From Clostridia bacterium (GTDB lineage Bacteria; Bacillota; Clostridia; Oscillospirales; CAG-272), in contig JAGBIF010000046.1 in NCBI GenBank assembly GCA_017935065.1, positions 86,220 to 150,219 on the forward strand: a DNA stretch of 64,000 bases, in the 5' to 3' direction. Positions 1-64,000 of the stretch are shown here, piece by piece. The notes under the pieces were generated by a model that was not told where the DNA came from, did not search any database, and saw only the letters and a program-made list of their open reading frames with translations. Every line of letters starts with the position of its first letter. The stretch's first letter is position 1. A program made the translations under genes and the position numbers.

Positions 1-1
1 G

Positions 2-2566
2 CCTATTGCGGTATTCAAGCCAAGCGGCACGTCCTACACCTACACGCTTTATGATGCGTGGCTTGCGGGCGCAAACGCGGCAATAGGTACTAACGGTGCG
101 GTAATATACTTAAGAGGCGACGTACAGACGCTCTCAGACGCTGCGCCCTCTGCCGCAAATGTCAAGGGCACTGTTGCGGTAGACCTTAACGGTCACACGC
201 TCACCAAGGGTGGAAATAAGTATATATTTGACAGCTACTTCGGCAACACGAGCGTGTTTTACGCGCACATCAAGTTCAAGAACGGTACTCTCGTCAAGGC
301 GGAAAGCGCAAACTGGGCAGGCTTCTTCTGTCTCAACTACGGTACAGGCAACAAGGCTCTCGCTACCGTAGATTACACCTTTGATAATGTAACCTTTATT
401 AACAAAAAGACCGACACCCTGCTCTTCTCGGGCTTTGAAAATGCCTTTAACACCGCAACTACCGTCGGTACTAAGACCACTGCAATCTTCAACAACTGTA
501 CAATTGAGGCAAACGGTGCTACCGTGTTTGAGCTTCTCTGCACATCTGCTACCGATAGCAATAAGAGTGACTACGATATTATTGTAAACGGAGGCCGCTT
601 TATATCGGCTACGGCTATTACCGCATCTAATCTCTATAATAAGAACGCTGACGATACCGTAAAATTCGGTATGTATGACGGTAAATATACCGAGCTGCTT
701 CTGCCCTCGGGCGTTGCCTATCCCGCGCACACGGCGGTATTTGAGGCTTTCGGCGGCAGTGAGCTTACCTGGCTTTACAAGAGTGATGAGGACGGCAGCA
801 AGGTTTACTCTCTTGCGCCCTCGCTTGTAACGACATACGGCAAAATTCCCGCAAGATACGATGCGGCGACCTATCCCTTCGCGGTGTTTGAAAACGGCTC
901 CTTCCTCGGCGCGTACACCAAGTGGACCGACAATAACGATTCCGATGGCAAATCGAGCGCGTTTGAGTGCGTGAAGAGCGCTATGTTCGGAAAGCCCGCG
1001 ACCGACGCGAACGAGACAGCGACCGTACTCTTAAGGCGCAATTTCGTATCGACAGTAGGCACCTACGACGGTAAGAACAACAACTTCAGCCAGCTTGGCG
1101 GCACTATGGTGCTTGACCTCGGAGGCTTCTCATTCGCCACCGACACTCAGCCTATCTTCAACGCTCAGGCAAAGGCATCGTCAAATCTTATTCACGATAC
1201 GAGGGTTATAGTCAAGAACGGTACTATGCTCGTAGGGGGTGCGCCTATAATCAGGCTCTCACAGGTAAATGCCGACAGCTACAATGCGGAAAAGACCTTC
1301 TACTTTACCTTTGATAATGTTAACTTCGGCTTCGTGCAGGGCGCTACCGAAAAGAATGTCATCAGCGGCTCGCTTGACGCAAGCGGTGCTAAGGTCGGCG
1401 TTAACTCTGAGATAACGCTAAACGATTGCGATATTGATATGCTGACGAACGCACCCGATGCCGTGAGAATAGCATCCGTTAAGGAGGTTAACGAGCTCGT
1501 TGACGTAAGGATAATTATCTCGGGCGGTACCATTAAGGCGGGCAAGCTCGATAACGCGGCGCTCGGCTACTTCGGCACGGGCGACAGCCTCACCTTCTCA
1601 AAATCCGAGAGTGAGGGCTACCCACTGCTCACGCTTCCCGCAGGCACGGTGCCTACCGCAAAAATCAACGGCGGCACGCTCACCTTTGTGAGAAGGTCGG
1701 CAGACGATGCTACGGTATTTACGCTTGTTTCCTCGGCTATTGCCGAGTTCAAGCCTGCTACCAGCATCACGCTTGAGGCAAGTCTCGTGCTTAACGTCTA
1801 TATCCCCGAAAATACGGCGCTTACCGAGTTTACACTCGACGGCACTACCTATAAGGCAGAGGACCTCGCTATAGAGGACGGAAAATATCTCGTCAGGGTA
1901 GTCCTTGACGCGAAGTCGTCGGGCAGAGAAATTCCTCTTACGGTAACATTCGGTGACGAGGCGAGCGCAACCTACACGCTCTCTGTTCTTAAGTACGCCG
2001 AGAAGCTTCTCGCAAGCTCGACCTCGACTGCCGAAAGGGCTCTCGTCTGCGATATGCTCGCGTATGTAAAGAGCGCCTACGCCTACTTCGGCACCGAGGG
2101 CGCTGAGGAAATCGCGAGTGCGATTGACGCCCTTATAGGCGATGGCGCAACCGAATTTGAGAAGATAAGCGATACAAGCGGCAACATGGCAGTCGGCGCG
2201 GGTGTGAACGGCGTAACCTTCATCCTTGATGCCGAGCCGAAGATCCGCTTCTACTTCGCACAGGGCACCGACCTTACGAATTACAGCTTCAAAATAGGCG
2301 GTGTTGCACAGGAATACACCGAGACTGCCGAAACCATCGGTGAAAGCACCTTCGTTTGCGCGGACATCTCGCTCTTTGCCTACAAGATGATAGGCACAGT
2401 TGAGGTCTATAACGGAAGCACCAAGCTCGGTAGCTTCCACATAAACGACTACTACGACTTCGCCCTCACACAGAACAACTCGGCTCTCATCGAGGTTGTC
2501 GAGAGGTTCTATATGTACTGCAAGAGCGCAAAGGCGTACAGGGACGAGGTAATTGCAGGACAGTAA
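2..2566 (+). CDS. Large surface/secreted beta-helix-type protein, 5' end outside the window
   Basis: The reading frame is open from base 2, so the true start lies upstream. About 854 residues are visible. The sequence is built of short strands with recurring DLNGHTL / DLGGFSF, VKNGT and FDNV(T/N)F signatures, typical of right-handed parallel beta-helix surface proteins. Two modules of about 280 residues appear to be tandem duplicates: each starts near an AVF motif, then a DL-G strand, then an FDNV strand, then an N(N/D)C strand. The last 300 residues form a different domain containing SITLEASLVLNVYIP, followed by a helical segment (YAEKLL, MLAYVKSAYAYFG). A very similar module (SSITLGSELVYNIYVP) lies in the large GH95 protein at the right edge. 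No enzyme motif is recognised; an adhesin or carbohydrate-binding surface role is inferred. Confidence 0.7.
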   Translation, partial: PIAVFKPSGTSYTYTLYDAWLAGANAAIGTNGAVIYLRGDVQTLSDAAPSAANVKGTVAVDLNGHTLTKGGNKYIFDSYFGNTSVFYAHIKFKNGTLVKAESANWAGFFCLNYGTGNKALATVDYTFDNVTFINKKTDTLLFSGFENAFNTATTVGTKTTAIFNNCTIEANGATVFELLCTSATDSNKSDYDIIVNGGRFISATAITASNLYNKNADDTVKFGMYDGKYTELLLPSGVAYPAHTAVFEAFGGSELTWLYKSDEDGSKVYSLAPSLVTTYGKIPARYDAATYPFAVFENGSFLGAYTKWTDNNDSDGKSSAFECVKSAMFGKPATDANETATVLLRRNFVSTVGTYDGKNNNFSQLGGTMVLDLGGFSFATDTQPIFNAQAKASSNLIHDTRVIVKNGTMLVGGAPIIRLSQVNADSYNAEKTFYFTFDNVNFGFVQGATEKNVISGSLDASGAKVGVNSEITLNDCDIDMLTNAPDAVRIASVKEVNELVDVRIIISGGTIKAGKLDNAALGYFGTGDSLTFSKSESEGYPLLTLPAGTVPTAKINGGTLTFVRRSADDATVFTLVSSAIAEFKPATSITLEASLVLNVYIPENTALTEFTLDGTTYKAEDLAIEDGKYLVRVVLDAKSSGREIPLTVTFGDEASATYTLSVLKYAEKLLASSTSTAERALVCDMLAYVKSAYAYFGTEGAEEIASAIDALIGDGATEFEKISDTSGNMAVGAGVNGVTFILDAEPKIRFYFAQGTDLTNYSFKIGGVAQEYTETAETIGESTFVCADISLFAYKMIGTVEVYNGSTKLGSFHINDYYDFALTQNNSALIEVVERFYMYCKSAKAYRDEVIAGQ

Positions 2567-2581
2567 AGGAATACGAATTAT

Positions 2582-2616
2582 GTGGGGCGGCTTTTTGAAG
2601 CCAAAAAGCCCCCCAC
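2582..2616. other. GC-rich stem-loop downstream of the surface protein gene
   Basis: GTGGGG, a bulged C and GGCTTTTT pair with AAAAAGCC and CCCCAC around a GAAGCC loop, giving a 14-bp stem. No clean T-run follows, so it is not a standard terminator. It may be a dispersed REP-like element or a 3'-end mRNA structure. A 64-codon frame runs through it but is Pro/Lys-rich, overlaps the preceding gene and lacks a convincing ribosome binding site. Confidence 0.5.
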
Positions 2617-2743
2617 GCCCCCCGAAAAAGCAATTATTTGGGAATGTATTTCAAGGGTTGGTAATACCAACTGTGAGCAAATGCGAGAAATATAACTTGC
2701 CACAAGACAAATATAACTGCAAAGTCTATGAAAGGATAAAAAT

Positions 2744-2866
2744 ATGAAAATTTACGAAAATCCTACTATTGACATCGAAATGCTAACCTCACTTGACATA
2801 ATCCGCACGTCCGACGTGGGAACCGAGCTTCCCCCGCAGGATGAAACTGACGTCAACTGGAATTGA
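2744..2866 (+). CDS. Short peptide (40 aa) of a Y-x2-P / DII-x-TSD family
   Basis: A 40-codon gene with AAAGGA seven bases before the ATG, ending ten codons after a PPQDE segment. The N-terminal part reads MKIYENPTIDIEML and is followed by DIIRTSD and an acidic tail. It aligns without gaps to the 37-residue peptide at 12047: Tyr, Pro, the hydrophobic alternation, D-(I/V)-I-x-T-S-D and an acidic tail are shared. Function is unknown. The conserved leader-like half and variable polar tail would suit a processed or modified peptide, but no modification enzyme is adjacent here. It lies just downstream of a surface protein gene and just before a terminator hairpin. Confidence 0.6.
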   Translation: MKIYENPTIDIEMLTSLDIIRTSDVGTELPPQDETDVNWN

Positions 2867-2894
2867 TGGCTTGAGTTAATATAGGTTAAAAAAA

Positions 2895-2940
2895 CAGCAC
2901 ACACGCATAGGATAAGCCTTGCGTGTGTGCTGCTTATTTT
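2895..2940. terminator. Bidirectional terminator between convergent genes
   Basis: The 13-bp inverted repeat CAGCACACACGCA / TGCGTGTGTGCTG (2895-2907 with 2920-2932) has CTTATTTT on its right and a run of seven A on its left. It can therefore stop the short peptide transcript on the plus strand and addA on the minus strand. Confidence 0.85.
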
Positions 2941-2977
2941 GCAAGCATTGATAAATTTGCTTATGCGAAGCGCCGTG

Positions 2978-5900
2978 TTATAAATACAGTGCTTCGCCGT
3001 AGGCGAGAGAGTAGATGCCGACTGTCTTTGGGGATTTGCCAAACATCCTCGTTACCGCCTCGCTGTAATATGTGAGCTGCTCGCGGTGCCTCTCGATAAG
3101 CACCTGCTTGCCCTCACTGTCGCTGACTACGGGTGTGCCGTCGGCTTTTTTTCTTGGGCGCCTGTCGGTTTTGTAGTCGATTATATGAAGCTCGCCCGCC
3201 TCATCCTTATAGACACAGTCAATGACACCCTGGACGAGTATTGCCTCGTCACGCAGCGCCTCGCGCCTTGCGGTGTTTTCGGGGCTCACAAAGTGTGATG
3301 CCGAGAGCAGTACGTTGAAGCGCTGTTCCCTGAAAAGCCCCTCTCTTGCGTGTGCGCTAAGCATATTCGCAAAAAGCTCGGAGCGCGCAAAGGTCTCTAC
3401 CTCGCGTACATTGACTTTATCGGCATCGTCCTTGCTTAGGAAGCCAAGCTCGGTCAGCCTTTGAAGCTCATTTGCAACACCTGCCGCCATCAGCTTTTCG
3501 GGATTAAAGAACTGCATAAAGAGGTGCGTTGCCGTACCGCGCGCGGCGGCATCGTATTCCTCTGTGTCTTGCATAAATTTCGGGATGGGCTCTCTTCCTT
3601 CCTTATCGTTTTCTGCTTCACCTGCTGCTTTTGCAGACCTGCTCTCGCCGCCGCTTTTGCTTTTTTTGGACAGCTCATCGACCGACTGCGCGTAGCCGTC
3701 TTCGTCGAGTATTCTCGGTGTCAGCACCGATACGGAAAGCTTCTCGGGTATTCCGAGCTTTTTCTCGCTGTGATACTTGTATTTAAACCGCCTCTCAAGC
3801 GCCTCTGCCGAGCCGTCGGTGCTCTGCCCGTCGGAGTGTGAGGCCGCTGCCGTAAGGGACTTCGCGCTTGCGTCGGAGCTGCCGTTTATGCTTTTAATAA
3901 GCTCGGTTACCTCTTTTCTTGAGTGCGTGATATATTTTACCGTCTTATCCGCATCCTTCGTACATTCGCGACAGAAAAGAAGCATATCAAGCACGCTGTA
4001 AAAGCTTTTGAGAATATATCTTGATTTGAAGCTTACCGACTTTTTGATATCGTTTTCCTTCGCCCTCACATCCCTTACCGAGCCGTAAATATACAGTCTT
4101 TCTCTGGCGCGTGTGAGCGTTACGTACAGTACACGCAGCTCTTCCTCGTACTCGCGCTCGCTCTGGTAAAGACGGACGATGTCCTCACTGGAGTCCTCAA
4201 GCGAGGCAAGACCGCTGTCATCAAGAATTCCAAAGCCGATGCCGAAATCATTGGCAAGCGCCACGTGCACCGCCGCCCCTCTGGGGTTTGCGCCTATAGG
4301 CTTTCCTGCCTCGGGCATAAACACAACGGGGAATTCAAGTCCCTTTGACGAGTGCGCGGTGATGAGGGTGACCTTCGTGCGCTTTTCCACCTCGCCCGAA
4401 TCCGAGGACTTGAAGGTCTCGCCCTCTTCAAAGAGCTTATTCACGTAGCAGATAAAGCTGTAAAGTCCGCGGAAGGAGCTTGCCTCAAAGCTGCGCGCAT
4501 GCTCGTGAAGCAGACGAAGGTTATCGCGCCCGCCCGCGCCCGCAATCGCAAGAAGCCCCGTTTCCTTATAAAGGAGCGAAAGAAAGGCATCGATAGACAT
4601 TCCGCGCGAGAGGTCTCGGTATCTATATAAATCCTCTATAAGCCTTCTGCCCTTTTCAAATTCGCTATGAGACGCGTTGTATCTCACGACGGCATCGTAA
4701 AGAGCTTCCCCGCGTACGGCACCCTTTTTAATCGCGGCAAGCTCATCAAAGCTGAAAGAGAACAGAGGTGATACCATTACCGCGCAAAGATAGACGTCAA
4801 ATCTCGGGTTATTTATTGCGTTGAGCAGTGAGAAGGTAAGAAGCACCTCTTTGTTTTTGAAGAAATCCGACTTATCCTTTATCTCGTACTCTATTCCGCG
4901 CCTCTTCAGCGCGTCGACGTAGCGGTGCAGGTTGGTCTTAGTGCGGAAGATAATGGCGATATCTCCCGCCGTAATCTCTTTACCGTTCGCCAGAAGCTCA
5001 TTCGGGTTGTTTATGAGACTTGCGATTTTGTCAACCGCAAGCGCCGCCATAGCCTCGGACTTTTCAAGCTCATCTTCCTCAATCGCATTTCCAAGCGAGC
5101 GTGCCTCGGTATCCTGATCTTCCTTCTCTGCCCCGACATCATCGGCGTTCGCCCGTGCCTCGTCCATCATATCGACAACGTGAATCTCGGGAATGTGTCC
5201 TCTCGGGAACTCACCCTTGTCGGCATCGTATTTTTTCGCAAAGCAGAGGCGGTCGCCGACAGAGTAGGCAATGCTCTGCCCAAGCTCTGCGAAGATTATG
5301 TCAAATACGCTGTTGACGTAGTTGATAACAGGCTCGTCACAGCGGAAGTTGCCCGACATAAACAGTGTTGCGCAATCGGTATAGGGGGCATCCCTTTTTA
5401 GCTCGGGGAAGGAGGCCTTCTTCGTTTTAAAGAAGTCGGGCTTTGCCGAGCGGAAACCGTAAATGCTCTGCTTGATATCGCCTACCATAAAGCAGTTGTC
5501 GGGGCGCGAGATCGCCTCGAATATTTCACCCTGAAGGGCGTTTACGTCCTGATACTCGTCGATATATACATCGCTGTATTTTTCCTGAAGAGCTCTGGCA
5601 AACTCGGTAGGCTTGCCATCCTTGCCGATTACCGCCTGATATGCATATCTTTCGGCATCGCGGAATTCAACTATGTTGCGATATCTCTTGTCTGCCATAA
5701 AGGCTTTATCAAATTCCTTTAAGAATTTATATATAATCTGTCCGTTTTTGTAAATTATACCGTACAAAACGGCGATATTATCCTCGGAATTGAAAAAGTA
5801 TTTTGAGGCGAGAGATTTATTTTTTGCGAATATATCTTTCTTGAAATGTTCGCGCCACTTTTTGATTTCCTCGTACAGATCGCTTTTACAGCTTGCGATT

Positions 5901-6802
5901 GAGTCAAATTTCGTGCTCTGAAGCTTATCGTAAAGCTCGCCGTAGGTCCTGCAGGCCTTGATTTTTGTAAGGATATCAATGTCCGAGTCAAGCGTAGCTA
6001 TTGTATCTTCACATTCACCCTCGGCTGCCAGCTGTGCCTTATAGTATTCGTGCTTCGCTATGACAAAATCAATATACTCAAAAAGATGCTCGCGAATGAG
6101 CTTGAACTGCTCGGTTGCGCTGAAGCCCCCCGCGCCTAGCTTGTACTTATCAAGAAGGTCACAGAGCGTATCAAGCCCGCGCTTTTCATTGGAGAGCTTG
6201 TCATAGAGATAGAGGAACACGTCCGACAGGTCCTCGTCGCTCCTTACGGGAACAAGTCCGTCTGCGAGCCTTTCAAATTCCTCTCTCGAGCATACCTCGG
6301 GGAGCTCGTCCGCCAGAGCCGCGCCTATCATCGCGTCAATAAGATTTTTTGCGATAAGCGCCGCCTCGACAGGGTCGGCTATGCGGTAGGTAGGGGAAAG
6401 CCCTACGTCTTCCGCGCACTGACGGAGTATCTCGTTGCAGAAGGAGTTTATGGTGACTATCTTTGCATCCTTCACGCGAAGATACTGCTCTTCAAGCGAC
6501 CTTGCCAGCGCCCTCGCGCTCTCATCGCAAAGTCCGAGGTGTGCCTGCTGCTCGGCGGCGTCTCTTATCGCGTTCGTTATTTTCCTCTTAAGGTCCGAAA
6601 CCGCCGCGTTTGTGAAGGTGACGATAAGCATTTTGCCAAGGTCCTTGGGATTGTCCCTGTCAAGAATAGACTGTATTATCCTCTCTGCAAGCGTTGCCGT
6701 CTTTCCCGAGCCTGCCGCGGCAGATACGAGCAGGGTGCGGTCGCGCGTGTCTATGGCGAGACGCTGCTGCTCGCTGAACTCAATTTTTTTCTTTTTATCC
6801 AT
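2978..6802 (-). CDS. addA: ATP-dependent helicase/nuclease subunit AddA
   Basis: At 1274 residues this is full length for AddA, the helicase-nuclease of the AddAB complex that processes double-strand ends for recombination. It has a UvrD-type N-terminus with Walker A SAAAGSGKT (27-35), a DEYQD Walker B box near 413, helicase motif TLTRARERLY, and a C-terminal RecB-type nuclease with GTATH, QGVID, IIDYKTD (about 1205) and EQLTYYSEA. It lies 20 bp downstream of truB on the same strand and is probably co-transcribed with it. In many Firmicutes addB directly precedes addA; no addB is present here, so the partner must be elsewhere or replaced. AddA carries no iron-sulfur cysteines, which belong to AddB. 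Confidence 0.95.
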   Translation of the reverse strand: MDKKKKIEFSEQQRLAIDTRDRTLLVSAAAGSGKTATLAERIIQSILDRDNPKDLGKMLIVTFTNAAVSDLKRKITNAIRDAAEQQAHLGLCDESARALARSLEEQYLRVKDAKIVTINSFCNEILRQCAEDVGLSPTYRIADPVEAALIAKNLIDAMIGAALADELPEVCSREEFERLADGLVPVRSDEDLSDVFLYLYDKLSNEKRGLDTLCDLLDKYKLGAGGFSATEQFKLIREHLFEYIDFVIAKHEYYKAQLAAEGECEDTIATLDSDIDILTKIKACRTYGELYDKLQSTKFDSIASCKSDLYEEIKKWREHFKKDIFAKNKSLASKYFFNSEDNIAVLYGIIYKNGQIIYKFLKEFDKAFMADKRYRNIVEFRDAERYAYQAVIGKDGKPTEFARALQEKYSDVYIDEYQDVNALQGEIFEAISRPDNCFMVGDIKQSIYGFRSAKPDFFKTKKASFPELKRDAPYTDCATLFMSGNFRCDEPVINYVNSVFDIIFAELGQSIAYSVGDRLCFAKKYDADKGEFPRGHIPEIHVVDMMDEARANADDVGAEKEDQDTEARSLGNAIEEDELEKSEAMAALAVDKIASLINNPNELLANGKEITAGDIAIIFRTKTNLHRYVDALKRRGIEYEIKDKSDFFKNKEVLLTFSLLNAINNPRFDVYLCAVMVSPLFSFSFDELAAIKKGAVRGEALYDAVVRYNASHSEFEKGRRLIEDLYRYRDLSRGMSIDAFLSLLYKETGLLAIAGAGGRDNLRLLHEHARSFEASSFRGLYSFICYVNKLFEEGETFKSSDSGEVEKRTKVTLITAHSSKGLEFPVVFMPEAGKPIGANPRGAAVHVALANDFGIGFGILDDSGLASLEDSSEDIVRLYQSEREYEEELRVLYVTLTRARERLYIYGSVRDVRAKENDIKKSVSFKSRYILKSFYSVLDMLLFCRECTKDADKTVKYITHSRKEVTELIKSINGSSDASAKSLTAAASHSDGQSTDGSAEALERRFKYKYHSEKKLGIPEKLSVSVLTPRILDEDGYAQSVDELSKKSKSGGESRSAKAAGEAENDKEGREPIPKFMQDTEEYDAAARGTATHLFMQFFNPEKLMAAGVANELQRLTELGFLSKDDADKVNVREVETFARSELFANMLSAHAREGLFREQRFNVLLSASHFVSPENTARREALRDEAILVQGVIDCVYKDEAGELHIIDYKTDRRPRKKADGTPVVSDSEGKQVLIERHREQLTYYSEAVTRMFGKSPKTVGIYSLAYGEALYL

Positions 6803-6822
6803 ATTTACAGGTGTCCTCTGCT

Positions 6823-7719
6823 TTATATCAAAAATTGCTTCGTGGGCTTTATCACAGGCTCTCCGTCAAGCTCTCTGCACTCACCGATTGCGAAAAATTC
6901 GCCCGCGCGGTAGAGCCTTACCTTTGTGCCGAGGTCAAGCCTAATTCCTATTTTGCGAAGATATATCGGGCATCCCGAGGACGCAAGCCTTGCAAAAAAG
7001 TCAGGGAGGGTAACCTTGGCATAATCCTCGAATACACGCTCGGTTGGGAGGATTGCCCCCGCGCGCTCGTCGGGTGTCATTGCCTCAAGCTCATCCAGCG
7101 TGTAGGCATCCTCAAGCGTGAAGATGCTTGCCCTCGTGCGAAGAAGCGCGCTCATAATTCCGCCGACACCGAGAGCCTCGCCTATGTCGTGGCAAAGCGT
7201 GCGGATATAGGTGCCCTTCTGACAGTGAACGTCAAGCGAGTAGTTTTTTTCGTCAATTCGTGTGACCTCTATTGAATGTACCGTGATTTCCCGAGCCTCG
7301 CGCTCGACCGTCACGCCTGCTCTTGCAAGGTCGCAGAGCTTTTTTCCGCCCATCTTTATTGCCGAGTACATAGGAGGCGTTTGCTTTATTTTTCCAACGA
7401 AGGCACCGATAACCCTGCGCACCTCGTCCTCATCGGGAATATCGCCCGCGTGAGTGTAAAGCACGGTGCCCGTCGCATCCTCGGTGTCGGTCTTAAGCCC
7501 CAGGGTAAGGGTTGCTCTGTAATACTTGTCCGAGGTGAGCATATAGTCACTCGCCTTTACCGCCCTGCCGAGAAGAACGGGAAGCACACCCGTCGCCATA
7601 GGGTCAAGAGTTCCCGTATGGCCTGCCTTCTTCTCACCGAAAAGATGCTTTACCCGACTTACAACTGCCTGCGAGGTGAGGTCCTTCGGCTTGTTTATAA
7701 CGATAATTCCTGATTGCAT
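6823..7719 (-). CDS. truB: tRNA pseudouridine(55) synthase TruB
   Basis: 298 residues, the usual TruB length. It makes pseudouridine 55 in the T-psi-C loop of tRNAs. The N-terminus reads GIIVINKPKDLTS, and the catalytic Asp is in GHTGTLDPMATG at about residue 40. Further family blocks are KYYRA, QTPPMYSAIK and GTYIRTLCHDIG. The C-terminus carries a small PUA-like extension. It is transcribed from the promoter at 7758-7786 and followed after 20 bp by addA. Confidence 0.96.
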   Translation of the reverse strand: MQSGIIVINKPKDLTSQAVVSRVKHLFGEKKAGHTGTLDPMATGVLPVLLGRAVKASDYMLTSDKYYRATLTLGLKTDTEDATGTVLYTHAGDIPDEDEVRRVIGAFVGKIKQTPPMYSAIKMGGKKLCDLARAGVTVEREAREITVHSIEVTRIDEKNYSLDVHCQKGTYIRTLCHDIGEALGVGGIMSALLRTRASIFTLEDAYTLDELEAMTPDERAGAILPTERVFEDYAKVTLPDFFARLASSGCPIYLRKIGIRLDLGTKVRLYRAGEFFAIGECRELDGEPVIKPTKQFLI

Positions 7720-7757
7720 AGGGCAGATGCCGCCTTCCTTAAAATATTTTCTGTTTT

Positions 7758-7786
7758 ATTTTACCATAGCTTTTGCGAAAATTCAA
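7758..7786 (-). promoter_or_regulatory. Promoter of truB-addA
   Basis: On the minus strand, TTGAAT and TAAAAT are separated by 17 bp, with TGG just ahead of the -10. It lies about 40 bp upstream of the truB start. Confidence 0.6.
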
Positions 7787-7794
7787 GAAAAGAC

Positions 7795-7823
7795 TTGTCA
7801 AAAATAAAAATATATAGTAAAAT
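7795..7823 (+). promoter_or_regulatory. Promoter of the ACT-domain gene and UPF0210 gene
   Basis: TTGTCA (7795-7800) and TAAAAT (7818-7823) are spaced by 17 bp, divergent from the truB promoter. Confidence 0.6.
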
Positions 7824-7876
7824 AGAGCAAAGCGAAAACGCGCTTTTGAAAAGCAGCTTTGAAATGGAGAAAAATT

Positions 7877-8146
7877 ATGAGAGCAGTTATAACCGTAACG
7901 GGTAAGGACAAGGTCGGAATTATCGCGCTTGCGAGCGCGGAGTGCGCAAAGGCGGGCGCAAATATCATTGACATAAGCCAGAGCGTGCTTCGTGAATATT
8001 TCGCGATGATCATGCTCGTTGAGCTTGACGGGCTTGTTGGCGACTTCAAGAGCTTTGCCGATACGATGAGCAAGGTCGGTATGGAAAACGGTGTCGATAT
8101 CCGCGTTATGCACGAGGACATCTTCAATACTATGCACAGAATATAA
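7877..8146 (+). CDS. ACT domain-containing protein, UPF0237 family
   Basis: 89 residues forming one ACT domain, starting MRAVITVTGKDKVGIIA. The ATG at 7877 is chosen because GGAGA lies just before it and the family begins exactly there; an in-frame ATG 18 bp upstream would add six unrelated residues. ACT domains bind small ligands, often amino acids. In Firmicutes this protein is typically encoded directly upstream of a UPF0210 protein, as here (15-bp gap), suggesting the pair works together. The exact ligand is unknown. Confidence 0.92.
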   Translation: MRAVITVTGKDKVGIIALASAECAKAGANIIDISQSVLREYFAMIMLVELDGLVGDFKSFADTMSKVGMENGVDIRVMHEDIFNTMHRI

Positions 8147-8161
8147 TTTCGGGGGTGCGTG

Positions 8162-9520
8162 ATGCTTAATACTCAGGACATTCTTGAAACTATAAGAATG
8201 ATAAGAGAGGAAAACCTTGATATAAGAACGGTTACTATGGGTATTTCCCTCTTTGACTGTATCAGCGACGATATAACGAGGCTTGAGGAGAAGATCTATA
8301 ATAAGATTACCGCCTCGGCAAAAAGGCTCGTGTCGGTGTGTGAGGAGCTTGAGGCGACCTACGGTATTCCCATTGTAAACAAGAGAATAAGCGTAACACC
8401 GATCTCCTATATCGGTGCGGGGCTCTCACCCGACGGCTTCGTGCGGCTTGCAAAAACGCTTGAGCGTGCCGCCTCGGCGCTTGGCGTAAACTTTATCGGC
8501 GGCTTCTCTGCGCACGTGCAGAAGGGCGAGATAATAGGCGCGCACAACCTTATCGAGGCAATACCCGAGGCGCTCTCGGTCACCGAGCACGTTTGCTCGT
8601 CGGTAAACGTTGCTACCACCAAGGCGGGCATAAATATGGACGCGGTAAGGAAGATGGGCGAGATAATAAAGAAGACCGCCTTCATCACCAAGGACAGGGA
8701 TTCTATCGGCTGTGCCAAGCTTGTCGTGTTTGCAAACATTCCCGAGGACAACCCCTTTATGGCGGGCGCCGTGCACGGAATAGGCGAGCCTGATACCGTA
8801 ATCAACGTCGGTGTCAGCGGTCCTGGTGTCGTTGCCGCCGCTATCAAGGAGGTAGGGCACTGTGACTTCTCGGCTCTTGCCGAGACTGTAAAGAAGATAG
8901 CCTTCAAGATTACGAGAGTGGGACAGCTTATCGCGGCAGAGGCATCGCAGAGGCTCGGAGTGCCCTACGGCATTGTTGACCTCTCGCTTGCCCCCACACC
9001 TGCCGCGGGAGATTCGGTCGCGGAGATACTTGAGAATATGGGACTTGAGATGGCGGGAACTCACGGCACCACCGCCGCGCTTGCGCTTCTTAACGATGCG
9101 GTTAAGAAGGGCGGAGTTATGGCGACCAACCACGTCGGAGGCCTTTCGGGCGCGTTTATCCCCGTCTCTGAGGACAGAGGTATGATTGCCGCCGCCGAGG
9201 CAGGCGTGCTTACCATAGAGAAGCTTGAGGCGATGACCGCCGTATGCTCGGTAGGACTTGATATGTTTGCGGTCCCCGGGGACACCTCGGCGGCGACCAT
9301 ATCGGGCATTATTGCCGACGAGATATCTATCGGTGTGGTAAATAACAAGACCACCGCGGTAAGAGTTATTCCCGTATGGGGCAAGGGCGTCGGTGAGTCC
9401 GCGGAGTTCGGCGGACTTCTCGGCTATGCGCCTATAATGCCCGTCAAGGGCGAGTCCTGCGAGGAGTTTATCTCGCGCGGCGGAAGAATACCCGCACCTA
9501 TACACTCGCTGAGAAACTGA
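8162..9520 (+). CDS. UPF0210 / DUF711 family protein (PFL-like fold)
   Basis: 452 residues, family-typical length. It starts [14 protein letters not shown] and contains the glycine-rich blocks [20 protein letters not shown] and [16 protein letters not shown]. The ATG at 8162 follows GGGGGTG; an overlapping GTG three bases earlier is less likely. The family resembles pyruvate formate-lyase in fold but lacks an established activity. It is partnered with the upstream ACT-domain protein, which may act as its regulatory subunit (inference). A strong terminator follows. Confidence 0.93.
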
Positions 9521-9553
9521 TGCTTATTTAAAGATACCGATAATAATACGAGG

Positions 9554-9582
9554 CCGTCCGACAGTCGGACGGTCTTTTTTCT
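9554..9582 (+). terminator. Intrinsic terminator after the UPF0210 gene
   Basis: CCGTCCGA (9554-9561) pairs with TCGGACGG (9565-9572), followed by TCTTTTTTCTTTT. Confidence 0.9.
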
Positions 9583-9638
9583 TTTATTTGCCGTTAAGTC
9601 CATCTTTGTTTACAAAACCGCGTTATTTTCTCGCAAAA

Positions 9639-9672
9639 TGCGACAGGACGCGCCACCTCTCTTTGATATAAT
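9639..9672 (+). promoter_or_regulatory. Candidate Spo0A-controlled promoter of spoIIE
   Basis: TATAAT lies at 9667-9672. A -35-like GCGACA (9640-9645) sits 21 bp upstream, overlapping TGCGACA (9639-9645), which differs from the Spo0A box TTCGACA by one base. The unusually long spacing recalls the Spo0A-activated spoIIE and spoIIG promoters of Bacillus subtilis (known). Assigning Spo0A control here is inference. Confidence 0.45.
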
Positions 9673-9708
9673 CTACAATAGAATAACAGTATTAAGAGGT
9701 ATATGCTT

Positions 9709-11802
9709 ATGGATAACAAACGAGATAAGGGCGCTTTTGGCGAGTTCCTTTCGGGGATAGCTAAGCGTCGGGGAAGGGATAAGGAGCAGGGTATCGTCTC
9801 GGTGCTGTGCTGTGCGGTGGGCTTTTTGTTTTCGGGATGCCATCTTATATTTGGCGCGTATCCCTTGGGGATATCCTTTGCCGCATCCCTTAACCGCGGT
9901 GTGTGGTTTGCTCTTGGCGGTGCGGTGCTTGGCGCGCTTCTTATGGGCAGAGACGGAATTGCTCTTGCGCTCGTCACGGTGCTTTCGGTGCTTCTTCGCG
10001 TAATTATTTCCTCACAGAATAAGGGGCGGGCTATGTTCTCTGAGAGCCTTACTCTGCGCGTATCGAGCGCTGCGGTGTCGGGGCTGGTACTTGCTATATA
10101 TGAGATCCTTCTGCGCTCGCTTTCGCTTACTACCCTGCTTTTCGGTGCCTTCATGACCTTAAGTCCTATCGTGCTTGTCCCGCTGTTTGCCTGTATCCAT
10201 ATCAAGGGTGTCTCGTTAAGGGAGGTCCTGCTCGGCGGTGATACCCCATTGTTCGGAAGCGGCGCGAGAGGGCGTAGGCGCCCATCCCTTATTGCCCTCA
10301 GAATATCGGGCGGGAGCTTTATTTTCTTCATCTCGCTTTCGCTTAGCACATATAGCATATTCGGGGTTGACATCTCGCTTATCTTTGCGACGGTGACCGC
10401 CGTGCTTCTCGCCAAGCGCTTCGGCGCTCTCTACGGTGCGGTGGGAGGCTTTCTCGCCTCGGTCGGTATAGCCCCGCTTTATTCGGTATCCTTTATGCTC
10501 TTCGGTGTCGTCGCGGGCGCGCTCTGTCCCCTGAGCCCGCTTGTTGCTCTGGCGCTTGGCACGGGAGCGCTTGCTCTGTTCTCGGGCTATGCGGGAGAGG
10601 TAAGCGGGCTTCTGTCGGTTTTGCCTGAGTGCCTCATAGGAGCTACTCTCACCTACCCCCTCTTGAAAAAGCTGACTGCCGAGCCTATCGCGGATGCATC
10701 TTTGGATATAAGACGGCTTGCGAACGATATGGTAGGAACGATGACAATGTCCTATCGCTCATCCTTGGGCGCCGCCGACGATAATATACCGTCTGCCATT
10801 GCCGAGCTTTCCTCTCTCGCGGGCGATTTCTTTCCGTCGGCGGCATGGATGGGCTCGGGCGAGGTATCGCTTCTGTCCTCGCTTATGAAGGACTCGCGTG
10901 ACTATCTGCTGTCTTTGCGCGAGATCGACGAGGAGCTTACCGAGCGTGTCGGCGGAGTGTTCGCCGAGGCGGGCTTTACCGATGCCGTCGTGAGGGTGTT
11001 CGGGGGTGAGGAAAAATACCTGCTTGCCGCTGCCGAGGATGCGGGCGGTGAGGCGATAAGCTCGCCTGAGCTCAAGAAGAAAATTGAGGAGGCGACCGAC
11101 TTGAGGTTCAGAGAGCCGAGGTTCTACCGTCGGGGCGAGATGGTGCTTATGGAGCTTTACCAGGCACCGAAATATAAGCTTCAGTATAACACCGTTTCCG
11201 AGGCGGGCGGGGAGGGTGAGGTGTCGGGAGACTCTCTTGCGGTTATATCGGGCGCGGCACAGAGGAGGAGCTTCGTCATATCCGACGGAATGGGAAGCGG
11301 AGATGTGGCAAGGGCGGCATCGCAGTTCTGCGTGAAATATTTTGACGCAATGCTCAAAACCTACGCGAGAGAGACTACTCTGGTCAGGCTTTTAAACGGA
11401 ATGCTGAGAGCCTCGTCGGAGGAATGTCCCGTCGCGCTTGATGTTCTCTCTGTGGACCTATACAGCGGAAGGGCGGGATTTCTCAAGGCGGGTGCGGTCT
11501 GCTCATTCATAAGGCGCGGGGATAGCCTTTTCAGAATAAAAAGCGAGACTATGCCCATAGGCGTGCTGAAGAGTGCCGAGGCAGAGCTTGTCGAGGCGGA
11601 GCTTGCCGACGGAGACGTGCTGGTGCTTATGTCCGACGGCATCTCGGGCTGCTTTGATGACGCCCCCTGGCTGATAGAGGCTCTGCACGGAGATACCGCC
11701 TCGCTCGAGAGCTTTGCCGCGGGCATTGCCGAGGGCGCGAAGAGCAACAATTCTATTAAGGATGATATGTCGGTTATCGCGGTAAAAATTCTGTCGGCAT
11801 AG
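9709..11802 (+). CDS. spoIIE: Stage II sporulation protein E, membrane PP2C phosphatase
   Basis: 697 residues, shorter than the roughly 830 of Bacillus SpoIIE. The first 320 residues hold about ten hydrophobic segments, then a linker, then a C-terminal PP2C domain with SDGMGSGDVAR, VLMSDGISGCFDD and KDDMSVIAV. In Bacillus, SpoIIE localises to the asymmetric septum and dephosphorylates SpoIIAA to activate sigma-F in the forespore. The ATG at 9709 is preferred over 9703 because AAGAGG then has normal spacing. The gene stands alone between two terminators. The short central region suggests a reduced FtsZ-interaction segment, as in other Clostridia. Confidence 0.9.
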   Translation: MDNKRDKGAFGEFLSGIAKRRGRDKEQGIVSVLCCAVGFLFSGCHLIFGAYPLGISFAASLNRGVWFALGGAVLGALLMGRDGIALALVTVLSVLLRVIISSQNKGRAMFSESLTLRVSSAAVSGLVLAIYEILLRSLSLTTLLFGAFMTLSPIVLVPLFACIHIKGVSLREVLLGGDTPLFGSGARGRRRPSLIALRISGGSFIFFISLSLSTYSIFGVDISLIFATVTAVLLAKRFGALYGAVGGFLASVGIAPLYSVSFMLFGVVAGALCPLSPLVALALGTGALALFSGYAGEVSGLLSVLPECLIGATLTYPLLKKLTAEPIADASLDIRRLANDMVGTMTMSYRSSLGAADDNIPSAIAELSSLAGDFFPSAAWMGSGEVSLLSSLMKDSRDYLLSLREIDEELTERVGGVFAEAGFTDAVVRVFGGEEKYLLAAAEDAGGEAISSPELKKKIEEATDLRFREPRFYRRGEMVLMELYQAPKYKLQYNTVSEAGGEGEVSGDSLAVISGAAQRRSFVISDGMGSGDVARAASQFCVKYFDAMLKTYARETTLVRLLNGMLRASSEECPVALDVLSVDLYSGRAGFLKAGAVCSFIRRGDSLFRIKSETMPIGVLKSAEAELVEAELADGDVLVLMSDGISGCFDDAPWLIEALHGDTASLESFAAGIAEGAKSNNSIKDDMSVIAVKILSA

Positions 11803-11876
11803 CTAATATGACAACAACTATTTGCAAATCACGGTTTGGTTTTTAAAAATTCCGCAAAGGTTTTTCCGTGTGACAG

Positions 11877-11906
11877 TGCGAATGCGTGATAAATCATTCG
11901 CATTTT
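11877..11906 (+). terminator. Terminator after spoIIE
   Basis: TGCGAATG (11877-11884) pairs with CATTCGCA (11895-11902) and is followed by TTTT. Confidence 0.65.
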
Positions 11907-11972
11907 GGCAAGCGGCGCTGCGGTCTTTAACAATAAAATATTTACGCGAGGGCGAAATTTTACTCATATTTC

Positions 11973-12001
11973 TTGACAATTTTAAATAAAAATGCTAACA
12001 T
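11973..12001 (+). promoter_or_regulatory. Promoter of the 37-aa peptide gene
   Basis: TTGACA (11973-11978), 17-bp spacer, then TAACAT (11996-12001) preceded by TGC, an extended -10. Confidence 0.65.
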
Positions 12002-12046
12002 AATATATAGCGAGAGTGTCTCGCAATATCATTCAGGAGGTGTGTT

Positions 12047-12160
12047 ATGAGGAAGGATTACCGTAGCCCAGAGGTACAGCTGCTTATAAAGCTTCAGGAT
12101 GATGTCATACTTACCTCTGATGATAGCCCCTTTGAGGAGGATGAGGAGGAAGAGGATTAG
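12047..12160 (+). CDS. Short acidic peptide (37 aa), same family as the peptide at 2744
   Basis: AGGAGG seven bases before the ATG, and its own promoter, argue that this is a real gene. The peptide begins MRKDYRSPEVQLL, continues to DDVILTSDD and ends in a run of Glu/Asp. Tyr5, Pro8, the alternating hydrophobics and D-V-I-x-T-S-D line up without a gap with the 40-residue peptide about 9 kb upstream. It sits 100 bp before the SCIFF gene. It has no cysteine, so it is not a SCIFF-type substrate. Function is unknown. Confidence 0.65.
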   Translation: MRKDYRSPEVQLLIKLQDDVILTSDDSPFEEDEEEED

Positions 12161-12199
12161 TTCCCCGCCTCGCCCTTATTAATTTTTTTGATATAATTA

Positions 12200-12228
12200 T
12201 TGACATCCCTTGAGTTAGGTGATATAAT
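12200..12228 (+). promoter_or_regulatory. Consensus-perfect promoter of the SCIFF gene
   Basis: TTGACA (12200-12205), exactly 17 bp, then TATAAT (12223-12228). Both boxes match the sigma-A consensus at every position, predicting strong constitutive transcription of a short leader into the SCIFF gene. Confidence 0.85.
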
Positions 12229-12260
12229 AACACTATAAAAAATATTTTGGAGGATCCGTT

Positions 12261-12413
12261 ATGGAGCGTATCAAGACTATCGAGACCCGTAAGCTTTGCG
12301 AGGGCAACGGTGGATGCGGCGAGTGCCAGACCTCTTGCCAGTCCGCATGCAAGACCAGCTGCGGTATTGCAAATCAGGCTTGCGAGAACACTGCCGAGAA
12401 AGAAAGCAAGTAA
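12261..12413 (+). CDS. scfA: SCIFF (six cysteines in forty-five residues) ribosomal peptide precursor
   Basis: 50 residues starting MERIKTIETRKL. The family hallmark CQSACKTSCGIANQACE spans 26-42. Cysteines are at 13, 19, 22, 26, 30, 34 and 41, one more than the six that name the family. SCIFF peptides are near-universal in Clostridia; the adjacent radical SAM enzyme forms a Cys-to-Thr thioether (sactionine/ranthipeptide) bond in them (known). GGAGG lies eight bases before the ATG. A hairpin separates it from scfB, which probably sets a high peptide-to-enzyme ratio. The biological role of mature SCIFF is not settled. Confidence 0.93.
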   Translation: MERIKTIETRKLCEGNGGCGECQTSCQSACKTSCGIANQACENTAEKESK

Positions 12414-12479
12414 GAAAAGCAAGTAATAAAAGGCAAATTGAAGGCCTTGATGTTTTAGGCGTTTCTTCTGCTTGGTAAA

Positions 12480-12530
12480 GAGGTTGCCACAGGTGCGTTA
12501 TTTGCATTTGCGACAGCCTCTTATCTTTTT
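12480..12530 (+). terminator. Attenuator-like hairpin between SCIFF and its maturase
   Basis: GAGGTTG (12480-12486) can pair with CAGCCTC (12514-12520), and TTATCTTTTT follows. The stem is imperfect, so partial read-through into scfB is plausible. A second hairpin, GCGGCC with GGCCGC (12531-12551), follows directly. Confidence 0.55.
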
Positions 12531-12600
12531 GCGGCCAGGCTTGGCGGCCGCACGCGGTGAGGATTAGATTCAGACAAAGGATTTAAAAGGGAAAACAAAA

Positions 12601-14028
12601 ATGATACATCAGTATAAGCTTCTAGGCTATAATATCATACTCGACGTGGCATCGGGTGCCGTACACGCGACCGATGAGGTGTGCTATGAAATGATACGCA
12701 TAATCGACGAGGGTGGCTATCAGGATATGCTTGAGCTCGCCGAGGTAAGGAGTAAGGTAACGGGTGCCGTAAGAGAGCTGTTCCCGAGGAGTGACGGGCT
12801 TACGGATGCCGACCTTGACGAGTGCTACGACGATGTTAAGGCTCTCGTTTCGGCAGGAAAGCTCTTTGCGCCCGATACATTCGAGCCTATCGCGGGTAAG
12901 CTTAAGGAAAAGACGGGCGGTGTCGTCAAGGCGCTTTGCCTTCATATTGCGCACACCTGCAACCTCAACTGCTCTTACTGCTTTGCAAGTCAGGGCAAGT
13001 ACAACGGTGAGCGCGCTGTGATGAGCTTTGAGGTAGGCAAGCGCGCGCTTGACTTCCTTATTGAGAATTCGGGCACAAGGCGCAACCTTGAGGTGGATTT
13101 CTTCGGCGGTGAGCCGCTTATGAATTTTGATGTTGTAAAGCGTCTGGTTGCCTACGCAAGAGAGATTGAGGGCAAATATAACAAGAACTTCCGCTTCACC
13201 CTTACCACAAACGGCGTGCTTATTGATGACGATGTAATTGAGTTTGCGAATAAGGAAATGTCAAACGTCGTGCTTTCGCTCGACGGAAGGCGCGAGATAC
13301 ACGATAAATTCAGGGTTGACTACCAGGGTCGCGGAAGCTTTGACAGGATAGTACCTAAATTCCAGAGGCTCGTCAGGGAAAGAGGCGGAAAAAATTATTA
13401 TATGCGAGGCACCTTCACGCACCGCAATCCCGATTTCCTTGAGGATATCAAGGCGATGCTTGACCTTGGCTTCAGAGAGCTGAGCATGGAGCCCGTGGTG
13501 TGCGCCAAGGGCGACGAGGGCGAGCTTACCGAGGAGGATTTCCCCATCGTATGCGAGCAGTACGAGAGGCTTGCCGAGCTTATGCGCGAGCGTGATAAGG
13601 CGGGCGACCCCTTCACCTTCTACCACTATATGATAGACCTCACGGGCGGTCCGTGCATCTATAAGAGAATATCAGGCTGTGGCTCGGACACTGAGTATAT
13701 GGCGGTGACACCCTGGGGTGACCTTTATCCCTGCCATCAGTTCGTCGGGGATGAGAAATTCAAGCTCGGAGACGTGTTCTCGGGTGTTAGCAATACCGCC
13801 GTGCGCGAGGAGTTTGCGTCCTGTAATGTCTACGCGAGGGAGGAGTGCCGAGATTGCTGGGCAAGGCTCTACTGCTCGGGCGGCTGTGCCGCGAATGCCT
13901 ACCACGCGACAGGAAGTGTTAAGGGCGTGTATGAGTATGGCTGCCGCCTGTTCAGAAAGCGTATGGAGTGCGCGGTGGCTCTTGCGGTCGCGCGTATGCT
14001 TGAGGATAACGAAGGAGCCGATAAATAA
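12601..14028 (+). CDS. scfB: SCIFF maturase, radical SAM/SPASM protein
   Basis: 475 residues. The N-terminal 110 residues form a peptide-recognition region. A radical SAM domain follows with C120-x3-C124-x2-C127 (CNLNCSYC), the FFGGEPLMN glycine motif and TTNGVLID. The C-terminal SPASM/twitch domain carries auxiliary-cluster cysteines in SGCGSDTEY, LYPCHQF and the C-x2-C-x5-C-x3-C cluster around ECRDCWARLYCSGGC. It uses SAM to form thioether crosslinks in the SCIFF peptide encoded 187 bp upstream. The ATG at 12601 follows AAAGG at moderate spacing. Confidence 0.95.
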   Translation: MIHQYKLLGYNIILDVASGAVHATDEVCYEMIRIIDEGGYQDMLELAEVRSKVTGAVRELFPRSDGLTDADLDECYDDVKALVSAGKLFAPDTFEPIAGKLKEKTGGVVKALCLHIAHTCNLNCSYCFASQGKYNGERAVMSFEVGKRALDFLIENSGTRRNLEVDFFGGEPLMNFDVVKRLVAYAREIEGKYNKNFRFTLTTNGVLIDDDVIEFANKEMSNVVLSLDGRREIHDKFRVDYQGRGSFDRIVPKFQRLVRERGGKNYYMRGTFTHRNPDFLEDIKAMLDLGFRELSMEPVVCAKGDEGELTEEDFPIVCEQYERLAELMRERDKAGDPFTFYHYMIDLTGGPCIYKRISGCGSDTEYMAVTPWGDLYPCHQFVGDEKFKLGDVFSGVSNTAVREEFASCNVYAREECRDCWARLYCSGGCAANAYHATGSVKGVYEYGCRLFRKRMECAVALAVARMLEDNEGADK

Positions 14029-14107
14029 AAACAAAAAAGAGACGCTTGGCATCGGTGCGTGCGCGAGGCACCGCCGAGGTAGCGGCTCTTTTAATATATG
14101 AGGTAAT

Positions 14108-15460
14108 ATGAAAACCCCTATTTATTCGTTTTTGAAAAAATACAGCGTCTCGGGCACGGTGAGGCTTCATATGCCTGGGCATAAGGGCAACGGTCCGCTT
14201 GGAGTAGAGGCCCTTGATATCACCGAGGTGCGCGGTGCTGACAGCCTCTTTTGCGCGGACGGAATAATTAAAGAGAGTGAGAGCGTGGCATCCGAAATCT
14301 TCGGCGCGCACACCTTCTATTCAACCGAGGGCTCGTCTCTCTCTATTCGCGCTATGGTTTATCTTACCGCGCTTTACGCGCGCGCCCTTGGCAGAGTGCC
14401 CAAAATAGTCTCTGCGAGAAATTGCCACAGGTCCTTCCTGTCTGCTCTCGCCCTTGTAGACCTTGAGGTGGAGTGGCTTGACTCCGCGGACGAGGGCTCT
14501 TATCTTACCGCGGGTGATGTAAGGGGGGCGTTTGCCGATTATCTCGGCCGAACACCGACCGAGTGCCTGCCAATAGCGCTCTACGTTACCTCGCCCGATT
14601 ATCTCGGTAATATGCAGGACATAGGCGCGCTCGCCGCTCTTTGCCACGAAAGAGGGATGCTTCTTCTTGTGGATAACGCACACGGCGCGTATCTTAAGCT
14701 TCTTGAAAAATCACTTCATCCCATTGACCTCGGGGCAGATATGTGTGCCGACTCGGCGCATAAGACGCTTGAGGCGCTGACGGGCGCGGGATATCTTCAT
14801 ATATCAAAAAATGCCCCCGTGATGCTTGCGGAAAATGCCAAGCGCGCGATGTCGGTATTTGCCTCGACCAGCCCCTCTTATCTTATACTCGCGTCTCTTG
14901 ATCTACTTAATGAAAAGCTCTTAGGTAGCTACAGAGACGAGCTTCGTGATTTTATAATAAAACTTGATATATGCAAAGAAATGATTACAAATAAGGGTGT
15001 AAAGCTTGTTGGCGATGAGCCTATGAAAATTACAGTTTACGCAAAATCAATGGGATATAGCGGTAATATGCTTGCCGATGTATTGCGAGAGCGAGGCATT
15101 GAGTGCGAGTTCTCTGACGAGGATTTTGTGACGCTTATGCCGACACCATCCTCGCGCGCGGATATCACCGTCGCCACCGAGGTAATTCTCGGGCTAAAGC
15201 CTCGCGCACGGAAGAATTCCGAGGCCTCGGCACCCGTGCTGAAGGGAAAGCCCGAGCGTGTAATGAGCGTGCGGGAGGCGATCCTTTCTGTGCCCGAGAG
15301 GGTTCCTGTCAAGCAGGCTCTCGGCAGGGTTGTATGCGATACCGCCCTTGCCTGCCCGCCCGCGGTTCCGATTTTAATGCCAGGCGAGAGAGTAGGCTAT
15401 GATGCTGTCGCGGTGCTTGAGTATTACGGAATTGATAGCCTGCTCGCTGTCAGGGAATGA
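14108..15460 (+). CDS. Orn/Lys/Arg decarboxylase family PLP enzyme
   Basis: 450 residues, fold-type I aminotransferase-like enzyme of the short clostridial group. Family blocks are LHMPGHKG near residue 20, STEGSSLS (substrate/PLP phosphate region), VDNAHGAYL with the PLP-ring Asp, and SAHKTLEALTG with the Schiff-base Lys at about residue 220. The last 120 residues are the small C-terminal domain of the family. Such enzymes make polyamine precursors (cadaverine, putrescine or agmatine); the exact amino acid cannot be read from sequence. It follows the SCIFF maturase by 79 bp and ends at a strong terminator. Confidence 0.9.
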   Translation: MKTPIYSFLKKYSVSGTVRLHMPGHKGNGPLGVEALDITEVRGADSLFCADGIIKESESVASEIFGAHTFYSTEGSSLSIRAMVYLTALYARALGRVPKIVSARNCHRSFLSALALVDLEVEWLDSADEGSYLTAGDVRGAFADYLGRTPTECLPIALYVTSPDYLGNMQDIGALAALCHERGMLLLVDNAHGAYLKLLEKSLHPIDLGADMCADSAHKTLEALTGAGYLHISKNAPVMLAENAKRAMSVFASTSPSYLILASLDLLNEKLLGSYRDELRDFIIKLDICKEMITNKGVKLVGDEPMKITVYAKSMGYSGNMLADVLRERGIECEFSDEDFVTLMPTPSSRADITVATEVILGLKPRARKNSEASAPVLKGKPERVMSVREAILSVPERVPVKQALGRVVCDTALACPPAVPILMPGERVGYDAVAVLEYYGIDSLLAVRE

Positions 15461-15514
15461 TGTTGCTGAGGCAAACGGTTTCACTTTGGACGGTATGGCC
15501 TAGAATAAAACTAT

Positions 15515-15551
15515 AGAGCCTTGCGGGATTTTCTGCGCAAGGCTCTTTTTT
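15515..15551 (+). terminator. Strong terminator after the decarboxylase gene
   Basis: AGAGCCTTGCG (15515-15525) and CGCAAGGCTCT (15536-15546) form an 11-bp stem followed by TTTTT. Confidence 0.92.
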
Positions 15552-15585
15552 ACGAATATTTATTTTCAGCCGAAGGGGTATCGTA

Positions 15586-16650
15586 TTACAGATTTGTTCT
15601 TCTTCCTACCTCGTAGAGAAGCTCGAGCTCCGCGTGGCGTTCCTGACACTCAACCCTCATTCTCTCAACGGTTGCCTCGTCAAACCCGTCGAGGTCGCCG
15701 TCCTGAAGCTTGCCCTTATACATTCTGTCAAGGATAAGCGCGTAGTTGATATCGTTTGCGACTATTCTTCCGTTACGCTCGCAGATAACGATGTTTGACT
15801 CGCCCGCGAGAAGCTTATCAACCGCGTACGCACCCATTGAGGTTGCGAGAACTCTGTCGCGCAGAGTGGGGCTTCCGCCTCTTACGATGTGAGCAAATCT
15901 TGCGAACTTGGTCTCAACGCCCGTATTTTCCTGAATTTTCTTTGCGATTGCGGGGGCGAAGTCGGAGCCTACACCCTCGGATACGATAACGATGAAGTTA
16001 CGCTTGCCGAGCTTTCTTGACATTCTTATCTTCTCAAATACGGCTTCCTCGTTGAAGGGAACCTCGGGAATGAACACCGCGGTAGCACCAGATGCGATAG
16101 CTGTATTGAGCGCGATGTCACCCGCGCCTCTGCCCATTACCTCAACGACGTTACATCTTGCGTGAGACTCGCAGGTGTCGCGAAGCTTGTCGATAAGCTC
16201 TATTACGGTATTCATAGCGGTATCGAAGCCGATGGTCACGTCGGTAGAGGAAATATCGTTGTCGATAGTACCAGGAATACCTACACAGGGAATTCCGTGC
16301 GCGGTGAGGTCGGTAGCGCCGCGGAAGGTTCCGTCACCGCCGATGGCAACGATGCCGTCAATGCCGAAGGCGCGGCAGGTCTCGATAGCCTTCTGCATTC
16401 CCGCCTCGGTCTTGAACTCGGGGCAGCGGTCGGAGTAAAGGAAGGTACCGCCCTTGTTGATAATATTGGAAACATCACGGATAGCGAGGGGCTTTATATC
16501 ACCCTTGATAAGTCCCGAGTAGCCCTTGAAGATACCCATGACCTCAACCCCGCTTGAAATTGCGGCACGCACTACGGCTCTTATCGCCGCGTTCATGCCA
16601 GGGGCATCACCGCCTGATGTCAAAACACCTATTTTTCTGAATTCTTTCAT
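15586..16650 (-). CDS. pfkA: ATP-dependent 6-phosphofructokinase
   Basis: 354 residues. It phosphorylates fructose 6-phosphate in glycolysis. Key blocks are LTSGGDAPGMNAA at the N-terminus, IGGDGTFRGA near residue 105, and PGTIDND with the catalytic Asp near residue 130. Gly in GGDG and in PGTIDND, instead of the Asp and Lys of pyrophosphate-dependent enzymes, indicate ATP as donor. The length and the HIVRGGSPT block fit the clostridial PfkA group. It has its own promoter at 16682-16710. Confidence 0.95.
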   Translation of the reverse strand: MKEFRKIGVLTSGGDAPGMNAAIRAVVRAAISSGVEVMGIFKGYSGLIKGDIKPLAIRDVSNIINKGGTFLYSDRCPEFKTEAGMQKAIETCRAFGIDGIVAIGGDGTFRGATDLTAHGIPCVGIPGTIDNDISSTDVTIGFDTAMNTVIELIDKLRDTCESHARCNVVEVMGRGAGDIALNTAIASGATAVFIPEVPFNEEAVFEKIRMSRKLGKRNFIVIVSEGVGSDFAPAIAKKIQENTGVETKFARFAHIVRGGSPTLRDRVLATSMGAYAVDKLLAGESNIVICERNGRIVANDINYALILDRMYKGKLQDGDLDGFDEATVERMRVECQERHAELELLYEVGRRTNL

Positions 16651-16681
16651 TTTTTTCTCCCGAAATTTTTTTGTCCTTACT

Positions 16682-16710
16682 ATTATACACCAATATTTTC
16701 ACTTTTGCAA
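16682..16710 (-). promoter_or_regulatory. Promoter of pfkA
   Basis: Minus strand: TTGCAA, 17 bp, TATAAT, about 30 bp before the pfkA start. Confidence 0.65.
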
Positions 16711-16815
16711 TTGATTTTTAAAAAATATGTAAGTCATATTTAAAAAATTACGCCTGCCACAGAAAATAAAATATTTCGTGCGCACACAAAGACTTTAAAA
16801 AATTTATATATGTAA

Positions 16816-16844
16816 TTGACAAAGATAATATTTTGTGTTACAAT
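16816..16844 (+). promoter_or_regulatory. Promoter of the methylglyoxal-synthase-like gene
   Basis: TTGACA (16816-16821), 17 bp, TACAAT (16839-16844), with TGT directly before the -10. Confidence 0.8.
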
Positions 16845-16896
16845 ATTTTAAAAAAGTACGATACGCTTTGGCACTTGCTTAAGGAGGGGAACGCTC

Positions 16897-17331
16897 TTGG
16901 TTATCGCAATAATAGCCGATGATAATAAAAAGGAACTTATGGCGCAGTTTTGCACCGCTTATTACGGTATTCTGTGCTGTCACCAGCTTTGTGCTACGCA
17001 CACTACGGGTAAGTATATATCCGATTCGACGGGGCTTGAGATAGAGACCTTCCTTATGGGCTCGACGGGAGGGCTTGAGCAGATATCCTCAAAGATATCC
17101 TTCAACGAGATAGACTGCGTGTTCTACTTCCGCTCAACCGATCCGTCAAAGGAGATACACGATTACGAGAATACTCTGCTTCGCCTTTGCGACGTATATA
17201 ACATTCCTCTTGCGACGAATATCGCTACCGCGGAGGTGCTTGTCACCGCTATTAAGAGCGGAAGCCTTGATTGGCGTGAGTTCGTAAATCCCAGGAGCGA
17301 ATACAACACTAGAAAGAAGAAAAAGGTTTGA
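16897..17331 (+). CDS. Methylglyoxal synthase-like protein with altered active site
   Basis: 144 residues with the full methylglyoxal-synthase fold; the C-terminal part CDVYNIPLATNIATAEVL...LDWREFVNP matches clostridial MgsA closely. The signature loop that should read GGDQQ reads GGLEQ, so the catalytic Asp (Asp71 in E. coli) is Leu. The phosphate-binding His of the VAHD motif is Asp (IADD), and the FFWDP loop is rearranged. Thr-Thr-Gly of the phosphate site remains. It probably does not make methylglyoxal from dihydroxyacetone phosphate; a sensor or other lyase role is possible. TTG start with AAGGAGGGG eight bases upstream. It is divergent from pfkA, hinting at a link to upper glycolysis. 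Confidence 0.85.
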   Translation: MVIAIIADDNKKELMAQFCTAYYGILCCHQLCATHTTGKYISDSTGLEIETFLMGSTGGLEQISSKISFNEIDCVFYFRSTDPSKEIHDYENTLLRLCDVYNIPLATNIATAEVLVTAIKSGSLDWREFVNPRSEYNTRKKKKV

Positions 17332-17346
17332 TCTTTACGCCGATTA

Positions 17347-17379
17347 GGGGCTGCCCCGTTTTAAAAAGGCAGCCCCTTT
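17347..17379 (+). terminator. Terminator after the MGS-like gene
   Basis: GGGGCTGCC (17347-17355) pairs with GGCAGCCCC (17368-17376), then TTTGATTTGATTT. Confidence 0.8.
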
Positions 17380-17401
17380 GATTTGATTTAGTGAGGTGGG
17401 T

Positions 17402-17803
17402 ATGAGACTTTTTCTACGGTCGGAATTCACATCGCCCGACGATCCCGATACCGAGGTTATCGAGCAGGAGCTTCCCTGCGAGGTAAGGCTTCGGGGCAGA
17501 ACGTGGTTTATAACCTATACAGAGCATACCGACGGCGGTGAGTGCGAGGTAGCTCTCGCGTACAACGGACGGCGGCTGACTATGGCAAGGCGTGGCGCGG
17601 TGAAGGTAACACTCGGATTTTCCCCGAAGGAGAAATTTTCAACGCTGTATACCGTAGGCGGTATGCGAATGAATATGATGACCTACACGACTAGGCTTTC
17701 GGGCGAGCTTACCGACTGCGGCGGTGAAATCACGCTCGGCTACGATATGAACGTCGGCGGTGTGCCGAGGACGGCGCTTCTGCGCTTCAAATTCACACCG
17801 TAA
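17402..17803 (+). CDS. DUF1934 family beta-barrel protein
   Basis: 133 residues, all beta, with the family pattern of a lipocalin-like barrel: FITYTEH, KVTLGFSPKEKFSTLYTVGGMRM in two blocks, and MNVGG near the C-terminus. Members such as YwiB are small cytoplasmic proteins of unknown function. The ATG at 17402 is preferred over an in-frame GTG six bases earlier because GAGGTGGG precedes it. It is followed after 20 bp by holA. Confidence 0.82.
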   Translation: MRLFLRSEFTSPDDPDTEVIEQELPCEVRLRGRTWFITYTEHTDGGECEVALAYNGRRLTMARRGAVKVTLGFSPKEKFSTLYTVGGMRMNMMTYTTRLSGELTDCGGEITLGYDMNVGGVPRTALLRFKFTP

Positions 17804-17823
17804 GCAAAAAAAGGAGGTGCGCT

Positions 17824-18852
17824 ATGACGCAGGCAGAGCTTAAGGAAAGAATTAAGTCGGGCAATATCGGCGGCGCATACCTCTTCGTGGGCGACGAGGA
17901 TTATCTTAAAAAGTACTATGCGGGACAGATAAAGAACGCGGTACTTTCATCGGGCGGTCTTGAGATATTCTGTCACAGCGTATTTGACGGTGACGAGGTT
18001 GCCCTTGACGACGTGCGCGAGGCGATATCGTCAGCGCCGATGATGGCAGACTACAAGCTCGTTGAGTGGCGCTATCCCGATATAGAGACAATGAGCGAGG
18101 GTGAGAAAAAGAAGCTTGAGGAGCTTGCTGCTTTCACAAAAGACTATCCCTACTGCGCGCTCGTTATAACCGTGTCACAGGACGGGCTTGAGGCGGGAAC
18201 GGTGAAGCGCCCGTCAAAGCTTGCCGCGAGGCTTAGCAAATGCTTTGAGCTTGTTAATTTTGAGAAAAGCACCGATGCGGCGCTCGTCGGCTGGCTTAAA
18301 AGGCATTTTGATGCCGAGGGCGTTGCGGTTGACACCAAGACGCTTCACGCGCTTATCTTCCGCTCAGGACACGTAATGCAGGTGCTTATGGGCGAGGTTG
18401 GCAAGCTTTGCGCCTACGCCAAGGCAAACTCGCTTGCGAAAATTACAGAGAACGAGGTAAATCTCGTTGCGTCGGCGACCCTTGAGTGCGATGCCTTCGC
18501 GCTATCGGGAGCTATAAGCGATAAGAACCGCGAGGGTGCTTTCGTTGCTCTTATGGATATGAAGATGCGAAGGATCGAGTCGGGTGCGGTGCTTGCAACG
18601 CTCTGCCGTGCCTTCGTTGAGCTTCTTACGGTTGCTATGCTTATTGAAGAGGGCATGAGCGCGCAGGATATAGAGAGGACGCTCAAATGGAATGCGTATA
18701 AAATAAAGCTCTGCATTTCCGCGGCACGCTCGTGGGGTGTGGCAAGGCTCGCCTCTGCTACGGCAAGACTGCGTGAGCTTGACGCGCTCTCAAAGTCGGG
18801 GGGCATCAGCGGCTTCTCGCCTATCGAGACCTTTATTTGCGAATATTTATAA
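17824..18852 (+). CDS. holA: DNA polymerase III delta subunit HolA
   Basis: 342 residues. The N-terminal domain starts with a conserved GAYLFVGDEDYLKKYY block, followed by the degenerate AAA+ core of clamp-loader delta and a C-terminal helical collar (KIKLCISAARSWG). Delta opens the beta clamp within the clamp-loader complex. Translation is set by AGGAGG six bases before the ATG. The neighbours DUF1934 and a cyclophilin lipoprotein are not functionally related. Confidence 0.9.
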   Translation: MTQAELKERIKSGNIGGAYLFVGDEDYLKKYYAGQIKNAVLSSGGLEIFCHSVFDGDEVALDDVREAISSAPMMADYKLVEWRYPDIETMSEGEKKKLEELAAFTKDYPYCALVITVSQDGLEAGTVKRPSKLAARLSKCFELVNFEKSTDAALVGWLKRHFDAEGVAVDTKTLHALIFRSGHVMQVLMGEVGKLCAYAKANSLAKITENEVNLVASATLECDAFALSGAISDKNREGAFVALMDMKMRRIESGAVLATLCRAFVELLTVAMLIEEGMSAQDIERTLKWNAYKIKLCISAARSWGVARLASATARLRELDALSKSGGISGFSPIETFICEYL

Positions 18853-18878
18853 ATATATAAAAAAGAGGAAAAGGAAAA

Positions 18879-19529
18879 ATGAAGATCAAAAGAATTATTT
18901 CGCTTATTCTTACAGTAGCGCTTATGCTTTTGGCGCTTACCGCGCTTACATCCTGCGGAAGTGGCGGCGCACACTGGGGCGAGCGCAGCACCGAGGGAAG
19001 AACGCTTCGCTATGCGAAAATAACCGTAAAGGATTACGGTGATATTATAGTGCTTCTTGAGGAAAGCACCGCACCCAAGACGGTCGCAAGCTTTCTTTCG
19101 CTTGCCGAGAGGGGCTATTATGACGGACTTACCTTCCACCGCGTTATGGCCGACTTTATGATTCAGGGCGGCGCGCCTAACAGCACCGAGAAGGAGATAA
19201 TGCTCGACTATGTTCCAGGTGAGTTTGCGCTCAACGGCTTTTATAACGACCTCTCGCATCTTCGCGGTACTATCTCGCTTGCAAGGGCTAATGACCCCAA
19301 CAGCGGCTCGGGACAGTTCTTTATCAACAACGTTGACTATCCCTACCTTGACGGAAGCTACGCCGCATTCGGTTACGTTATCGCGGGAATGAACGTCGTT
19401 GACGAGATTACCGAAAATACCGCGAAATACGGAAACTACAACGGTGTTATAAACGACGTGACGAAGCAGGCGGTTATCGAGTCGGTAAGAGAGATTACCG
19501 AGGATGAGGCGCTTAAGATAGCAAAATAA
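18879..19529 (+). CDS. Cyclophilin-type peptidyl-prolyl isomerase lipoprotein
   Basis: 216 residues. A lipoprotein signal ends with LTSC (Cys26), so the enzyme should sit on the outer face of the membrane. The cyclophilin domain contains TFHRV, FMIQGG and GSGQFFIN, the residues lining the proline pocket. The tryptophan that confers strong cyclosporin binding in eukaryotic cyclophilins is not evident. It probably assists folding of secreted proteins, complementing the two trigger-factor-like lipoproteins at 53-57 kb. Confidence 0.93.
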   Translation: MKIKRIISLILTVALMLLALTALTSCGSGGAHWGERSTEGRTLRYAKITVKDYGDIIVLLEESTAPKTVASFLSLAERGYYDGLTFHRVMADFMIQGGAPNSTEKEIMLDYVPGEFALNGFYNDLSHLRGTISLARANDPNSGSGQFFINNVDYPYLDGSYAAFGYVIAGMNVVDEITENTAKYGNYNGVINDVTKQAVIESVREITEDEALKIAK

Positions 19530-19615
19530 TTTTAATCGGGACGTCTCTCCCACTGAGGAACGCTCACGAAATTCTCTATGACTTTTATGCCGTATATGGG
19601 CAGAGGAGAAACAAA

Positions 19616-20623
19616 ATGAATTCACTTTATATACCCGAAGGGTACGCCCCGCGCCTTGACGTTTACCGCACGCAAAAGGCAATAGCTTTTATCAAGGAGA
19701 CCTTCCAGAGAAGGCTGGCTGACGCTCTTGGACTTAAGCGCGTGTCGGCACCTCTTTTCGTCACCGAGGCATCGGGACTTAACGATAACCTTAGCGGTGT
19801 TGAGCGCCCCGTCAGCTTTGATATTCCCGCCGTGGGCGAATCAGGACAGGTGGTTCACTCGCTCGCAAAGTGGAAGCGCCAGGCGCTGAAGGACTACCGC
19901 TTCTACGTCGGAAACGGCCTTTATACCGATATGAACGCCATAAGGCGCGACGAGGAGCTGGACAATATCCACTCAATATACGTTGACCAGTGGGACTGGG
20001 AGAAGGTTATCACAAAAGAGGAGCGCACCCGCGAGTATCTTATCGATACCGTCAAAAAAATAGTAGGCGTTATCTGTGACACGAACGAGCTTCTCAAAAT
20101 AGATTTTCCCGAGCTTTCGGTTGACCTTGTAAGAGAGGTCTCGGTCATCACCTCGGAGGAGCTTCTTTCGCTCTATCCCACCCTCACTCCAAAGGAGCGC
20201 GAGTACGCGTATGTGAAGGAGCATAAGACGGTGCTTATCATCGGTATCGGCGGAAAGCTCTCGAACGGTGAGCCTCACGATAGCAGGGCGCCCGACTATG
20301 ACGATTGGGAGCTTAACGGAGATATAATGTTCTACAACGAGGTGCTTGACCGCGCCTTTGAGATATCGAGCATGGGCATCCGCGTTGACAAGGACAGCCT
20401 TATGAAGCAGCTTAAGCTCGCGGGCTGTGAGGACAGGGCAAAGCTTCCCTTCCACAAAATGCTTCTCTCGGATGAGCTTCCGCTCACCGTCGGAGGCGGA
20501 ATCGGACAGTCAAGGCTTTGTATGCTTATGATGGGCTGTGCTCACATCGGTGAGGTCCAGTCATCTATCTGGGACAAAGCGACCGTTGATGGATGCAAGG
20601 CGGCGGGAATTCGCCTGCTTTAA
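19616..20623 (+). CDS. asnA: Aspartate-ammonia ligase (asparagine synthetase A)
   Basis: 335 residues, the usual AsnA length. A class II aminoacyl-tRNA-synthetase-like enzyme making asparagine from aspartate, ammonia and ATP. Family blocks are FVTEASGLNDNLSG, RFYVGNGLYTDMNAIRRDE, VDQWDWE and the C-terminal GGGIGQSRLCMLM. AGAGGAG lies eight bases before the ATG. It is followed 62 bp later by alaS. No T-box leader is visible upstream, so tRNA-Asn feedback control is not supported. Confidence 0.96.
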   Translation: MNSLYIPEGYAPRLDVYRTQKAIAFIKETFQRRLADALGLKRVSAPLFVTEASGLNDNLSGVERPVSFDIPAVGESGQVVHSLAKWKRQALKDYRFYVGNGLYTDMNAIRRDEELDNIHSIYVDQWDWEKVITKEERTREYLIDTVKKIVGVICDTNELLKIDFPELSVDLVREVSVITSEELLSLYPTLTPKEREYAYVKEHKTVLIIGIGGKLSNGEPHDSRAPDYDDWELNGDIMFYNEVLDRAFEISSMGIRVDKDSLMKQLKLAGCEDRAKLPFHKMLLSDELPLTVGGGIGQSRLCMLMMGCAHIGEVQSSIWDKATVDGCKAAGIRLL

Positions 20624-20685
20624 GTCATAAATGTAAATAACTGTTTGAAAATAACGAATTTTTAACTTTAAGGAGATATACTGAA

Positions 20686-23307
20686 ATGAAGTGGACATCG
20701 CTCAACGATTTGCGTGAAAAATTTCTCTCTTTCTTTGAGAGCAAGGGGCATATCCGTCTGCCCTCCTTCCCGCTTGTCCCGATAAACGATAAATCGCTTT
20801 TACTTATTAACTCTGGTATGGCGCCTATGAAGAAGTTCTTCACGGGCGAGGAGGTACCCCCGAGAAACAGAGTATGCACCTGCCAGAAGTGTATAAGAAC
20901 ACCCGACCTTGAGCGTGTAGGACATACCGCTCGTCACGGCACCTACTTTGAGATGCTCGGAAACTTCTCGTTCGGCGACTACTTCAAGAACGAGGCTATT
21001 CCGTGGGCGTGGGAGTTTCTCACCGAGACGCTTGAGATTCCCGCAGAGCTTCTCTGGCCGTCTGTATATGAGCATGACGACGAGGCGTACGCCCTCTGGC
21101 GTGACGTGATAAGTGTTCCCGAGGAAAGGATAGTCAAGCTTGGCAAGGCGGATAACTTCTGGGAGCACGGCGAGGGCCCCTGCGGTCCCTGCTCGGAGAT
21201 ATACTTCGACAGAGGTATTAAGTACGGCTGCGGCTCGCCTGACTGTAAGCCAGGCTGTGACTGCGACAGATTTATGGAGATCTGGAACAACGTGTTCTCG
21301 CAGTTTGACAATGACGGCAAGGGTAACTACACCGAGCTTAAGCAGAAGAATATTGACACGGGTATGGGACTTGAGCGCCTGGCGTGCGTAATGCAGGGCG
21401 TGGACAACCTCTTTGAGGTAGATACCGTGAGGAGAATACTCGATACCGTGTGTGAGATAGCGGGCAAGAGCTATACCGCCGACCGCGATGACGATGTCTC
21501 AATTCGTGTTATAACCGACCATATAAGAAGCGCAACCTTTATGATTTGCGACGGCGTTATACCCTCGAATGAGGGCAGAGGCTACGTGCTTCGCCGTATT
21601 CTGAGACGCGCCTGCCGTCACGGTAAGCTTCTCGGAATTAACAGAAAGTTCCTCTCGAAGCTTTGCCTCGTGGTTATCTCGCAGAACGAGAGCGCATATC
21701 CCGAGCTTGTTACAAAGCGCGATTATATACTTAAGGTTATCTCGCTTGAGGAGGACCGCTTCAACGCGACGGTTGACGCAGGACTTTCAATACTTGCAGG
21801 GCTTATCGACACCGCCAAGGAAAAGGGCGAGAGGGTTCTTTCGGGTGCGGATGTATTCAAGCTCTACGATACCTTCGGCTTCCCGATAGACCTTACACGC
21901 GAGATTGCCGAGGAGGGCGGGCTCTCTGTAAACGATGAGGAATTCGCGGCTCTTATGAACGAGCAGAGACAGAGGGCGAGAGAGGCAAGAGGCAATATCT
22001 CGGGCTGGTCCGACGGCTCAAGGTCGCTTCTCGACACGCTTCCCGAGACCGACTTCGTCGGCTATGACAGGAATGAGTGCTGTGCGAAGGTGCTTATGAT
22101 TATAGGCGACGGCGGAGAGGTCGACGAGATCAACGAGGGCGAATGCACCGTAGTATTTGATACCACCGTATTTTACGGTGAGGGAGGCGGTCAGGTAGGC
22201 GATACGGGCGTGCTTTCCTCTGACGGATGCACCGCTACCGTATACGATACCAAAAAAACAAACGGCATCTACCTTCACGAAATAAGGCTTGACAGCGGTA
22301 AAATAAGAAAGGGTGATACGCTCACTCTTAAGATAGACACCGCGCGCCGTGACGCGATAAGAAGAAACCACTCGGCCTGCCACCTTCTTCAGGCGGCGCT
22401 TCGCTCGGTGCTTGGCACCCACGTTGAGCAGGCGGGCTCGTACGTTGACGAGCATCGTGTACGCTTTGACTTCACTCACCTCGCGGCTATGACCGAGGCG
22501 GAAATTGCCGAGGTTGAGGCTATCGTCAATGCTAATATCCTTAAGGCGGAGGAGTGCTCTACTCTCGTTACCGATATAAATACCGCAAGAGGTCTTGGCG
22601 CGATGGCGCTCTTTGGCGAGAAGTACGGCGATATGGTAAGGGTTGTTAAGATAGGCACGTCCTCAACCGAGCTTTGCGGCGGTACTCACGTTTTCTCTAC
22701 GGGCAATATCGGTCTGTTTAAGGTAATATCCGAGTCCAGCGTTGCCGCGGGTGTAAGAAGAATTGAGGGCACCACGGGTCTTGGCGTGCTTGCTCTGCTT
22801 GCCGAGCGTGAGGGACTTATCCTTGACACCGCGAAGGAGCTTAAGGTACAGAACGTATATACCATAGCCACGAAGGCTCAGGCACTTCAAGGACAGATGC
22901 GCGATATGAAGCGTGAGCTTGACAGCTTAAGCTCAAAGCTCTCCGAGCTTAAGAGCGCGTCGCTTACCGACAGCATTAAGGAAGTTGGCGCATTCAGGCT
23001 TCTCACGGCAAGGGTTGATATGAAGCCCGATGCCGCAAGAGGACTTCTTGACACCGTCAAGTCTAAATACTCAAATATCGTGGCAGTTCTTGCCGTGGTA
23101 TGCGAGGGCAGACTTAACTTCGTCGCGGCAGCAGGCCCCGATGCCGTTAAGGCAGGCGCACACGCGGGAAATATCCTTAAGGAAATCTCGGCTATCTGCG
23201 GCGGTAAGGGCGGCGGTCGCCCCGACAGCGCAATGAGCGGCGGTAAGGATATCTCAATGGTAGATAAGGCACTCGGCGCGGTAGAGGGACTTCTTCCCAA
23301 GGCATAA
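20686..23307 (+). CDS. alaS: Alanyl-tRNA synthetase
   Basis: 873 residues, full length. The N-terminal class II catalytic core has FLSFFESKGH, NSGMAPMK and GRGYVLRRILRRA. The editing domain carries the zinc-site signatures RRNHSACHLLQ (near 561) and CGGTH (near 664). A coiled-coil (QGQMRDMKRELDSL) and the C-Ala oligomerisation domain ending in GGKGGGRPDSAM follow. It charges tRNA-Ala and clears mischarged Ser/Gly. AAGGAGATAT gives a good ribosome binding site. No T-box element is seen in the 62-bp gap after asnA. Confidence 0.97.
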   Translation: MKWTSLNDLREKFLSFFESKGHIRLPSFPLVPINDKSLLLINSGMAPMKKFFTGEEVPPRNRVCTCQKCIRTPDLERVGHTARHGTYFEMLGNFSFGDYFKNEAIPWAWEFLTETLEIPAELLWPSVYEHDDEAYALWRDVISVPEERIVKLGKADNFWEHGEGPCGPCSEIYFDRGIKYGCGSPDCKPGCDCDRFMEIWNNVFSQFDNDGKGNYTELKQKNIDTGMGLERLACVMQGVDNLFEVDTVRRILDTVCEIAGKSYTADRDDDVSIRVITDHIRSATFMICDGVIPSNEGRGYVLRRILRRACRHGKLLGINRKFLSKLCLVVISQNESAYPELVTKRDYILKVISLEEDRFNATVDAGLSILAGLIDTAKEKGERVLSGADVFKLYDTFGFPIDLTREIAEEGGLSVNDEEFAALMNEQRQRAREARGNISGWSDGSRSLLDTLPETDFVGYDRNECCAKVLMIIGDGGEVDEINEGECTVVFDTTVFYGEGGGQVGDTGVLSSDGCTATVYDTKKTNGIYLHEIRLDSGKIRKGDTLTLKIDTARRDAIRRNHSACHLLQAALRSVLGTHVEQAGSYVDEHRVRFDFTHLAAMTEAEIAEVEAIVNANILKAEECSTLVTDINTARGLGAMALFGEKYGDMVRVVKIGTSSTELCGGTHVFSTGNIGLFKVISESSVAAGVRRIEGTTGLGVLALLAEREGLILDTAKELKVQNVYTIATKAQALQGQMRDMKRELDSLSSKLSELKSASLTDSIKEVGAFRLLTARVDMKPDAARGLLDTVKSKYSNIVAVLAVVCEGRLNFVAAAGPDAVKAGAHAGNILKEISAICGGKGGGRPDSAMSGGKDISMVDKALGAVEGLLPKA

Positions 23308-23350
23308 GACGCTTACACTATTTGCTTGACCGAAAGCTAAATTAAATAAA

Positions 23351-23398
23351 AGGGCTGAGCCATTTGCTATGTTAATAGCTTTTGGCTCAGCCCTTTTG
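23351..23398. terminator. Bidirectional terminator between alaS and the DUF1292 gene
   Basis: AGGGCTGAGCCA (23351-23362) pairs with TGGCTCAGCCCT (23383-23394). A smaller GCTAT/ATAGC stem sits in the loop, with TTTTGTTT to the right and an A-rich run to the left. Confidence 0.88.
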
Positions 23399-23412
23399 TT
23401 TGCTAAAGAAGC

Positions 23413-23727
23413 TTATTCCTCGAGAAGCTTGAGGTACTCCTTGAATACCGCCTCGGCAATTTCATCGTTGTCCTCGGGGGTGATGTACTGCTCGTCCTCG
23501 TCCTCGGAGATGCGGAATACTATTGCCTCGTCGTCGGCAATGCCGTCAAGCTGTGAGCTGTCGGTGGGGGCGAGAATACAGTAATCGTAGTCGCCGTAGG
23601 GGATAATTGCAATCTGCTCAAAGGAAATCTTCTTTCCGCTTTCATCATTAAGGATTATAGGCTCGTTATCGTTCTCATCATAGAGCCTGTCAAACAAATC
23701 CTTATCTTCGGTTTTCTTTGCGCTCAT
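23413..23727 (-). CDS. DUF1292 family acidic protein
   Basis: 104 residues, strongly acidic. It has the DUF1292 pattern: E-PI-I-LND-E-SG-K at about 22-33, then ILAP and DEAIVFRISEDEDE. Members such as YrzB are short cytoplasmic proteins of unknown function found throughout Firmicutes, often near yrrK/alaS; alaS is adjacent here, convergently. The C-terminal VFKEYLKLLEE helix is typical. GAGGTAA lies before the ATG. Confidence 0.88.
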   Translation of the reverse strand: MSAKKTEDKDLFDRLYDENDNEPIILNDESGKKISFEQIAIIPYGDYDYCILAPTDSSQLDGIADDEAIVFRISEDEDEQYITPEDNDEIAEAVFKEYLKLLEE

Positions 23728-23836
23728 TTTTATTACCTCACTTTTAGATTATTTGTTTTATGTTATCCGATTAATTTGTATTTTTACAACCGCTTATATA
23801 AACAATTATTTACCAAATCGGCGGTTGTGCTTTACT

Positions 23837-25333
23837 TCAGACATTTACACTGTCAATAAATTTCATAAAGTGCGCTCTGCCGCATTCATCGTCCTTGAAC
23901 ACACCTGCATCGCGAAGCACGCCGACGAAGGTGTTTCCTATCTCGGTCTTGATAATTCCCTCGACGTTGTCCTCGGTAAAGTTATACTTGTCGGCAAAGC
24001 GCAGGAACCACTGTTTATGCTTTGCGATTGATTCAACCTCGGCAAAGTCGCGACGAGCGAGTATAGCCTCGCACATATCCGCAATCTCGCCCTTAAGTCT
24101 CGCGGGAAGCACCGCAAGTCCCATTACCTCTATAAGACCGATGTTTTCCTTCTTTATATTGTGATGCTCGGCGTGAGGATGGAATACACCGAGAGGATTT
24201 TCCTCGGTGGTGATGTTGTTACGAAGCACGAGGTCAAGCTCGTAAAGCTCGCCTCTGCGCCTTGCTATGGGAGTTATCGTATTGTGGGGTTCTCCGTCCG
24301 TCTCGGCAAAGACGAAGGCATCGGCATCGGTATAGCCACGCCACGCAACGAGTATCTTATCGGCAAGCTCTACCATACGCTCTTTGTCGGTTGACGAAAG
24401 TCTGATTACCGACATCGGCCACTTGACAAGCCCTGCCTTGATATCCTCAAAGCCCGCAAAGGCTATCGTCTTATATACGGGTGCGTTTTCCATAGCGAAG
24501 GTGTATCTTCCGCCCTGCATATGATCGTGCGAAAGGATAGAGCCGCCGACTATAGGAAGGTCTGCGTTAGAGCCTATAAAGTAGTGTGGGAAGTGAGTGA
24601 CGAAGCCGAGAAGCTTTGCAAAGCTTGAACGGTCTATCTTCATTGGAGTATGAATGGACGAAAGCGCTATGCAATGCTCGTTGTAATATACATAGGGGGA
24701 ATACTGAAGGTACCAGGGGGTGCCTGCCATATCAAAGGGGATCTGGCGAAGGTTCTGTCTTGCGGGCTTTGATACGCTTCCCTCGTAGCCCTCGTTCTCG
24801 TGGCAGAGAAGGCATTTGGGATAGCCCGACTGAGGAAGGAGCTTTGCCGCGGCAATAGCCTTGGGGTCCTTCTCGGGCTTCGAGAGGTTTACGGTGATGT
24901 CGATCTCGCCGTATTCCGAGTCGACTCGCCATTTGAGGTCGCGGCGTATTCTGTCGCGCCTTATGTAGTTTGAGTCGCACGAGAGCGCGTAGAAGTAATC
25001 GGTCGCCGCCTCGGGTGAGGTCTTATACAGAGCCTCAAAGGTGGAGATCACCTCGCTCGGACGCGCGGTGAAGATGCCCATTACCTTGGTGTCAAAAAGG
25101 TCTCGGTAAACTACCGAGTTGTTCTCGATAAGACCTCTCTCATATGCAAAGTCGCATATTGCGCCGAGTATCTCGGCAAGCTCAGGTGCATCCGTTGCGT
25201 CCACACGCTCGAAGTCACAAAGCCCGAGCAGCTCAAGCAGGCGGTTGGTGCAGTACGCCTCGTCAAGCTCGGATATAAGCCTTGTGCGCTTTGCGTAATC
25301 AACGAGAGCTGTGATATAGTAGTTGATATTCAT
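23837..25333 (-). CDS. galT: UDP-glucose:hexose-1-phosphate uridylyltransferase, Firmicutes type
   Basis: 498 residues, the length of the second (Gram-positive) GalT family. It exchanges UMP between UDP-glucose and galactose 1-phosphate in the Leloir pathway. Blocks include PKCLLCHENEGYEG, GGSILSHDHMQGG and FHPHAEHHN with the HPH active-site histidines. The ATG at 25333 is chosen over one 45 bp upstream because AAAGGAATATTTCA precedes it and the family starts MNIN. It lies 48 bp after lacZ on the same strand, forming a lactose/galactoside utilisation unit. galK and galE are not in the window. Confidence 0.95.
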   Translation of the reverse strand: MNINYYITALVDYAKRTRLISELDEAYCTNRLLELLGLCDFERVDATDAPELAEILGAICDFAYERGLIENNSVVYRDLFDTKVMGIFTARPSEVISTFEALYKTSPEAATDYFYALSCDSNYIRRDRIRRDLKWRVDSEYGEIDITVNLSKPEKDPKAIAAAKLLPQSGYPKCLLCHENEGYEGSVSKPARQNLRQIPFDMAGTPWYLQYSPYVYYNEHCIALSSIHTPMKIDRSSFAKLLGFVTHFPHYFIGSNADLPIVGGSILSHDHMQGGRYTFAMENAPVYKTIAFAGFEDIKAGLVKWPMSVIRLSSTDKERMVELADKILVAWRGYTDADAFVFAETDGEPHNTITPIARRRGELYELDLVLRNNITTEENPLGVFHPHAEHHNIKKENIGLIEVMGLAVLPARLKGEIADMCEAILARRDFAEVESIAKHKQWFLRFADKYNFTEDNVEGIIKTEIGNTFVGVLRDAGVFKDDECGRAHFMKFIDSVNV

Positions 25334-25381
25334 TGAAATATTCCTTTCGGGAGATAAATTAAGCGGGGTGACAAGCATTGT

Positions 25382-28489
<3,108 letters not shown>

Positions 28490-29260
28490 CTAGGCTAATC
28501 TTATGCTGATTTCGCCCGAGCAGATTTTTTGTATCTCGCCGTCCTCGAGTAAAACAACAAGGCTTCCGCTATCGTCTATATCCTGTGCCAGCGCACCGTA
28601 GCACCCGTTTTGTGTATGCACTGTTATATGTCTTCCTATCACAAGCGAGAGGCTCTTATAAAGTGACATAGCACGGGGCGTATGCTCTGTGAGCGAGAAG
28701 AAAAGATTAACGGTGTCGGCGCAAAGACGGTTTATATCAACTGCCCTGCCGTAGGCATCCTCAAGGCTCGTCGCTATGCCCTCTATCTCGCGCGGAAATT
28801 TTCTTTTTCTTACGTTAATTCCAATTCCCACTATGGCGCGCGAAAGAGAGCCGTCCTCTGAAAATACACCCTCGGCAAGAATACCCGCAAGCTTTTTGTT
28901 TTCAAAATATATGTCGTTTACCCATTTTATTTTTGGGCTTTCCCCTGTCTGGCGCTCTATCGCAAGGCATACCGCAACGCCTGCGGCGGCGGTAATCTCG
29001 GAGGGGGTCAAGCTCTTTTTCGGTGTGTAGCAGATGCTCATATAGAGCCCCGCGTCACGCGCAGAATCAAAGCGTCTGTCAAATCTGCCCCGTCCTGCCG
29101 TCTGCTCTCTTGCCACGATGACGGTGGGGGGCACACCTGCGGGAAGCGACTTGCCAAGCGCGTTTGTCGAGCTGACACAGTCATATACCGAAACGGAAAT
29201 ACCGAGCCCCCCGTTTAAAAGACCGCTGATTATATCCGCATCAAGACAGGACTCTGACAT
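28490..29260 (-). CDS. birA: Biotin-[acetyl-CoA carboxylase] ligase, no DNA-binding domain
   Basis: 256 residues containing only the catalytic and C-terminal SH3-like domains. Motifs are SSTNAL, GRGRFDRRF (biotin/ATP loop), KWVND and GIGINV. It lacks the N-terminal winged helix of bifunctional BirA repressors, so it should biotinylate carrier proteins without regulating transcription. An AAGGGGG ribosome binding site precedes the ATG. It lies upstream of lacZ with a 54-bp gap and may be co-transcribed, though the functions are unrelated. Confidence 0.94.
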   Translation of the reverse strand: MSESCLDADIISGLLNGGLGISVSVYDCVSSTNALGKSLPAGVPPTVIVAREQTAGRGRFDRRFDSARDAGLYMSICYTPKKSLTPSEITAAAGVAVCLAIERQTGESPKIKWVNDIYFENKKLAGILAEGVFSEDGSLSRAIVGIGINVRKRKFPREIEGIATSLEDAYGRAVDINRLCADTVNLFFSLTEHTPRAMSLYKSLSLVIGRHITVHTQNGCYGALAQDIDDSGSLVVLLEDGEIQKICSGEISIRLA

Positions 29261-29364
29261 TCACGCTACCCCCTTTATCAAATTCATATCAATTTTATCA
29301 CAAAAGCTTTTACAAAGTCAATAGGAGAAGCTGCGAAAATCATCCCATTTTCAGGATTATTTGC

Positions 29365-29394
29365 GAATAAAATTCCGCCGTCCCGAGCATAATA
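29365..29394 (+). promoter_or_regulatory. Sigma-G-type promoter of the germination protein gene
   Basis: GAATA (29365-29369), 18-bp spacer, CATAATA (29388-29394). This matches the sigma-G consensus GHATR-N18-CATNHTA at all defined positions. A start site near 29401 leaves about 20 bases before the ATG. Forespore expression fits the SpoVAF/GerA product. Confidence 0.7.
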
Positions 29395-29422
29395 AATGCA
29401 TATAAGCTAAGAGGGAGGCTAT

Positions 29423-30847
29423 ATGGCGAATTTTTCAACCGATTATATGGCAAACGTCTCGGCGCTCGGTATGGCGCTCGGCTACAAGAGAAATTTCGAT
29501 ATCCTTAAAAAGACCATTGCCGTAGGTGCCGACGAGGTCACCTTTTTCTATATAGACGGCTTCGTTAAGGACGGTGAAATTCAGAGGGTGATGCAGTATC
29601 TTCTCGGCAAAAGCACCCTTGAGGACAGGGACGGTACGCTCCGTCTTATACCGTACGTTGAGGTGAGCGCGGTCGACGACTCGGATACGGCAATTACCGC
29701 GGTGCTGTCGGGGCAGACGCTTATGCTTGCCTCCACCTTTGGCGGCGGTGGTCTGCTTCTCGACTTGCGTACCTACCCCGCAAGACAGACACAGGAGCCC
29801 GAGGGCGACAGGGTGATGCAGGGCGCGAGAGACGGCTTTGTTGAAACTCTTATTATGAATACCGCCTTGCTACGGCGCAGAATACGCGACGAGCGACTTA
29901 CTATGCGCCACTTTGACGTCGGCGGCTCGTCGCATACCGACATTGTGGTTGCCTATATGGAGGGGGTTGCCGACGCTAAATACGTAAGCGCGGTAATAAA
30001 GAAGATCGAGAGGGCAAGGCCGCTTACCCTGACGATGGGTGCGCAGAGCCTCGCTGAAAGCCTCGTCAGGCGAAGATGGTACAATCCCTTCCCGAAGATA
30101 AGAACCACCGAAAGGCCCGATACCGCCGCGGCCTCGGTGCTTGAGGGGAGCGTGCTTGTCTTTTGCGACACCTCGCCCGAGGTAATGATACTTCCGACTG
30201 CGATATTTGACTTTTTTGAGGAGGCGGACGATTATTCCTTTCCGCCACTTACGGGAAGCTATCTCCGAATTGTGAGAATTCTTATGCTTCTTTTTTCGGT
30301 GGTGGTAACGCCGCTTTGGTATCTTTCGCTTGAATATATAGACATCCTTCCCGAGTGGATGCGCTTTATCACCCCCGATACGGCGGGCGCGCTTCCGATA
30401 CTCGCTCAGCTATTCCTTGCCGAGCTTGCCCTTGACGGGCTTAAGCTCGCGTCAATGAACACGCCGAATATGCTGTCAAACTCGCTCTCGGTGGTGGGCG
30501 GTCTTATACTCGGTGATTTTGCGGTGACTGTGGGGTGGTTTTCCCCCGACGTGATATTCTATATGGCGTGCGTATCTATCGCGAACTTCGCCCAGCAGAA
30601 CCACGAGCTGGGATATGCCTTTAAGTTTATGCGTGTGATCACTCTTACCCTTACTGCAATATTCGGCATATGGGGCTTCGCCTTGGGGCTTGCCGTATTT
30701 GCCATAGCCGTTGCCACCAACGTGAGCGTTACGGGCAAAAGGCATTATCTCTACCCGCTTATCCCCTTTGACGGCAGAGCTATGCTTCGCCATCTTCTTC
30801 GCAGGAAAAAGGATGATTTCGCCCCTGCAAACAAAATAAACAAATAG
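29423..30847 (+). CDS. GerA-family spore germination protein, SpoVAF-like
   Basis: 474 residues. A soluble N-terminal half has the family blocks GPRDGFVETL-like (GARDGFVETLIMNTALLRRR) and KIRTTERPDTAA. About five membrane segments follow from residue 285, with the MNTPNMLSNSLS loop. In Bacillus, GerA A-subunits form germinant receptors in the spore inner membrane, and SpoVAF is a paralogue linked to dipicolinic acid release. No gerB or gerC neighbour is present, so SpoVAF-type is the better call. GAGGGAGG precedes the ATG. Confidence 0.88.
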   Translation: MANFSTDYMANVSALGMALGYKRNFDILKKTIAVGADEVTFFYIDGFVKDGEIQRVMQYLLGKSTLEDRDGTLRLIPYVEVSAVDDSDTAITAVLSGQTLMLASTFGGGGLLLDLRTYPARQTQEPEGDRVMQGARDGFVETLIMNTALLRRRIRDERLTMRHFDVGGSSHTDIVVAYMEGVADAKYVSAVIKKIERARPLTLTMGAQSLAESLVRRRWYNPFPKIRTTERPDTAAASVLEGSVLVFCDTSPEVMILPTAIFDFFEEADDYSFPPLTGSYLRIVRILMLLFSVVVTPLWYLSLEYIDILPEWMRFITPDTAGALPILAQLFLAELALDGLKLASMNTPNMLSNSLSVVGGLILGDFAVTVGWFSPDVIFYMACVSIANFAQQNHELGYAFKFMRVITLTLTAIFGIWGFALGLAVFAIAVATNVSVTGKRHYLYPLIPFDGRAMLRHLLRRKKDDFAPANKINK

Positions 30848-30875
30848 TAAAATTTAAATTTGTTGTAAATGTATA

Positions 30876-30904
30876 TTGAAATTCTCCTAAAAGATATGTA
30901 TAAT
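30876..30904 (+). promoter_or_regulatory. Promoter of the secreted helical protein gene
   Basis: TTGAAA (30876-30881), 17 bp, TATAAT (30899-30904). Confidence 0.7.
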
Positions 30905-30940
30905 TATTATGTAAATATATACCTTCGGGAGGATTTTATT

Positions 30941-31915
30941 ATGAAGAAAAGAAATATAGCAATCCGCGCTCTCTCTCTTATGCTTTCGATAGCGCTTGCT
31001 GTTTGCGCATTCGCGACGCTTTCGTTTGCCGCGGGCGAGGCACAGGCGTTTGTCAACGCGGTAAATACCTTAAACGGTTTTGATACCGAGACTGAGCTTG
31101 AGCAGAAGCACGAGGCGCTTCTTGATGCGGACGAGAAGCTTGACGCGTATCTTGCAATCAGCGGACATACGGTTAACGATTCCGCGGTAAAGAGCGCCTG
31201 CACTACGCTTACCCAAATAAAGACGGAAATGTTCATAAAGTATGTCGAGCTTGCGTTTGATTACAACGAGGATGACGATTATCCCAATACCAGAAAGTAC
31301 CTTAACAGAGCAGAGCTGCTCGTTCTTGAAATAGACAAGACCGACAGAAACGCAAGCGCGCAGCTCTCTACCTATAATTCCATTTGCGCCGAGCTTAAGG
31401 AGCCTGAGGAAACCTGCGCAACCTTCATTCTTCGCGTTGAGGAGGCTCTTGCCGCAACCAGCTACGGAGTTATGAAGGAAAAGTACGAGGCGGCGCTTTA
31501 CCTTGAGGGCGATATCACGCTCGAGGGCTACGAGGGCATTGAGGAGGCAAAGGAAAAGCTTGTCGAAATCGAGACCAAAATAGTTACTGCGGTAATTTCC
31601 GCCAAGGGCTTTATCGATGCGGTGGATAACATATACAGCGAGAAAAACGTTATAGTCGGAGTGAATAAGGCAAGGGCCGCTTACAAGGGACTTGACGCAA
31701 CCATAGACGGCGTTCCCGAGGCAAAGGAAAGGCTTGATTCGATAGTACGCACTCACGATAAGGCTGCCGATGCGGGCAACGAGCTTGCAAAGGAGACCAG
31801 CACTCTCGTTTACGCGCTGGTGCTTGGAACGGGTACCGCCGAGGGCAGCGGTGAATTTGATATCGCCGCGTGGTTTTCCGATCTTGTAGACAGCGTTATG
31901 GGTATGTTTAGCTGA
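30941..31915 (+). CDS. Secreted all-helical protein of unknown function
   Basis: 324 residues. The ATG at 30941 follows GGGAGGATTTT; longer frames upstream run through the promoter and are rejected. A Sec signal peptide ends near AFATLSFAAGEA. The mature part is entirely helical, rich in Glu, Lys and Ala, with repeated helix-turn units such as AFVNAVNTLNGFDTETELEQK split by short loops, resembling alpha-solenoid or FIVAR-like repeats. No LPXTG, lipobox or membrane anchor is seen, so it is probably released or loosely cell-associated. It is flanked by its own promoter and terminator. Family not recognised. Confidence 0.75.
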   Translation: MKKRNIAIRALSLMLSIALAVCAFATLSFAAGEAQAFVNAVNTLNGFDTETELEQKHEALLDADEKLDAYLAISGHTVNDSAVKSACTTLTQIKTEMFIKYVELAFDYNEDDDYPNTRKYLNRAELLVLEIDKTDRNASAQLSTYNSICAELKEPEETCATFILRVEEALAATSYGVMKEKYEAALYLEGDITLEGYEGIEEAKEKLVEIETKIVTAVISAKGFIDAVDNIYSEKNVIVGVNKARAAYKGLDATIDGVPEAKERLDSIVRTHDKAADAGNELAKETSTLVYALVLGTGTAEGSGEFDIAAWFSDLVDSVMGMFS

Positions 31916-31929
31916 AACTGAAAACCGAC

Positions 31930-31966
31930 GGGCTGTCTCAAATGCGAATTTGAGACAGCCCTGTTT
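31930..31966 (+). terminator. Terminator after the secreted helical protein gene
   Basis: GGGCTGTCTCAAAT (31930-31943) and ATTTGAGACAGCCC (31948-31961) form a perfect 14-bp stem with a GCGA tetraloop, followed by TGTTT. Confidence 0.85.
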
Positions 31967-32028
31967 AAGACAGTCACCGCTTTACTTTAATATTCAATTA
32001 ATCAGAGCCCTGTAAGGAGCAAAAACAG

Positions 32029-33663
32029 ATGGATTTTCCTATTAAGAATTTCAGACGCGTATTTTCCTGCAACCATAGACGAGACCTGCGCGTAAGGCTT
32101 GCCGAGATGAGCTTTACCAGCGACCTTTACGACGGCAACCGAGGCGATCTTTATCCCGTGGTATATAAGCGAGGTGAGCATACCGAGCACTGGGGTGACG
32201 GCACCTATACCCATACTGTAAGCGATGGCGATCCCTTCGTCGGCAAGGACGTGTATTCGGCACTTGAGGAGGTCTGGGAGGCAGGCGTGTCTGAGGATGA
32301 GAATACACCGCCCAAAACCAGTGATATTGATTACCGAAGAGGCGCGCGCCCTGCGTTTATAGAGCGCTTCTTTGCATCGCTCTCGCCCTTCGCTACTTAT
32401 AGAATGACGGTGCTTTCGCTTGGTGAATACTCGGAGGTCGGCTTTACCTTTTTCTCAAGCGAGGATGACGGAAGCCTGCGCTACGAGGTGCTTCTTGTGA
32501 GGGGTGAGCATTCGTTTTACATTGTCTTTAATTCACCCGAGATGTCAGCCAGCTGGAGCAAAAAGGTACATAAGCTGGATGCGCCCATGACCGAGGCTGA
32601 TGAGCCCTTTAACCTTGAGGTATCGCTTCGCCCCGGAGCGTTTGATATTTACGTAAGAGATAAGCATACCGTTCGCTTCATATGCTCGTTCGGCTCTGAA
32701 AGCTTTAAATGCTCAAATGACGAGAGGGCTATGAAAAATATGGGTGTTGCCCTTCACGCGGGCGGTAACGTCAGAGTGACGGGTATTGACGCATCAATCG
32801 ACTGCGGGCTCGGTCTTGCGGATATGAGAAGCGTAAGATATGAAAATTCCGAGATTATGGTTGAGGGCGGTAAGGTCTACTTCACCGCAAGCATCCGCCG
32901 TATATGGGGTACGCATCAGGGCGTGTTCTCTTGGGTGCCTGGCACCTCTGAGATAGATATGGTGGGCGCGCTCTTCTTTGACGCGGGTGACGGTGTGGCG
33001 TGTGACGATGTCGCGACCTCGCTTATATTCAACCGAATGGATAAAAAATGGTATCTCAACGTGGCGTCCTTCTCACACGGACATATTGTCGGAAGCGCAT
33101 CCTTTGAAAACGACGTGAGGTTTGGCGTAAATACCGTCGACATCAGGCTTATGCCTCTTATGAAGGATATTACGGGTCCCGAGGATGAGCTCTGGCTCGG
33201 TAAGGATCACGATGAGGACCCCGACCTTATGTATGATGAAGATAGAGGCAAATGGCTCTATTCAATATGCAGACACGACGGCACCACGAGGCGCTACCGC
33301 TATCACTTCTTTGAGTCGGACTATCCCGACCGCGACTTCAAATTCGTAGGCAAGGGAATGATAGGCGAGGAGACAGGCGGTTCTATTATGAAAATAGACG
33401 GTACGGTTTACTTCATCTGCGGAAACAAGGCTAAGGGACCGTCGGACTATCGCGTATACAGGTGGGGCGAGTTCGATAAATACGAAAATCTCACCTTTGA
33501 CTATCCCGACGGTGGCTTCCGTGGCTGGGGAACCATAATGCCTATAAAAATAGGCACGCGCGAGAGATACTTCCATCTCACTTTTGACCGCGTAAGAATG
33601 AGTTCCTACGATTGGAGCTACGGTAATATCTACCTCTTTGAGGCAGACAGCAAGAGGCTGTGA
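32029..33663 (+). CDS. Cytoplasmic beta-propeller/glycosidase-like protein, function unknown
   Basis: 544 residues without signal peptide or membrane segment. The N-terminal 250 residues form beta-rich, jelly-roll-like sequence (YRMTVLSLGEYSEVGFTFFSSE). The C-terminal half has blade-like repeats: DEDPDLMYDEDRGKWLY, GGSIMKIDGTVYFICG and GWGTIMPIK. The pattern -DPDL-YDE--GKWLY is reminiscent of GH43/GH32-type five-bladed propellers, but the usual catalytic Asp/Glu set cannot be placed with confidence. AAGGAG lies before the ATG. Its stop codon overlaps the PAP2 gene start, so the two are translationally coupled. Confidence 0.6.
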   Translation: MDFPIKNFRRVFSCNHRRDLRVRLAEMSFTSDLYDGNRGDLYPVVYKRGEHTEHWGDGTYTHTVSDGDPFVGKDVYSALEEVWEAGVSEDENTPPKTSDIDYRRGARPAFIERFFASLSPFATYRMTVLSLGEYSEVGFTFFSSEDDGSLRYEVLLVRGEHSFYIVFNSPEMSASWSKKVHKLDAPMTEADEPFNLEVSLRPGAFDIYVRDKHTVRFICSFGSESFKCSNDERAMKNMGVALHAGGNVRVTGIDASIDCGLGLADMRSVRYENSEIMVEGGKVYFTASIRRIWGTHQGVFSWVPGTSEIDMVGALFFDAGDGVACDDVATSLIFNRMDKKWYLNVASFSHGHIVGSASFENDVRFGVNTVDIRLMPLMKDITGPEDELWLGKDHDEDPDLMYDEDRGKWLYSICRHDGTTRRYRYHFFESDYPDRDFKFVGKGMIGEETGGSIMKIDGTVYFICGNKAKGPSDYRVYRWGEFDKYENLTFDYPDGGFRGWGTIMPIKIGTRERYFHLTFDRVRMSSYDWSYGNIYLFEADSKRL

Positions 33664-34388
33664 TGAGAGACGGAGAAATGCTTGATAAGGAGCTTGAGGC
33701 GGATAAGCTGAACGGTATAACGCGAGCGTCGGAGCCGACGGGCGGAGTGCCGACGGATACCGCCGAGGAAAACGGGGCGGGTGATCCCCCCGAGACCTGT
33801 GAGGTCACAGAGACGAAGCCCGAGGACGAGACTGCCGCCGTCACCGAGCGGGGTGACGGGACAACGGCGGATGCATATATTCCGAAAAACAGGACCGAGA
33901 GGGTTATGCTTGCGGTTTATAAAAGCACCGAGCTTACCGCCTCGCTTAAAATATCCTCGATGGCAATCGTTGTTCTGACCGTCTACGCGCTTCTTTACGA
34001 TCTTGTTCTGGCGCTTTCCTGTGCCGATTATTATCATATCGTCGCGGTGCTGGTCACAACGGGCGTGCCGTTCGTTGCGGTAAGCGTTATGAGACGGCTT
34101 CTGAATTCAAAAAGGCCCTATGAGCTATTGCCCTTTTTCAGTACACCGCCAAAGGCGAAGCTGGGGCAGTCGTTTCCGTCAAGACACGTCTTTTCGGTAT
34201 TCGTTATAGGCTCGGTGCTGCTCGCGAGCAACCTGACGGTCGGACTGCTTTTGCTTCTGGCGGGTATTCTGCTGGCGGCGGTGCGCGTGCTTCTCGGTAT
34301 TCATTTTGTCAAGGACGTGGCGGCGGGCGCCGTCATAGGCGTAATATCAGGCATCGGCGGTGCGCTTATCTTCGGCCTTTTCGGCTAA
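33663..34388 (+). CDS. PAP2-family membrane phosphatase with acidic N-terminal extension
   Basis: 241 residues. Residues 1-75 are acidic and low complexity, with no signal. From residue 95, about five membrane helices carry the PAP2 signature: KRP (150-152), PSRH (172-175) and R208-x5-H214-x3-D218. These are the active-site residues for dephosphorylating lipid phosphates such as undecaprenyl pyrophosphate or phosphatidate. The ATG overlaps the upstream TGA (TGATG). The acidic tail is unusual for the family and could be a cytoplasmic regulatory segment (inference). Confidence 0.88.
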   Translation: MRDGEMLDKELEADKLNGITRASEPTGGVPTDTAEENGAGDPPETCEVTETKPEDETAAVTERGDGTTADAYIPKNRTERVMLAVYKSTELTASLKISSMAIVVLTVYALLYDLVLALSCADYYHIVAVLVTTGVPFVAVSVMRRLLNSKRPYELLPFFSTPPKAKLGQSFPSRHVFSVFVIGSVLLASNLTVGLLLLLAGILLAAVRVLLGIHFVKDVAAGAVIGVISGIGGALIFGLFG

Positions 34389-34494
34389 GGCAGGCTTTTT
34401 GCGAGGAACCTCGGTAAGCACCTTGCCGAGTGCGGATACCGCCCAAAATAAAATTATGTCGCCTGCCCAATGGGGAGGCGGAGAGGAGAATAAT

Positions 34495-35181
34495 ATGTTT
34501 GTAAGATGGTTGACACAGGCAGGGCTTGTATTTGATAACGGAAGGATAACCGTAATGGTTGACCCCTATCTTTCAAACTCGGTAGGAGAGAGATGCCCCG
34601 AGAAGAACAGGCGCATTCCCGTCGACGAGAGTATGTTTGATATTGAGCCCGACGTTATTATTATAACGCACGAGCATCTTGATCACCTTGATCCTGAAAC
34701 GCTCAAGAGATTTCTTGATAAGGACAGACGGATCACGGTGCTGGCACCCTATAATGCGTATCTTAAGCTCTCTCTGATGGGTGGCGGTCACAACTACGTT
34801 ATGCTAAGACCTGGCTCGGTATGGTCGCAGGGCGGAATTGCCTTCTATGCGGTAAGAGCCGAGCATAGCGATCTTTGCGCCGCGGGATATATTCTTGACG
34901 ACGGAAAAAAGACCTACTACGTCAGCGGTGACACGCTCTATAACTATGACGTTATTGACGACGTTATCGACCTTTGCGAGGACGGAGTTGACTTCGCCTT
35001 CCTTCCCATCAACGGTGTCGGTAACAATATGAACGCGCGTGACGCGGCAGACTTTGCCGAGGAGATAGGCGCAAAATGCGCGATACCTCTGCACTACGGT
35101 CTTTTTGACAGCATCTCACCCGATGAGTTCGATTTTGAGGACAAGCTCGTGCTTAAGCCTTATGAAAGGATAGAGCTTTAA
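34495..35181 (+). CDS. MBL-fold metallo-hydrolase, UlaG-like
   Basis: 228 residues. The start at 34495 follows AGAGGAG; a longer frame upstream overlaps the PAP2 gene and is rejected. Metal ligands are in THEHLDHLD (H59, H61, D63, H64), with H124, D146 in VSGDTLYN and H200 in IPLHYG. This is the compact metallo-beta-lactamase fold of UlaG-like hydrolases; L-ascorbate-6-phosphate lactonase activity is one possibility but the substrate is not indicated. It is probably part of the upstream unit. Confidence 0.88.
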   Translation: MFVRWLTQAGLVFDNGRITVMVDPYLSNSVGERCPEKNRRIPVDESMFDIEPDVIIITHEHLDHLDPETLKRFLDKDRRITVLAPYNAYLKLSLMGGGHNYVMLRPGSVWSQGGIAFYAVRAEHSDLCAAGYILDDGKKTYYVSGDTLYNYDVIDDVIDLCEDGVDFAFLPINGVGNNMNARDAADFAEEIGAKCAIPLHYGLFDSISPDEFDFEDKLVLKPYERIEL

Positions 35182-35289
35182 GGGAAAGGGCCTCGTTGGG
35201 GCCTTGGGGGCTTCTTATGAGGCATAAGGGCGCCACGCGACAAATACCTCCCTCTATAGGGCAGAGAGAAATATTATTAAACGCAAGGC

Positions 35290-35388
35290 GGATCGGGGAC
35301 AGATGTCCTGATTCAAAGCGGGGAAAGTACGGTGAAAATCCGTCGCAACAGCCATTGCCGTAATGGATTTGGTAGACTGCCACGGGCG
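35290..35388 (+). promoter_or_regulatory. Cobalamin riboswitch aptamer
   Basis: The core GGGGAAAGTACGGTGAAAATCC (two blocks, 35320-35341) matches the conserved GGGAA...GGTGAAAATCC segment. The 3' box GGTAGACTGCC (35371-35381) corresponds to the end of the B12 box. The intervening CCATT/AATGG pair gives the expected internal stem. The 10-bp hairpin CACAAGCACG/CGTGCTTGTG follows at 35393-35421. It should sense adenosyl- or hydroxocobalamin and lower expression of the downstream transport genes when B12 is plentiful. Confidence 0.8.
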
Positions 35389-35575
35389 AGGACACAAGCA
35401 CGCGCACAGTGCGTGCTTGTGCATATCGCAAAGGCAAAAGAGAGGCTATCAATAATCTTAAGTCGGAATGCCCGCCCGATCCTGAATATATAGCGTTCCT
35501 TGGGCATACGGGGGATCCTTATATACAGATTAGTCTCATTTTTAGTAAATGGCTTTCTTGTAATAAGTCTACCGA

Positions 35576-35602
35576 GAGGGTGCCCTACGGCATCCTCTTT
35601 TT
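35576..35602 (+). terminator. Terminator in the leader downstream of the cobalamin aptamer
   Basis: GAGGGTGCC (35576-35584), CTAC loop, GGCATCCTC (35589-35597), then TTTTT. It lies about 190 bases after the aptamer and 85 before the lipoprotein gene, so it is the likely expression platform. No antiterminator pairing was worked out. Confidence 0.75.
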
Positions 35603-35687
35603 GCCTTTTGAATGTAAAAAACAAATACAAACAAAAGGAGTAAGTTTGTGTGTATAATCTTGCGAATACGCACAAAGTTCGAAGAAA

Positions 35688-36149
35688 ATGAAAACAAAGA
35701 TTTGCAAATCGTTAGCATTTGCGCTGATTTTAGCGCTTGCTATCTCGCTTGTATCCTGCTTTGGCGGTGTCGGAAGCGGTAAGTGTACCGTTGTGCTTGC
35801 CGTCGGCGATGAGGTAAAGGAGTACACAGTGGAGCTTGATAAGGTGACGGGTGATGACGGACTTATGCCTGTGCTTCGCTACCTTAATGAAAATGAGGGT
35901 GTGGCTCTTGATTATACCGAAAGCACCTACGGAGCTATGCTTAAATCGGTCGGCATTGTGGTGCCCGATGCGACGAGAAATGAGTATGTGAAGATCTACA
36001 CCTCAAACACCCTTGATTTTGATACTAGCACCTATTTTGAGGAGCTTGAATACGAGGGAACGAGGCTCGGCACATCGGGGCTTGGCGCGTCGGGTATGAC
36101 GGTTGACGGGGGCGGAATATACTACCTCACCGTTGGTAGCTTCGGGTAA
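35688..36149 (+). CDS. DUF4430-like lipoprotein, probable cobalamin-binding component
   Basis: 153 residues. Signal peptide with lipobox LVSC (Cys24). The mature domain has the DUF4430 (transcobalamin C-terminal-like) layout: DDGLMPVLRYLNE, a YGAMLKSVG segment, VKIYTSN and GTSGLGASGMTVDGGGIY. DUF4430 is related to the beta-domain of intrinsic factor and transcobalamin. With a cobalamin riboswitch upstream and an ECF S component 2 bp downstream, a role in capturing corrinoids at the cell surface is a good inference. Its ribosome binding site is weak (GAAG); a better AAAAGGAG at 35634 is too distant. Confidence 0.75.
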   Translation: MKTKICKSLAFALILALAISLVSCFGGVGSGKCTVVLAVGDEVKEYTVELDKVTGDDGLMPVLRYLNENEGVALDYTESTYGAMLKSVGIVVPDATRNEYVKIYTSNTLDFDTSTYFEELEYEGTRLGTSGLGASGMTVDGGGIYYLTVGSFG

Positions 36150-36151
36150 TT

Positions 36152-36733
36152 ATGGGTATCAAAAGACCAGCTCTTAAGTGCGCTACCGTAGGCATTATGG
36201 CGGCGGCTCTTGAGTGCGTAAAGCTTGCGCTTTCCTTTATCCCGAACGTTGAGGCGGTTACTCTCTTCTCTGCCGTGTTCGGATATTGCTTCGGTGCCCT
36301 TGGCGTGATTGCTTCAGTCATATTCGTGCTTATAGAGCCACTCATCTGGGGCTTTGGCACCTGGGTCGTTTCCTATATAATATACTGGCCGACGCTCACT
36401 CTGATTTTTGCCCTGCTTGGCGCGCGTAGGAAAAAGAAAGAATTAGACGGGGATATAATGAAAGAAAGGGCGGGTGGCGCGTATCCTACCTCTCTTGTGA
36501 TACTCGTGACCTGTATTGCGGTAGTAATGACCTTTCTTTTTGGCGTGCTTACATCGCTTGTCGAGGTCGGACTTTTCAGCGGCGCGTTTGATAATTTCCT
36601 CTTTCGCTTCGCTATCTACTATGCGCGCGGCGTATGGTTTTATCTAGCGCAAATAATAACGAACCTCGTGGCATTTCCCTTGCTCTTTGTTCCTCTTACG
36701 CGCACCGCACTCAGGATAAAGCCGAGGGTGTAG
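36152..36733 (+). CDS. ECF transporter S component, probable cobalamin/corrinoid specificity
   Basis: 193 residues with about six membrane helices, Ala/Gly/Phe-rich, typical of substrate-binding S proteins. A hydrophilic insert (GARRKKKELDGDIMKERAGG) lies between helices 3 and 4. It starts 2 bp after the lipoprotein stop with no separate ribosome binding site, so translation is coupled. S components need an EcfA-A'-T module, which is not in the window and must be shared from elsewhere. Specificity is inferred from the riboswitch rather than from residues. Confidence 0.75.
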   Translation: MGIKRPALKCATVGIMAAALECVKLALSFIPNVEAVTLFSAVFGYCFGALGVIASVIFVLIEPLIWGFGTWVVSYIIYWPTLTLIFALLGARRKKKELDGDIMKERAGGAYPTSLVILVTCIAVVMTFLFGVLTSLVEVGLFSGAFDNFLFRFAIYYARGVWFYLAQIITNLVAFPLLFVPLTRTALRIKPRV

Positions 36734-36760
36734 GCGCAGGCATTGAAGGGCGCAAATTTT

Positions 36761-36804
36761 AAGCGGCAGATACTTACCGATAGGGGTATCTGCCGCTTTC
36801 TTTA
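36761..36804. terminator. Bidirectional terminator between the ECF S gene and the TIR operon
   Basis: AAGCGGCAGATAC (36761-36773) and GTATCTGCCGCTT (36786-36798) form a 13-bp stem; TCTTTATT follows. It ends the plus-strand B12 unit and can also end the minus-strand TIR operon. Confidence 0.8.
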
Positions 36805-36829
36805 TTAATATGCTTTTTCGCGCTTGCAA

Positions 36830-37261
36830 TCAGAGAAATTTGAGCTTAACCGTTTCCTCGACGATATCAAGGTTTGTGCATATGAGTATGCACCCGCTTT
36901 GCGCAATTTTTGCGGGGCGGTTTTCGGGATTTGCTGAAATATAGAGGTTTGCATAGGCGCTTGCCTCGTCCTGCGTCTTAAAGGTTATAAATTCAACGCA
37001 TTTCGTTCGGTCATTATCCTGAATAAGTGATTGATACGCGGTTACCGTGACGGTAAAATCACCGCCCATTATCTCTATCATTGACGACATCATCCTATTG
37101 ATTTCGTCAAGCTCATCCTCGGTAGTGAGGACACCCTGAGATACAAGTCCCTTTGCCTTAAGGGCTTCGATGCTCTTATCTAAATCAAACGCCTCGGCAC
37201 ATCCCGCGAGTGATAATGTAAGAATGGTAAGCACCGCTACAATTGATATAAGCCTTTTCAT
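36830..37261 (-). CDS. Small lipoprotein, third gene of the TIR operon
   Basis: 143 residues. Lipoprotein signal with lipobox LAGC (Cys21). The mature part has a helical N-terminal half (IEALKAKGLVSQ, DELDEINRMMSSM) and a beta-rich end with FTVTVTAYQSL, ECVEFITF-like (KCVEFITFKTQDEA) and SGCILICT. AGGAG lies before the ATG. It starts 34 bp after the HAD hydrolase gene with no promoter between, and a terminator follows, so it appears to be the last gene of the TIR-NagB transcript. No family recognised. It may be only incidentally linked. Confidence 0.7.
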   Translation of the reverse strand: MKRLISIVAVLTILTLSLAGCAEAFDLDKSIEALKAKGLVSQGVLTTEDELDEINRMMSSMIEIMGGDFTVTVTAYQSLIQDNDRTKCVEFITFKTQDEASAYANLYISANPENRPAKIAQSGCILICTNLDIVEETVKLKFL

Positions 37262-37295
37262 AATATAACTCCTGTTAATTCTTTATATAGGCGGG

Positions 37296-37970
37296 CTAGT
37301 TAAGAAGAAGGCTCACAAGCTCGCGGTAATCAGAGACCAGCTTCATAGACGCGTCACAGGCGAGGAAGCGATCTCTTTTTTCTTTTGCGGATGCCATACC
37401 GATAAATCGGCAACCGAAGCTTACGGCACATTCCCAGTCTCTTGGGTGGTCCCCGATATAAAGGGTGTCTGCTGCATCCCAGCCGTTGGTCTCGCATAGG
37501 TGCCTTAGCATATAGGGTGAGGGCTTCATTCTTTCGGTATGAAGAGCCTCTCTTCCTATGACGGGGATATTATATTCGGTGATAATATTCGGCGCGAGGC
37601 TTTCAAAAAATCTCTCAATGCACTCGGGCGAATTGTTTGTGGCGATAGCGATTTTTTTACCAAGGGCGGGCGCGGTCTTTAGAAATTCAAAAAATCCGTC
37701 TACAAGAACTCCTGTCTTGAGCGCCTCGAGTTCTTCCTCGGTCGCCCACATATGAGCCTTTACCAGCAGGTCGCGCTTTATATCATCTGATAAATCGGAA
37801 TTTCTTATTAACGCAAAAGCATCAAAGGCATCATTTTGCTCTGTAAAGCCGATATTGTAAACATTTGTTAGATTATAAAGCCTTTTAATCAGCCTATCCA
37901 GACTATGATTTTCAAAGAGCTTGAAAATCGTTCCGTCAAAATCAAGAATTATATTTGGTTCATTATACAT
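37296..37970 (-). CDS. HAD-superfamily hydrolase
   Basis: 224 residues. Motif I is LDFDGTIF (nucleophile Asp10, Asp12), motif II is ATNNSPE, motif III Lys lies in RMKPSP, and motif IV is GDHPRDWE. The cap is an all-helical insertion after motif I, as in phosphoglycolate phosphatase-like enzymes, so a small phosphorylated metabolite is the likely substrate. The ATG lies inside the end of the TIR-NagB gene (22-bp overlap), so the two are translationally coupled. With a NagB-like partner, a sugar phosphate or ribose phosphate is an attractive but unproven substrate. Confidence 0.88.
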   Translation of the reverse strand: MYNEPNIILDFDGTIFKLFENHSLDRLIKRLYNLTNVYNIGFTEQNDAFDAFALIRNSDLSDDIKRDLLVKAHMWATEEELEALKTGVLVDGFFEFLKTAPALGKKIAIATNNSPECIERFFESLAPNIITEYNIPVIGREALHTERMKPSPYMLRHLCETNGWDAADTLYIGDHPRDWECAVSFGCRFIGMASAKEKRDRFLACDASMKLVSDYRELVSLLLN

Positions 37971-39268
37971 TTAGCTGCCTCTGTCGGGGAAAGATTTTTA
38001 ATGGCGTGGTTCTCAAGTCCTGCACGGCTCACGATTTCCTTTGTTGTAATGAGATACGCGTTTTCGTGATTTCTAAGGAGCGTTACGGGAACGCTCGGGT
38101 CAACGTCTTCCTTGAAAAGCCTTTCAATTGCGTTGCTCTTGTCGCTCTCAAAGGCAAGCATTAAAAGAATATCGGTTGCGAGCGCGGTTTTCAGACCTAC
38201 GGTATATATCGAGTGGGATTTCTGCTTTGCGTCAATATATTCCCTTGTCTCGTCGGTAACCTCTACTACGCGAGGTCCGTCGTTGACGATATCACCTGTG
38301 TGACGCCCGAGATCATATCCGATTATTTCCATATAGGGCGAAATTGATATGCCGTGGATAACGGGTGGGTGGTTGGCAAGATTTTGCGCCGCCGCATCCT
38401 CGGGGTCGAGACAGTCATCCCCCTGACCGAAGAACAGAAGTCTTGATTCCTCGGGGGCGCGATTCATCGCCGAGAGTATATTGATGAGGTTTTCCCTGAT
38501 TGCCCTTACCCTGCTTGTCGGATGGTTCATGCTGACACCGAAGGTTTCGGTATCGTTCATAAGATAGCAGTCACCAAAGGGAGAAGCTGCATATTCGCCT
38601 GTCGCAAGCCTGAGCATAGCCTGGAATACTCGCTTGGCGCTTCTTCCTGTCGGCAGAAGAAGCGTTCTTTCGGGACTTACCTTTGCCTTCTCAAAATAAA
38701 CCCTCGCGGCACATTCGGCTGCCTCGTCTGCGGTGTCAAATGCATAAATTCCCTTCGACCACTGTGTTGTACTAAGCCCTTCGGTTGAGCTTGTGTTCAG
38801 CTTGAGGCTGTCCTTCAATCCTGAAAAATTGATACTGTCGGGGCTGAGGGCATTTGAAAGCGTTTCAAACAGTACGCCTTCCTTGTCGCACTCAACCGTC
38901 TGCACGAGCTTCAAAAAATATTTAAGCACCTTGCTTTCAGGCTCGGACTTATCAAGCTTCAGCCAGAGTATCGGCTTATTGTAATCGTCGGCTATTGAAA
39001 CCTCTCTTATTACATGCTTGCTCTTGTCTGCGTGCCTTGTGTATAAAAGTAAAAGGCATCTGCAGTTCTCAACCGCCTCATGAAGCTTCTCGGGCCACAG
39101 ACCCGCAAGCTTGATGTTCCTCGGTGCGTACCAGGTCTTTATTCCGTTTGCCTCAAGATACTCGGAGAGCTTCAAGACAAAGTCGAACGATTCTCTCTGA
39201 TAGCTTAAAAATACTCTGTCCTTGCCGTTGGAATATTCATATTTTATATGCTTGCTTTTTGATAGCAT
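37949..39268 (-). CDS. TIR domain fused to a NagB-like (glucosamine-6-phosphate isomerase fold) domain
   Basis: 439 residues, no signal or membrane segment. Residues 18-125 form a TIR domain: RVFLSYQRE (18-26), TWYAPRNI (45-52) and SKHVIREV (83-90), where Glu89 aligns with the catalytic Glu of NAD-cleaving TIRs. After a linker, residues 172-415 resemble NagB: LLLPTGRSA (203-211), NDTETFG (238-244), HPTSRVRAIRENLI (249-262) and VGLKTALATDILLMLAF (357-373). The NDGHIAFNEP catalytic block of true deaminases is not recognisable, so this half may bind rather than convert a sugar phosphate. GAGGAGGGG precedes the ATG. It is the first gene of an operon with a HAD hydrolase and a lipoprotein, close to tRNA-Gly. 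Confidence 0.85.
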   Translation of the reverse strand: MLSKSKHIKYEYSNGKDRVFLSYQRESFDFVLKLSEYLEANGIKTWYAPRNIKLAGLWPEKLHEAVENCRCLLLLYTRHADKSKHVIREVSIADDYNKPILWLKLDKSEPESKVLKYFLKLVQTVECDKEGVLFETLSNALSPDSINFSGLKDSLKLNTSSTEGLSTTQWSKGIYAFDTADEAAECAARVYFEKAKVSPERTLLLPTGRSAKRVFQAMLRLATGEYAASPFGDCYLMNDTETFGVSMNHPTSRVRAIRENLINILSAMNRAPEESRLLFFGQGDDCLDPEDAAAQNLANHPPVIHGISISPYMEIIGYDLGRHTGDIVNDGPRVVEVTDETREYIDAKQKSHSIYTVGLKTALATDILLMLAFESDKSNAIERLFKEDVDPSVPVTLLRNHENAYLITTKEIVSRAGLENHAIKNLSPTEAAKCIMNQI

Positions 39269-39365
39269 ATTAAGCCCCTCCTCACCTCTTAAAAAATAAA
39301 GAGCCGATGCTTATAAAACCGAAACCGCCTTTGATGTCTGTCCTCTAAGAGCCCTCTTTGATAAG

Positions 39366-39394
39366 ATTATAGCACATCTTGACTTAAAATTCAA
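39366..39394 (-). promoter_or_regulatory. Promoter of the TIR-NagB operon
   Basis: Minus strand: TTGAAT, 17 bp, TATAAT, with TGC directly before the -10 (extended -10). The predicted transcript has a leader of about 90 bases. Confidence 0.75.
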
Positions 39395-39417
39395 TATTCT
39401 ATCATTTATATATAGTG

Positions 39418-39664
39418 GTGATATACACCTTACGGTGATGATATACAGTCCAGAGGGACTGATGATATACTCGCCTTGTCGAGCTATGCTCGTCAAGGCA
39501 TGATGATATACAGTCCGAGGGGACTGATGATATGCACCTTACGGTGATGATATACTCGCCTTGGCGAGATATGCTTGTCAAGGCATGATGATATACAGTC
39601 CGAAGGGACTGATGATATACTCGCCTTGTCAAGGCGAGATGATATGCCATTGCTTTCGCAATGG
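39418..39664. repeat. Array of nine 9-bp linkers alternating with hairpins
   Basis: The 9-mer ATGATATAC (variants GTGATATAC, ATGATATGC) occurs at 39418, 39438, 39462, 39503, 39527, 39547, 39588, 39612 and 39639. Every interval is a self-complementary element: CACC-TTAC-GGTG (twice), CAGTCC-N4-GGACTG (three times with loops AGAG, GAGG, GAAG), a longer stem GCCTTG...CAAGGC (twice), CTCGCCTT-GTC-AAGGCGAG and CCATTGC-TTTC-GCAATGG. Stems are conserved while loops vary, and the long stem shows pairing-compatible changes. It lies between tRNA-Gly and the TIR operon promoter. No coding potential. Confidence 0.85.
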
Positions 39665-39667
39665 ATA

Positions 39668-39703
39668 AAAAAGGACAAAATTCTTTCGAATTTTGTCCTT
39701 TTT
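39668..39703 (-). terminator. Terminator of tRNA-Gly
   Basis: AAAAAGGACAAAATTC (39668-39683) and GAATTTTGTCCTTTTT (39688-39703) form a 16-bp stem directly after the tRNA CCA end. On the minus strand it finishes in a T-run. Confidence 0.88.
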
Positions 39704-39776
39704 GGAGCGGGTAACGGGAATCGAACCCGCACGGCCAGCTTGGGAAGCTGGAGTTCTGCCACTAGACTATACCCGC
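39703..39776 (-). tRNA. tRNA-Gly (anticodon CCC)
   Basis: 74 bases including the encoded CCA. The acceptor stem GCGGGTA pairs with TACCCGC. The anticodon stem CCAGC/GCTGG encloses TTCCCAA, giving anticodon CCC for GGG codons. The T arm contains GGTTCGATT-type sequence. Confidence 0.93.
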
Positions 39777-40149
39777 GAGTGTAAATATTATACACCCGCG
39801 GAGAATGAATTTCAAGAGGTGTGAGGATTTTTTATGAAAATAAATCGCAAATTTAATAATATGTCATCATGCTTTTTGAGCGCGCCCTTTGCGCGGAATG
39901 AAAAAACAATCGAGAATTATATGTGTTTTTTGTTAATAGCAAAGACGATTGGATGTCTATAATGCATTTTCAAGATTGTCTGGGGTAGCTCTTTTGGGAT
40001 CTTTAAACGAAAAAGGGCTATCTTAATGAGACAACCCTTTCTTGTAATCAGGAATTTATCCTGATTGTATTAGATATGTCAAATGTGAGGCTTGTGCTTA
40101 TCGTTCTTAAAATAGAATTATTCACATTTATATTATTGTCTCGTTGATA
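39777..40149. other. Gene-poor AT-rich stretch upstream of tRNA-Gly
   Basis: No open frame with a ribosome binding site is seen. The only recognisable element is the hairpin at 40012-40040 that can end the minus-strand membrane protein gene. A GCGCGCCC/GCGCGG patch near 39880 is isolated. Confidence 0.6.
40012..40040 (-). terminator. Terminator of the coiled-coil membrane protein gene
   Basis: On the minus strand, AAAGGGTTGTCTC pairs with AAGATAGCCCTTT with two mismatches and is followed by TTCGTTT. It lies about 110 bases after the stop codon. Confidence 0.6.
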
Positions 40150-41052
40150 TCAATACCATGACTTTTTCGGAACGTATGCGGAACAGTTGTCGAGGTATTT
40201 TGTGGAGCAAGTATTATAAAGGCTACAATGCCAACACCTTCTTTGTGCTTCTTCTCTTTCGTTTTCCGCTCTTTCGTTTGCCTCTCGTAATGATAAGAGA
40301 GTTCTCGTTTGTTCCTCTCGTTCCACTTTTCGTCTGTGAGCATCTTCCTCGTAGATATTTAATGCTTCTTTCAGGCTATCTGCTCTGCCGTTTTCAATTA
40401 TTCTAATTATCATTTCTAATTTTTCAAAATCGTGATAGCGTTCGCCTATTCCTGTACTATATAATGCTATGTTTTTGTTGACCGTTTCAAGGTTTTTTTC
40501 TAATATAGCGCAAAGTTTCGGGTATTCTACTTCAAGTTCGGCGCGTTTTCTGTCATATTCTGCGCATTCTGCTTGATGCTTTGAAAGTTTCGCTCTGTAA
40601 TCTGCCATTTTTGTTTTATACTCATCTGAGTATTTCTTGTTCTGTACTTTAACTTCCTCGCATTTTTTTAAGTACGAATTATAATAATAACGGTCGTCTT
40701 TGTCAGCTATATATAGATTTACTGTTCCCCATATACAGGGGGCTATTATTATGGCTAAAAAAAGAATTAACAATCCAAGGTTGCTCAATAAAGCAGAAGA
40801 AAAAGCGGCTATTATTGCTATAACTTCAACAATCGTTGTTAAAATAGCAAATATAAGGTATTTATAGTTTCTTTTTATCTCTTTTGGGGCTTCTGCGATC
40901 TCTTTTACTGGTTCTTTATCAGTGAATGTACACCGTTTTCCTATCTTTTCCTCTACATATGAGTCGACGCCCATATCTATCAATTCTTGGTACGTTTCTT
41001 TCTTTTCAACATATTCCTGCAATTTTTTAAGTTTTTCGAGAATGTCTTTCAT
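40150..41052 (-). CDS. Membrane protein with coiled coil and C-terminal cysteine cluster
   Basis: 300 residues. A charged N-terminal region (1-60) is followed by two membrane helices (about 63-110: YLIFAILTTIVEVIAIIAAF and LGLLILFLAIIIAP). A long Lys/Glu-rich coiled coil follows (125-265), and the C-terminus carries C-x2-C-x5-C-x7-C around CWHCSLYNTC. The cysteine set could bind zinc or an iron-sulfur cluster. No family recognised. The region is more AT-rich than the housekeeping genes, suggesting acquisition. It is divergent from a small HTH protein, and their promoters share one palindromic -35 region, so the HTH protein probably controls it. Confidence 0.75.
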   Translation of the reverse strand: MKDILEKLKKLQEYVEKKETYQELIDMGVDSYVEEKIGKRCTFTDKEPVKEIAEAPKEIKRNYKYLIFAILTTIVEVIAIIAAFSSALLSNLGLLILFLAIIIAPCIWGTVNLYIADKDDRYYYNSYLKKCEEVKVQNKKYSDEYKTKMADYRAKLSKHQAECAEYDRKRAELEVEYPKLCAILEKNLETVNKNIALYSTGIGERYHDFEKLEMIIRIIENGRADSLKEALNIYEEDAHRRKVEREEQTRTLLSLREANERAENEREEAQRRCWHCSLYNTCSTKYLDNCSAYVPKKSWY

Positions 41053-41101
41053 GTTGTATTCCTTTCTAATATTATATACTCTATAAACCGAGCATACTAT
41101 G

Positions 41102-41130
41102 ATTATACTCTATTTATAGACAATTGTCAA
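41102..41130 (-). promoter_or_regulatory. Consensus promoter of the membrane protein gene
   Basis: Minus strand: TTGACA (41125-41130), 17 bp, TATAAT (41102-41107). Its -35 overlaps the -35 of the oppositely directed HTH gene promoter inside the palindrome GACAATTGTC (41119-41128). Confidence 0.8.
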
Positions 41131-41152
41131 TAGGTAGAGTAGAATTTATAAT
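41124..41152 (+). promoter_or_regulatory. Promoter of the HTH gene
   Basis: TTGTCA (41124-41129), 17 bp, TATAAT (41147-41152). It shares the palindrome with the divergent promoter, a likely operator. Confidence 0.8.
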
Positions 41153-41173
41153 AATATTTAAAGGAGGGGACAT

Positions 41174-41380
41174 ATGATTTCGTACGAGCCGTTTTACAGG
41201 ACATTAAAGGAAAAGGGTGTCAGTACCTATAAGCTTATCAATCAGTATGGCATCAGCAGAAGTCTTTTGGACAGACTTAAGCATAATAAGCCTATAAGCA
41301 CTGTTACTGTTGACGATCTGTGTAAGATACTCTCCTGCAGAGTAGAGGATATTTTGATATTTCACGATGAAAATAAATAA
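41174..41380 (+). CDS. Small Cro/C1-type (HTH_26) transcriptional regulator
   Basis: 68 residues, essentially one helix-turn-helix domain: YKLINQYGISRSLLDRLKHN is the HTH core and VDDLCKILSCRVEDILIF the dimer-side helices. AAGGAGGGG lies eight bases before the ATG. It is divergent from the coiled-coil membrane protein gene with an intervening palindrome, so autoregulation and control of the neighbour are likely. A terminator follows. Confidence 0.88.
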   Translation: MISYEPFYRTLKEKGVSTYKLINQYGISRSLLDRLKHNKPISTVTVDDLCKILSCRVEDILIFHDENK

Positions 41381-41382
41381 AA

Positions 41383-41420
41383 GCAACCGAGTGTATATGT
41401 ATAGCTCGGTTGCTTTTTAC
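41383..41420 (+). terminator. Terminator after the HTH gene
   Basis: AAGCAACCGAG (41383-41393) pairs with CTCGGTTGCTT (41407-41417), followed by TTT. Confidence 0.88.
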
Positions 41421-41452
41421 ATTATAATGCAAATAAATATTAACATTATCTG

Positions 41453-42343
41453 TTATTTAAAATAAATTCCTTGGTAAAGTCCGTCATGCTTTAGCTTGGC
41501 TTGTATGGCACAGATGACGGCGTTTTTATCCTTATTCCATTCGGGGGCTGCGAGCATACCGTCGGGGCAATCGCCCGTGATGCGGTGGAGGATAAGGTCG
41601 GGGTTTACGTGCGTTATCACATAGGTGGCAAGGCGCACGTAATCATCAAAGGTGATGGGGACGTACTTACCCTCGTCGTAGAGCCGAGCGAGCCGTGTTC
41701 CCTTCATTACATACACCGAGTGGATTTTAAGACCGAAAAGCTTGTGCGAGTTAAGGAACTCTACCGTGCGGTGTATATCACCGTCATCCTCGCTTGGCAG
41801 ACCTATCATCATATGGGATACAACGGGGATTGAGTATTTGTTAAGAATACGCACAGCTTCGGTGAATACCTCGGATTTATAGCCTCGGTTTATCAGCTCT
41901 GCCGTGGTGTCGCTTGCGGTCTGAAGTCCAAGCTCAACCCATACGTCGCATCTGGTTTTGTAAGAGGCGATAAGACTTGCGATATCCTCGTTGATGCAGT
42001 CGGGGCGAGTGCCTATAGAAAGGACGCGTATTCTTTCGTCAAAAAGCGCCTCGTCATATCGCGACTTCAAGGTCTGTATGTCGGCATAGGTGTTTGTGAA
42101 ATTCTGAAAGTAGGCAATAAAGAGCGAGTCGGGATTGGAGTTAAGCCCTGCCTCGACCTGCTCACGGATGGAAGCTCTTTCCTCTATATGCTCGCCCGCG
42201 CCTCGCTCACCGCAGAAGATGCATCCGCCCTTGCCGCACCTGCCGTCACGGTTGGGGCAGGTGAAGTGTCCGTCGATGCAGATTTTTTTAAGTCTTTGCC
42301 CGTATGTGCCCTTTAAGTAAGAGCTTAAGTTGTTATAGAGCAT
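41453..42343 (-). CDS. Radical SAM protein, TIGR01212 (YhcC) family
   Basis: 296 residues. The N-terminus YGQRLKKICIDGHFTCPN and the cysteines C29, C36, C41-x2-C44 (CPNRDG...GGCIFC) are the family's cluster-binding region. SIGTRPDCI, WVELGLQT and MIGLPSE continue the radical SAM barrel, and the C-terminus matches full-length members. YhcC-like proteins are widespread; the substrate is not established, though links to tRNA or stress functions have been proposed. It stands alone between the HTH gene and tRNA-Thr. Confidence 0.93.
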   Translation of the reverse strand: MLYNNLSSYLKGTYGQRLKKICIDGHFTCPNRDGRCGKGGCIFCGERGAGEHIEERASIREQVEAGLNSNPDSLFIAYFQNFTNTYADIQTLKSRYDEALFDERIRVLSIGTRPDCINEDIASLIASYKTRCDVWVELGLQTASDTTAELINRGYKSEVFTEAVRILNKYSIPVVSHMMIGLPSEDDGDIHRTVEFLNSHKLFGLKIHSVYVMKGTRLARLYDEGKYVPITFDDYVRLATYVITHVNPDLILHRITGDCPDGMLAAPEWNKDKNAVICAIQAKLKHDGLYQGIYFK

Positions 42344-42374
42344 AGCACCTCTCCTTCCCTAAATAAAACCAAAG

Positions 42375-42400
42375 CCCCGACACTCTATTGAGCATCGGGG
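42375..42400 (-). terminator. Terminator of tRNA-Thr
   Basis: CCCCGA (42375-42380) pairs with TCGGGG (42395-42400); on the minus strand CTTTGGTTTTATTT follows. Confidence 0.75.
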
Positions 42401-42405
42401 ATGTT

Positions 42406-42481
42406 TGGAGCTGCTACCCGGATTCGGACCGGGGACCTCATCCTTACCAAGGATGTGCTCTACCAGCTGAGCCATAGCAGC
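42406..42481 (-). tRNA. tRNA-Thr (anticodon GGT)
   Basis: 76 bases including the encoded CCA. Acceptor GCTGCTA pairs with TAGCAGC. The anticodon stem CATCC/GGATG encloses TTGGTAA, giving GGT for ACC/ACT codons. The D arm contains AGCTGGTAGAGC and the T arm GGTCCGAATCC. Confidence 0.94.
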
Positions 42482-42681
42482 ATTTTTTGCCCTTGCGGAC
42501 TATTGTATTATAGCAAATGACACTTATTTTGTCAAGATGTTTTGAAAAATATTTTTTCACTTTTTAAAAATACCGAAATGCGGGAAGAAAACCTGCTTTT
42601 TGCCGACATATGATACATAGCGCGCTCTCTTGGGCTTTTCTTACAAATCAAGCCCTCGGTGAAGTAAAAAGGATGGAACCT

Positions 42682-43647
42682 CTACGGCAGGCAAAGAGCC
42701 AGAGTGAGCAGGGCGACGAGCGCGGATATAGAGACGAGTGTTCTTACCGCGGCAGGATGAGACCTGCCGCGCGCGAGCAGAAGGTGGTGAAGATGTCCCT
42801 TGTCGGCAGAGAAGGGCGACCTGCCGTGAAGAAGCCGTCTTACCACTGACAGGAAGGTATCGAGCATCGGGATGAAGAGAAATAGCGAGGTCTCAAGGGT
42901 AAAGCTTCCGTCCCTTGTCGTCGAGAGCGCTATTATCGCGATTGAAAGCCCGAGAAACTGAGAGCCGACGTCTCCCATATAGAGCCTCGCTCTGTATCTG
43001 TTGTAGGGAAGAAAGCCGAGCACCGCCGTCGCGAGAATAAGCGAGACGCAGGCACCGAGTGTCCTTCCGTTGGCGAGGCCGAACACAAAAAGCGAGAGCA
43101 GCGCTACGAGCGACAGCCCCGAGGCAAGACCGTCAAGACCGTCGGAGAAATTCACCGCGTTGACGGTGAGTATCATCCTTATAAGCATAAAGATGTACCC
43201 AAGCGTACCTATAAGCGGAACCCGTACGAGGCCGAAGAAGGAAACGCTCTCGGGCAGAGGAAGAAAGACCAGCGCGACAAGCGCCGCGGCGCTTTGCAGC
43301 AAAAGCTTTCCGAGGGGCGCGAGCCCGAAGGTATCGTCAAGGACACCCGAGGCGCACAGTATCGCGCCACCCGAGAGGAGTGCCGAGATGAAGCCGCCCT
43401 CACCAAGCGCGATATTGATGCCCTCGTGAAGGGCGAGAAGCGAAACCGATATGAAGGCCGCAAAGAAAAAGGCAAGTCCCCCAAGACGCGGGGTGTCGGT
43501 AAGGTGTATCTTGCGCACACCGTCGGGACGGTCGAGCGCCCCCGTCGCATAGGATAGGCGCGCGGTCAGAGGTGTGAGCAGATAGGATATGATAAAGGAC
43601 AGTGCAGAGAGGACTAGGGCGATAGGCAATATGCGATAAGCTTCCAT
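42682..43647 (-). CDS. Undecaprenyl-phosphate GlcNAc-1-phosphate transferase-like protein (TagO/WecA/MraY family)
   Basis: 321 residues with about ten membrane helices. Family residues are in TPRLGG, LDDTFGL, NAVNFSDGLDGLA, MGDVGSQFLG and the HLHH motif of the WecA/TagO branch. It would attach a sugar phosphate to undecaprenyl phosphate at the inner face of the membrane, the first step of teichoic acid or capsule synthesis. The ATG at 43647 is chosen because the only longer frame starts inside the trpS terminator; the chosen ATG sits six bases after that terminator's T-run and has no clear ribosome binding site. Confidence 0.88.
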   Translation of the reverse strand: MEAYRILPIALVLSALSFIISYLLTPLTARLSYATGALDRPDGVRKIHLTDTPRLGGLAFFFAAFISVSLLALHEGINIALGEGGFISALLSGGAILCASGVLDDTFGLAPLGKLLLQSAAALVALVFLPLPESVSFFGLVRVPLIGTLGYIFMLIRMILTVNAVNFSDGLDGLASGLSLVALLSLFVFGLANGRTLGACVSLILATAVLGFLPYNRYRARLYMGDVGSQFLGLSIAIIALSTTRDGSFTLETSLFLFIPMLDTFLSVVRRLLHGRSPFSADKGHLHHLLLARGRSHPAAVRTLVSISALVALLTLALCLP

Positions 43648-43652
43648 AACAC

Positions 43653-43691
43653 AAAAAACGAACCGAGCAAGTTGATGCATCGGTTCGTTTT
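43653..43691. terminator. Terminator between trpS and the GlcNAc-1-P transferase gene
   Basis: CGAACCGA (43659-43666) pairs with TCGGTTCG (43680-43687). Six A lie to the left (a T-run for the minus strand) and TTTTCT to the right. Confidence 0.85.
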
Positions 43692-43719
43692 CTCCTATAT
43701 TTGTGAGAATTTGTAAACA

Positions 43720-44715
43720 CTAAATTACAAAACCTATCTTTTTCTTCACCTTTGAAATCATACGCCTAGCATAGTAATGAGCTTCTTCTGCACCTGATTT
43801 CATAACATCCTCAAGGTATCTCTTGTCAGCAATAAGCCTTGCGAACTCGTCTCTTACGGGAGCAAGACCGTCTGCTACCGCCTCACCTACGGCAAGCTTG
43901 AAGTCGCCGTAGCCGCGGCCTGAAAACTCGCGCTCGATTTCCTCAAGCGTCTTTCCCGAGAAGGCGCGGTAGATGGTCATAAGATTTGAGATGCCCGGCT
44001 TGTCCTCGCCGTATCTTACTACGCTGTCGGAGTCGGTTACCGCGCGCTTGAACTTGCGGATGATATCGTCCTTCGTGTCGAGGATATATACCACCGCGTT
44101 CTGGTTTTCGTCCGACTTTGACATCTTTGAGGTCGGCTCGGCAAGAGACATTATCTTCATCGTATCGGTTGAGATATATCCCTCGGGAACGGTAAAGGTA
44201 TCGCTGTAGGTCTGGTTAAATCTTATCGCAATGTCGCGGGTGAGCTCAAGGTGCTGCTTCTGGTCAAGTCCTACGGGCACGATATCGGTTCCGTAAAGAA
44301 GAATATCCGCCGCCATAAGAGCGGGATAGGTAAACAAACCTGCGTTTATATTTTGAGCGTGCTTCGCGCTTTTATCCTTGAACTGTGTCATTCTCGAAAG
44401 CTCACCGAACATCGTATAGCAGTTGAGCAGCCACGCAAGCTCGGTATGCTCGGGCACGTGGGATTGCACGAATATCGTGTTTTTCTCGGGAGAAAGACCG
44501 CACGCTATGTAAAGGGCGAGGGTTTCGTAGGTCCTCTTGCGAAGCTCGGCGGGGATCTGCCTTACGGTGATCGCGTGCAGATCTGCCACACAGAAGAAGG
44601 TCTTGTATTCCTCACCGAAGCGCGAGAAGTTCTTTATCGCGCCGAGGTAGTTTCCTATCGTAAGATTTCCCGACGGCTGTACTGCCGAAAATACCGTCCT
44701 TTTATCGCCTGTCAT
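43720..44715 (-). CDS. trpS: Tryptophanyl-tRNA synthetase
   Basis: 331 residues, a compact class I synthetase. GNLTIGNYLGA carries the HIGH-like motif (TIGN) and SKMSKSDENQ the KMSKS loop. The ATG at 44715 follows AAAGGAACGG; an in-frame GTG nine bases upstream is possible. A longer frame upstream would run through the promoter and is rejected. The leader is only about 40 bases, so a T-box riboswitch is excluded for this copy. Confidence 0.96.
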   Translation of the reverse strand: MTGDKRTVFSAVQPSGNLTIGNYLGAIKNFSRFGEEYKTFFCVADLHAITVRQIPAELRKRTYETLALYIACGLSPEKNTIFVQSHVPEHTELAWLLNCYTMFGELSRMTQFKDKSAKHAQNINAGLFTYPALMAADILLYGTDIVPVGLDQKQHLELTRDIAIRFNQTYSDTFTVPEGYISTDTMKIMSLAEPTSKMSKSDENQNAVVYILDTKDDIIRKFKRAVTDSDSVVRYGEDKPGISNLMTIYRAFSGKTLEEIEREFSGRGYGDFKLAVGEAVADGLAPVRDEFARLIADKRYLEDVMKSGAEEAHYYARRMISKVKKKIGFVI

Positions 44716-44761
44716 ATCATTCACCGTTCCTTTGCGTTGATTATAGCCATAATTACAATTG

Positions 44762-44790
44762 ATTATACAACCGACGGGGATTTTTGTCAA
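44762..44790 (-). promoter_or_regulatory. Consensus-perfect promoter of trpS
   Basis: Minus strand: TTGACA, 17 bp, TATAAT, both boxes fully matching the sigma-A consensus. Confidence 0.85.
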
Positions 44791-44856
44791 GAGGAAAGCT
44801 GATTGATTTTATTTTAAAATATTATTTTATTTATTCAAAATTTGTTTACAATTATG

Positions 44857-44865
44857 TGTTACAAT
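44857..44865 (+). promoter_or_regulatory. Extended -10 promoter of the ABC exporter operon
   Basis: TGT followed by TACAAT (44860-44865). No good -35 at 17 bp; a TTCAAA 20 bp upstream is the nearest candidate. Confidence 0.5.
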
Positions 44866-44926
44866 GGTATTCGAGCGTACTGTCGCCCGTGGGCGGGCGG
44901 TAAAAATACAGGAAGGAAACGGCATT

Positions 44927-45922
44927 ATGCCGAGTATAAAAATGGTAAAGGTAGAAAATCTTGTTAAAAGATACGGACAGAATTACGCACTGAACGACGT
45001 ATCCTTTGAGATAGGCGAGGGTGAGGTAGTAGGACTGCTTGGCCCTAACGGTGCGGGAAAAAGCACGACGATGAATATACTTACGGGTTATCTCTCGTCA
45101 ACCTCTGGAAGGGCATCGGTTGGCGGAATAGATATTCTTGAGGATCCCATTGAGGCAAAGCGCCTCATAGGCTTCCTTCCCGAGCAGCCCCCCGTCTACG
45201 GAGATATGACGGTTGAGGAATATCTTGACTTCGTCTTTGATCTTAAGGGCTGTACCCTTGATAGGACAAGCCATCTTGAGGGGATAATCGCGTCTGTAAA
45301 GCTTGGCGACGTAAGAAGGAGGCTTATCGCAAACCTCTCGAAGGGCTATAAGCAGAGAGTTGGTATCGCTCAGGCGCTTGTCGGAGACCCCAAGCTTATC
45401 GTCTTTGACGAGCCGACGGTAGGTCTTGATCCAAAGCAGATACTTGAGGTAAGAAACCTTATCCGTACCCTCTCGAAAAATCATACGGTAATTCTTTCCA
45501 CTCACATTCTTGCCGAGGTACAGGCGGTGTGCGAGAGAGTTATCATTATAAATCAGGGTAAGATAATTGCAGATGAAAAGACACAGGAGCTTACGAGGAC
45601 CATTGAGGAGGGCTACCATTATCAGGTTAAGATATGCGGACCTCAGCGCGACGTGCTTGCCGCACTCTCGAAGCTTCACGGTGTTAAGAACGTAGTCGCG
45701 ACGGGTGAGCGTGACGCCGACTCATATGCGTACGTTATAGAGACCCTGAAGGGCGCCGACGTAAGAAAGGCGGTATTCTCGCTTTGCCAGACCAAGTCCT
45801 GGCCGATACTCGGGCTTTGTCCTACGGGCACCGACCTTGAGTCTATCTTTATCCGTCTTGTCGATAAGTCAAACGGAGCCGATGACGCTTCCGACACCAA
45901 GCAGAAGCGCCGCGCGCACTAA
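44927..45922 (+). CDS. ABC transporter ATP-binding protein, Gld/Nos type
   Basis: 331 residues. Walker A GPNGAGKST, Q-loop LPEQPPVYGDMT, signature LSKGYKQRVGIAQAL, Walker B LIVFDEPTVGLDP and the H-loop STHIL are all present. The extra C-terminal domain (about 230-331) is typical of GldA-like proteins. The ATG at 44927 has GGAAGGA ten bases upstream. It is the first gene of a five-gene operon with a permease, two GldG-like proteins and a large membrane-anchored protein, so it drives export or an envelope process rather than import. Confidence 0.93.
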   Translation: MPSIKMVKVENLVKRYGQNYALNDVSFEIGEGEVVGLLGPNGAGKSTTMNILTGYLSSTSGRASVGGIDILEDPIEAKRLIGFLPEQPPVYGDMTVEEYLDFVFDLKGCTLDRTSHLEGIIASVKLGDVRRRLIANLSKGYKQRVGIAQALVGDPKLIVFDEPTVGLDPKQILEVRNLIRTLSKNHTVILSTHILAEVQAVCERVIIINQGKIIADEKTQELTRTIEEGYHYQVKICGPQRDVLAALSKLHGVKNVVATGERDADSYAYVIETLKGADVRKAVFSLCQTKSWPILGLCPTGTDLESIFIRLVDKSNGADDASDTKQKRRAH

Positions 45923-45943
45923 TTTGAAAGAGAGGTATTACGA

Positions 45944-46651
45944 ATGCTTGCAATATACAAAAAGGAAATGCGTTCATACTTTACGGGAGTTATAGGCTAT
46001 GTATTTCTCGTGCTGTTCCTCGCTATAGGAGGCGGCATCTTCTGTCTGTCTACGCTCTACGCTATGACCGCAAACGCATCTAATTATTTCATTTATATGC
46101 TTATCTTCTCGGCGGTGGTGCTTCCGCTTCTTACGATGAAGTCCTTCTCGGATGAGCGAAAGACCAAGACCGAGCAGCTGCTTCTCACCGCCCCCGTCTC
46201 AATTACGGGTATGGTGCTTGGAAAGTTCCTTGCGGCAGTTACTATGTTTGCGGGCGCGCTTCTTGTAAACTCGCTCTGCTTTCTTTTCCTTATTCCGTTC
46301 GCACAGCTTCAGTTCGCGTCGATAATCGGCTCGTTCGTGGCTCTGCTTCTCGTGGGTGTCGTATTCATCGCGATAGGACTGTTTATCTCGTCGCTTACGG
46401 AGAACCAGCTCACCGCGGCAATCGGCACGATGGCGGTGATACTCGTGCTTCTCATAATCGGTGTGCTTAACACCTTCCTTCCCAACGATTATTGGCTGAG
46501 ATACGTTATAAACTGCATATCCTTCTTCTCAAGGTTCCAGACCTTCGTTTCGGGAATATTCGACCTTTCGGGAATTATCTATTATCTTACCGTCGGCGCT
46601 CTGTTCGTATACCTTACAGTAAGGACCTACGACCGCCGCCGCTACAACTGA
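45944..46651 (+). CDS. ABC transporter permease, GldF-like
   Basis: 235 residues, six predicted membrane helices in the ABC-2 pattern: an N-terminal AIYKKEMRSYF segment, a YVFLVLFLAIGGGIF helix, the MKSFSDERKTKTEQLLLTAPVS cytoplasmic loop (in two blocks) and a C-terminal YLTVRTYDRR. This matches GldF/NosY-type permeases. It follows the ATPase gene by 21 bp with AGAGAGG as ribosome binding site. Confidence 0.92.
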   Translation: MLAIYKKEMRSYFTGVIGYVFLVLFLAIGGGIFCLSTLYAMTANASNYFIYMLIFSAVVLPLLTMKSFSDERKTKTEQLLLTAPVSITGMVLGKFLAAVTMFAGALLVNSLCFLFLIPFAQLQFASIIGSFVALLLVGVVFIAIGLFISSLTENQLTAAIGTMAVILVLLIIGVLNTFLPNDYWLRYVINCISFFSRFQTFVSGIFDLSGIIYYLTVGALFVYLTVRTYDRRRYN

Positions 46652-46670
46652 TTATGGGCGGAGGATAAAA

Positions 46671-48218
46671 ATGAGCAAATTCAAAGAAAGGCTCGGCGCG
46701 CTTGTCAAGGGCGAGGGGCTGACCTCGGGCACGATAACGGCTATCGTAATTGCGATAGTTATTGCACTGAACGTAGTCTTTTACGCGCTTGGAGTTGTTC
46801 TCTACACCCCCGACACCGCCGACGATCTTGAGATATCAGGCACCACCGACCGCCTGTTCAGCGAAGAAAGAGTTGGAGATAAGACGGTCACTGTCACCTT
46901 CTGTATGGCGCGTGACGATATAATTTCGGGCACCGGCAATACGGCTATGAAGGGAAGATACGTGCTTTCCACGGCAGAGCAGCTTGCCGAAAGATACGAC
47001 TTCGTATCAATGCGCTTTCTGAATATCATAACAAAGCAGTCTGTGTCGGCTGACGACAGCAGCGATATACAGTACGTCGATATAGACAGATACAGACAGA
47101 CCGACGCGCTCGGCAAGGAGATACCGCTTCTCAAAAGCTCGGTTATCTTTGAGTGCGGAGATGAGGTCAAGATATTTACCGATACCTATACCAGCGAGGG
47201 CTATTCCGACTTCTTTACGCTTGATTCCTCGGGAAACATCATGGCGTACAACGGCGAGGAGGTTATGGCGTCTATGATAGGCTGGGTGCTTGAGGACGAG
47301 CATAAGACGGCGTACTTCACAACCTATCACGGTGAGGTTGCGGATATATCCTTCCGTACTATGCTTATCTGCTCGGGCTACAACGTCGAGATGATAAACC
47401 TTAAGGAAAGGGAGGTGCCCGACGATGCGGACGTTCTTCTCATTTCCAACCCGAAGTCTGATTTTGAGCGCGCTGCTGTAGGCTCGAATATCAGGACCGA
47501 GATAGAGAGAATGCGCACCTACCTTGAGCGCGGAGGAAGCCTCTATGTCGCGCTTGACCCTTACGCGGGAAGATTCCCCGTGCTTGAGAGCTTCCTTTCG
47601 GAATACGGCATTAAGATTTCTTCTGCCGAGAGGGAAGGCAAGCATTACAGAAATATCGTAAGAGATACCGACAACGCGATCACCGCCGATTTCTTCACGC
47701 TGGTTGCCGACCTTGCAGACTCGCCTCTTGCGGGCGGTGTCTCGGAGGAGCTTCGCAAGTACAAGCAATCGGGAATTCTCGTCAGCAGCTGCGCGGCGCT
47801 TGAGCTTTCGGGCGATGCACAGCCACTGCTTCTCTCATCCCCCTCCTCCTCGACCTTTGCGGGCGGTGAGGTGACCTCAGACAGAGGCAGCTTCTGCCTG
47901 TCCGCGATATCCTATGCAAAGGATGCTGACGGTGCCGAGGCAGGACGGGTCATGGTTATACCGAGCATATATCTTACCGCGGGTGACGCGCTCGTTTCGG
48001 GCGGATACGCCAACAGAGATTTCCTTTACGCGGTGCTTGATACGGTATTTAACTCGCCGAACGTTCCCTACGGATGCAACACGGTATTCTATACGAGTGA
48101 GACGCTTGAAAGCCTGACTATGCAGACAGCGCGTATCTTTACGGCTATCATTATGATGATCCCCGTAGCTGTCGGTGCTGTCGGTGTCTTCGTTATCGTA
48201 AGACGCAAAAACAGATAA
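46671..48218 (+). CDS. GldG-like membrane-anchored protein, copy 1
   Basis: 515 residues. One N-terminal helix (TITAIVIAIVIALNVVFYALG), a large extracytoplasmic domain and one C-terminal helix (IIMMIPVAVGAVGVFVIV) ending in RRKNR. The outside domain has the ABC-type_uncharacterised (GldG) pattern: KTAYFTTYHGE, DADVLLISNPKSDFE and RMRTYLERGGSLYVALDP. In gliding bacteroidetes GldG works with GldA/F; in Clostridia the role is unknown. It lies 19 bp after the permease and upstream of a second, related copy. Confidence 0.88.
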   Translation: MSKFKERLGALVKGEGLTSGTITAIVIAIVIALNVVFYALGVVLYTPDTADDLEISGTTDRLFSEERVGDKTVTVTFCMARDDIISGTGNTAMKGRYVLSTAEQLAERYDFVSMRFLNIITKQSVSADDSSDIQYVDIDRYRQTDALGKEIPLLKSSVIFECGDEVKIFTDTYTSEGYSDFFTLDSSGNIMAYNGEEVMASMIGWVLEDEHKTAYFTTYHGEVADISFRTMLICSGYNVEMINLKEREVPDDADVLLISNPKSDFERAAVGSNIRTEIERMRTYLERGGSLYVALDPYAGRFPVLESFLSEYGIKISSAEREGKHYRNIVRDTDNAITADFFTLVADLADSPLAGGVSEELRKYKQSGILVSSCAALELSGDAQPLLLSSPSSSTFAGGEVTSDRGSFCLSAISYAKDADGAEAGRVMVIPSIYLTAGDALVSGGYANRDFLYAVLDTVFNSPNVPYGCNTVFYTSETLESLTMQTARIFTAIIMMIPVAVGAVGVFVIVRRKNR

Positions 48219-48242
48219 AAAATAACTTATAAAGGTATTAAA

Positions 48243-49997
48243 ATGATTAAAAATCCGTTTGCGGGTAAAAGCACCCGCACTAAAACATTTGCGGTAATAA
48301 CGCTCGTCGCACTCATCCTGCTTCTCGGACTTAACCTTGCGGCGTTCGCGATGGGTGTCTATGATACCGTATTCCTCGATTTGACAAGCGAGGGGCTATA
48401 CACCGTCAGGGATATGATGGTTGAGGCCTGCCACGATGTGTTCTATCTTGAGGACGGAAGCCTTCGCGACCCTGGTATAACTATTACCTTCTGCGCGGAG
48501 CCCGACGTGCTTTTAGCGAACTACGTGACGCGCCCGATATACTATATGGCGATAGCTCTTGCGGATATATATCCTAACCTTACGGTTAAGACGGTCAATA
48601 TCACCTATAATCCTACTGCTATTGCCGATTATAAGACTACCTCTCTTACCGAGATAACGGCAAGTGACGTTATAATTTCCTACGGCACGAGATACCGAGT
48701 AGCCTCGGCGCTGAGCTTCTGGAACTCCAATGACGACGCTCTTTATTCGTTTGACGGCGAGTACAAGCTTGCGTCTATATTCCTTTCCCTGACGCTCATT
48801 AATCAGCCTGCGGCATACTTCCTGACGGGGCACGGTGAGGATTATTACGATTTTAATAATCCCGAGAGCGAGATGAGCCTTGATACGAGCTATCTCGTCG
48901 ACCTTCTCACCGAGCGCGGGCTTCAGGTAAAGAATATTTCCCTTGATGAGATTTACAAGGCGACAGCCGAGCATAACGCGGCGCACCCCGAGGATAAGCG
49001 TGTGCCCTCAATGCCCGAGGATTGCGCTATCGTTATCATAAACGATCCCAAGACCGATTTCCTCTACGACGAGAGTCAGGCGCTGAAATTCGGCTACGTA
49101 TCCGAAACCGAGATACTCGACCGCTTCCTCACCTCGGGCCGTGGCTCGGTGATGGTGGCGAAGGATTACAGAGTAACGCTTCCCATCTTTGAGGACTTCC
49201 TCCGCGAGTGGGGAATGGAGTTTACAAACACGCAGGTCAAGGATGACTCACAGCATATAGTGGACGGCACAAATTCGGGCACCACGCTCGTTGCCGATTA
49301 CAATACCGACGAGGCAAGCTACGGCTTCAGCATCTACGGTGAGTACGCAACGCTTGAGTCCGCGCCCAGAACTATCGTGGGTGATACGGGCTACATCAAG
49401 TGCGCCTTTGACGATTCGCCAAACGTCGGAGAGGCGGGCACTCTTAACGTATCGAGAATTTACGCGCCCTTCCTCTATTCGTCGGATAAGGCGCAGGATT
49501 ATGCCTACAATGCCGATGCGGATGCCTACGTGGACCTCGCGGGCGAGAGGGGCAGACGTGCCCTTGCCGCCGTGTGCGGAAGGCAGAAGCTGAATGACTT
49601 CACCGCGACCTACGAGTATTCCTACCTCTTCTGCGCGGCAAGCGCGGAGTTCTTCTCGGCGTCTCACCTCGGTAACACCTCCTACGCAAACTACGATATC
49701 GTCTCGGCACTCGCGCAGAATATCGCAAGGCTTGACACCCGCGCGTCGATTGAGCTTGGTGGAACCTCGCTTAACAGCTATACGGGCTTCGGCGGAAAAA
49801 TTCTTCTTAACTCACAGATGAGCGCCGAGGAGGTTGAGGTAAACGGCTACGATGAGACGGGACATCTCAATCTTATACGCGTAAATCACGCGCTCACAAC
49901 TCCGATAATCGTTATCTTCACTATAATAATAGCGCTTCTTCCTATCGCGGTTGCGGTAGTGGGCGTTATCATCCGTGTGAAGAGAAAGTATCTGTAA
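48243..49997 (+). CDS. GldG-like membrane-anchored protein, copy 2
   Basis: 584 residues with the same topology as the preceding protein: N-terminal helix VITLVALILLLGLNLAAFAM, extracytoplasmic domain and C-terminal helix ending IRVKRKYL. Shared blocks include a TGHGE motif (AAYFLTGHGED), CAIVIINDPKTDF and the RFLTSGRGSVMVAKD segment, matching TYHGE, NPKSDF and YLERGGSLYVALD of copy 1. The two are diverged paralogues, probably forming a heteromeric partner of the ABC permease. Followed after 10 bp by the 1043-residue protein. Confidence 0.88.
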   Translation: MIKNPFAGKSTRTKTFAVITLVALILLLGLNLAAFAMGVYDTVFLDLTSEGLYTVRDMMVEACHDVFYLEDGSLRDPGITITFCAEPDVLLANYVTRPIYYMAIALADIYPNLTVKTVNITYNPTAIADYKTTSLTEITASDVIISYGTRYRVASALSFWNSNDDALYSFDGEYKLASIFLSLTLINQPAAYFLTGHGEDYYDFNNPESEMSLDTSYLVDLLTERGLQVKNISLDEIYKATAEHNAAHPEDKRVPSMPEDCAIVIINDPKTDFLYDESQALKFGYVSETEILDRFLTSGRGSVMVAKDYRVTLPIFEDFLREWGMEFTNTQVKDDSQHIVDGTNSGTTLVADYNTDEASYGFSIYGEYATLESAPRTIVGDTGYIKCAFDDSPNVGEAGTLNVSRIYAPFLYSSDKAQDYAYNADADAYVDLAGERGRRALAAVCGRQKLNDFTATYEYSYLFCAASAEFFSASHLGNTSYANYDIVSALAQNIARLDTRASIELGGTSLNSYTGFGGKILLNSQMSAEEVEVNGYDETGHLNLIRVNHALTTPIIVIFTIIIALLPIAVAVVGVIIRVKRKYL

Positions 49998-50007
49998 GGA
50001 GGGCATT

Positions 50008-53000
50008 ATGAAGGTTATAAAGAAAAAGAATAAGCCCCTGCTTATAGGAATAATGGCGCTGGTGCTGGCGCTGCTTATCACCGCGGCAATACTTCTTCCG
50101 ATACTTCTTAACGTTGAAGAAGAGCCCGAGGTAAAGGAGCCCATCACGCTTATGCCAGGTGAGGCATATATAGGCGATAATTCCCCCGCAACCTATTCGC
50201 CTGTCGGCGAGAATAAGTTTATGCTGATTGCAATCGACGGCAAGGAGTGCGCATATACGCTTATGCGCCCCGATAAGAGCGTGCAGACGGTTGAGGTCAA
50301 GGACAAGGACGGAAATCCGATCCTGAACGAGGACGGCACGAAAAAGACCGAAAAGGTAAGCTATGACGTATTCACCTTCTACTACGAGGATGAGTACGGA
50401 GAGCTTCAGGCTTACTACCCCTCGATAAACGAGGCAGACCCCACCTTTGAGTACACCGACCTTTACGCGACCGAGGAGAATTCTCTCGGCTTCACGCTTG
50501 ATAAGGTCACTTATCTTACCTCGGCGCTCGGCTCTATCTACTTTGAGGAAAGAATAGTGCTGCCCGTCATAACAGATACGATGACGGATGCCGAGCGTGC
50601 CGCTGCAGAGGCCGAGCTTCTTACGCAGTACGAGAGATACGGCTTTGAGGCGGGCGGAGATGCAGTCAGAGTAAGGTTTAAGTATATCAACGAAAATGAC
50701 GAGATGGCATATCATACGGTGGTTATCGGAGACAAGCTTATCTCGCAGAAGGGCTACTACCTTATGGTAGACGAGCGCCCCTATATATACTCGGTCAACA
50801 ACGTTGAAATGCTTCGCTACGCGTTTGCTGATCTTGTGGAATATATCAAACCCGTGCTTACCGCGGCGGGACTTGAAATAGACGGACTTTTTGAGCCTCT
50901 GCTCACCACCGATTACAAGCAGTACGTCAATACCGTTCACAAGGGTGACGGCTGTAAGGAAAAGGGCTGTGAGGGCGGCTGCACCGTGGTTGCCTCAAAT
51001 ACCGACAGAGTGGTTATAGACGCACAGACGAGGCTTCCCTTTGAAACGGATGAGGAGAGCGAAAAATATCAGTCGGGCTATCAGACGGGCGATTACAAGA
51101 GCACTATGATAGACCTCGATAAGATTGCGAAGGACGATGCCTACCGCTCGCTTGTTTCCGTGCTGATGGGCAAGGGCGCGGGCCTGTTCGCGAATCCCGT
51201 GCAGGTGACGCTTTCATCATCCTCGTCAAGCAGCAAGAGGCTTGAGCTTTTAGAGGGCGTTAGCAAGACCTACACCTATACTATTTACGAGGTCGAGGCT
51301 ATCCTTACCGACGGCGCCGACGTTACCGCGGCAGGCACTGCGGTGGGAGCTGCCGACCGTATCGTGGTAAGGTACACGCTTTCGGTTGACGGTGTGGCAA
51401 AAAGCATATATCCTATGCACGCGGTGCTTGATATGTCAAGCGCGGCAATTCCCGCTGAGGTAAAGAGTGAGCTTACCGCTATCGGCACGGTTGGCGGCGC
51501 CGACGGTGTAAGCTTCAGCGTACAGTACAGCGCGGATACCGCTATAAAAAGAGAAATCAAGATGATTGCCACCGACGTTATCGACATCGTTGACAGCAAC
51601 AACAAGAGCGTTGATAAGGCAACAAACGGCACCACCGTGGTTTACCGCTACTACCTCTCGCTTGACGGCGAGAAAATCGCAGAGGACCTTTCGGACGCCG
51701 TTGAGATAAAGGACGGCCTTACGGGTGATGCAAAAAGGATTGCAGACCTCTTCCGCGGCAAGGGCAGGGAAAAGAACTTTATGCTTGAGCTTGGAAGCTT
51801 TACGGGCTACTTTGAGGTATTTTCCGAGTTTATCACCTACACCATCAAGGGCATCAAGTATATCGTAAGACCCGAGCCTATCGTATCCTTCGAGTTTGAG
51901 CAGGCATCCGAGCGCGATCCCTTCTACGGCGACTCGCTTTATAAGAATACGCTTGAAAACAGCAATCGCATCTACGCGCTTAACTCTACCGTATGCGGAC
52001 TCGTAGCCGAGATGCTCGGCGGCTCAGGCTCGTCAACGACCACGAGCGCGGGACTTATAGGCCTTAAGACGGTGGATATCGGTATTACCCCCGATAAGCT
52101 TGAGAAGTACGGGCTTTACGCGCATACTATTTATTTTGAGATGCCGAGAGGTATCACGGGCGTTGAATACGACGAGAGCAAGCACGGTTCGGTAAACAAT
52201 TACCTTGACACGCTTGACGATTACGATTTCTACTCGACACTCGGCTTTACGCTCTATGTGAGCGAGAAAAATATCGACGGAACGAGATATATTGCCTCGG
52301 AGCTTTACGATATCATCGCAACGGTTGAGGCTGACGATTTTCTTTTCCTTGATTATGACTTCGTTGAGTTCTACGCAAGAAGAAATCTTCTTCTTACCAA
52401 CGTAACAAATATAAAGAACGTAAGCTTCGATTTCTTTATGGAGGATATTTACGGAAGCTACTCAAACGAGCTTACCCACAAGGCGCTTTACGCGTACGGC
52501 GGTAAGATCGTTGAAAAGAGCCAGCTCACAGAGGAGCAGCTTCAGTATGCCTCAAATTACGACGGAATTTTCATTTACACAAAGCCCTCGGGCGAGTGTA
52601 GCGACACGAAGTATCTAGGGTATTACAATTCGCTTATGACCACCCTCAAGGTTGACGGAGTGGATTACGGCGGAGCGCTCTTCCCATTCTACGATTCGAA
52701 GTATATCGAGCTTGATACGCTCGCTACCTCAAACTTCAAGGAAATGCTCGAAACTATTTTCTATACACAGTATGTCGATAACCTTACAAAGGATGAGCAG
52801 GAGCAGGCGTTTGCCGACGGCAAGCTTCTTATGAAGATGACCGTAACTCTCGGTGAGGCGTACGGCGAGGACGAGACCTCTCACGCCGACAAATTCAAGG
52901 CGGGAATATATAAGGCAACCTCCTCGTACGATTACGCATACGAGTTTTACAGAGCCTCCGATAGGCGCATTATGGTAAGGATATTCCGCGAGGACAGAGC

Positions 53001-53139
53001 CACAGGCACGGCGCTTGAGTCGGTTTCGGATTTCTATATCTCAACCTACGCCTTCAAGAAGATAGTAAACTGCTATATGCAGATACTCGCAGGGCAGACG
53101 GTTGATAACGAGATGAGCTATCCCGAAAATGCAAAATAA
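50008..53139 (+). CDS. Very large membrane-anchored extracytoplasmic protein, DUF4340-like
   Basis: 1043 residues. A single N-terminal helix (PLLIGIMALVLALLITAAILL) is followed by a long extracytoplasmic part. Genes after gldG in Firmicutes commonly encode DUF4340 proteins; the repeated beta-strand pattern fits loosely, but the length is two to three times usual, and blocks such as VTYLTSALGSIYF and FDFFMEDIYGSYSNE suggest several copies of the domain. A Cys cluster C316-x4-C321-x3-C325 is unusual for a surface protein. AAGGAGGG lies six bases before the ATG. It ends the exporter operon. Confidence 0.72.
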   Translation: MKVIKKKNKPLLIGIMALVLALLITAAILLPILLNVEEEPEVKEPITLMPGEAYIGDNSPATYSPVGENKFMLIAIDGKECAYTLMRPDKSVQTVEVKDKDGNPILNEDGTKKTEKVSYDVFTFYYEDEYGELQAYYPSINEADPTFEYTDLYATEENSLGFTLDKVTYLTSALGSIYFEERIVLPVITDTMTDAERAAAEAELLTQYERYGFEAGGDAVRVRFKYINENDEMAYHTVVIGDKLISQKGYYLMVDERPYIYSVNNVEMLRYAFADLVEYIKPVLTAAGLEIDGLFEPLLTTDYKQYVNTVHKGDGCKEKGCEGGCTVVASNTDRVVIDAQTRLPFETDEESEKYQSGYQTGDYKSTMIDLDKIAKDDAYRSLVSVLMGKGAGLFANPVQVTLSSSSSSSKRLELLEGVSKTYTYTIYEVEAILTDGADVTAAGTAVGAADRIVVRYTLSVDGVAKSIYPMHAVLDMSSAAIPAEVKSELTAIGTVGGADGVSFSVQYSADTAIKREIKMIATDVIDIVDSNNKSVDKATNGTTVVYRYYLSLDGEKIAEDLSDAVEIKDGLTGDAKRIADLFRGKGREKNFMLELGSFTGYFEVFSEFITYTIKGIKYIVRPEPIVSFEFEQASERDPFYGDSLYKNTLENSNRIYALNSTVCGLVAEMLGGSGSSTTTSAGLIGLKTVDIGITPDKLEKYGLYAHTIYFEMPRGITGVEYDESKHGSVNNYLDTLDDYDFYSTLGFTLYVSEKNIDGTRYIASELYDIIATVEADDFLFLDYDFVEFYARRNLLLTNVTNIKNVSFDFFMEDIYGSYSNELTHKALYAYGGKIVEKSQLTEEQLQYASNYDGIFIYTKPSGECSDTKYLGYYNSLMTTLKVDGVDYGGALFPFYDSKYIELDTLATSNFKEMLETIFYTQYVDNLTKDEQEQAFADGKLLMKMTVTLGEAYGEDETSHADKFKAGIYKATSSYDYAYEFYRASDRRIMVRIFREDRATGTALESVSDFYISTYAFKKIVNCYMQILAGQTVDNEMSYPENAK

Positions 53140-53159
53140 TTAGTAAAGAGTAAAAATAT

Positions 53160-53235
53160 ACACCCCGTAATGTGTGACGGCAGAGTGCGAAAAGTGCAGA
53201 AAAGCCGACACGGGGCGGGGTGTTAAGCCTTTATT
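53160..53235 (+). terminator. Terminator of the ABC exporter operon
   Basis: ACACCCCG (53160-53167) pairs with CGGGGTGT (53216-53223), enclosing further structure; TAAGCCTTTATTTTA follows. Confidence 0.55.
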
Positions 53236-53286
53236 TTATGCGATTTTTATATTTTTCCGCAAGATGGCGCAAATTTTAAAAAAATC

Positions 53287-53315
53287 TTGCTTTTTTAAAA
53301 AGAATATGGTATAAT
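53287..53315 (+). promoter_or_regulatory. Promoter of the first trigger-factor-like lipoprotein gene
   Basis: TTGCTT (53287-53292), 17 bp, TATAAT (53310-53315), with TGG just before the -10. Confidence 0.75.
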
Positions 53316-53372
53316 AATCGTTGCTATGCAAATCTAATATAAATAATATTAATTTAGAAAGAGAAAAGAAAG

Positions 53373-55244
53373 ATGAAAAGAAGAATTATAGCATTAATTC
53401 TCGTCGTCGTTATGCTTGTTGCTACGCTCGTCAGCTGCGGCTACAGCTACAGCAAGGACGATATGGCGCAGTACGGCAGCTTTGACAAGACCGCCTTTGA
53501 GGCAGCCCTTAAGGAGCTCGTCATAGAGGACGCGGAGTTTACCACCGATGCCGATACCAGAGCGCAGAAGGTTCTTGACCATATTCAGGAGCTTCTCGTT
53601 GCAAAGGTTGATACCGATGCGAAGATAAGAGAGGGTGTCGTTGCAGGAAACGATAAGCTCTATTACTGCTACTACGTTACCGCGAATATTGACGGTAAGG
53701 ACGTTACTCTCTTCACCGCTAATATGAAGGAGTCCTCCGCCGCAAGCGTTCAGCTCGGTCTTACCGATACCGAGGGCTTCGCGAAGCTCGTTGAGAACGC
53801 TTTCACGGGCGTTGACCTCAAGGATATCGCCTACACCACCGTAACCTCGGGCACCGCCGCTACAGGCAAGCTTGCTTCTATCAGCTACACGGTTGAGTAC
53901 ACCGAGACTGTTGAGGGTGTTGAGAAGGTTCAGAAGCTCACCTACGATAACGAGCTCGTTACTCTTGGTGACGCAAACCATCCCGTTGCGCTTAAGCTTG
54001 TAGGCTCTACTATCGCAAGCAGCCAGGATTTCGAGGAGGGTGGAAAGAAGTACACCTCCGCAAAGGTTAACTACACCGTTGAGACGGGCAAGGAAACGCT
54101 TATCAAGGACGTAACCTACACCGACAGCAAGAAGGTTAAGGATGCCGCAGGCACCGAGTATGAGCTTAAGGGTGTAGAGCTTTCCTATCACGTATATCCC
54201 GCATACTTCCTTGAGGTTGAGGAGCTTTCCGCTACTACCGTAATCAAGACTCTTCTCACCGCGCTCAGCACCGAGACCACCGACGAGGACGGAAAGGACA
54301 AGACCGAGTATGCGCTTCCCTCTATTGAGGCTAACGCGGAGCTTGCTAAGGCTGTTGACGAGTTAAGAGCAGCACTTAAGACTGCTACTACCGAGTATGA
54401 CGAGGCTCTCAAGGCTAAGGAGACCGCCGAGGAGAATCTTAAGAAGGCAGAGGGCAACGTAAAGGGCGAGACACCCACCGAGGCCGAGCAGCAGAGCATT
54501 GACGCCGCAAAGGACGCTCTTAACGGAAATGCTGATAAGAACATCAAGGGCGCTATCCCCACTCTCAACGAGAAGGAGGAGGCAAAGAACAAGGCAGAGG
54601 CTGATCTTGACGCAAAGATTGCCGAGCTTGTTACGGCTATCGGTGAGGACAAGGTTGTCACCGAGTACAAGGATGACGTTTACGAGACTCTGCTTGACGA
54701 GTACAATCACGCTATTAAGATGAGCCTTGCTAAGCAGGTATGGAAGAAGATGCAGGAGTACGCTACCGCGACCGTTGACAATCTTCCCAAGGCCGCTATT
54801 CAGAGCGCGTATGACAGAATGATTGAGCAGTACGAGTACACCTTCTACGAGGGCAGCTACACGTCGGAGTCGGATTCCAGCGAGTCCAACTACAAGCACT
54901 ATAACGGTGAGTTCCGCACCTTCCTTGCGGATAAGATGGGCGCTGATTCCTACACCGACGCTAAGCACGAGGTCTGGGCTGACGCAAAGGATTACGTGCT
55001 TCCTATCGTAGTAGTTTACACCGTTGCGGCAGAGTTTGACCTCACCGTAACCAAGGATGACATCAAGGCCGCAAAGGACGATACTACCAAGAACTATTCC
55101 TACTATGAGTTCTACAACGGTGAGGAAAACGTTGAGGTAGCTATTCAGTTCGATAAGCTTATGAACTCTATTCTCGAGTACGAGGAGAATGAGCAGACGG
55201 GTGCCTACGATTACAAGAAGGTTACCTATACCATCGCTGACTAA
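53373..55244 (+). CDS. Lipoprotein with trigger-factor C-terminal-like domain, PPIase domain not evident
   Basis: 623 residues. Lipobox LVSC (Cys22). The N-terminal 300 residues are beta-rich with an FKBP-like arrangement but no clear GD-V-I-Y-G signature. A coiled coil of Ala/Glu/Lys follows (about 330-430: EYDEALKAKETAEENLKKAE), then a helical domain with QVWKKMQEY, IQSAYDRMIEQYEY, FLADKMGADSYTDA and VYTVAAEFDLTVT. The same helical arrangement is present in the lipoprotein at 55875 and resembles the chaperone arms of trigger factor/SurA. A role in folding exported proteins is inferred. Own promoter and terminator. Confidence 0.72.
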   Translation: MKRRIIALILVVVMLVATLVSCGYSYSKDDMAQYGSFDKTAFEAALKELVIEDAEFTTDADTRAQKVLDHIQELLVAKVDTDAKIREGVVAGNDKLYYCYYVTANIDGKDVTLFTANMKESSAASVQLGLTDTEGFAKLVENAFTGVDLKDIAYTTVTSGTAATGKLASISYTVEYTETVEGVEKVQKLTYDNELVTLGDANHPVALKLVGSTIASSQDFEEGGKKYTSAKVNYTVETGKETLIKDVTYTDSKKVKDAAGTEYELKGVELSYHVYPAYFLEVEELSATTVIKTLLTALSTETTDEDGKDKTEYALPSIEANAELAKAVDELRAALKTATTEYDEALKAKETAEENLKKAEGNVKGETPTEAEQQSIDAAKDALNGNADKNIKGAIPTLNEKEEAKNKAEADLDAKIAELVTAIGEDKVVTEYKDDVYETLLDEYNHAIKMSLAKQVWKKMQEYATATVDNLPKAAIQSAYDRMIEQYEYTFYEGSYTSESDSSESNYKHYNGEFRTFLADKMGADSYTDAKHEVWADAKDYVLPIVVVYTVAAEFDLTVTKDDIKAAKDDTTKNYSYYEFYNGEENVEVAIQFDKLMNSILEYEENEQTGAYDYKKVTYTIAD

Positions 55245-55295
55245 TTGAATTGTGACTGTTTTGAACACCTAATTAAATAAGGTATTTGATACAGC

Positions 55296-55335
55296 AAAAG
55301 CGGGGCTGTTGCAAATTAGCGACCGCCCCGCTTTT
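55296..55335 (+). terminator. Terminator between the lipoprotein gene and rnhA
   Basis: AAAAGCGGGGC (55296-55306) pairs with GCCCCGCTTTT (55325-55335). Confidence 0.88.
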
Positions 55336-55378
55336 ATATAGTTTTATTTATAATGAAGAAATTTTGAGAAGTGAACGT

Positions 55379-55822
55379 ATGAAAGAGGTAATGCTGTATA
55401 CCGACGGTGCTTGCCGAGGAAATCCCGGGCGCGGCGGCTGGGGAGCGATTCTCGTGTACGGAAGATTTGAGAAGGTTATGTCGGGCGGCGAGCGTGAGAC
55501 TACCAACAACAGAATGGAGCTTACCGCGGCAATAGAGGGGCTTCGCGCCCTGAAGGAGCCCTGCTCGGTCACCCTGTATTCGGACTCAAAATATCTTGTC
55601 GACGCGTATAGCGAGGGCTGGATATACGGATGGGAGAAAAAGGGCTTTGCCAAGGTGAAAAATCCTGATTTGTGGGTTTCAATGCTTGAGCTTACAAGAA
55701 AGCACAAGGTCACCTTCGTATGGGTGAAGGGGCACGCGGGACACGAATATAACGAGAGATGCGATCGCCTTGCGTGCGAGTTTGCCGATTCCTTTCTTGA
55801 CGGCGGCGAAACACCGCTATGA
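55379..55822 (+). CDS. rnhA: Ribonuclease HI
   Basis: 147 residues, E. coli-type RNase HI. Active-site residues are in [11 protein letters not shown] (Asp), [13 protein letters not shown] (Glu), [10 protein letters not shown] (Asp), [13 protein letters not shown] (His, Asp). It removes RNA from RNA:DNA hybrids. The ATG at 55379 is used because it matches the family start [10 protein letters not shown]; a longer frame reaches back through the terminator stem. GAGAAG lies upstream. Confidence 0.96.
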
Positions 55823-55874
55823 TGCCGCGCCAACGCTTAATATACCCGAACATATGCTTTGAATGGAGAAATAT

Positions 55875-57431
55875 ATGAAAAGAATTATTTCCGCGCTGCT
55901 GCTGATTTCGGCGATGCTCGGATGCGCTCTCGGTCTTATAGGCTGTGAGGACGAGACGAGAAGGCTTGATTATCTTAACGATGATCTTTCCAGATACTTA
56001 AAAATTGAAAAAAGCGACTACACGGGTTATCCTATTGAGATAGATATTCCGAGCGTCAGCGATATCGAGGTTGAGAACGCTATTCTTCAGGACCTCGCCT
56101 CGAAAAAGGGCGGACTACGCTTCGAGGGCGACTATATAAGAAGCGAGCCTGTCGCGGCGGGAGACAAGGTATATATCCGCTACAGGGGTTATACCAAGGA
56201 TGAAAACGGAACGCAGTATGAGATAGAATCGTCGTCGAACTTTGGCGATTCCTATGACGCCGAGCTTATTATAGGCTCAGGACAGTTTGTTACGGGCTTT
56301 GAGCTTGGACTTCTCGGTAAGGTGCCTAATCAGTACAGTAAGTTTGAAAAGTGGCCTGCCGAAAAGGGAGGCAAGGTGCTTGATGGCGACGTGGTATATC
56401 TTGACGCGACCTACGTTGTCGATACCGAGCCACAGATCAAATCCGAAATTATCAGAATTGACCTGAGGGACCCGAATATCGAGGATATATGGGGCGTCGG
56501 CATACGCGACTATGTAATGGATATGACGATAGGCATAAGCGACACCAAGCCCATCACCTTCACCAGAATTAAGACGGGCGAGCGTGTGACCTTTACCTAC
56601 GGACATATTGATTATGTAACCCGCTGTGAGGAAAATCCTATAACCATAAACGCGACCTTCCCTCACGATTACCAGGAGGAGAGCCTTCGTAATAAGGAGG
56701 TGTTCTTCGACGTGTATATATCCTACGCCGTTCACTACGAGACTGCAACGCTTAACGAAAGCTTCGTCACCGAAAAGCTCGGGCTTACCGCACAGAGGCT
56801 TGACGAGTATGAGGGAGAGAGCATTGTCGAAAAGTATCGCTCGTATAAGAGGGCAGAGCTCGAGGCCCAGCGAGAGACCGACATCCGCTATGCCGCGGAG
56901 GATTTGATGTGGGAGCATCTCAAAAAGACCTGCGAGATTAAGGAGTATCCCAAGCGCGAGCTTCAGCGTGTGTTCAACGATTACTACTATAAGTTCCAGC
57001 TTGACTACGCGCAGAACTATACCACTACCTATAAGAGCGTTGAGGCGTACATAAGAGTTTATTACGGTCTTTCCGAGGACGGTGAGAGCGGTGATTGGCA
57101 GGGCGCTATCAACGAGCAGGTGAAGGGAGAGATCCACGAAAAGCTTATCTTCTATTCCATCCTTCGTATGGAGAATATGGTGCCCGACGAGGAAAAGTAT
57201 AAGGAGATATATGAAGAAGAGCTGAGGCGCGACTTCGAATACTACGGAAAGACGCCCTACGATTACCCCACAGAGGAGGAGTACCTGAAGGCGCTTAAGG
57301 ACTACGAGGCGCAGATTCTTGAGTACTACGGCGAGGAATTCTACCGCGAGTCAGTCTACTACAACTACGCAAGCGCCCTTATCCTCGACCTCGCGGACAT
57401 AAGAAACACGGCGGATGCTGCTCCGCAGTAA
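55875..57431 (+). CDS. Trigger-factor-like FKBP-type peptidyl-prolyl isomerase lipoprotein
   Basis: 518 residues. Lipobox LIGC (Cys24) anchors it outside the membrane. A trigger-factor-like strand-helix start (SDIEVENAILQDLASKK) leads into an FKBP domain with AAGDKVYIRYRGY (about residue 95) and IGSGQFVTGFELGLLGK. A second FKBP-like repeat follows (ITFTRIKTGERVTFTYG). The C-terminal half is the helical SurA/trigger-factor arm: LMWEHLKKTCEI, RELQRVFNDYYYK, GEIHEKLIFYSILRMEN. The ATG at 55875 is chosen over 55863 because GGAGAA then sits correctly. It is a likely extracytoplasmic foldase. Confidence 0.88.
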   Translation: MKRIISALLLISAMLGCALGLIGCEDETRRLDYLNDDLSRYLKIEKSDYTGYPIEIDIPSVSDIEVENAILQDLASKKGGLRFEGDYIRSEPVAAGDKVYIRYRGYTKDENGTQYEIESSSNFGDSYDAELIIGSGQFVTGFELGLLGKVPNQYSKFEKWPAEKGGKVLDGDVVYLDATYVVDTEPQIKSEIIRIDLRDPNIEDIWGVGIRDYVMDMTIGISDTKPITFTRIKTGERVTFTYGHIDYVTRCEENPITINATFPHDYQEESLRNKEVFFDVYISYAVHYETATLNESFVTEKLGLTAQRLDEYEGESIVEKYRSYKRAELEAQRETDIRYAAEDLMWEHLKKTCEIKEYPKRELQRVFNDYYYKFQLDYAQNYTTTYKSVEAYIRVYYGLSEDGESGDWQGAINEQVKGEIHEKLIFYSILRMENMVPDEEKYKEIYEEELRRDFEYYGKTPYDYPTEEEYLKALKDYEAQILEYYGEEFYRESVYYNYASALILDLADIRNTADAAPQ

Positions 57432-57460
57432 AAACACGATAAATGCAAATCAATATAGGC

Positions 57461-57498
57461 AAAACAGGCTATCTCGAAAGAGATAGCCTGTTTTTGCT
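57461..57498 (+). terminator. Terminator after the FKBP lipoprotein gene
   Basis: AAAACAGGCTATCTC (57461-57475), GAAA tetraloop, GAGATAGCCTGTTTT (57480-57494), a perfect 15-bp stem ending in a T-run. The A-run at its left also serves the convergent araC-type gene. Confidence 0.92.
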
Positions 57499-57553
57499 TG
57501 TAGCCTAAGGGCTAAGATTTTTGTTGTGTATATTTTGCATAGCATAATTAAAA

Positions 57554-58318
57554 TCATTTTATTTTTGATGCTTTTTCGGTTGAAATTGCATGTATGAGCG
57601 CAGAGGCTTCGGAATATCCGCATTTTTCTGCAGCCTCCTCCAGAGTCGCTCCTTCGTTGCGAAGCATAGTTGCGGTCCTTAAACGGAGCTGCTTTAAGTA
57701 GGTATAGGGAGTGACGCCCAGGGCATTTTTAAATTTACGGATAAAGCCTCCGTATGACATAAATGATTTTCTGGCTATATCGCGTATTGAAATATCGGTT
57801 GCTATCCCTTTGTGTATTTCTTCAAGAGCGAAAATGAGCAGTTTATCATCGAGAGTCTTAGCGCCGAATTCGGCTATCATTTTATTTGTAAGATAAATAA
57901 CAGTGGCTTTAAGATATTGGAGCTCGTCCTCCTTGACGTTACACATTCTGCACTGTGAGGCCTCTGCTATTTTGTCAAATACCTCAAATGCTTTATTTGT
58001 CACGGGGTCACAGTGCGGATTGAATTCAATAACGTCATTGCTGATTATAGGAGGTATAAGCTCAAAGTTCACGTATGTGTGATTGAGACGGGCCTCTTCG
58101 TTCTCATATGATGACCAGGTTGGGATATTATTATATGAAGGAATAAGATATAGATAGCCCTGCTTGAATGAATGCTTTTCGCCGTTGTGATAGTATCCTC
58201 CCTCGCCTCCAAGCACATAGACGAAGCGATTAATTCCTCCGCGCACGTTGTTTTTCCACTTGTTACGGTCAGGCACCTTGGTTTTTCCAATGCATTGAAT
58301 AAAGCAGTATTGATTCAA
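57554..58318 (-). CDS. AraC-family transcriptional regulator
   Basis: 254 residues. The N-terminal half is a cupin-like sensor (GGINRFVYVLGGEGGY, KQGYLYLIPS). The C-terminal hundred residues hold the two HTH motifs of AraC proteins: ISIRDIARKSFMSYGGFIRKF and the LEEAAEKCGYSEASALIHAI block (written in parts). The second HTH lacks the usual FSR-FK ending and the protein stops early, so the tail may be slightly shortened. It is divergent from the large GH95-type gene, which it most likely activates in response to a sugar. Confidence 0.9.
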   Translation of the reverse strand: MNQYCFIQCIGKTKVPDRNKWKNNVRGGINRFVYVLGGEGGYYHNGEKHSFKQGYLYLIPSYNNIPTWSSYENEEARLNHTYVNFELIPPIISNDVIEFNPHCDPVTNKAFEVFDKIAEASQCRMCNVKEDELQYLKATVIYLTNKMIAEFGAKTLDDKLLIFALEEIHKGIATDISIRDIARKSFMSYGGFIRKFKNALGVTPYTYLKQLRLRTATMLRNEGATLEEAAEKCGYSEASALIHAISTEKASKIK

Positions 58319-58538
58319 TTGTAATTCTCCTGTTAATTTCTATCAATTTAATATTGATTTTTATCATATCCTATTTTATTGCTATATGATACAATTAAAT
58401 AGCAGTAATATCATATCACTTATGTTAACTTTTGTCAATATTACATTGGTATTACTTGGATTTTGATTATTATTGTTTGATGTGTTGATGAAAAACTATC
58501 AAGCTTTTTAATAATAAAATTTACACAGGAGAAATACT
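58319..58538. promoter_or_regulatory. Intergenic control region between the AraC-type regulator and the GH95 gene
   Basis: 220 bp, very AT-rich. No consensus -35/-10 pair with proper spacing is visible for either gene, as expected for activator-dependent promoters. TTGTCA near 58432 and TACAAT near 58391 are isolated elements. ACAGGAGAA at 58525-58533 is the ribosome binding site of the GH95 gene. Confidence 0.45.
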
Positions 58539-61500
58539 ATGAAAAAAAGAGTTATTAGTTTCTTTTGTATGCTTGCAGTTCTCTTGAGCTGCATATCGGG
58601 TGCTGTCCCGTTTATCAGCATTGCGTCGGATTATGACGCGGATTCGGTTGTCATCAACGGAAGTGAGCTTCCCTTGAGGCTATGGTATGACGAGGAGGCT
58701 CCCGAGCTTAACGAGAATGCCGCGAATCCTGATTTTGATAAGCTTGAGGACGACGGATGGCAGCAGTGGTCGCTGCCTATCGGAAACGGCTACTTCGGTG
58801 CCAGCGTTTTCGGCAGGACTGAGACCGAAAGAGTGCAGATAACCGAAAAAACGCTGTCTAATAAATATCAGAAGATCAACGGTTCGGCAAAGTCCTACGG
58901 CGGACTTAACAACTTTTCCGAGACTTATATCGACTTTGGACATACTAATTCGGAAGTTACCGATTATATGCGTGATATTGATATGAGCACGGCTATATCG
59001 AGCGTTAAGTATACTTACGGGGGTGTAAAATATACAAGAGAATATTTTACATCATACCCCGACAAGGCGCTCGTTATCAGAATTAAGGCGGACACCGCTG
59101 GCGCGCTCTCATTTACTCTTCGCCCCACCGTTCCCTACGAGCAGGAATATATGGCAATAGAGGGTGACGGAATGGGAAAAAGCGGTGAGGTCACCTCATC
59201 TGTTATAGACGATGCAACCTTCGGCAAGGTTGGATATATTGAGCTTTCGGGTAAGCTTGACTATTATGACGTTGATTTCCTCGGCATTTACAAGGTGTAC
59301 ACCGATGGAGGCACAGTTGCGGCTTCAACTACACAAAATAAATACGGTGACACCGACGGAACTATCACGGTCGACAGTGCCAACACCGCGCTTATCGTCG
59401 TAACTCTCGGTACGGATTACGAGCTTTCAAGCGAGATGTTTACAGCGGCCGACGAGGATAAGCCCACCTTTGAAACCACTCTTGAGGACACAAGACGCAA
59501 GGTCGAGGGTGATATGGCTGCCATAGACGGGAAGCTAGAGGGAAAAACCGTTGAGCAAGCGTACGATATGCTAAAGCGCGCACATGTTGAGGACCACTCG
59601 GAGCTTTTCGGTAGAGTAACCGTCGAGCTTGGATGCGATCCTTCAGATTTTGAGCTTACTACAGACGAGCTTCTTGCGGAATATCAAAATGGATATAAGA
59701 GCACGTATCTTGAGACACTTCTCTTCCAATACGGAAGATATCAGCTTATCGCATCCTCGCGTGAGGGCGCTCTCCCCGCAAATCTTCAGGGTGTATGGAA
59801 TCCCTACAACACCGCGCCTTGGGGCTCGGGATACTGGCACAATATAAACATTCAGATGAACTATTGGCCTGCGTTCTCTACCAACCTTGCGGAAACCTTC
59901 AAGCCCTACGTTGATTTTAACGATGCATTTATGAAAAAAGCTGAGGCCAACGCAACGAATAACGTAGACAAATATAACCAACAGATGCTTGGACAAGACG
60001 GTGGAAACGGATGGGTAATAGGTGTAGGAAGCTTCCCATATAGCATAGCAAGCGACAGATCCGCAGGAAATCTTGGCTTTACAACGCAGATGTTCTGGGA
60101 ATACTATCAATATACGCAGGATGAAAAGGTACTTAATGAAATCGTTCTTCCGAAGCTTCTTTCGGCGGCAAGATATATTACCAAGTGCGTAGAGCTTGAC
60201 GAGAACGGAAACTATCTTGTTTCTCATTGCGATTCTCCCGAGGTTCACGTTAACGGAGTGTGGTATTATACGAAGGGAACCACATATGCTCAGACCTTTG
60301 CGTATCTTAATAATTATCACACTCTGAGACTTGCGGAGGAGGCGGGAATCGATCTTACCGATGAGGCCGTGCTATCCACCGACGAGTATTCTGTTCTTAA
60401 AACAGTTATGGAGCAGATTAATAAATACGATCCTATTAATGTAGGTCTATCAGGACAGATAAAAGAATTCCGTGAGGAGGATTATTACAGCTCAGTCGGT
60501 GATGATCCGAATCACAGACACGTATCGCAGCTCGTAGGACTATATCCTGGAAACGTAATAAATTCCAATACCCCTGCTTGGATAGACGCGGCTCTCGTTA
60601 CTCTTGAGGGACGCGGGCAGAACACTACGGGCGGTTGGGTTTATTCTCATAAGGCAGGGCTTTACGCAAGAGCCAAGGAAGGAGATGAGGCGCGAGCGCG
60701 CGTTGACGAGCTTCTTTCGAGGGTTACTTTCCCAAATCTTTTTACGAGACTTTGGGAGGTGTATCAGATAGACGCGAGCTGTGGTATTACTGCGGGAATT
60801 GCGGAGATGCTTCTGCAGAGCAACGCGGGTTATATAGAGCCTCTCGCGGCACTTCCCACTAATTGGAGCAACGGCTCTTATACGGGACTTTGCGCGGAGG
60901 GCAACTTTGAGGTCAGTGCGGCGTGGGAAGGCGGACTTGCAAAAACCTTTAATATTCTTTCAAAGTCAGGCGGTGTAGCAAGCGTTGCATATTCGGGTAT
61001 CGGAAATGCTAAAGTTGTTCGTGTATCCGACGGAAGTACTGTTGATTTTACCGTTGACGGAGCTAACAGAATTTCGTTTAATACCGCAATCGGAGAATCC
61101 TACATAATTTCAGGCTTTACTGCAGAAGAAAGGATAGATGCTCCTACCTCTCTTCGCATTGAGAGGGCAGACGTATTCGGTGAGTTTACTCTCGAGTGGG
61201 CGGATGTTACAAATGCCGAAAGCTACAACGTATATATGGCGCTTGAGAATTCTCCCACCTATACGCTTATAGGCAACACGCAAAAGACCGCATTTAACTT
61301 CTCGCACACCGAGGAAAACGAAAATAAAAGAACGACGTTTGCTATAACAGCCGTAAATACGCACGAAACAGAGAGTAAGAGAGTTCTTTGCTATTCAAAT
61401 CCCATTGATACCTCGGCGCAAATATACGATTCGAAGGCATATATTATGCAGTCAGGTGAGGTACAAGTGGTAATACAGGCTAATGAAAATGCCGCAAAAT

Positions 61501-64000
61501 ACAGGCTTTATTCCCAGAATACCGACGACTCGTATACCCTTTTGGCTGAGAGCGCAACTCCCGTTTTGCGCGCAACGGGCTATGACAAAAATCTCAAGTA
61601 CTACATAACCGCTGTTGCTTCTTATGATGGAAGCGAATGCGAAAAGGTTGAGGTATCTGATTTTGCAAGCTATGAAACCGACTACGACGCAACGAATGTC
61701 TTTGAGGGAAAAAGCTTTGTTCAGAATGACACCTCTAATAAAGCAAAGCCTATAACGGGGTATGAATACTCCAAACTGACTGACGGTATAATTGACACGG
61801 TAGTTGTTAAAAACGGAAGATATTCTTCGACAAAATCGACAGAGGCTAACCCAACGTGTGCCGATGCGGTTATTGATCTTGGCGATGAATACTTCCTTAA
61901 TGAATTGACCTTTTATGTTTATAACAGAACAATAAAGCAGATAGGAACCAATTTTACCGTTGAGGTGTATTCGGGCGGTGAATGGGTCGCCATTGTTGAA
62001 GGCTTAAAAAACACAGCTGACTTAACATATACGGCAGGCTCGCCTTCTCTTTCGGACTATTTGGTAATAGAAGGGGACGGAAAGGATAATCACCGTCTCG
62101 TGTTCAATCTTAACGGTATCAGAGGAAGCAAAATAAGATTTTACGCAGACGTTATCGTTGATGATTTTATTACCTTCTACGAGGCAGAATGCTCGGGTGT
62201 TTTGGTTGAGGACGTATTTGAGTGTGAGGATAATATACTTAACCAAAAATCATTCTTGCAGATAGAGAGTGCGGCTTCGGGCAAAGACACCGCGCCTGCC
62301 AACGGCTACGGCTACGAAAAAATGACTGACGGTATACTAGACAGAGCTACTCCCTCCAAAGGAAGATATTCTTCAAAGAAGGGCGGCGCTGTATATGCAA
62401 TCACCGACCTTGACGGAATATATGTCTTGGATGAAATCAAATTCTATTACTTTGACAAGCGCTTTGACCACGCCGCGGGTACAAACTATACCGTTGAGGC
62501 TTATTATAACGGCGAATGGGAGGTCGTAGTAGAAGGAGTTTCTGCCGCAGAGCTTAAAGAATCGCACAACAACTCTACGGATGGGTATATATTCTTCGAC
62601 CTCAACGGAATCAAGGCTGAAAAAATCAGGTTCTATGCCGAAGCCTCAAGCTCGACGGAATATGTTTCATACTATGAGGTTATATGCTCTGGATATTGCA
62701 TCGGGGAGCTCGTAGAGGAGGACGGTAATTTATTTATCGGAAAGGAATTTGAAAGCTCTCTGCCCACAATTTCGGCAACTATCAGCGGAGTTCCGTACAC
62801 ATTCTCATATCCTAACCTTACAGATGGAAAGAATTACGTCAATGGTACGGCAGCTAATATGCACGAAGGAAGATTTTCCACAAAGACGGGAGGCTCTGCT
62901 GAAGGAATCCTCGACCTCGGAAATATTTACGCTATAGATGAAATAAGATTTTATCCGTTCAGTAAGGATATAGTCAATATGGGTACGAATTTTACGTTGG
63001 AGGTTCTTTCTGACGGAATTTGGAAGCCTATTGTAAGCGGCATTGATAATTCGGCAATTTCAACATATAAGCACGATTCGGGCAATTACGTATCCTTCAA
63101 GCTTAATGGAATTAGGGCTGAAAAGGTTAGATTTAGCGCAGACGCCAATAGCGGAAAATGCGTAACACTTTATGAAATAGAGTGCTTCGGCTCAAGACTC
63201 GTTAACACAACCTACGAGAATGCGTCCGCGAATGCTCTGAGCGGCATTACAGCCACAGCAAACGGTGCTGCGTCTGCCACAAACGCTAACGACGGAATGC
63301 TTGATACCTATGTATCAGGCACGGGCACTGACGGGACATACTCGGTGGAGTTTTCATTCGACACCACAAAGGTATTCACGCTGGGAATATATGAGATTAT
63401 AGATGCAGCCAACCTCGTCGAGGGTGTGCTGTCAAGCGCATCGGATAAGACCAAGGTTGAGATTTACCGTGACGGAATGTGGCTTACCGTATATAACGAC
63501 GTCGCTTTGGATAATGACGGATATACCGAATTTGATCTATACGGTACGGTATGTGAAAGAATTCGCGTTACTTTTAAAAACAATCGTAAATTTGACGGAG
63601 AAAGTACTTACAGATGTGCTAAAATAAGCGAAATCACCTGTACCCCAGGTAAACCGAACGCTGTAGATCGCACACCTCTCATCGAGGCTTATGACAGACT
63701 TGTGCAACTTGATATTGCCTCTGAAGCGCACAAGGCTAAAATGGCAGAGTTTCGCGAAAGGCTTGTTAATTTCAGGTTGAGCGAGAGTGATATAATTCCT
63801 TATGAGACGGAAATGAATGCTTACTACGAAATGTTAAGCGATAGTGTAATCAGCTACATCCCCAAGTCAAGCATTACTCTCGGCTCGGAGCTTGTATATA
63901 ACATATACGTTCCCGTGACCGACGAGCTTAAGAGCTTTACCGTAAACGGCAATACCTACGAGGGGCTTGTACCCGTAACGCTTGATGACGGTAAGTCCTA
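58539..64000 (+). CDS. Very large secreted GH95 alpha-L-fucosidase-like protein, 3' end outside the window
   Basis: The frame is open from the ATG at 58539 to the window end (1820 codons, no stop). A signal peptide ends near PFISIASDYD. The GH95 catalytic region covers about 30-850: WGSGYWHNINIQMNYWP contains N435 and N437, SPE has Glu568 as candidate acid, and QIDASCG has Asp745; these match the Asn/Asn, Glu and Asp of the Bifidobacterium enzyme. One or two fibronectin-III-like domains follow (PTSLRIERADVFGEFTLEW), then three clear F5/8-type C (CBM32-like) repeats starting near NVFEGKSF, NILNQKSF and NLFIGKEF, and a weaker fourth. The last visible segment (SSITLGSELVYNIYVP) matches the protein at the left edge. 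Probably degrades fucosylated host or plant glycans. Confidence 0.88.
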   Translation, partial: MKKRVISFFCMLAVLLSCISGAVPFISIASDYDADSVVINGSELPLRLWYDEEAPELNENAANPDFDKLEDDGWQQWSLPIGNGYFGASVFGRTETERVQITEKTLSNKYQKINGSAKSYGGLNNFSETYIDFGHTNSEVTDYMRDIDMSTAISSVKYTYGGVKYTREYFTSYPDKALVIRIKADTAGALSFTLRPTVPYEQEYMAIEGDGMGKSGEVTSSVIDDATFGKVGYIELSGKLDYYDVDFLGIYKVYTDGGTVAASTTQNKYGDTDGTITVDSANTALIVVTLGTDYELSSEMFTAADEDKPTFETTLEDTRRKVEGDMAAIDGKLEGKTVEQAYDMLKRAHVEDHSELFGRVTVELGCDPSDFELTTDELLAEYQNGYKSTYLETLLFQYGRYQLIASSREGALPANLQGVWNPYNTAPWGSGYWHNINIQMNYWPAFSTNLAETFKPYVDFNDAFMKKAEANATNNVDKYNQQMLGQDGGNGWVIGVGSFPYSIASDRSAGNLGFTTQMFWEYYQYTQDEKVLNEIVLPKLLSAARYITKCVELDENGNYLVSHCDSPEVHVNGVWYYTKGTTYAQTFAYLNNYHTLRLAEEAGIDLTDEAVLSTDEYSVLKTVMEQINKYDPINVGLSGQIKEFREEDYYSSVGDDPNHRHVSQLVGLYPGNVINSNTPAWIDAALVTLEGRGQNTTGGWVYSHKAGLYARAKEGDEARARVDELLSRVTFPNLFTRLWEVYQIDASCGITAGIAEMLLQSNAGYIEPLAALPTNWSNGSYTGLCAEGNFEVSAAWEGGLAKTFNILSKSGGVASVAYSGIGNAKVVRVSDGSTVDFTVDGANRISFNTAIGESYIISGFTAEERIDAPTSLRIERADVFGEFTLEWADVTNAESYNVYMALENSPTYTLIGNTQKTAFNFSHTEENENKRTTFAITAVNTHETESKRVLCYSNPIDTSAQIYDSKAYIMQSGEVQVVIQANENAAKYRLYSQNTDDSYTLLAESATPVLRATGYDKNLKYYITAVASYDGSECEKVEVSDFASYETDYDATNVFEGKSFVQNDTSNKAKPITGYEYSKLTDGIIDTVVVKNGRYSSTKSTEANPTCADAVIDLGDEYFLNELTFYVYNRTIKQIGTNFTVEVYSGGEWVAIVEGLKNTADLTYTAGSPSLSDYLVIEGDGKDNHRLVFNLNGIRGSKIRFYADVIVDDFITFYEAECSGVLVEDVFECEDNILNQKSFLQIESAASGKDTAPANGYGYEKMTDGILDRATPSKGRYSSKKGGAVYAITDLDGIYVLDEIKFYYFDKRFDHAAGTNYTVEAYYNGEWEVVVEGVSAAELKESHNNSTDGYIFFDLNGIKAEKIRFYAEASSSTEYVSYYEVICSGYCIGELVEEDGNLFIGKEFESSLPTISATISGVPYTFSYPNLTDGKNYVNGTAANMHEGRFSTKTGGSAEGILDLGNIYAIDEIRFYPFSKDIVNMGTNFTLEVLSDGIWKPIVSGIDNSAISTYKHDSGNYVSFKLNGIRAEKVRFSADANSGKCVTLYEIECFGSRLVNTTYENASANALSGITATANGAASATNANDGMLDTYVSGTGTDGTYSVEFSFDTTKVFTLGIYEIIDAANLVEGVLSSASDKTKVEIYRDGMWLTVYNDVALDNDGYTEFDLYGTVCERIRVTFKNNRKFDGESTYRCAKISEITCTPGKPNAVDRTPLIEAYDRLVQLDIASEAHKAKMAEFRERLVNFRLSESDIIPYETEMNAYYEMLSDSVISYIPKSSITLGSELVYNIYVPVTDELKSFTVNGNTYEGLVPVTLDDGKS

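Follow-up and report, generated by a model that had tools for sequence, protein, structure and literature searches.

The window, by which we mean the whole 64,000-nucleotide stretch of DNA analyzed here, carries a gene at 37949..39268 whose product we call TIR-NagB; this gene, its parts and the partner gene and promoter-like site described with it all lie on the reverse strand. It begins with ATG and encodes 439 residues, with a TIR domain at residues 16-146 (38831..39223) and a NagB-fold domain at residues 171-430 (37979..38758). The TIR part scores above the curated cut-off of the TIR profile and also matches the TIR fold, and the C-terminal half matches the NagB/6PGL fold. A preliminary description of this DNA had proposed a TIR domain fused to a NagB-like domain and had left the fold of the C-terminal half to be checked; profile and fold matches confirm both identities, and the two-domain architecture is not in doubt.

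The end of the TIR-NagB gene overlaps the start of a second gene by 22 bases (37949..37970). This gene (37296..37970), absent from the account in the preliminary description, encodes a 224-residue HAD phosphatase (HAD_2, E 2.9e-15), and the overlap suggests that the two are translationally coupled. About 100 bases upstream of the TIR-NagB ATG is a promoter-like TTGAAT-17-TATAAT site (39366..39394) with TG before the second hexamer; it agrees at 10 of 12 positions and is a consensus match only, in a region that holds 11 such sites compared with 4.4 (sd 2.1) in shuffled sequences.

By Pfam, the window neighbors comprise the HAD protein, a lipoprotein-like ORF, a coiled-coil-like ORF with no significant match and a radical SAM protein. 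The lipoprotein-like ORF (36830-37261) shares the strand of the HAD gene and follows it downstream; it has no Pfam match, the other loci have no ORF like it, and it is probably not part of the module. On the other side, between the TIR-NagB gene and a tRNA-Gly(CCC) at 39703-39776, positions 39402-39650 hold imperfect direct repeats, 41 and 85 bases long, with GATGATATAC-type units; three copies of one unit, where none is expected by chance, all fall inside this interval. Within 39703-41500, the sequence beyond the tRNA is AT-rich (GC 0.33-0.39 versus about 0.5 further out), contains a 300-residue ORF (40150-41052) and a small regulator-like ORF (41174-41380), and may be a separate mobile insertion. 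We dropped an empty-site comparison with same-genus genomes because their synteny to the window was too poor: in ten stretches from these genomes, the matches were to single window genes or to the adjacent pair 35688-36149/36152-36733 only, and no tRNA gene was found in the same stretches.

A predicted NADase domain

The TIR of TIR-NagB is predicted from its sequence to cleave NAD+. Glu89 (codon 39002..39004), which we take to be the TIR catalytic Glu from its sequence motif and its position in the structure model, is conserved in 95 of 95 aligned sequences, in keeping with its placement in the preliminary description. These sequences (alignment A2) are 95 of the 131 proteins then known, with near duplicates, fragments, P0122 and P0131 omitted; a further alignment, A3, omits L011 and L015. 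Residue 85 is His in 38 and Gln in 57 of the 95, at a position where many TIRs have Trp. That Glu89 follows His or Gln in place of this Trp is what one would cite for a TIR that serves as a non-catalytic assembly domain, with the NagB-like domain as a dimerization platform only. We consider such an arrangement highly improbable, since Glu89 is invariant and the NagB-like pocket is conserved far beyond the needs of a platform.

The deaminase block is replaced and the phosphate loop kept

TIR-NagB falls below the curated family scores of both NagB models (TIGR00502, 33.3 of the 236.9 bits needed; PF01182, 14.3 of 27). In alignments to solved NagBs, the NMDEY segment falls on D239-T240-E241 and the NDGH segment on S310-P311-x-x-E314. 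The catalytic residues of E. coli NagB are D72, D141, H143 and E148. According to the profile alignments, the first three are not kept: the position of D72 is Thr in 94 of 95 sequences and Ser in one, that of D141 is mostly Val, Tyr or Leu, and that of H143 is Glu in all 95. At the position of E148, one alignment has Glu or Asp in 90 of 95 sequences; the other is gapped differently.

The stretch SPYMEIIGYD (residues 310-319, 38312..38341) occupies the place of the catalytic NDGH..NE block, and P311 and E314 are each conserved in 95 of 95 sequences (A2). The preliminary description had the NDGHIAFNEP block of the deaminase as missing. Its loss holds up, but these alignments show the block as replaced and not absent, and the residues in its place are conserved to at least the same degree, which points to a specific ligand or a changed chemistry. 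Other parts of the pocket are kept. The LPTGRS loop (residues 205-210, 38639..38656), the equivalent of the NagB phosphate loop, aligned to that loop in two separate alignments, with L, P and T present in 95 of 95 sequences, G in 94, R in 93 and S in 87. Lys377 (38138..38140), also conserved in 95 of 95, aligns with the conserved NagB lysine before Ala (K-A on K-A in the alignment to solved NagBs). The equivalents of the loop and of Lys377 are the phosphate ligands in the NagB active site.

The replaced block and the fused TIR, together with the changes at D72, D141 and H143, set TIR-NagB apart from stand-alone NagB (2bkv, 1dea). It resembles SorC/DeoR-type regulators (CggR, DeoR, LsrR), which likewise have a NagB-like domain of the effector-binding type that has lost the deaminase catalytic set; their fused DNA-binding domain is absent, and the N-terminus is a TIR instead. 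SorC-family effector-binding domains are described as phosphosugar-binding NagB homologues whose active site has been adapted to bind effectors (PMC11229326), and they offer a precedent for a specific ligand as opposed to changed chemistry.

We infer that the NagB-like domain has given up deamination and serves as a sensor. The kept pocket could also belong to an enzyme of another specificity, such as an isomerase, a lactonase or a deaminase acting on another sugar phosphate, with the TIR and HAD proteins in the same metabolic or salvage route. With three of the four catalytic positions changed, we think a working enzyme unlikely.

Patchy distribution of TIR-NagB

A protein search returned 155 relatives of TIR-NagB at E<=1e-3. 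Of the 120 listed from these, 119 have a TIR Pfam domain, and the relatives share the NagB-like module rather than being stand-alone TIRs with unrelated tails, the outcome that the preliminary description had held would count against a true pairing. A GTDB-type genome collection yielded at least 12 loci in two phyla: seven in Clostridia/Clostridiales metagenome-assembled genomes, one in Faecalibacterium and four in Nocardia genomes. The scan works from short patterns, and the true count may be higher.

The distribution is patchy: TIR-NagB was present in one of 295 genomes of the window's family, and nine further genomes of the same genus are listed without it. A profile of the C-terminal domain matched only the window's own genome among 398 of the phylum, and a full-length profile matched 11 of 391 genomes of the class, ten of these over the TIR part only. 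TIR-NagB had no match in 50,697 phage records, in 72,556 plasmid records or in two scans of viral contigs. A further TIR-like match in the window's genome (G000:C4:9720-10067, L002) shares 27% identity with the TIR part (E 3.4e-10).

A coupled phosphatase or kinase gene

By tblastn, a HAD-family gene adjoins TIR-NagB in all nine clostridial loci (the window and L004-L011). It overlaps the TIR-NagB end by 22 bases in the window, 16 in L004 and 19 in L006, L007, L009, L010 and L011; in L005 the two genes abut, and in L008 the HAD gene is upstream of TIR-NagB, across a 161-base gap. The HAD motif residues D10, D12, N112-S114, K149, D174 and D178 are kept in 9 of 9. The nearest models are phosphoglycolate-phosphatase-like, although the scores are far below their cut-offs. 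A profile of this HAD subfamily, to which held-out members scored 214.9-319.3 bits, found at E<=1e-20 only the window's own genome among 391 of the class, in a scan that scored up to seven first-look candidates per genome with a profile that includes the window's HAD. The subfamily looks dedicated.

No HAD match was obtained at the four Nocardia loci. There, in every case, a PfkB-family kinase gene overlaps TIR-NagB, with its start 25 bases ahead of the TIR-NagB stop; the kinase comes closest to ribokinase models without reaching their cut-off. Further PfkB genes occur at L005, L008 and L010, and L005 and L008 also have ROK kinases. No one partner enzyme is universal, as the Nocardia loci lack the HAD gene and the window lacks a PfkB partner. 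Mainly because a kinase and a phosphatase share the coupled position in different lineages, we think that the ligand of the NagB-like domain is defined by its phosphate. The coupling of TIR-NagB to a phosphate-handling enzyme gene is new here.

Tight two-gene coupling, a dedicated HAD and integrases at two loci would also suit a toxin-neutralizer module, in which TIR-NagB is the toxin, the HAD protein keeps it in check, either by direct action or by clearing its trigger, and the pair mainly keeps the element in the genome. The Nocardia partner is a kinase rather than a HAD, which makes a specific protein antidote unlikely, and the kept HAD motif residues argue for catalysis rather than mere binding; we give a module of this type little probability.

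Defense or sugar metabolism

Several loci carry genes of other types near the cassette. In Faecalibacterium sp. An122, a phage-type integrase and a NACHT protein with a SNaCT7 C-terminal domain lie beside it (L010:5538-9815), and in L006 the genes immediately after the TIR-NagB-HAD pair encode a CAP12/Pycsar-type TIR protein and a phage-type integrase (L006:4377-7200). One L007 ORF has a TIR_2 match, and two RyR-domain genes lie upstream of the cassette there (L007:3743-6109 and L007:6122-7957; Pfam RyR E 7.7e-8 and 6.3e-6). The 788-residue RyR protein of L007 recurs at 85% identity at L011:5439-7715 and by eye looks HD-like and SLOG-like. A family of proteins of about 730-765 residues is encoded near the cassette in four of the nine clostridial loci (L004:10532-12724, L006:141-2336, L007:11581-13878 and L011:9929-12160); in L006, 3 bases separate the end of its gene from the start of TIR-NagB. 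The members scanned (L004, L006 and L007) have no Pfam match, and the C-terminus is RyR-like by eye. L005:1995-3374 encodes a 459-residue methyltransferase-domain protein whose N-terminus is TIR-like by eye. L005 and L008 have GH3 genes, and L009 has a GH18 gene.

For a role in defense, one can point to the integrases of L006 and L010, the NACHT/SNaCT7 protein of L010, the CAP12/Pycsar-type TIR of L006, the TIR_2 match of L007 and the patchy spread. Against it, a neighborhood with GH3, GH18, ROK and PfkB genes also reads as sugar metabolism and counts against a TIR switch, and there is no phage, plasmid or viral trace. A Pfam scan of seven window proteins found no defense type except the TIR, and no Argonaute. 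PADLOC returned nothing for 8 of 10 neighbors scanned at related loci; on TIR-NagB itself it gave weak TIR-type matches only (best E 2e-7, TIR-SAVED model). To our knowledge, every tested TIR domain that has this catalytic Glu acts as an NAD-depleting effector, and for this reason we put defense somewhat ahead. The trigger of TIR-NagB may be metabolic.

The NagB-like module with other partner domains

In a second listing of 120 relatives, seven lacked a TIR domain by Pfam. Among them, P0132, P0136, P0142 and P0164 begin inside TIR-like sequence and were judged truncated by eye, leaving P0122, P0160 and P0161; apart from these seven, P0053 and P0121 likewise look truncated. P0122 is a lone sequence from a contig of 4.6 kb. 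A trypsin-like peptidase (Trypsin_2, E 3e-10) precedes its NagB-like domain, which pairs with that of the TIR-bearing P0150 in a tree (support 0.979); this pairing alone was used, as the outgroup is a 59-residue piece and the rooting weak. In P0160 and P0161 the NagB-like domain is N-terminal and is followed by about 145 C-terminal residues, which in P0160 form a helical bundle in the structure model (pLDDT mostly 66-88 there). P0122 and P0160 are single sequences and P0161 represents three; two of the three partner swaps come from one metagenomic cluster each.

The peptidase and helical versions retain the same pocket residues as TIR-NagB. In sensor-effector immune proteins, effector domains are typically exchanged on a constant second domain, and on this ground the NagB-like domain would be the receiving side. 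A module found with TIR, peptidase or helical partners suits a regulator better than a working enzyme, for which the patchy spread is also unfavorable.

A candidate phosphosugar-gated switch

We propose that the NagB-fold domain binds a sugar phosphate and thereby switches on the TIR, which would then cleave NAD+. The HAD phosphatase from the overlapping gene would lower the ligand, removing the signal, and the PfkB kinase of other loci would raise it; in cells under infection or metabolic disturbance, NAD+ would then run out, as in abortive infection. Gating of the TIR by the sensor, the model of the preliminary description, gains weight because the pocket is remodeled yet strictly conserved, the partner domains are swapped, and a phosphatase or kinase gene is coupled. 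Taken as a whole chain, the proposal is tentative, with a chance we would place just short of even.

The NagB-like domain might instead, as in the second ligand option of the preliminary description, bind the TIR's own product or another NAD-derived nucleotide of the ADP-ribose type, for feedback or self-limitation, which would put a Thoeris-like loop in one chain. Thoeris TIRs are established to make ADP-ribose-type signals, and the RyR-domain proteins of L007 belong to a type linked to such nucleotides. The closest relatives of the domain and its sensor precedents bind phosphosugars, however, and the peptidase and helical versions would make no such product, yet have the same pocket residues. 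We consider such a ligand quite unlikely, and favor a sugar phosphate because both the partner enzymes and the fold precedents are of the phosphosugar kind.

Bacterial TIR effectors are known to respond to gating by four kinds of input: cyclic nucleotides, Argonautes with bound guides, phage proteins and signals of the ADP-ribose type. TIR-NagB shares with CBASS- and SPARTA-type effectors (TIR-SAVED, TIR-STING, TIR-APAZ) a TIR and a second domain that would gate it, and SPARTA chains are among the best fold matches of its TIR; the TIR-SAVED model match is weak. It differs in that the sensor is a NagB fold and the coupled gene encodes a HAD or PfkB protein, not a cyclase or Argonaute; the C-terminal half is a NagB fold in place of APAZ, and the seven window proteins scanned include no Argonaute. 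Like ThsB, which acts with ThsA in Thoeris, TIR-NagB is a TIR protein in a two-gene unit, with weak matches to Thoeris models (PADLOC ThsB, E 5.5e-5; NCBIfam ThcB4, 20.8 of 220 bits), but the partner is a HAD protein and no ThsA-type effector gene lies beside it. Sensor-gated TIR effectors are thus already known; literature searches, with most subscription papers outside their reach, found no NagB-fold sensor among them and no paper on the TIR-NagB pairing.

The module could belong to a broader class of bacterial immune receptors whose second messenger is a sugar phosphate, which would make the class a phosphosugar equivalent of CBASS and Thoeris. Its members would combine a NagB-fold receptor with a death domain that can be swapped (TIR, trypsin-like peptidase or helical bundle) and with an operon-coupled writer (PfkB kinase) or eraser (HAD phosphatase); we regard this as doubtful. 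A direct prediction follows from the swapped partners and from the coupling to a kinase or phosphatase, namely that a specific sugar phosphate turns the effector on and the HAD protein turns it off. If a NagB fold does gate the TIR, NAD+ depletion would be tied to phosphosugar metabolism, and TIR-NagB would be a cytosolic, metabolite-sensing immune receptor.
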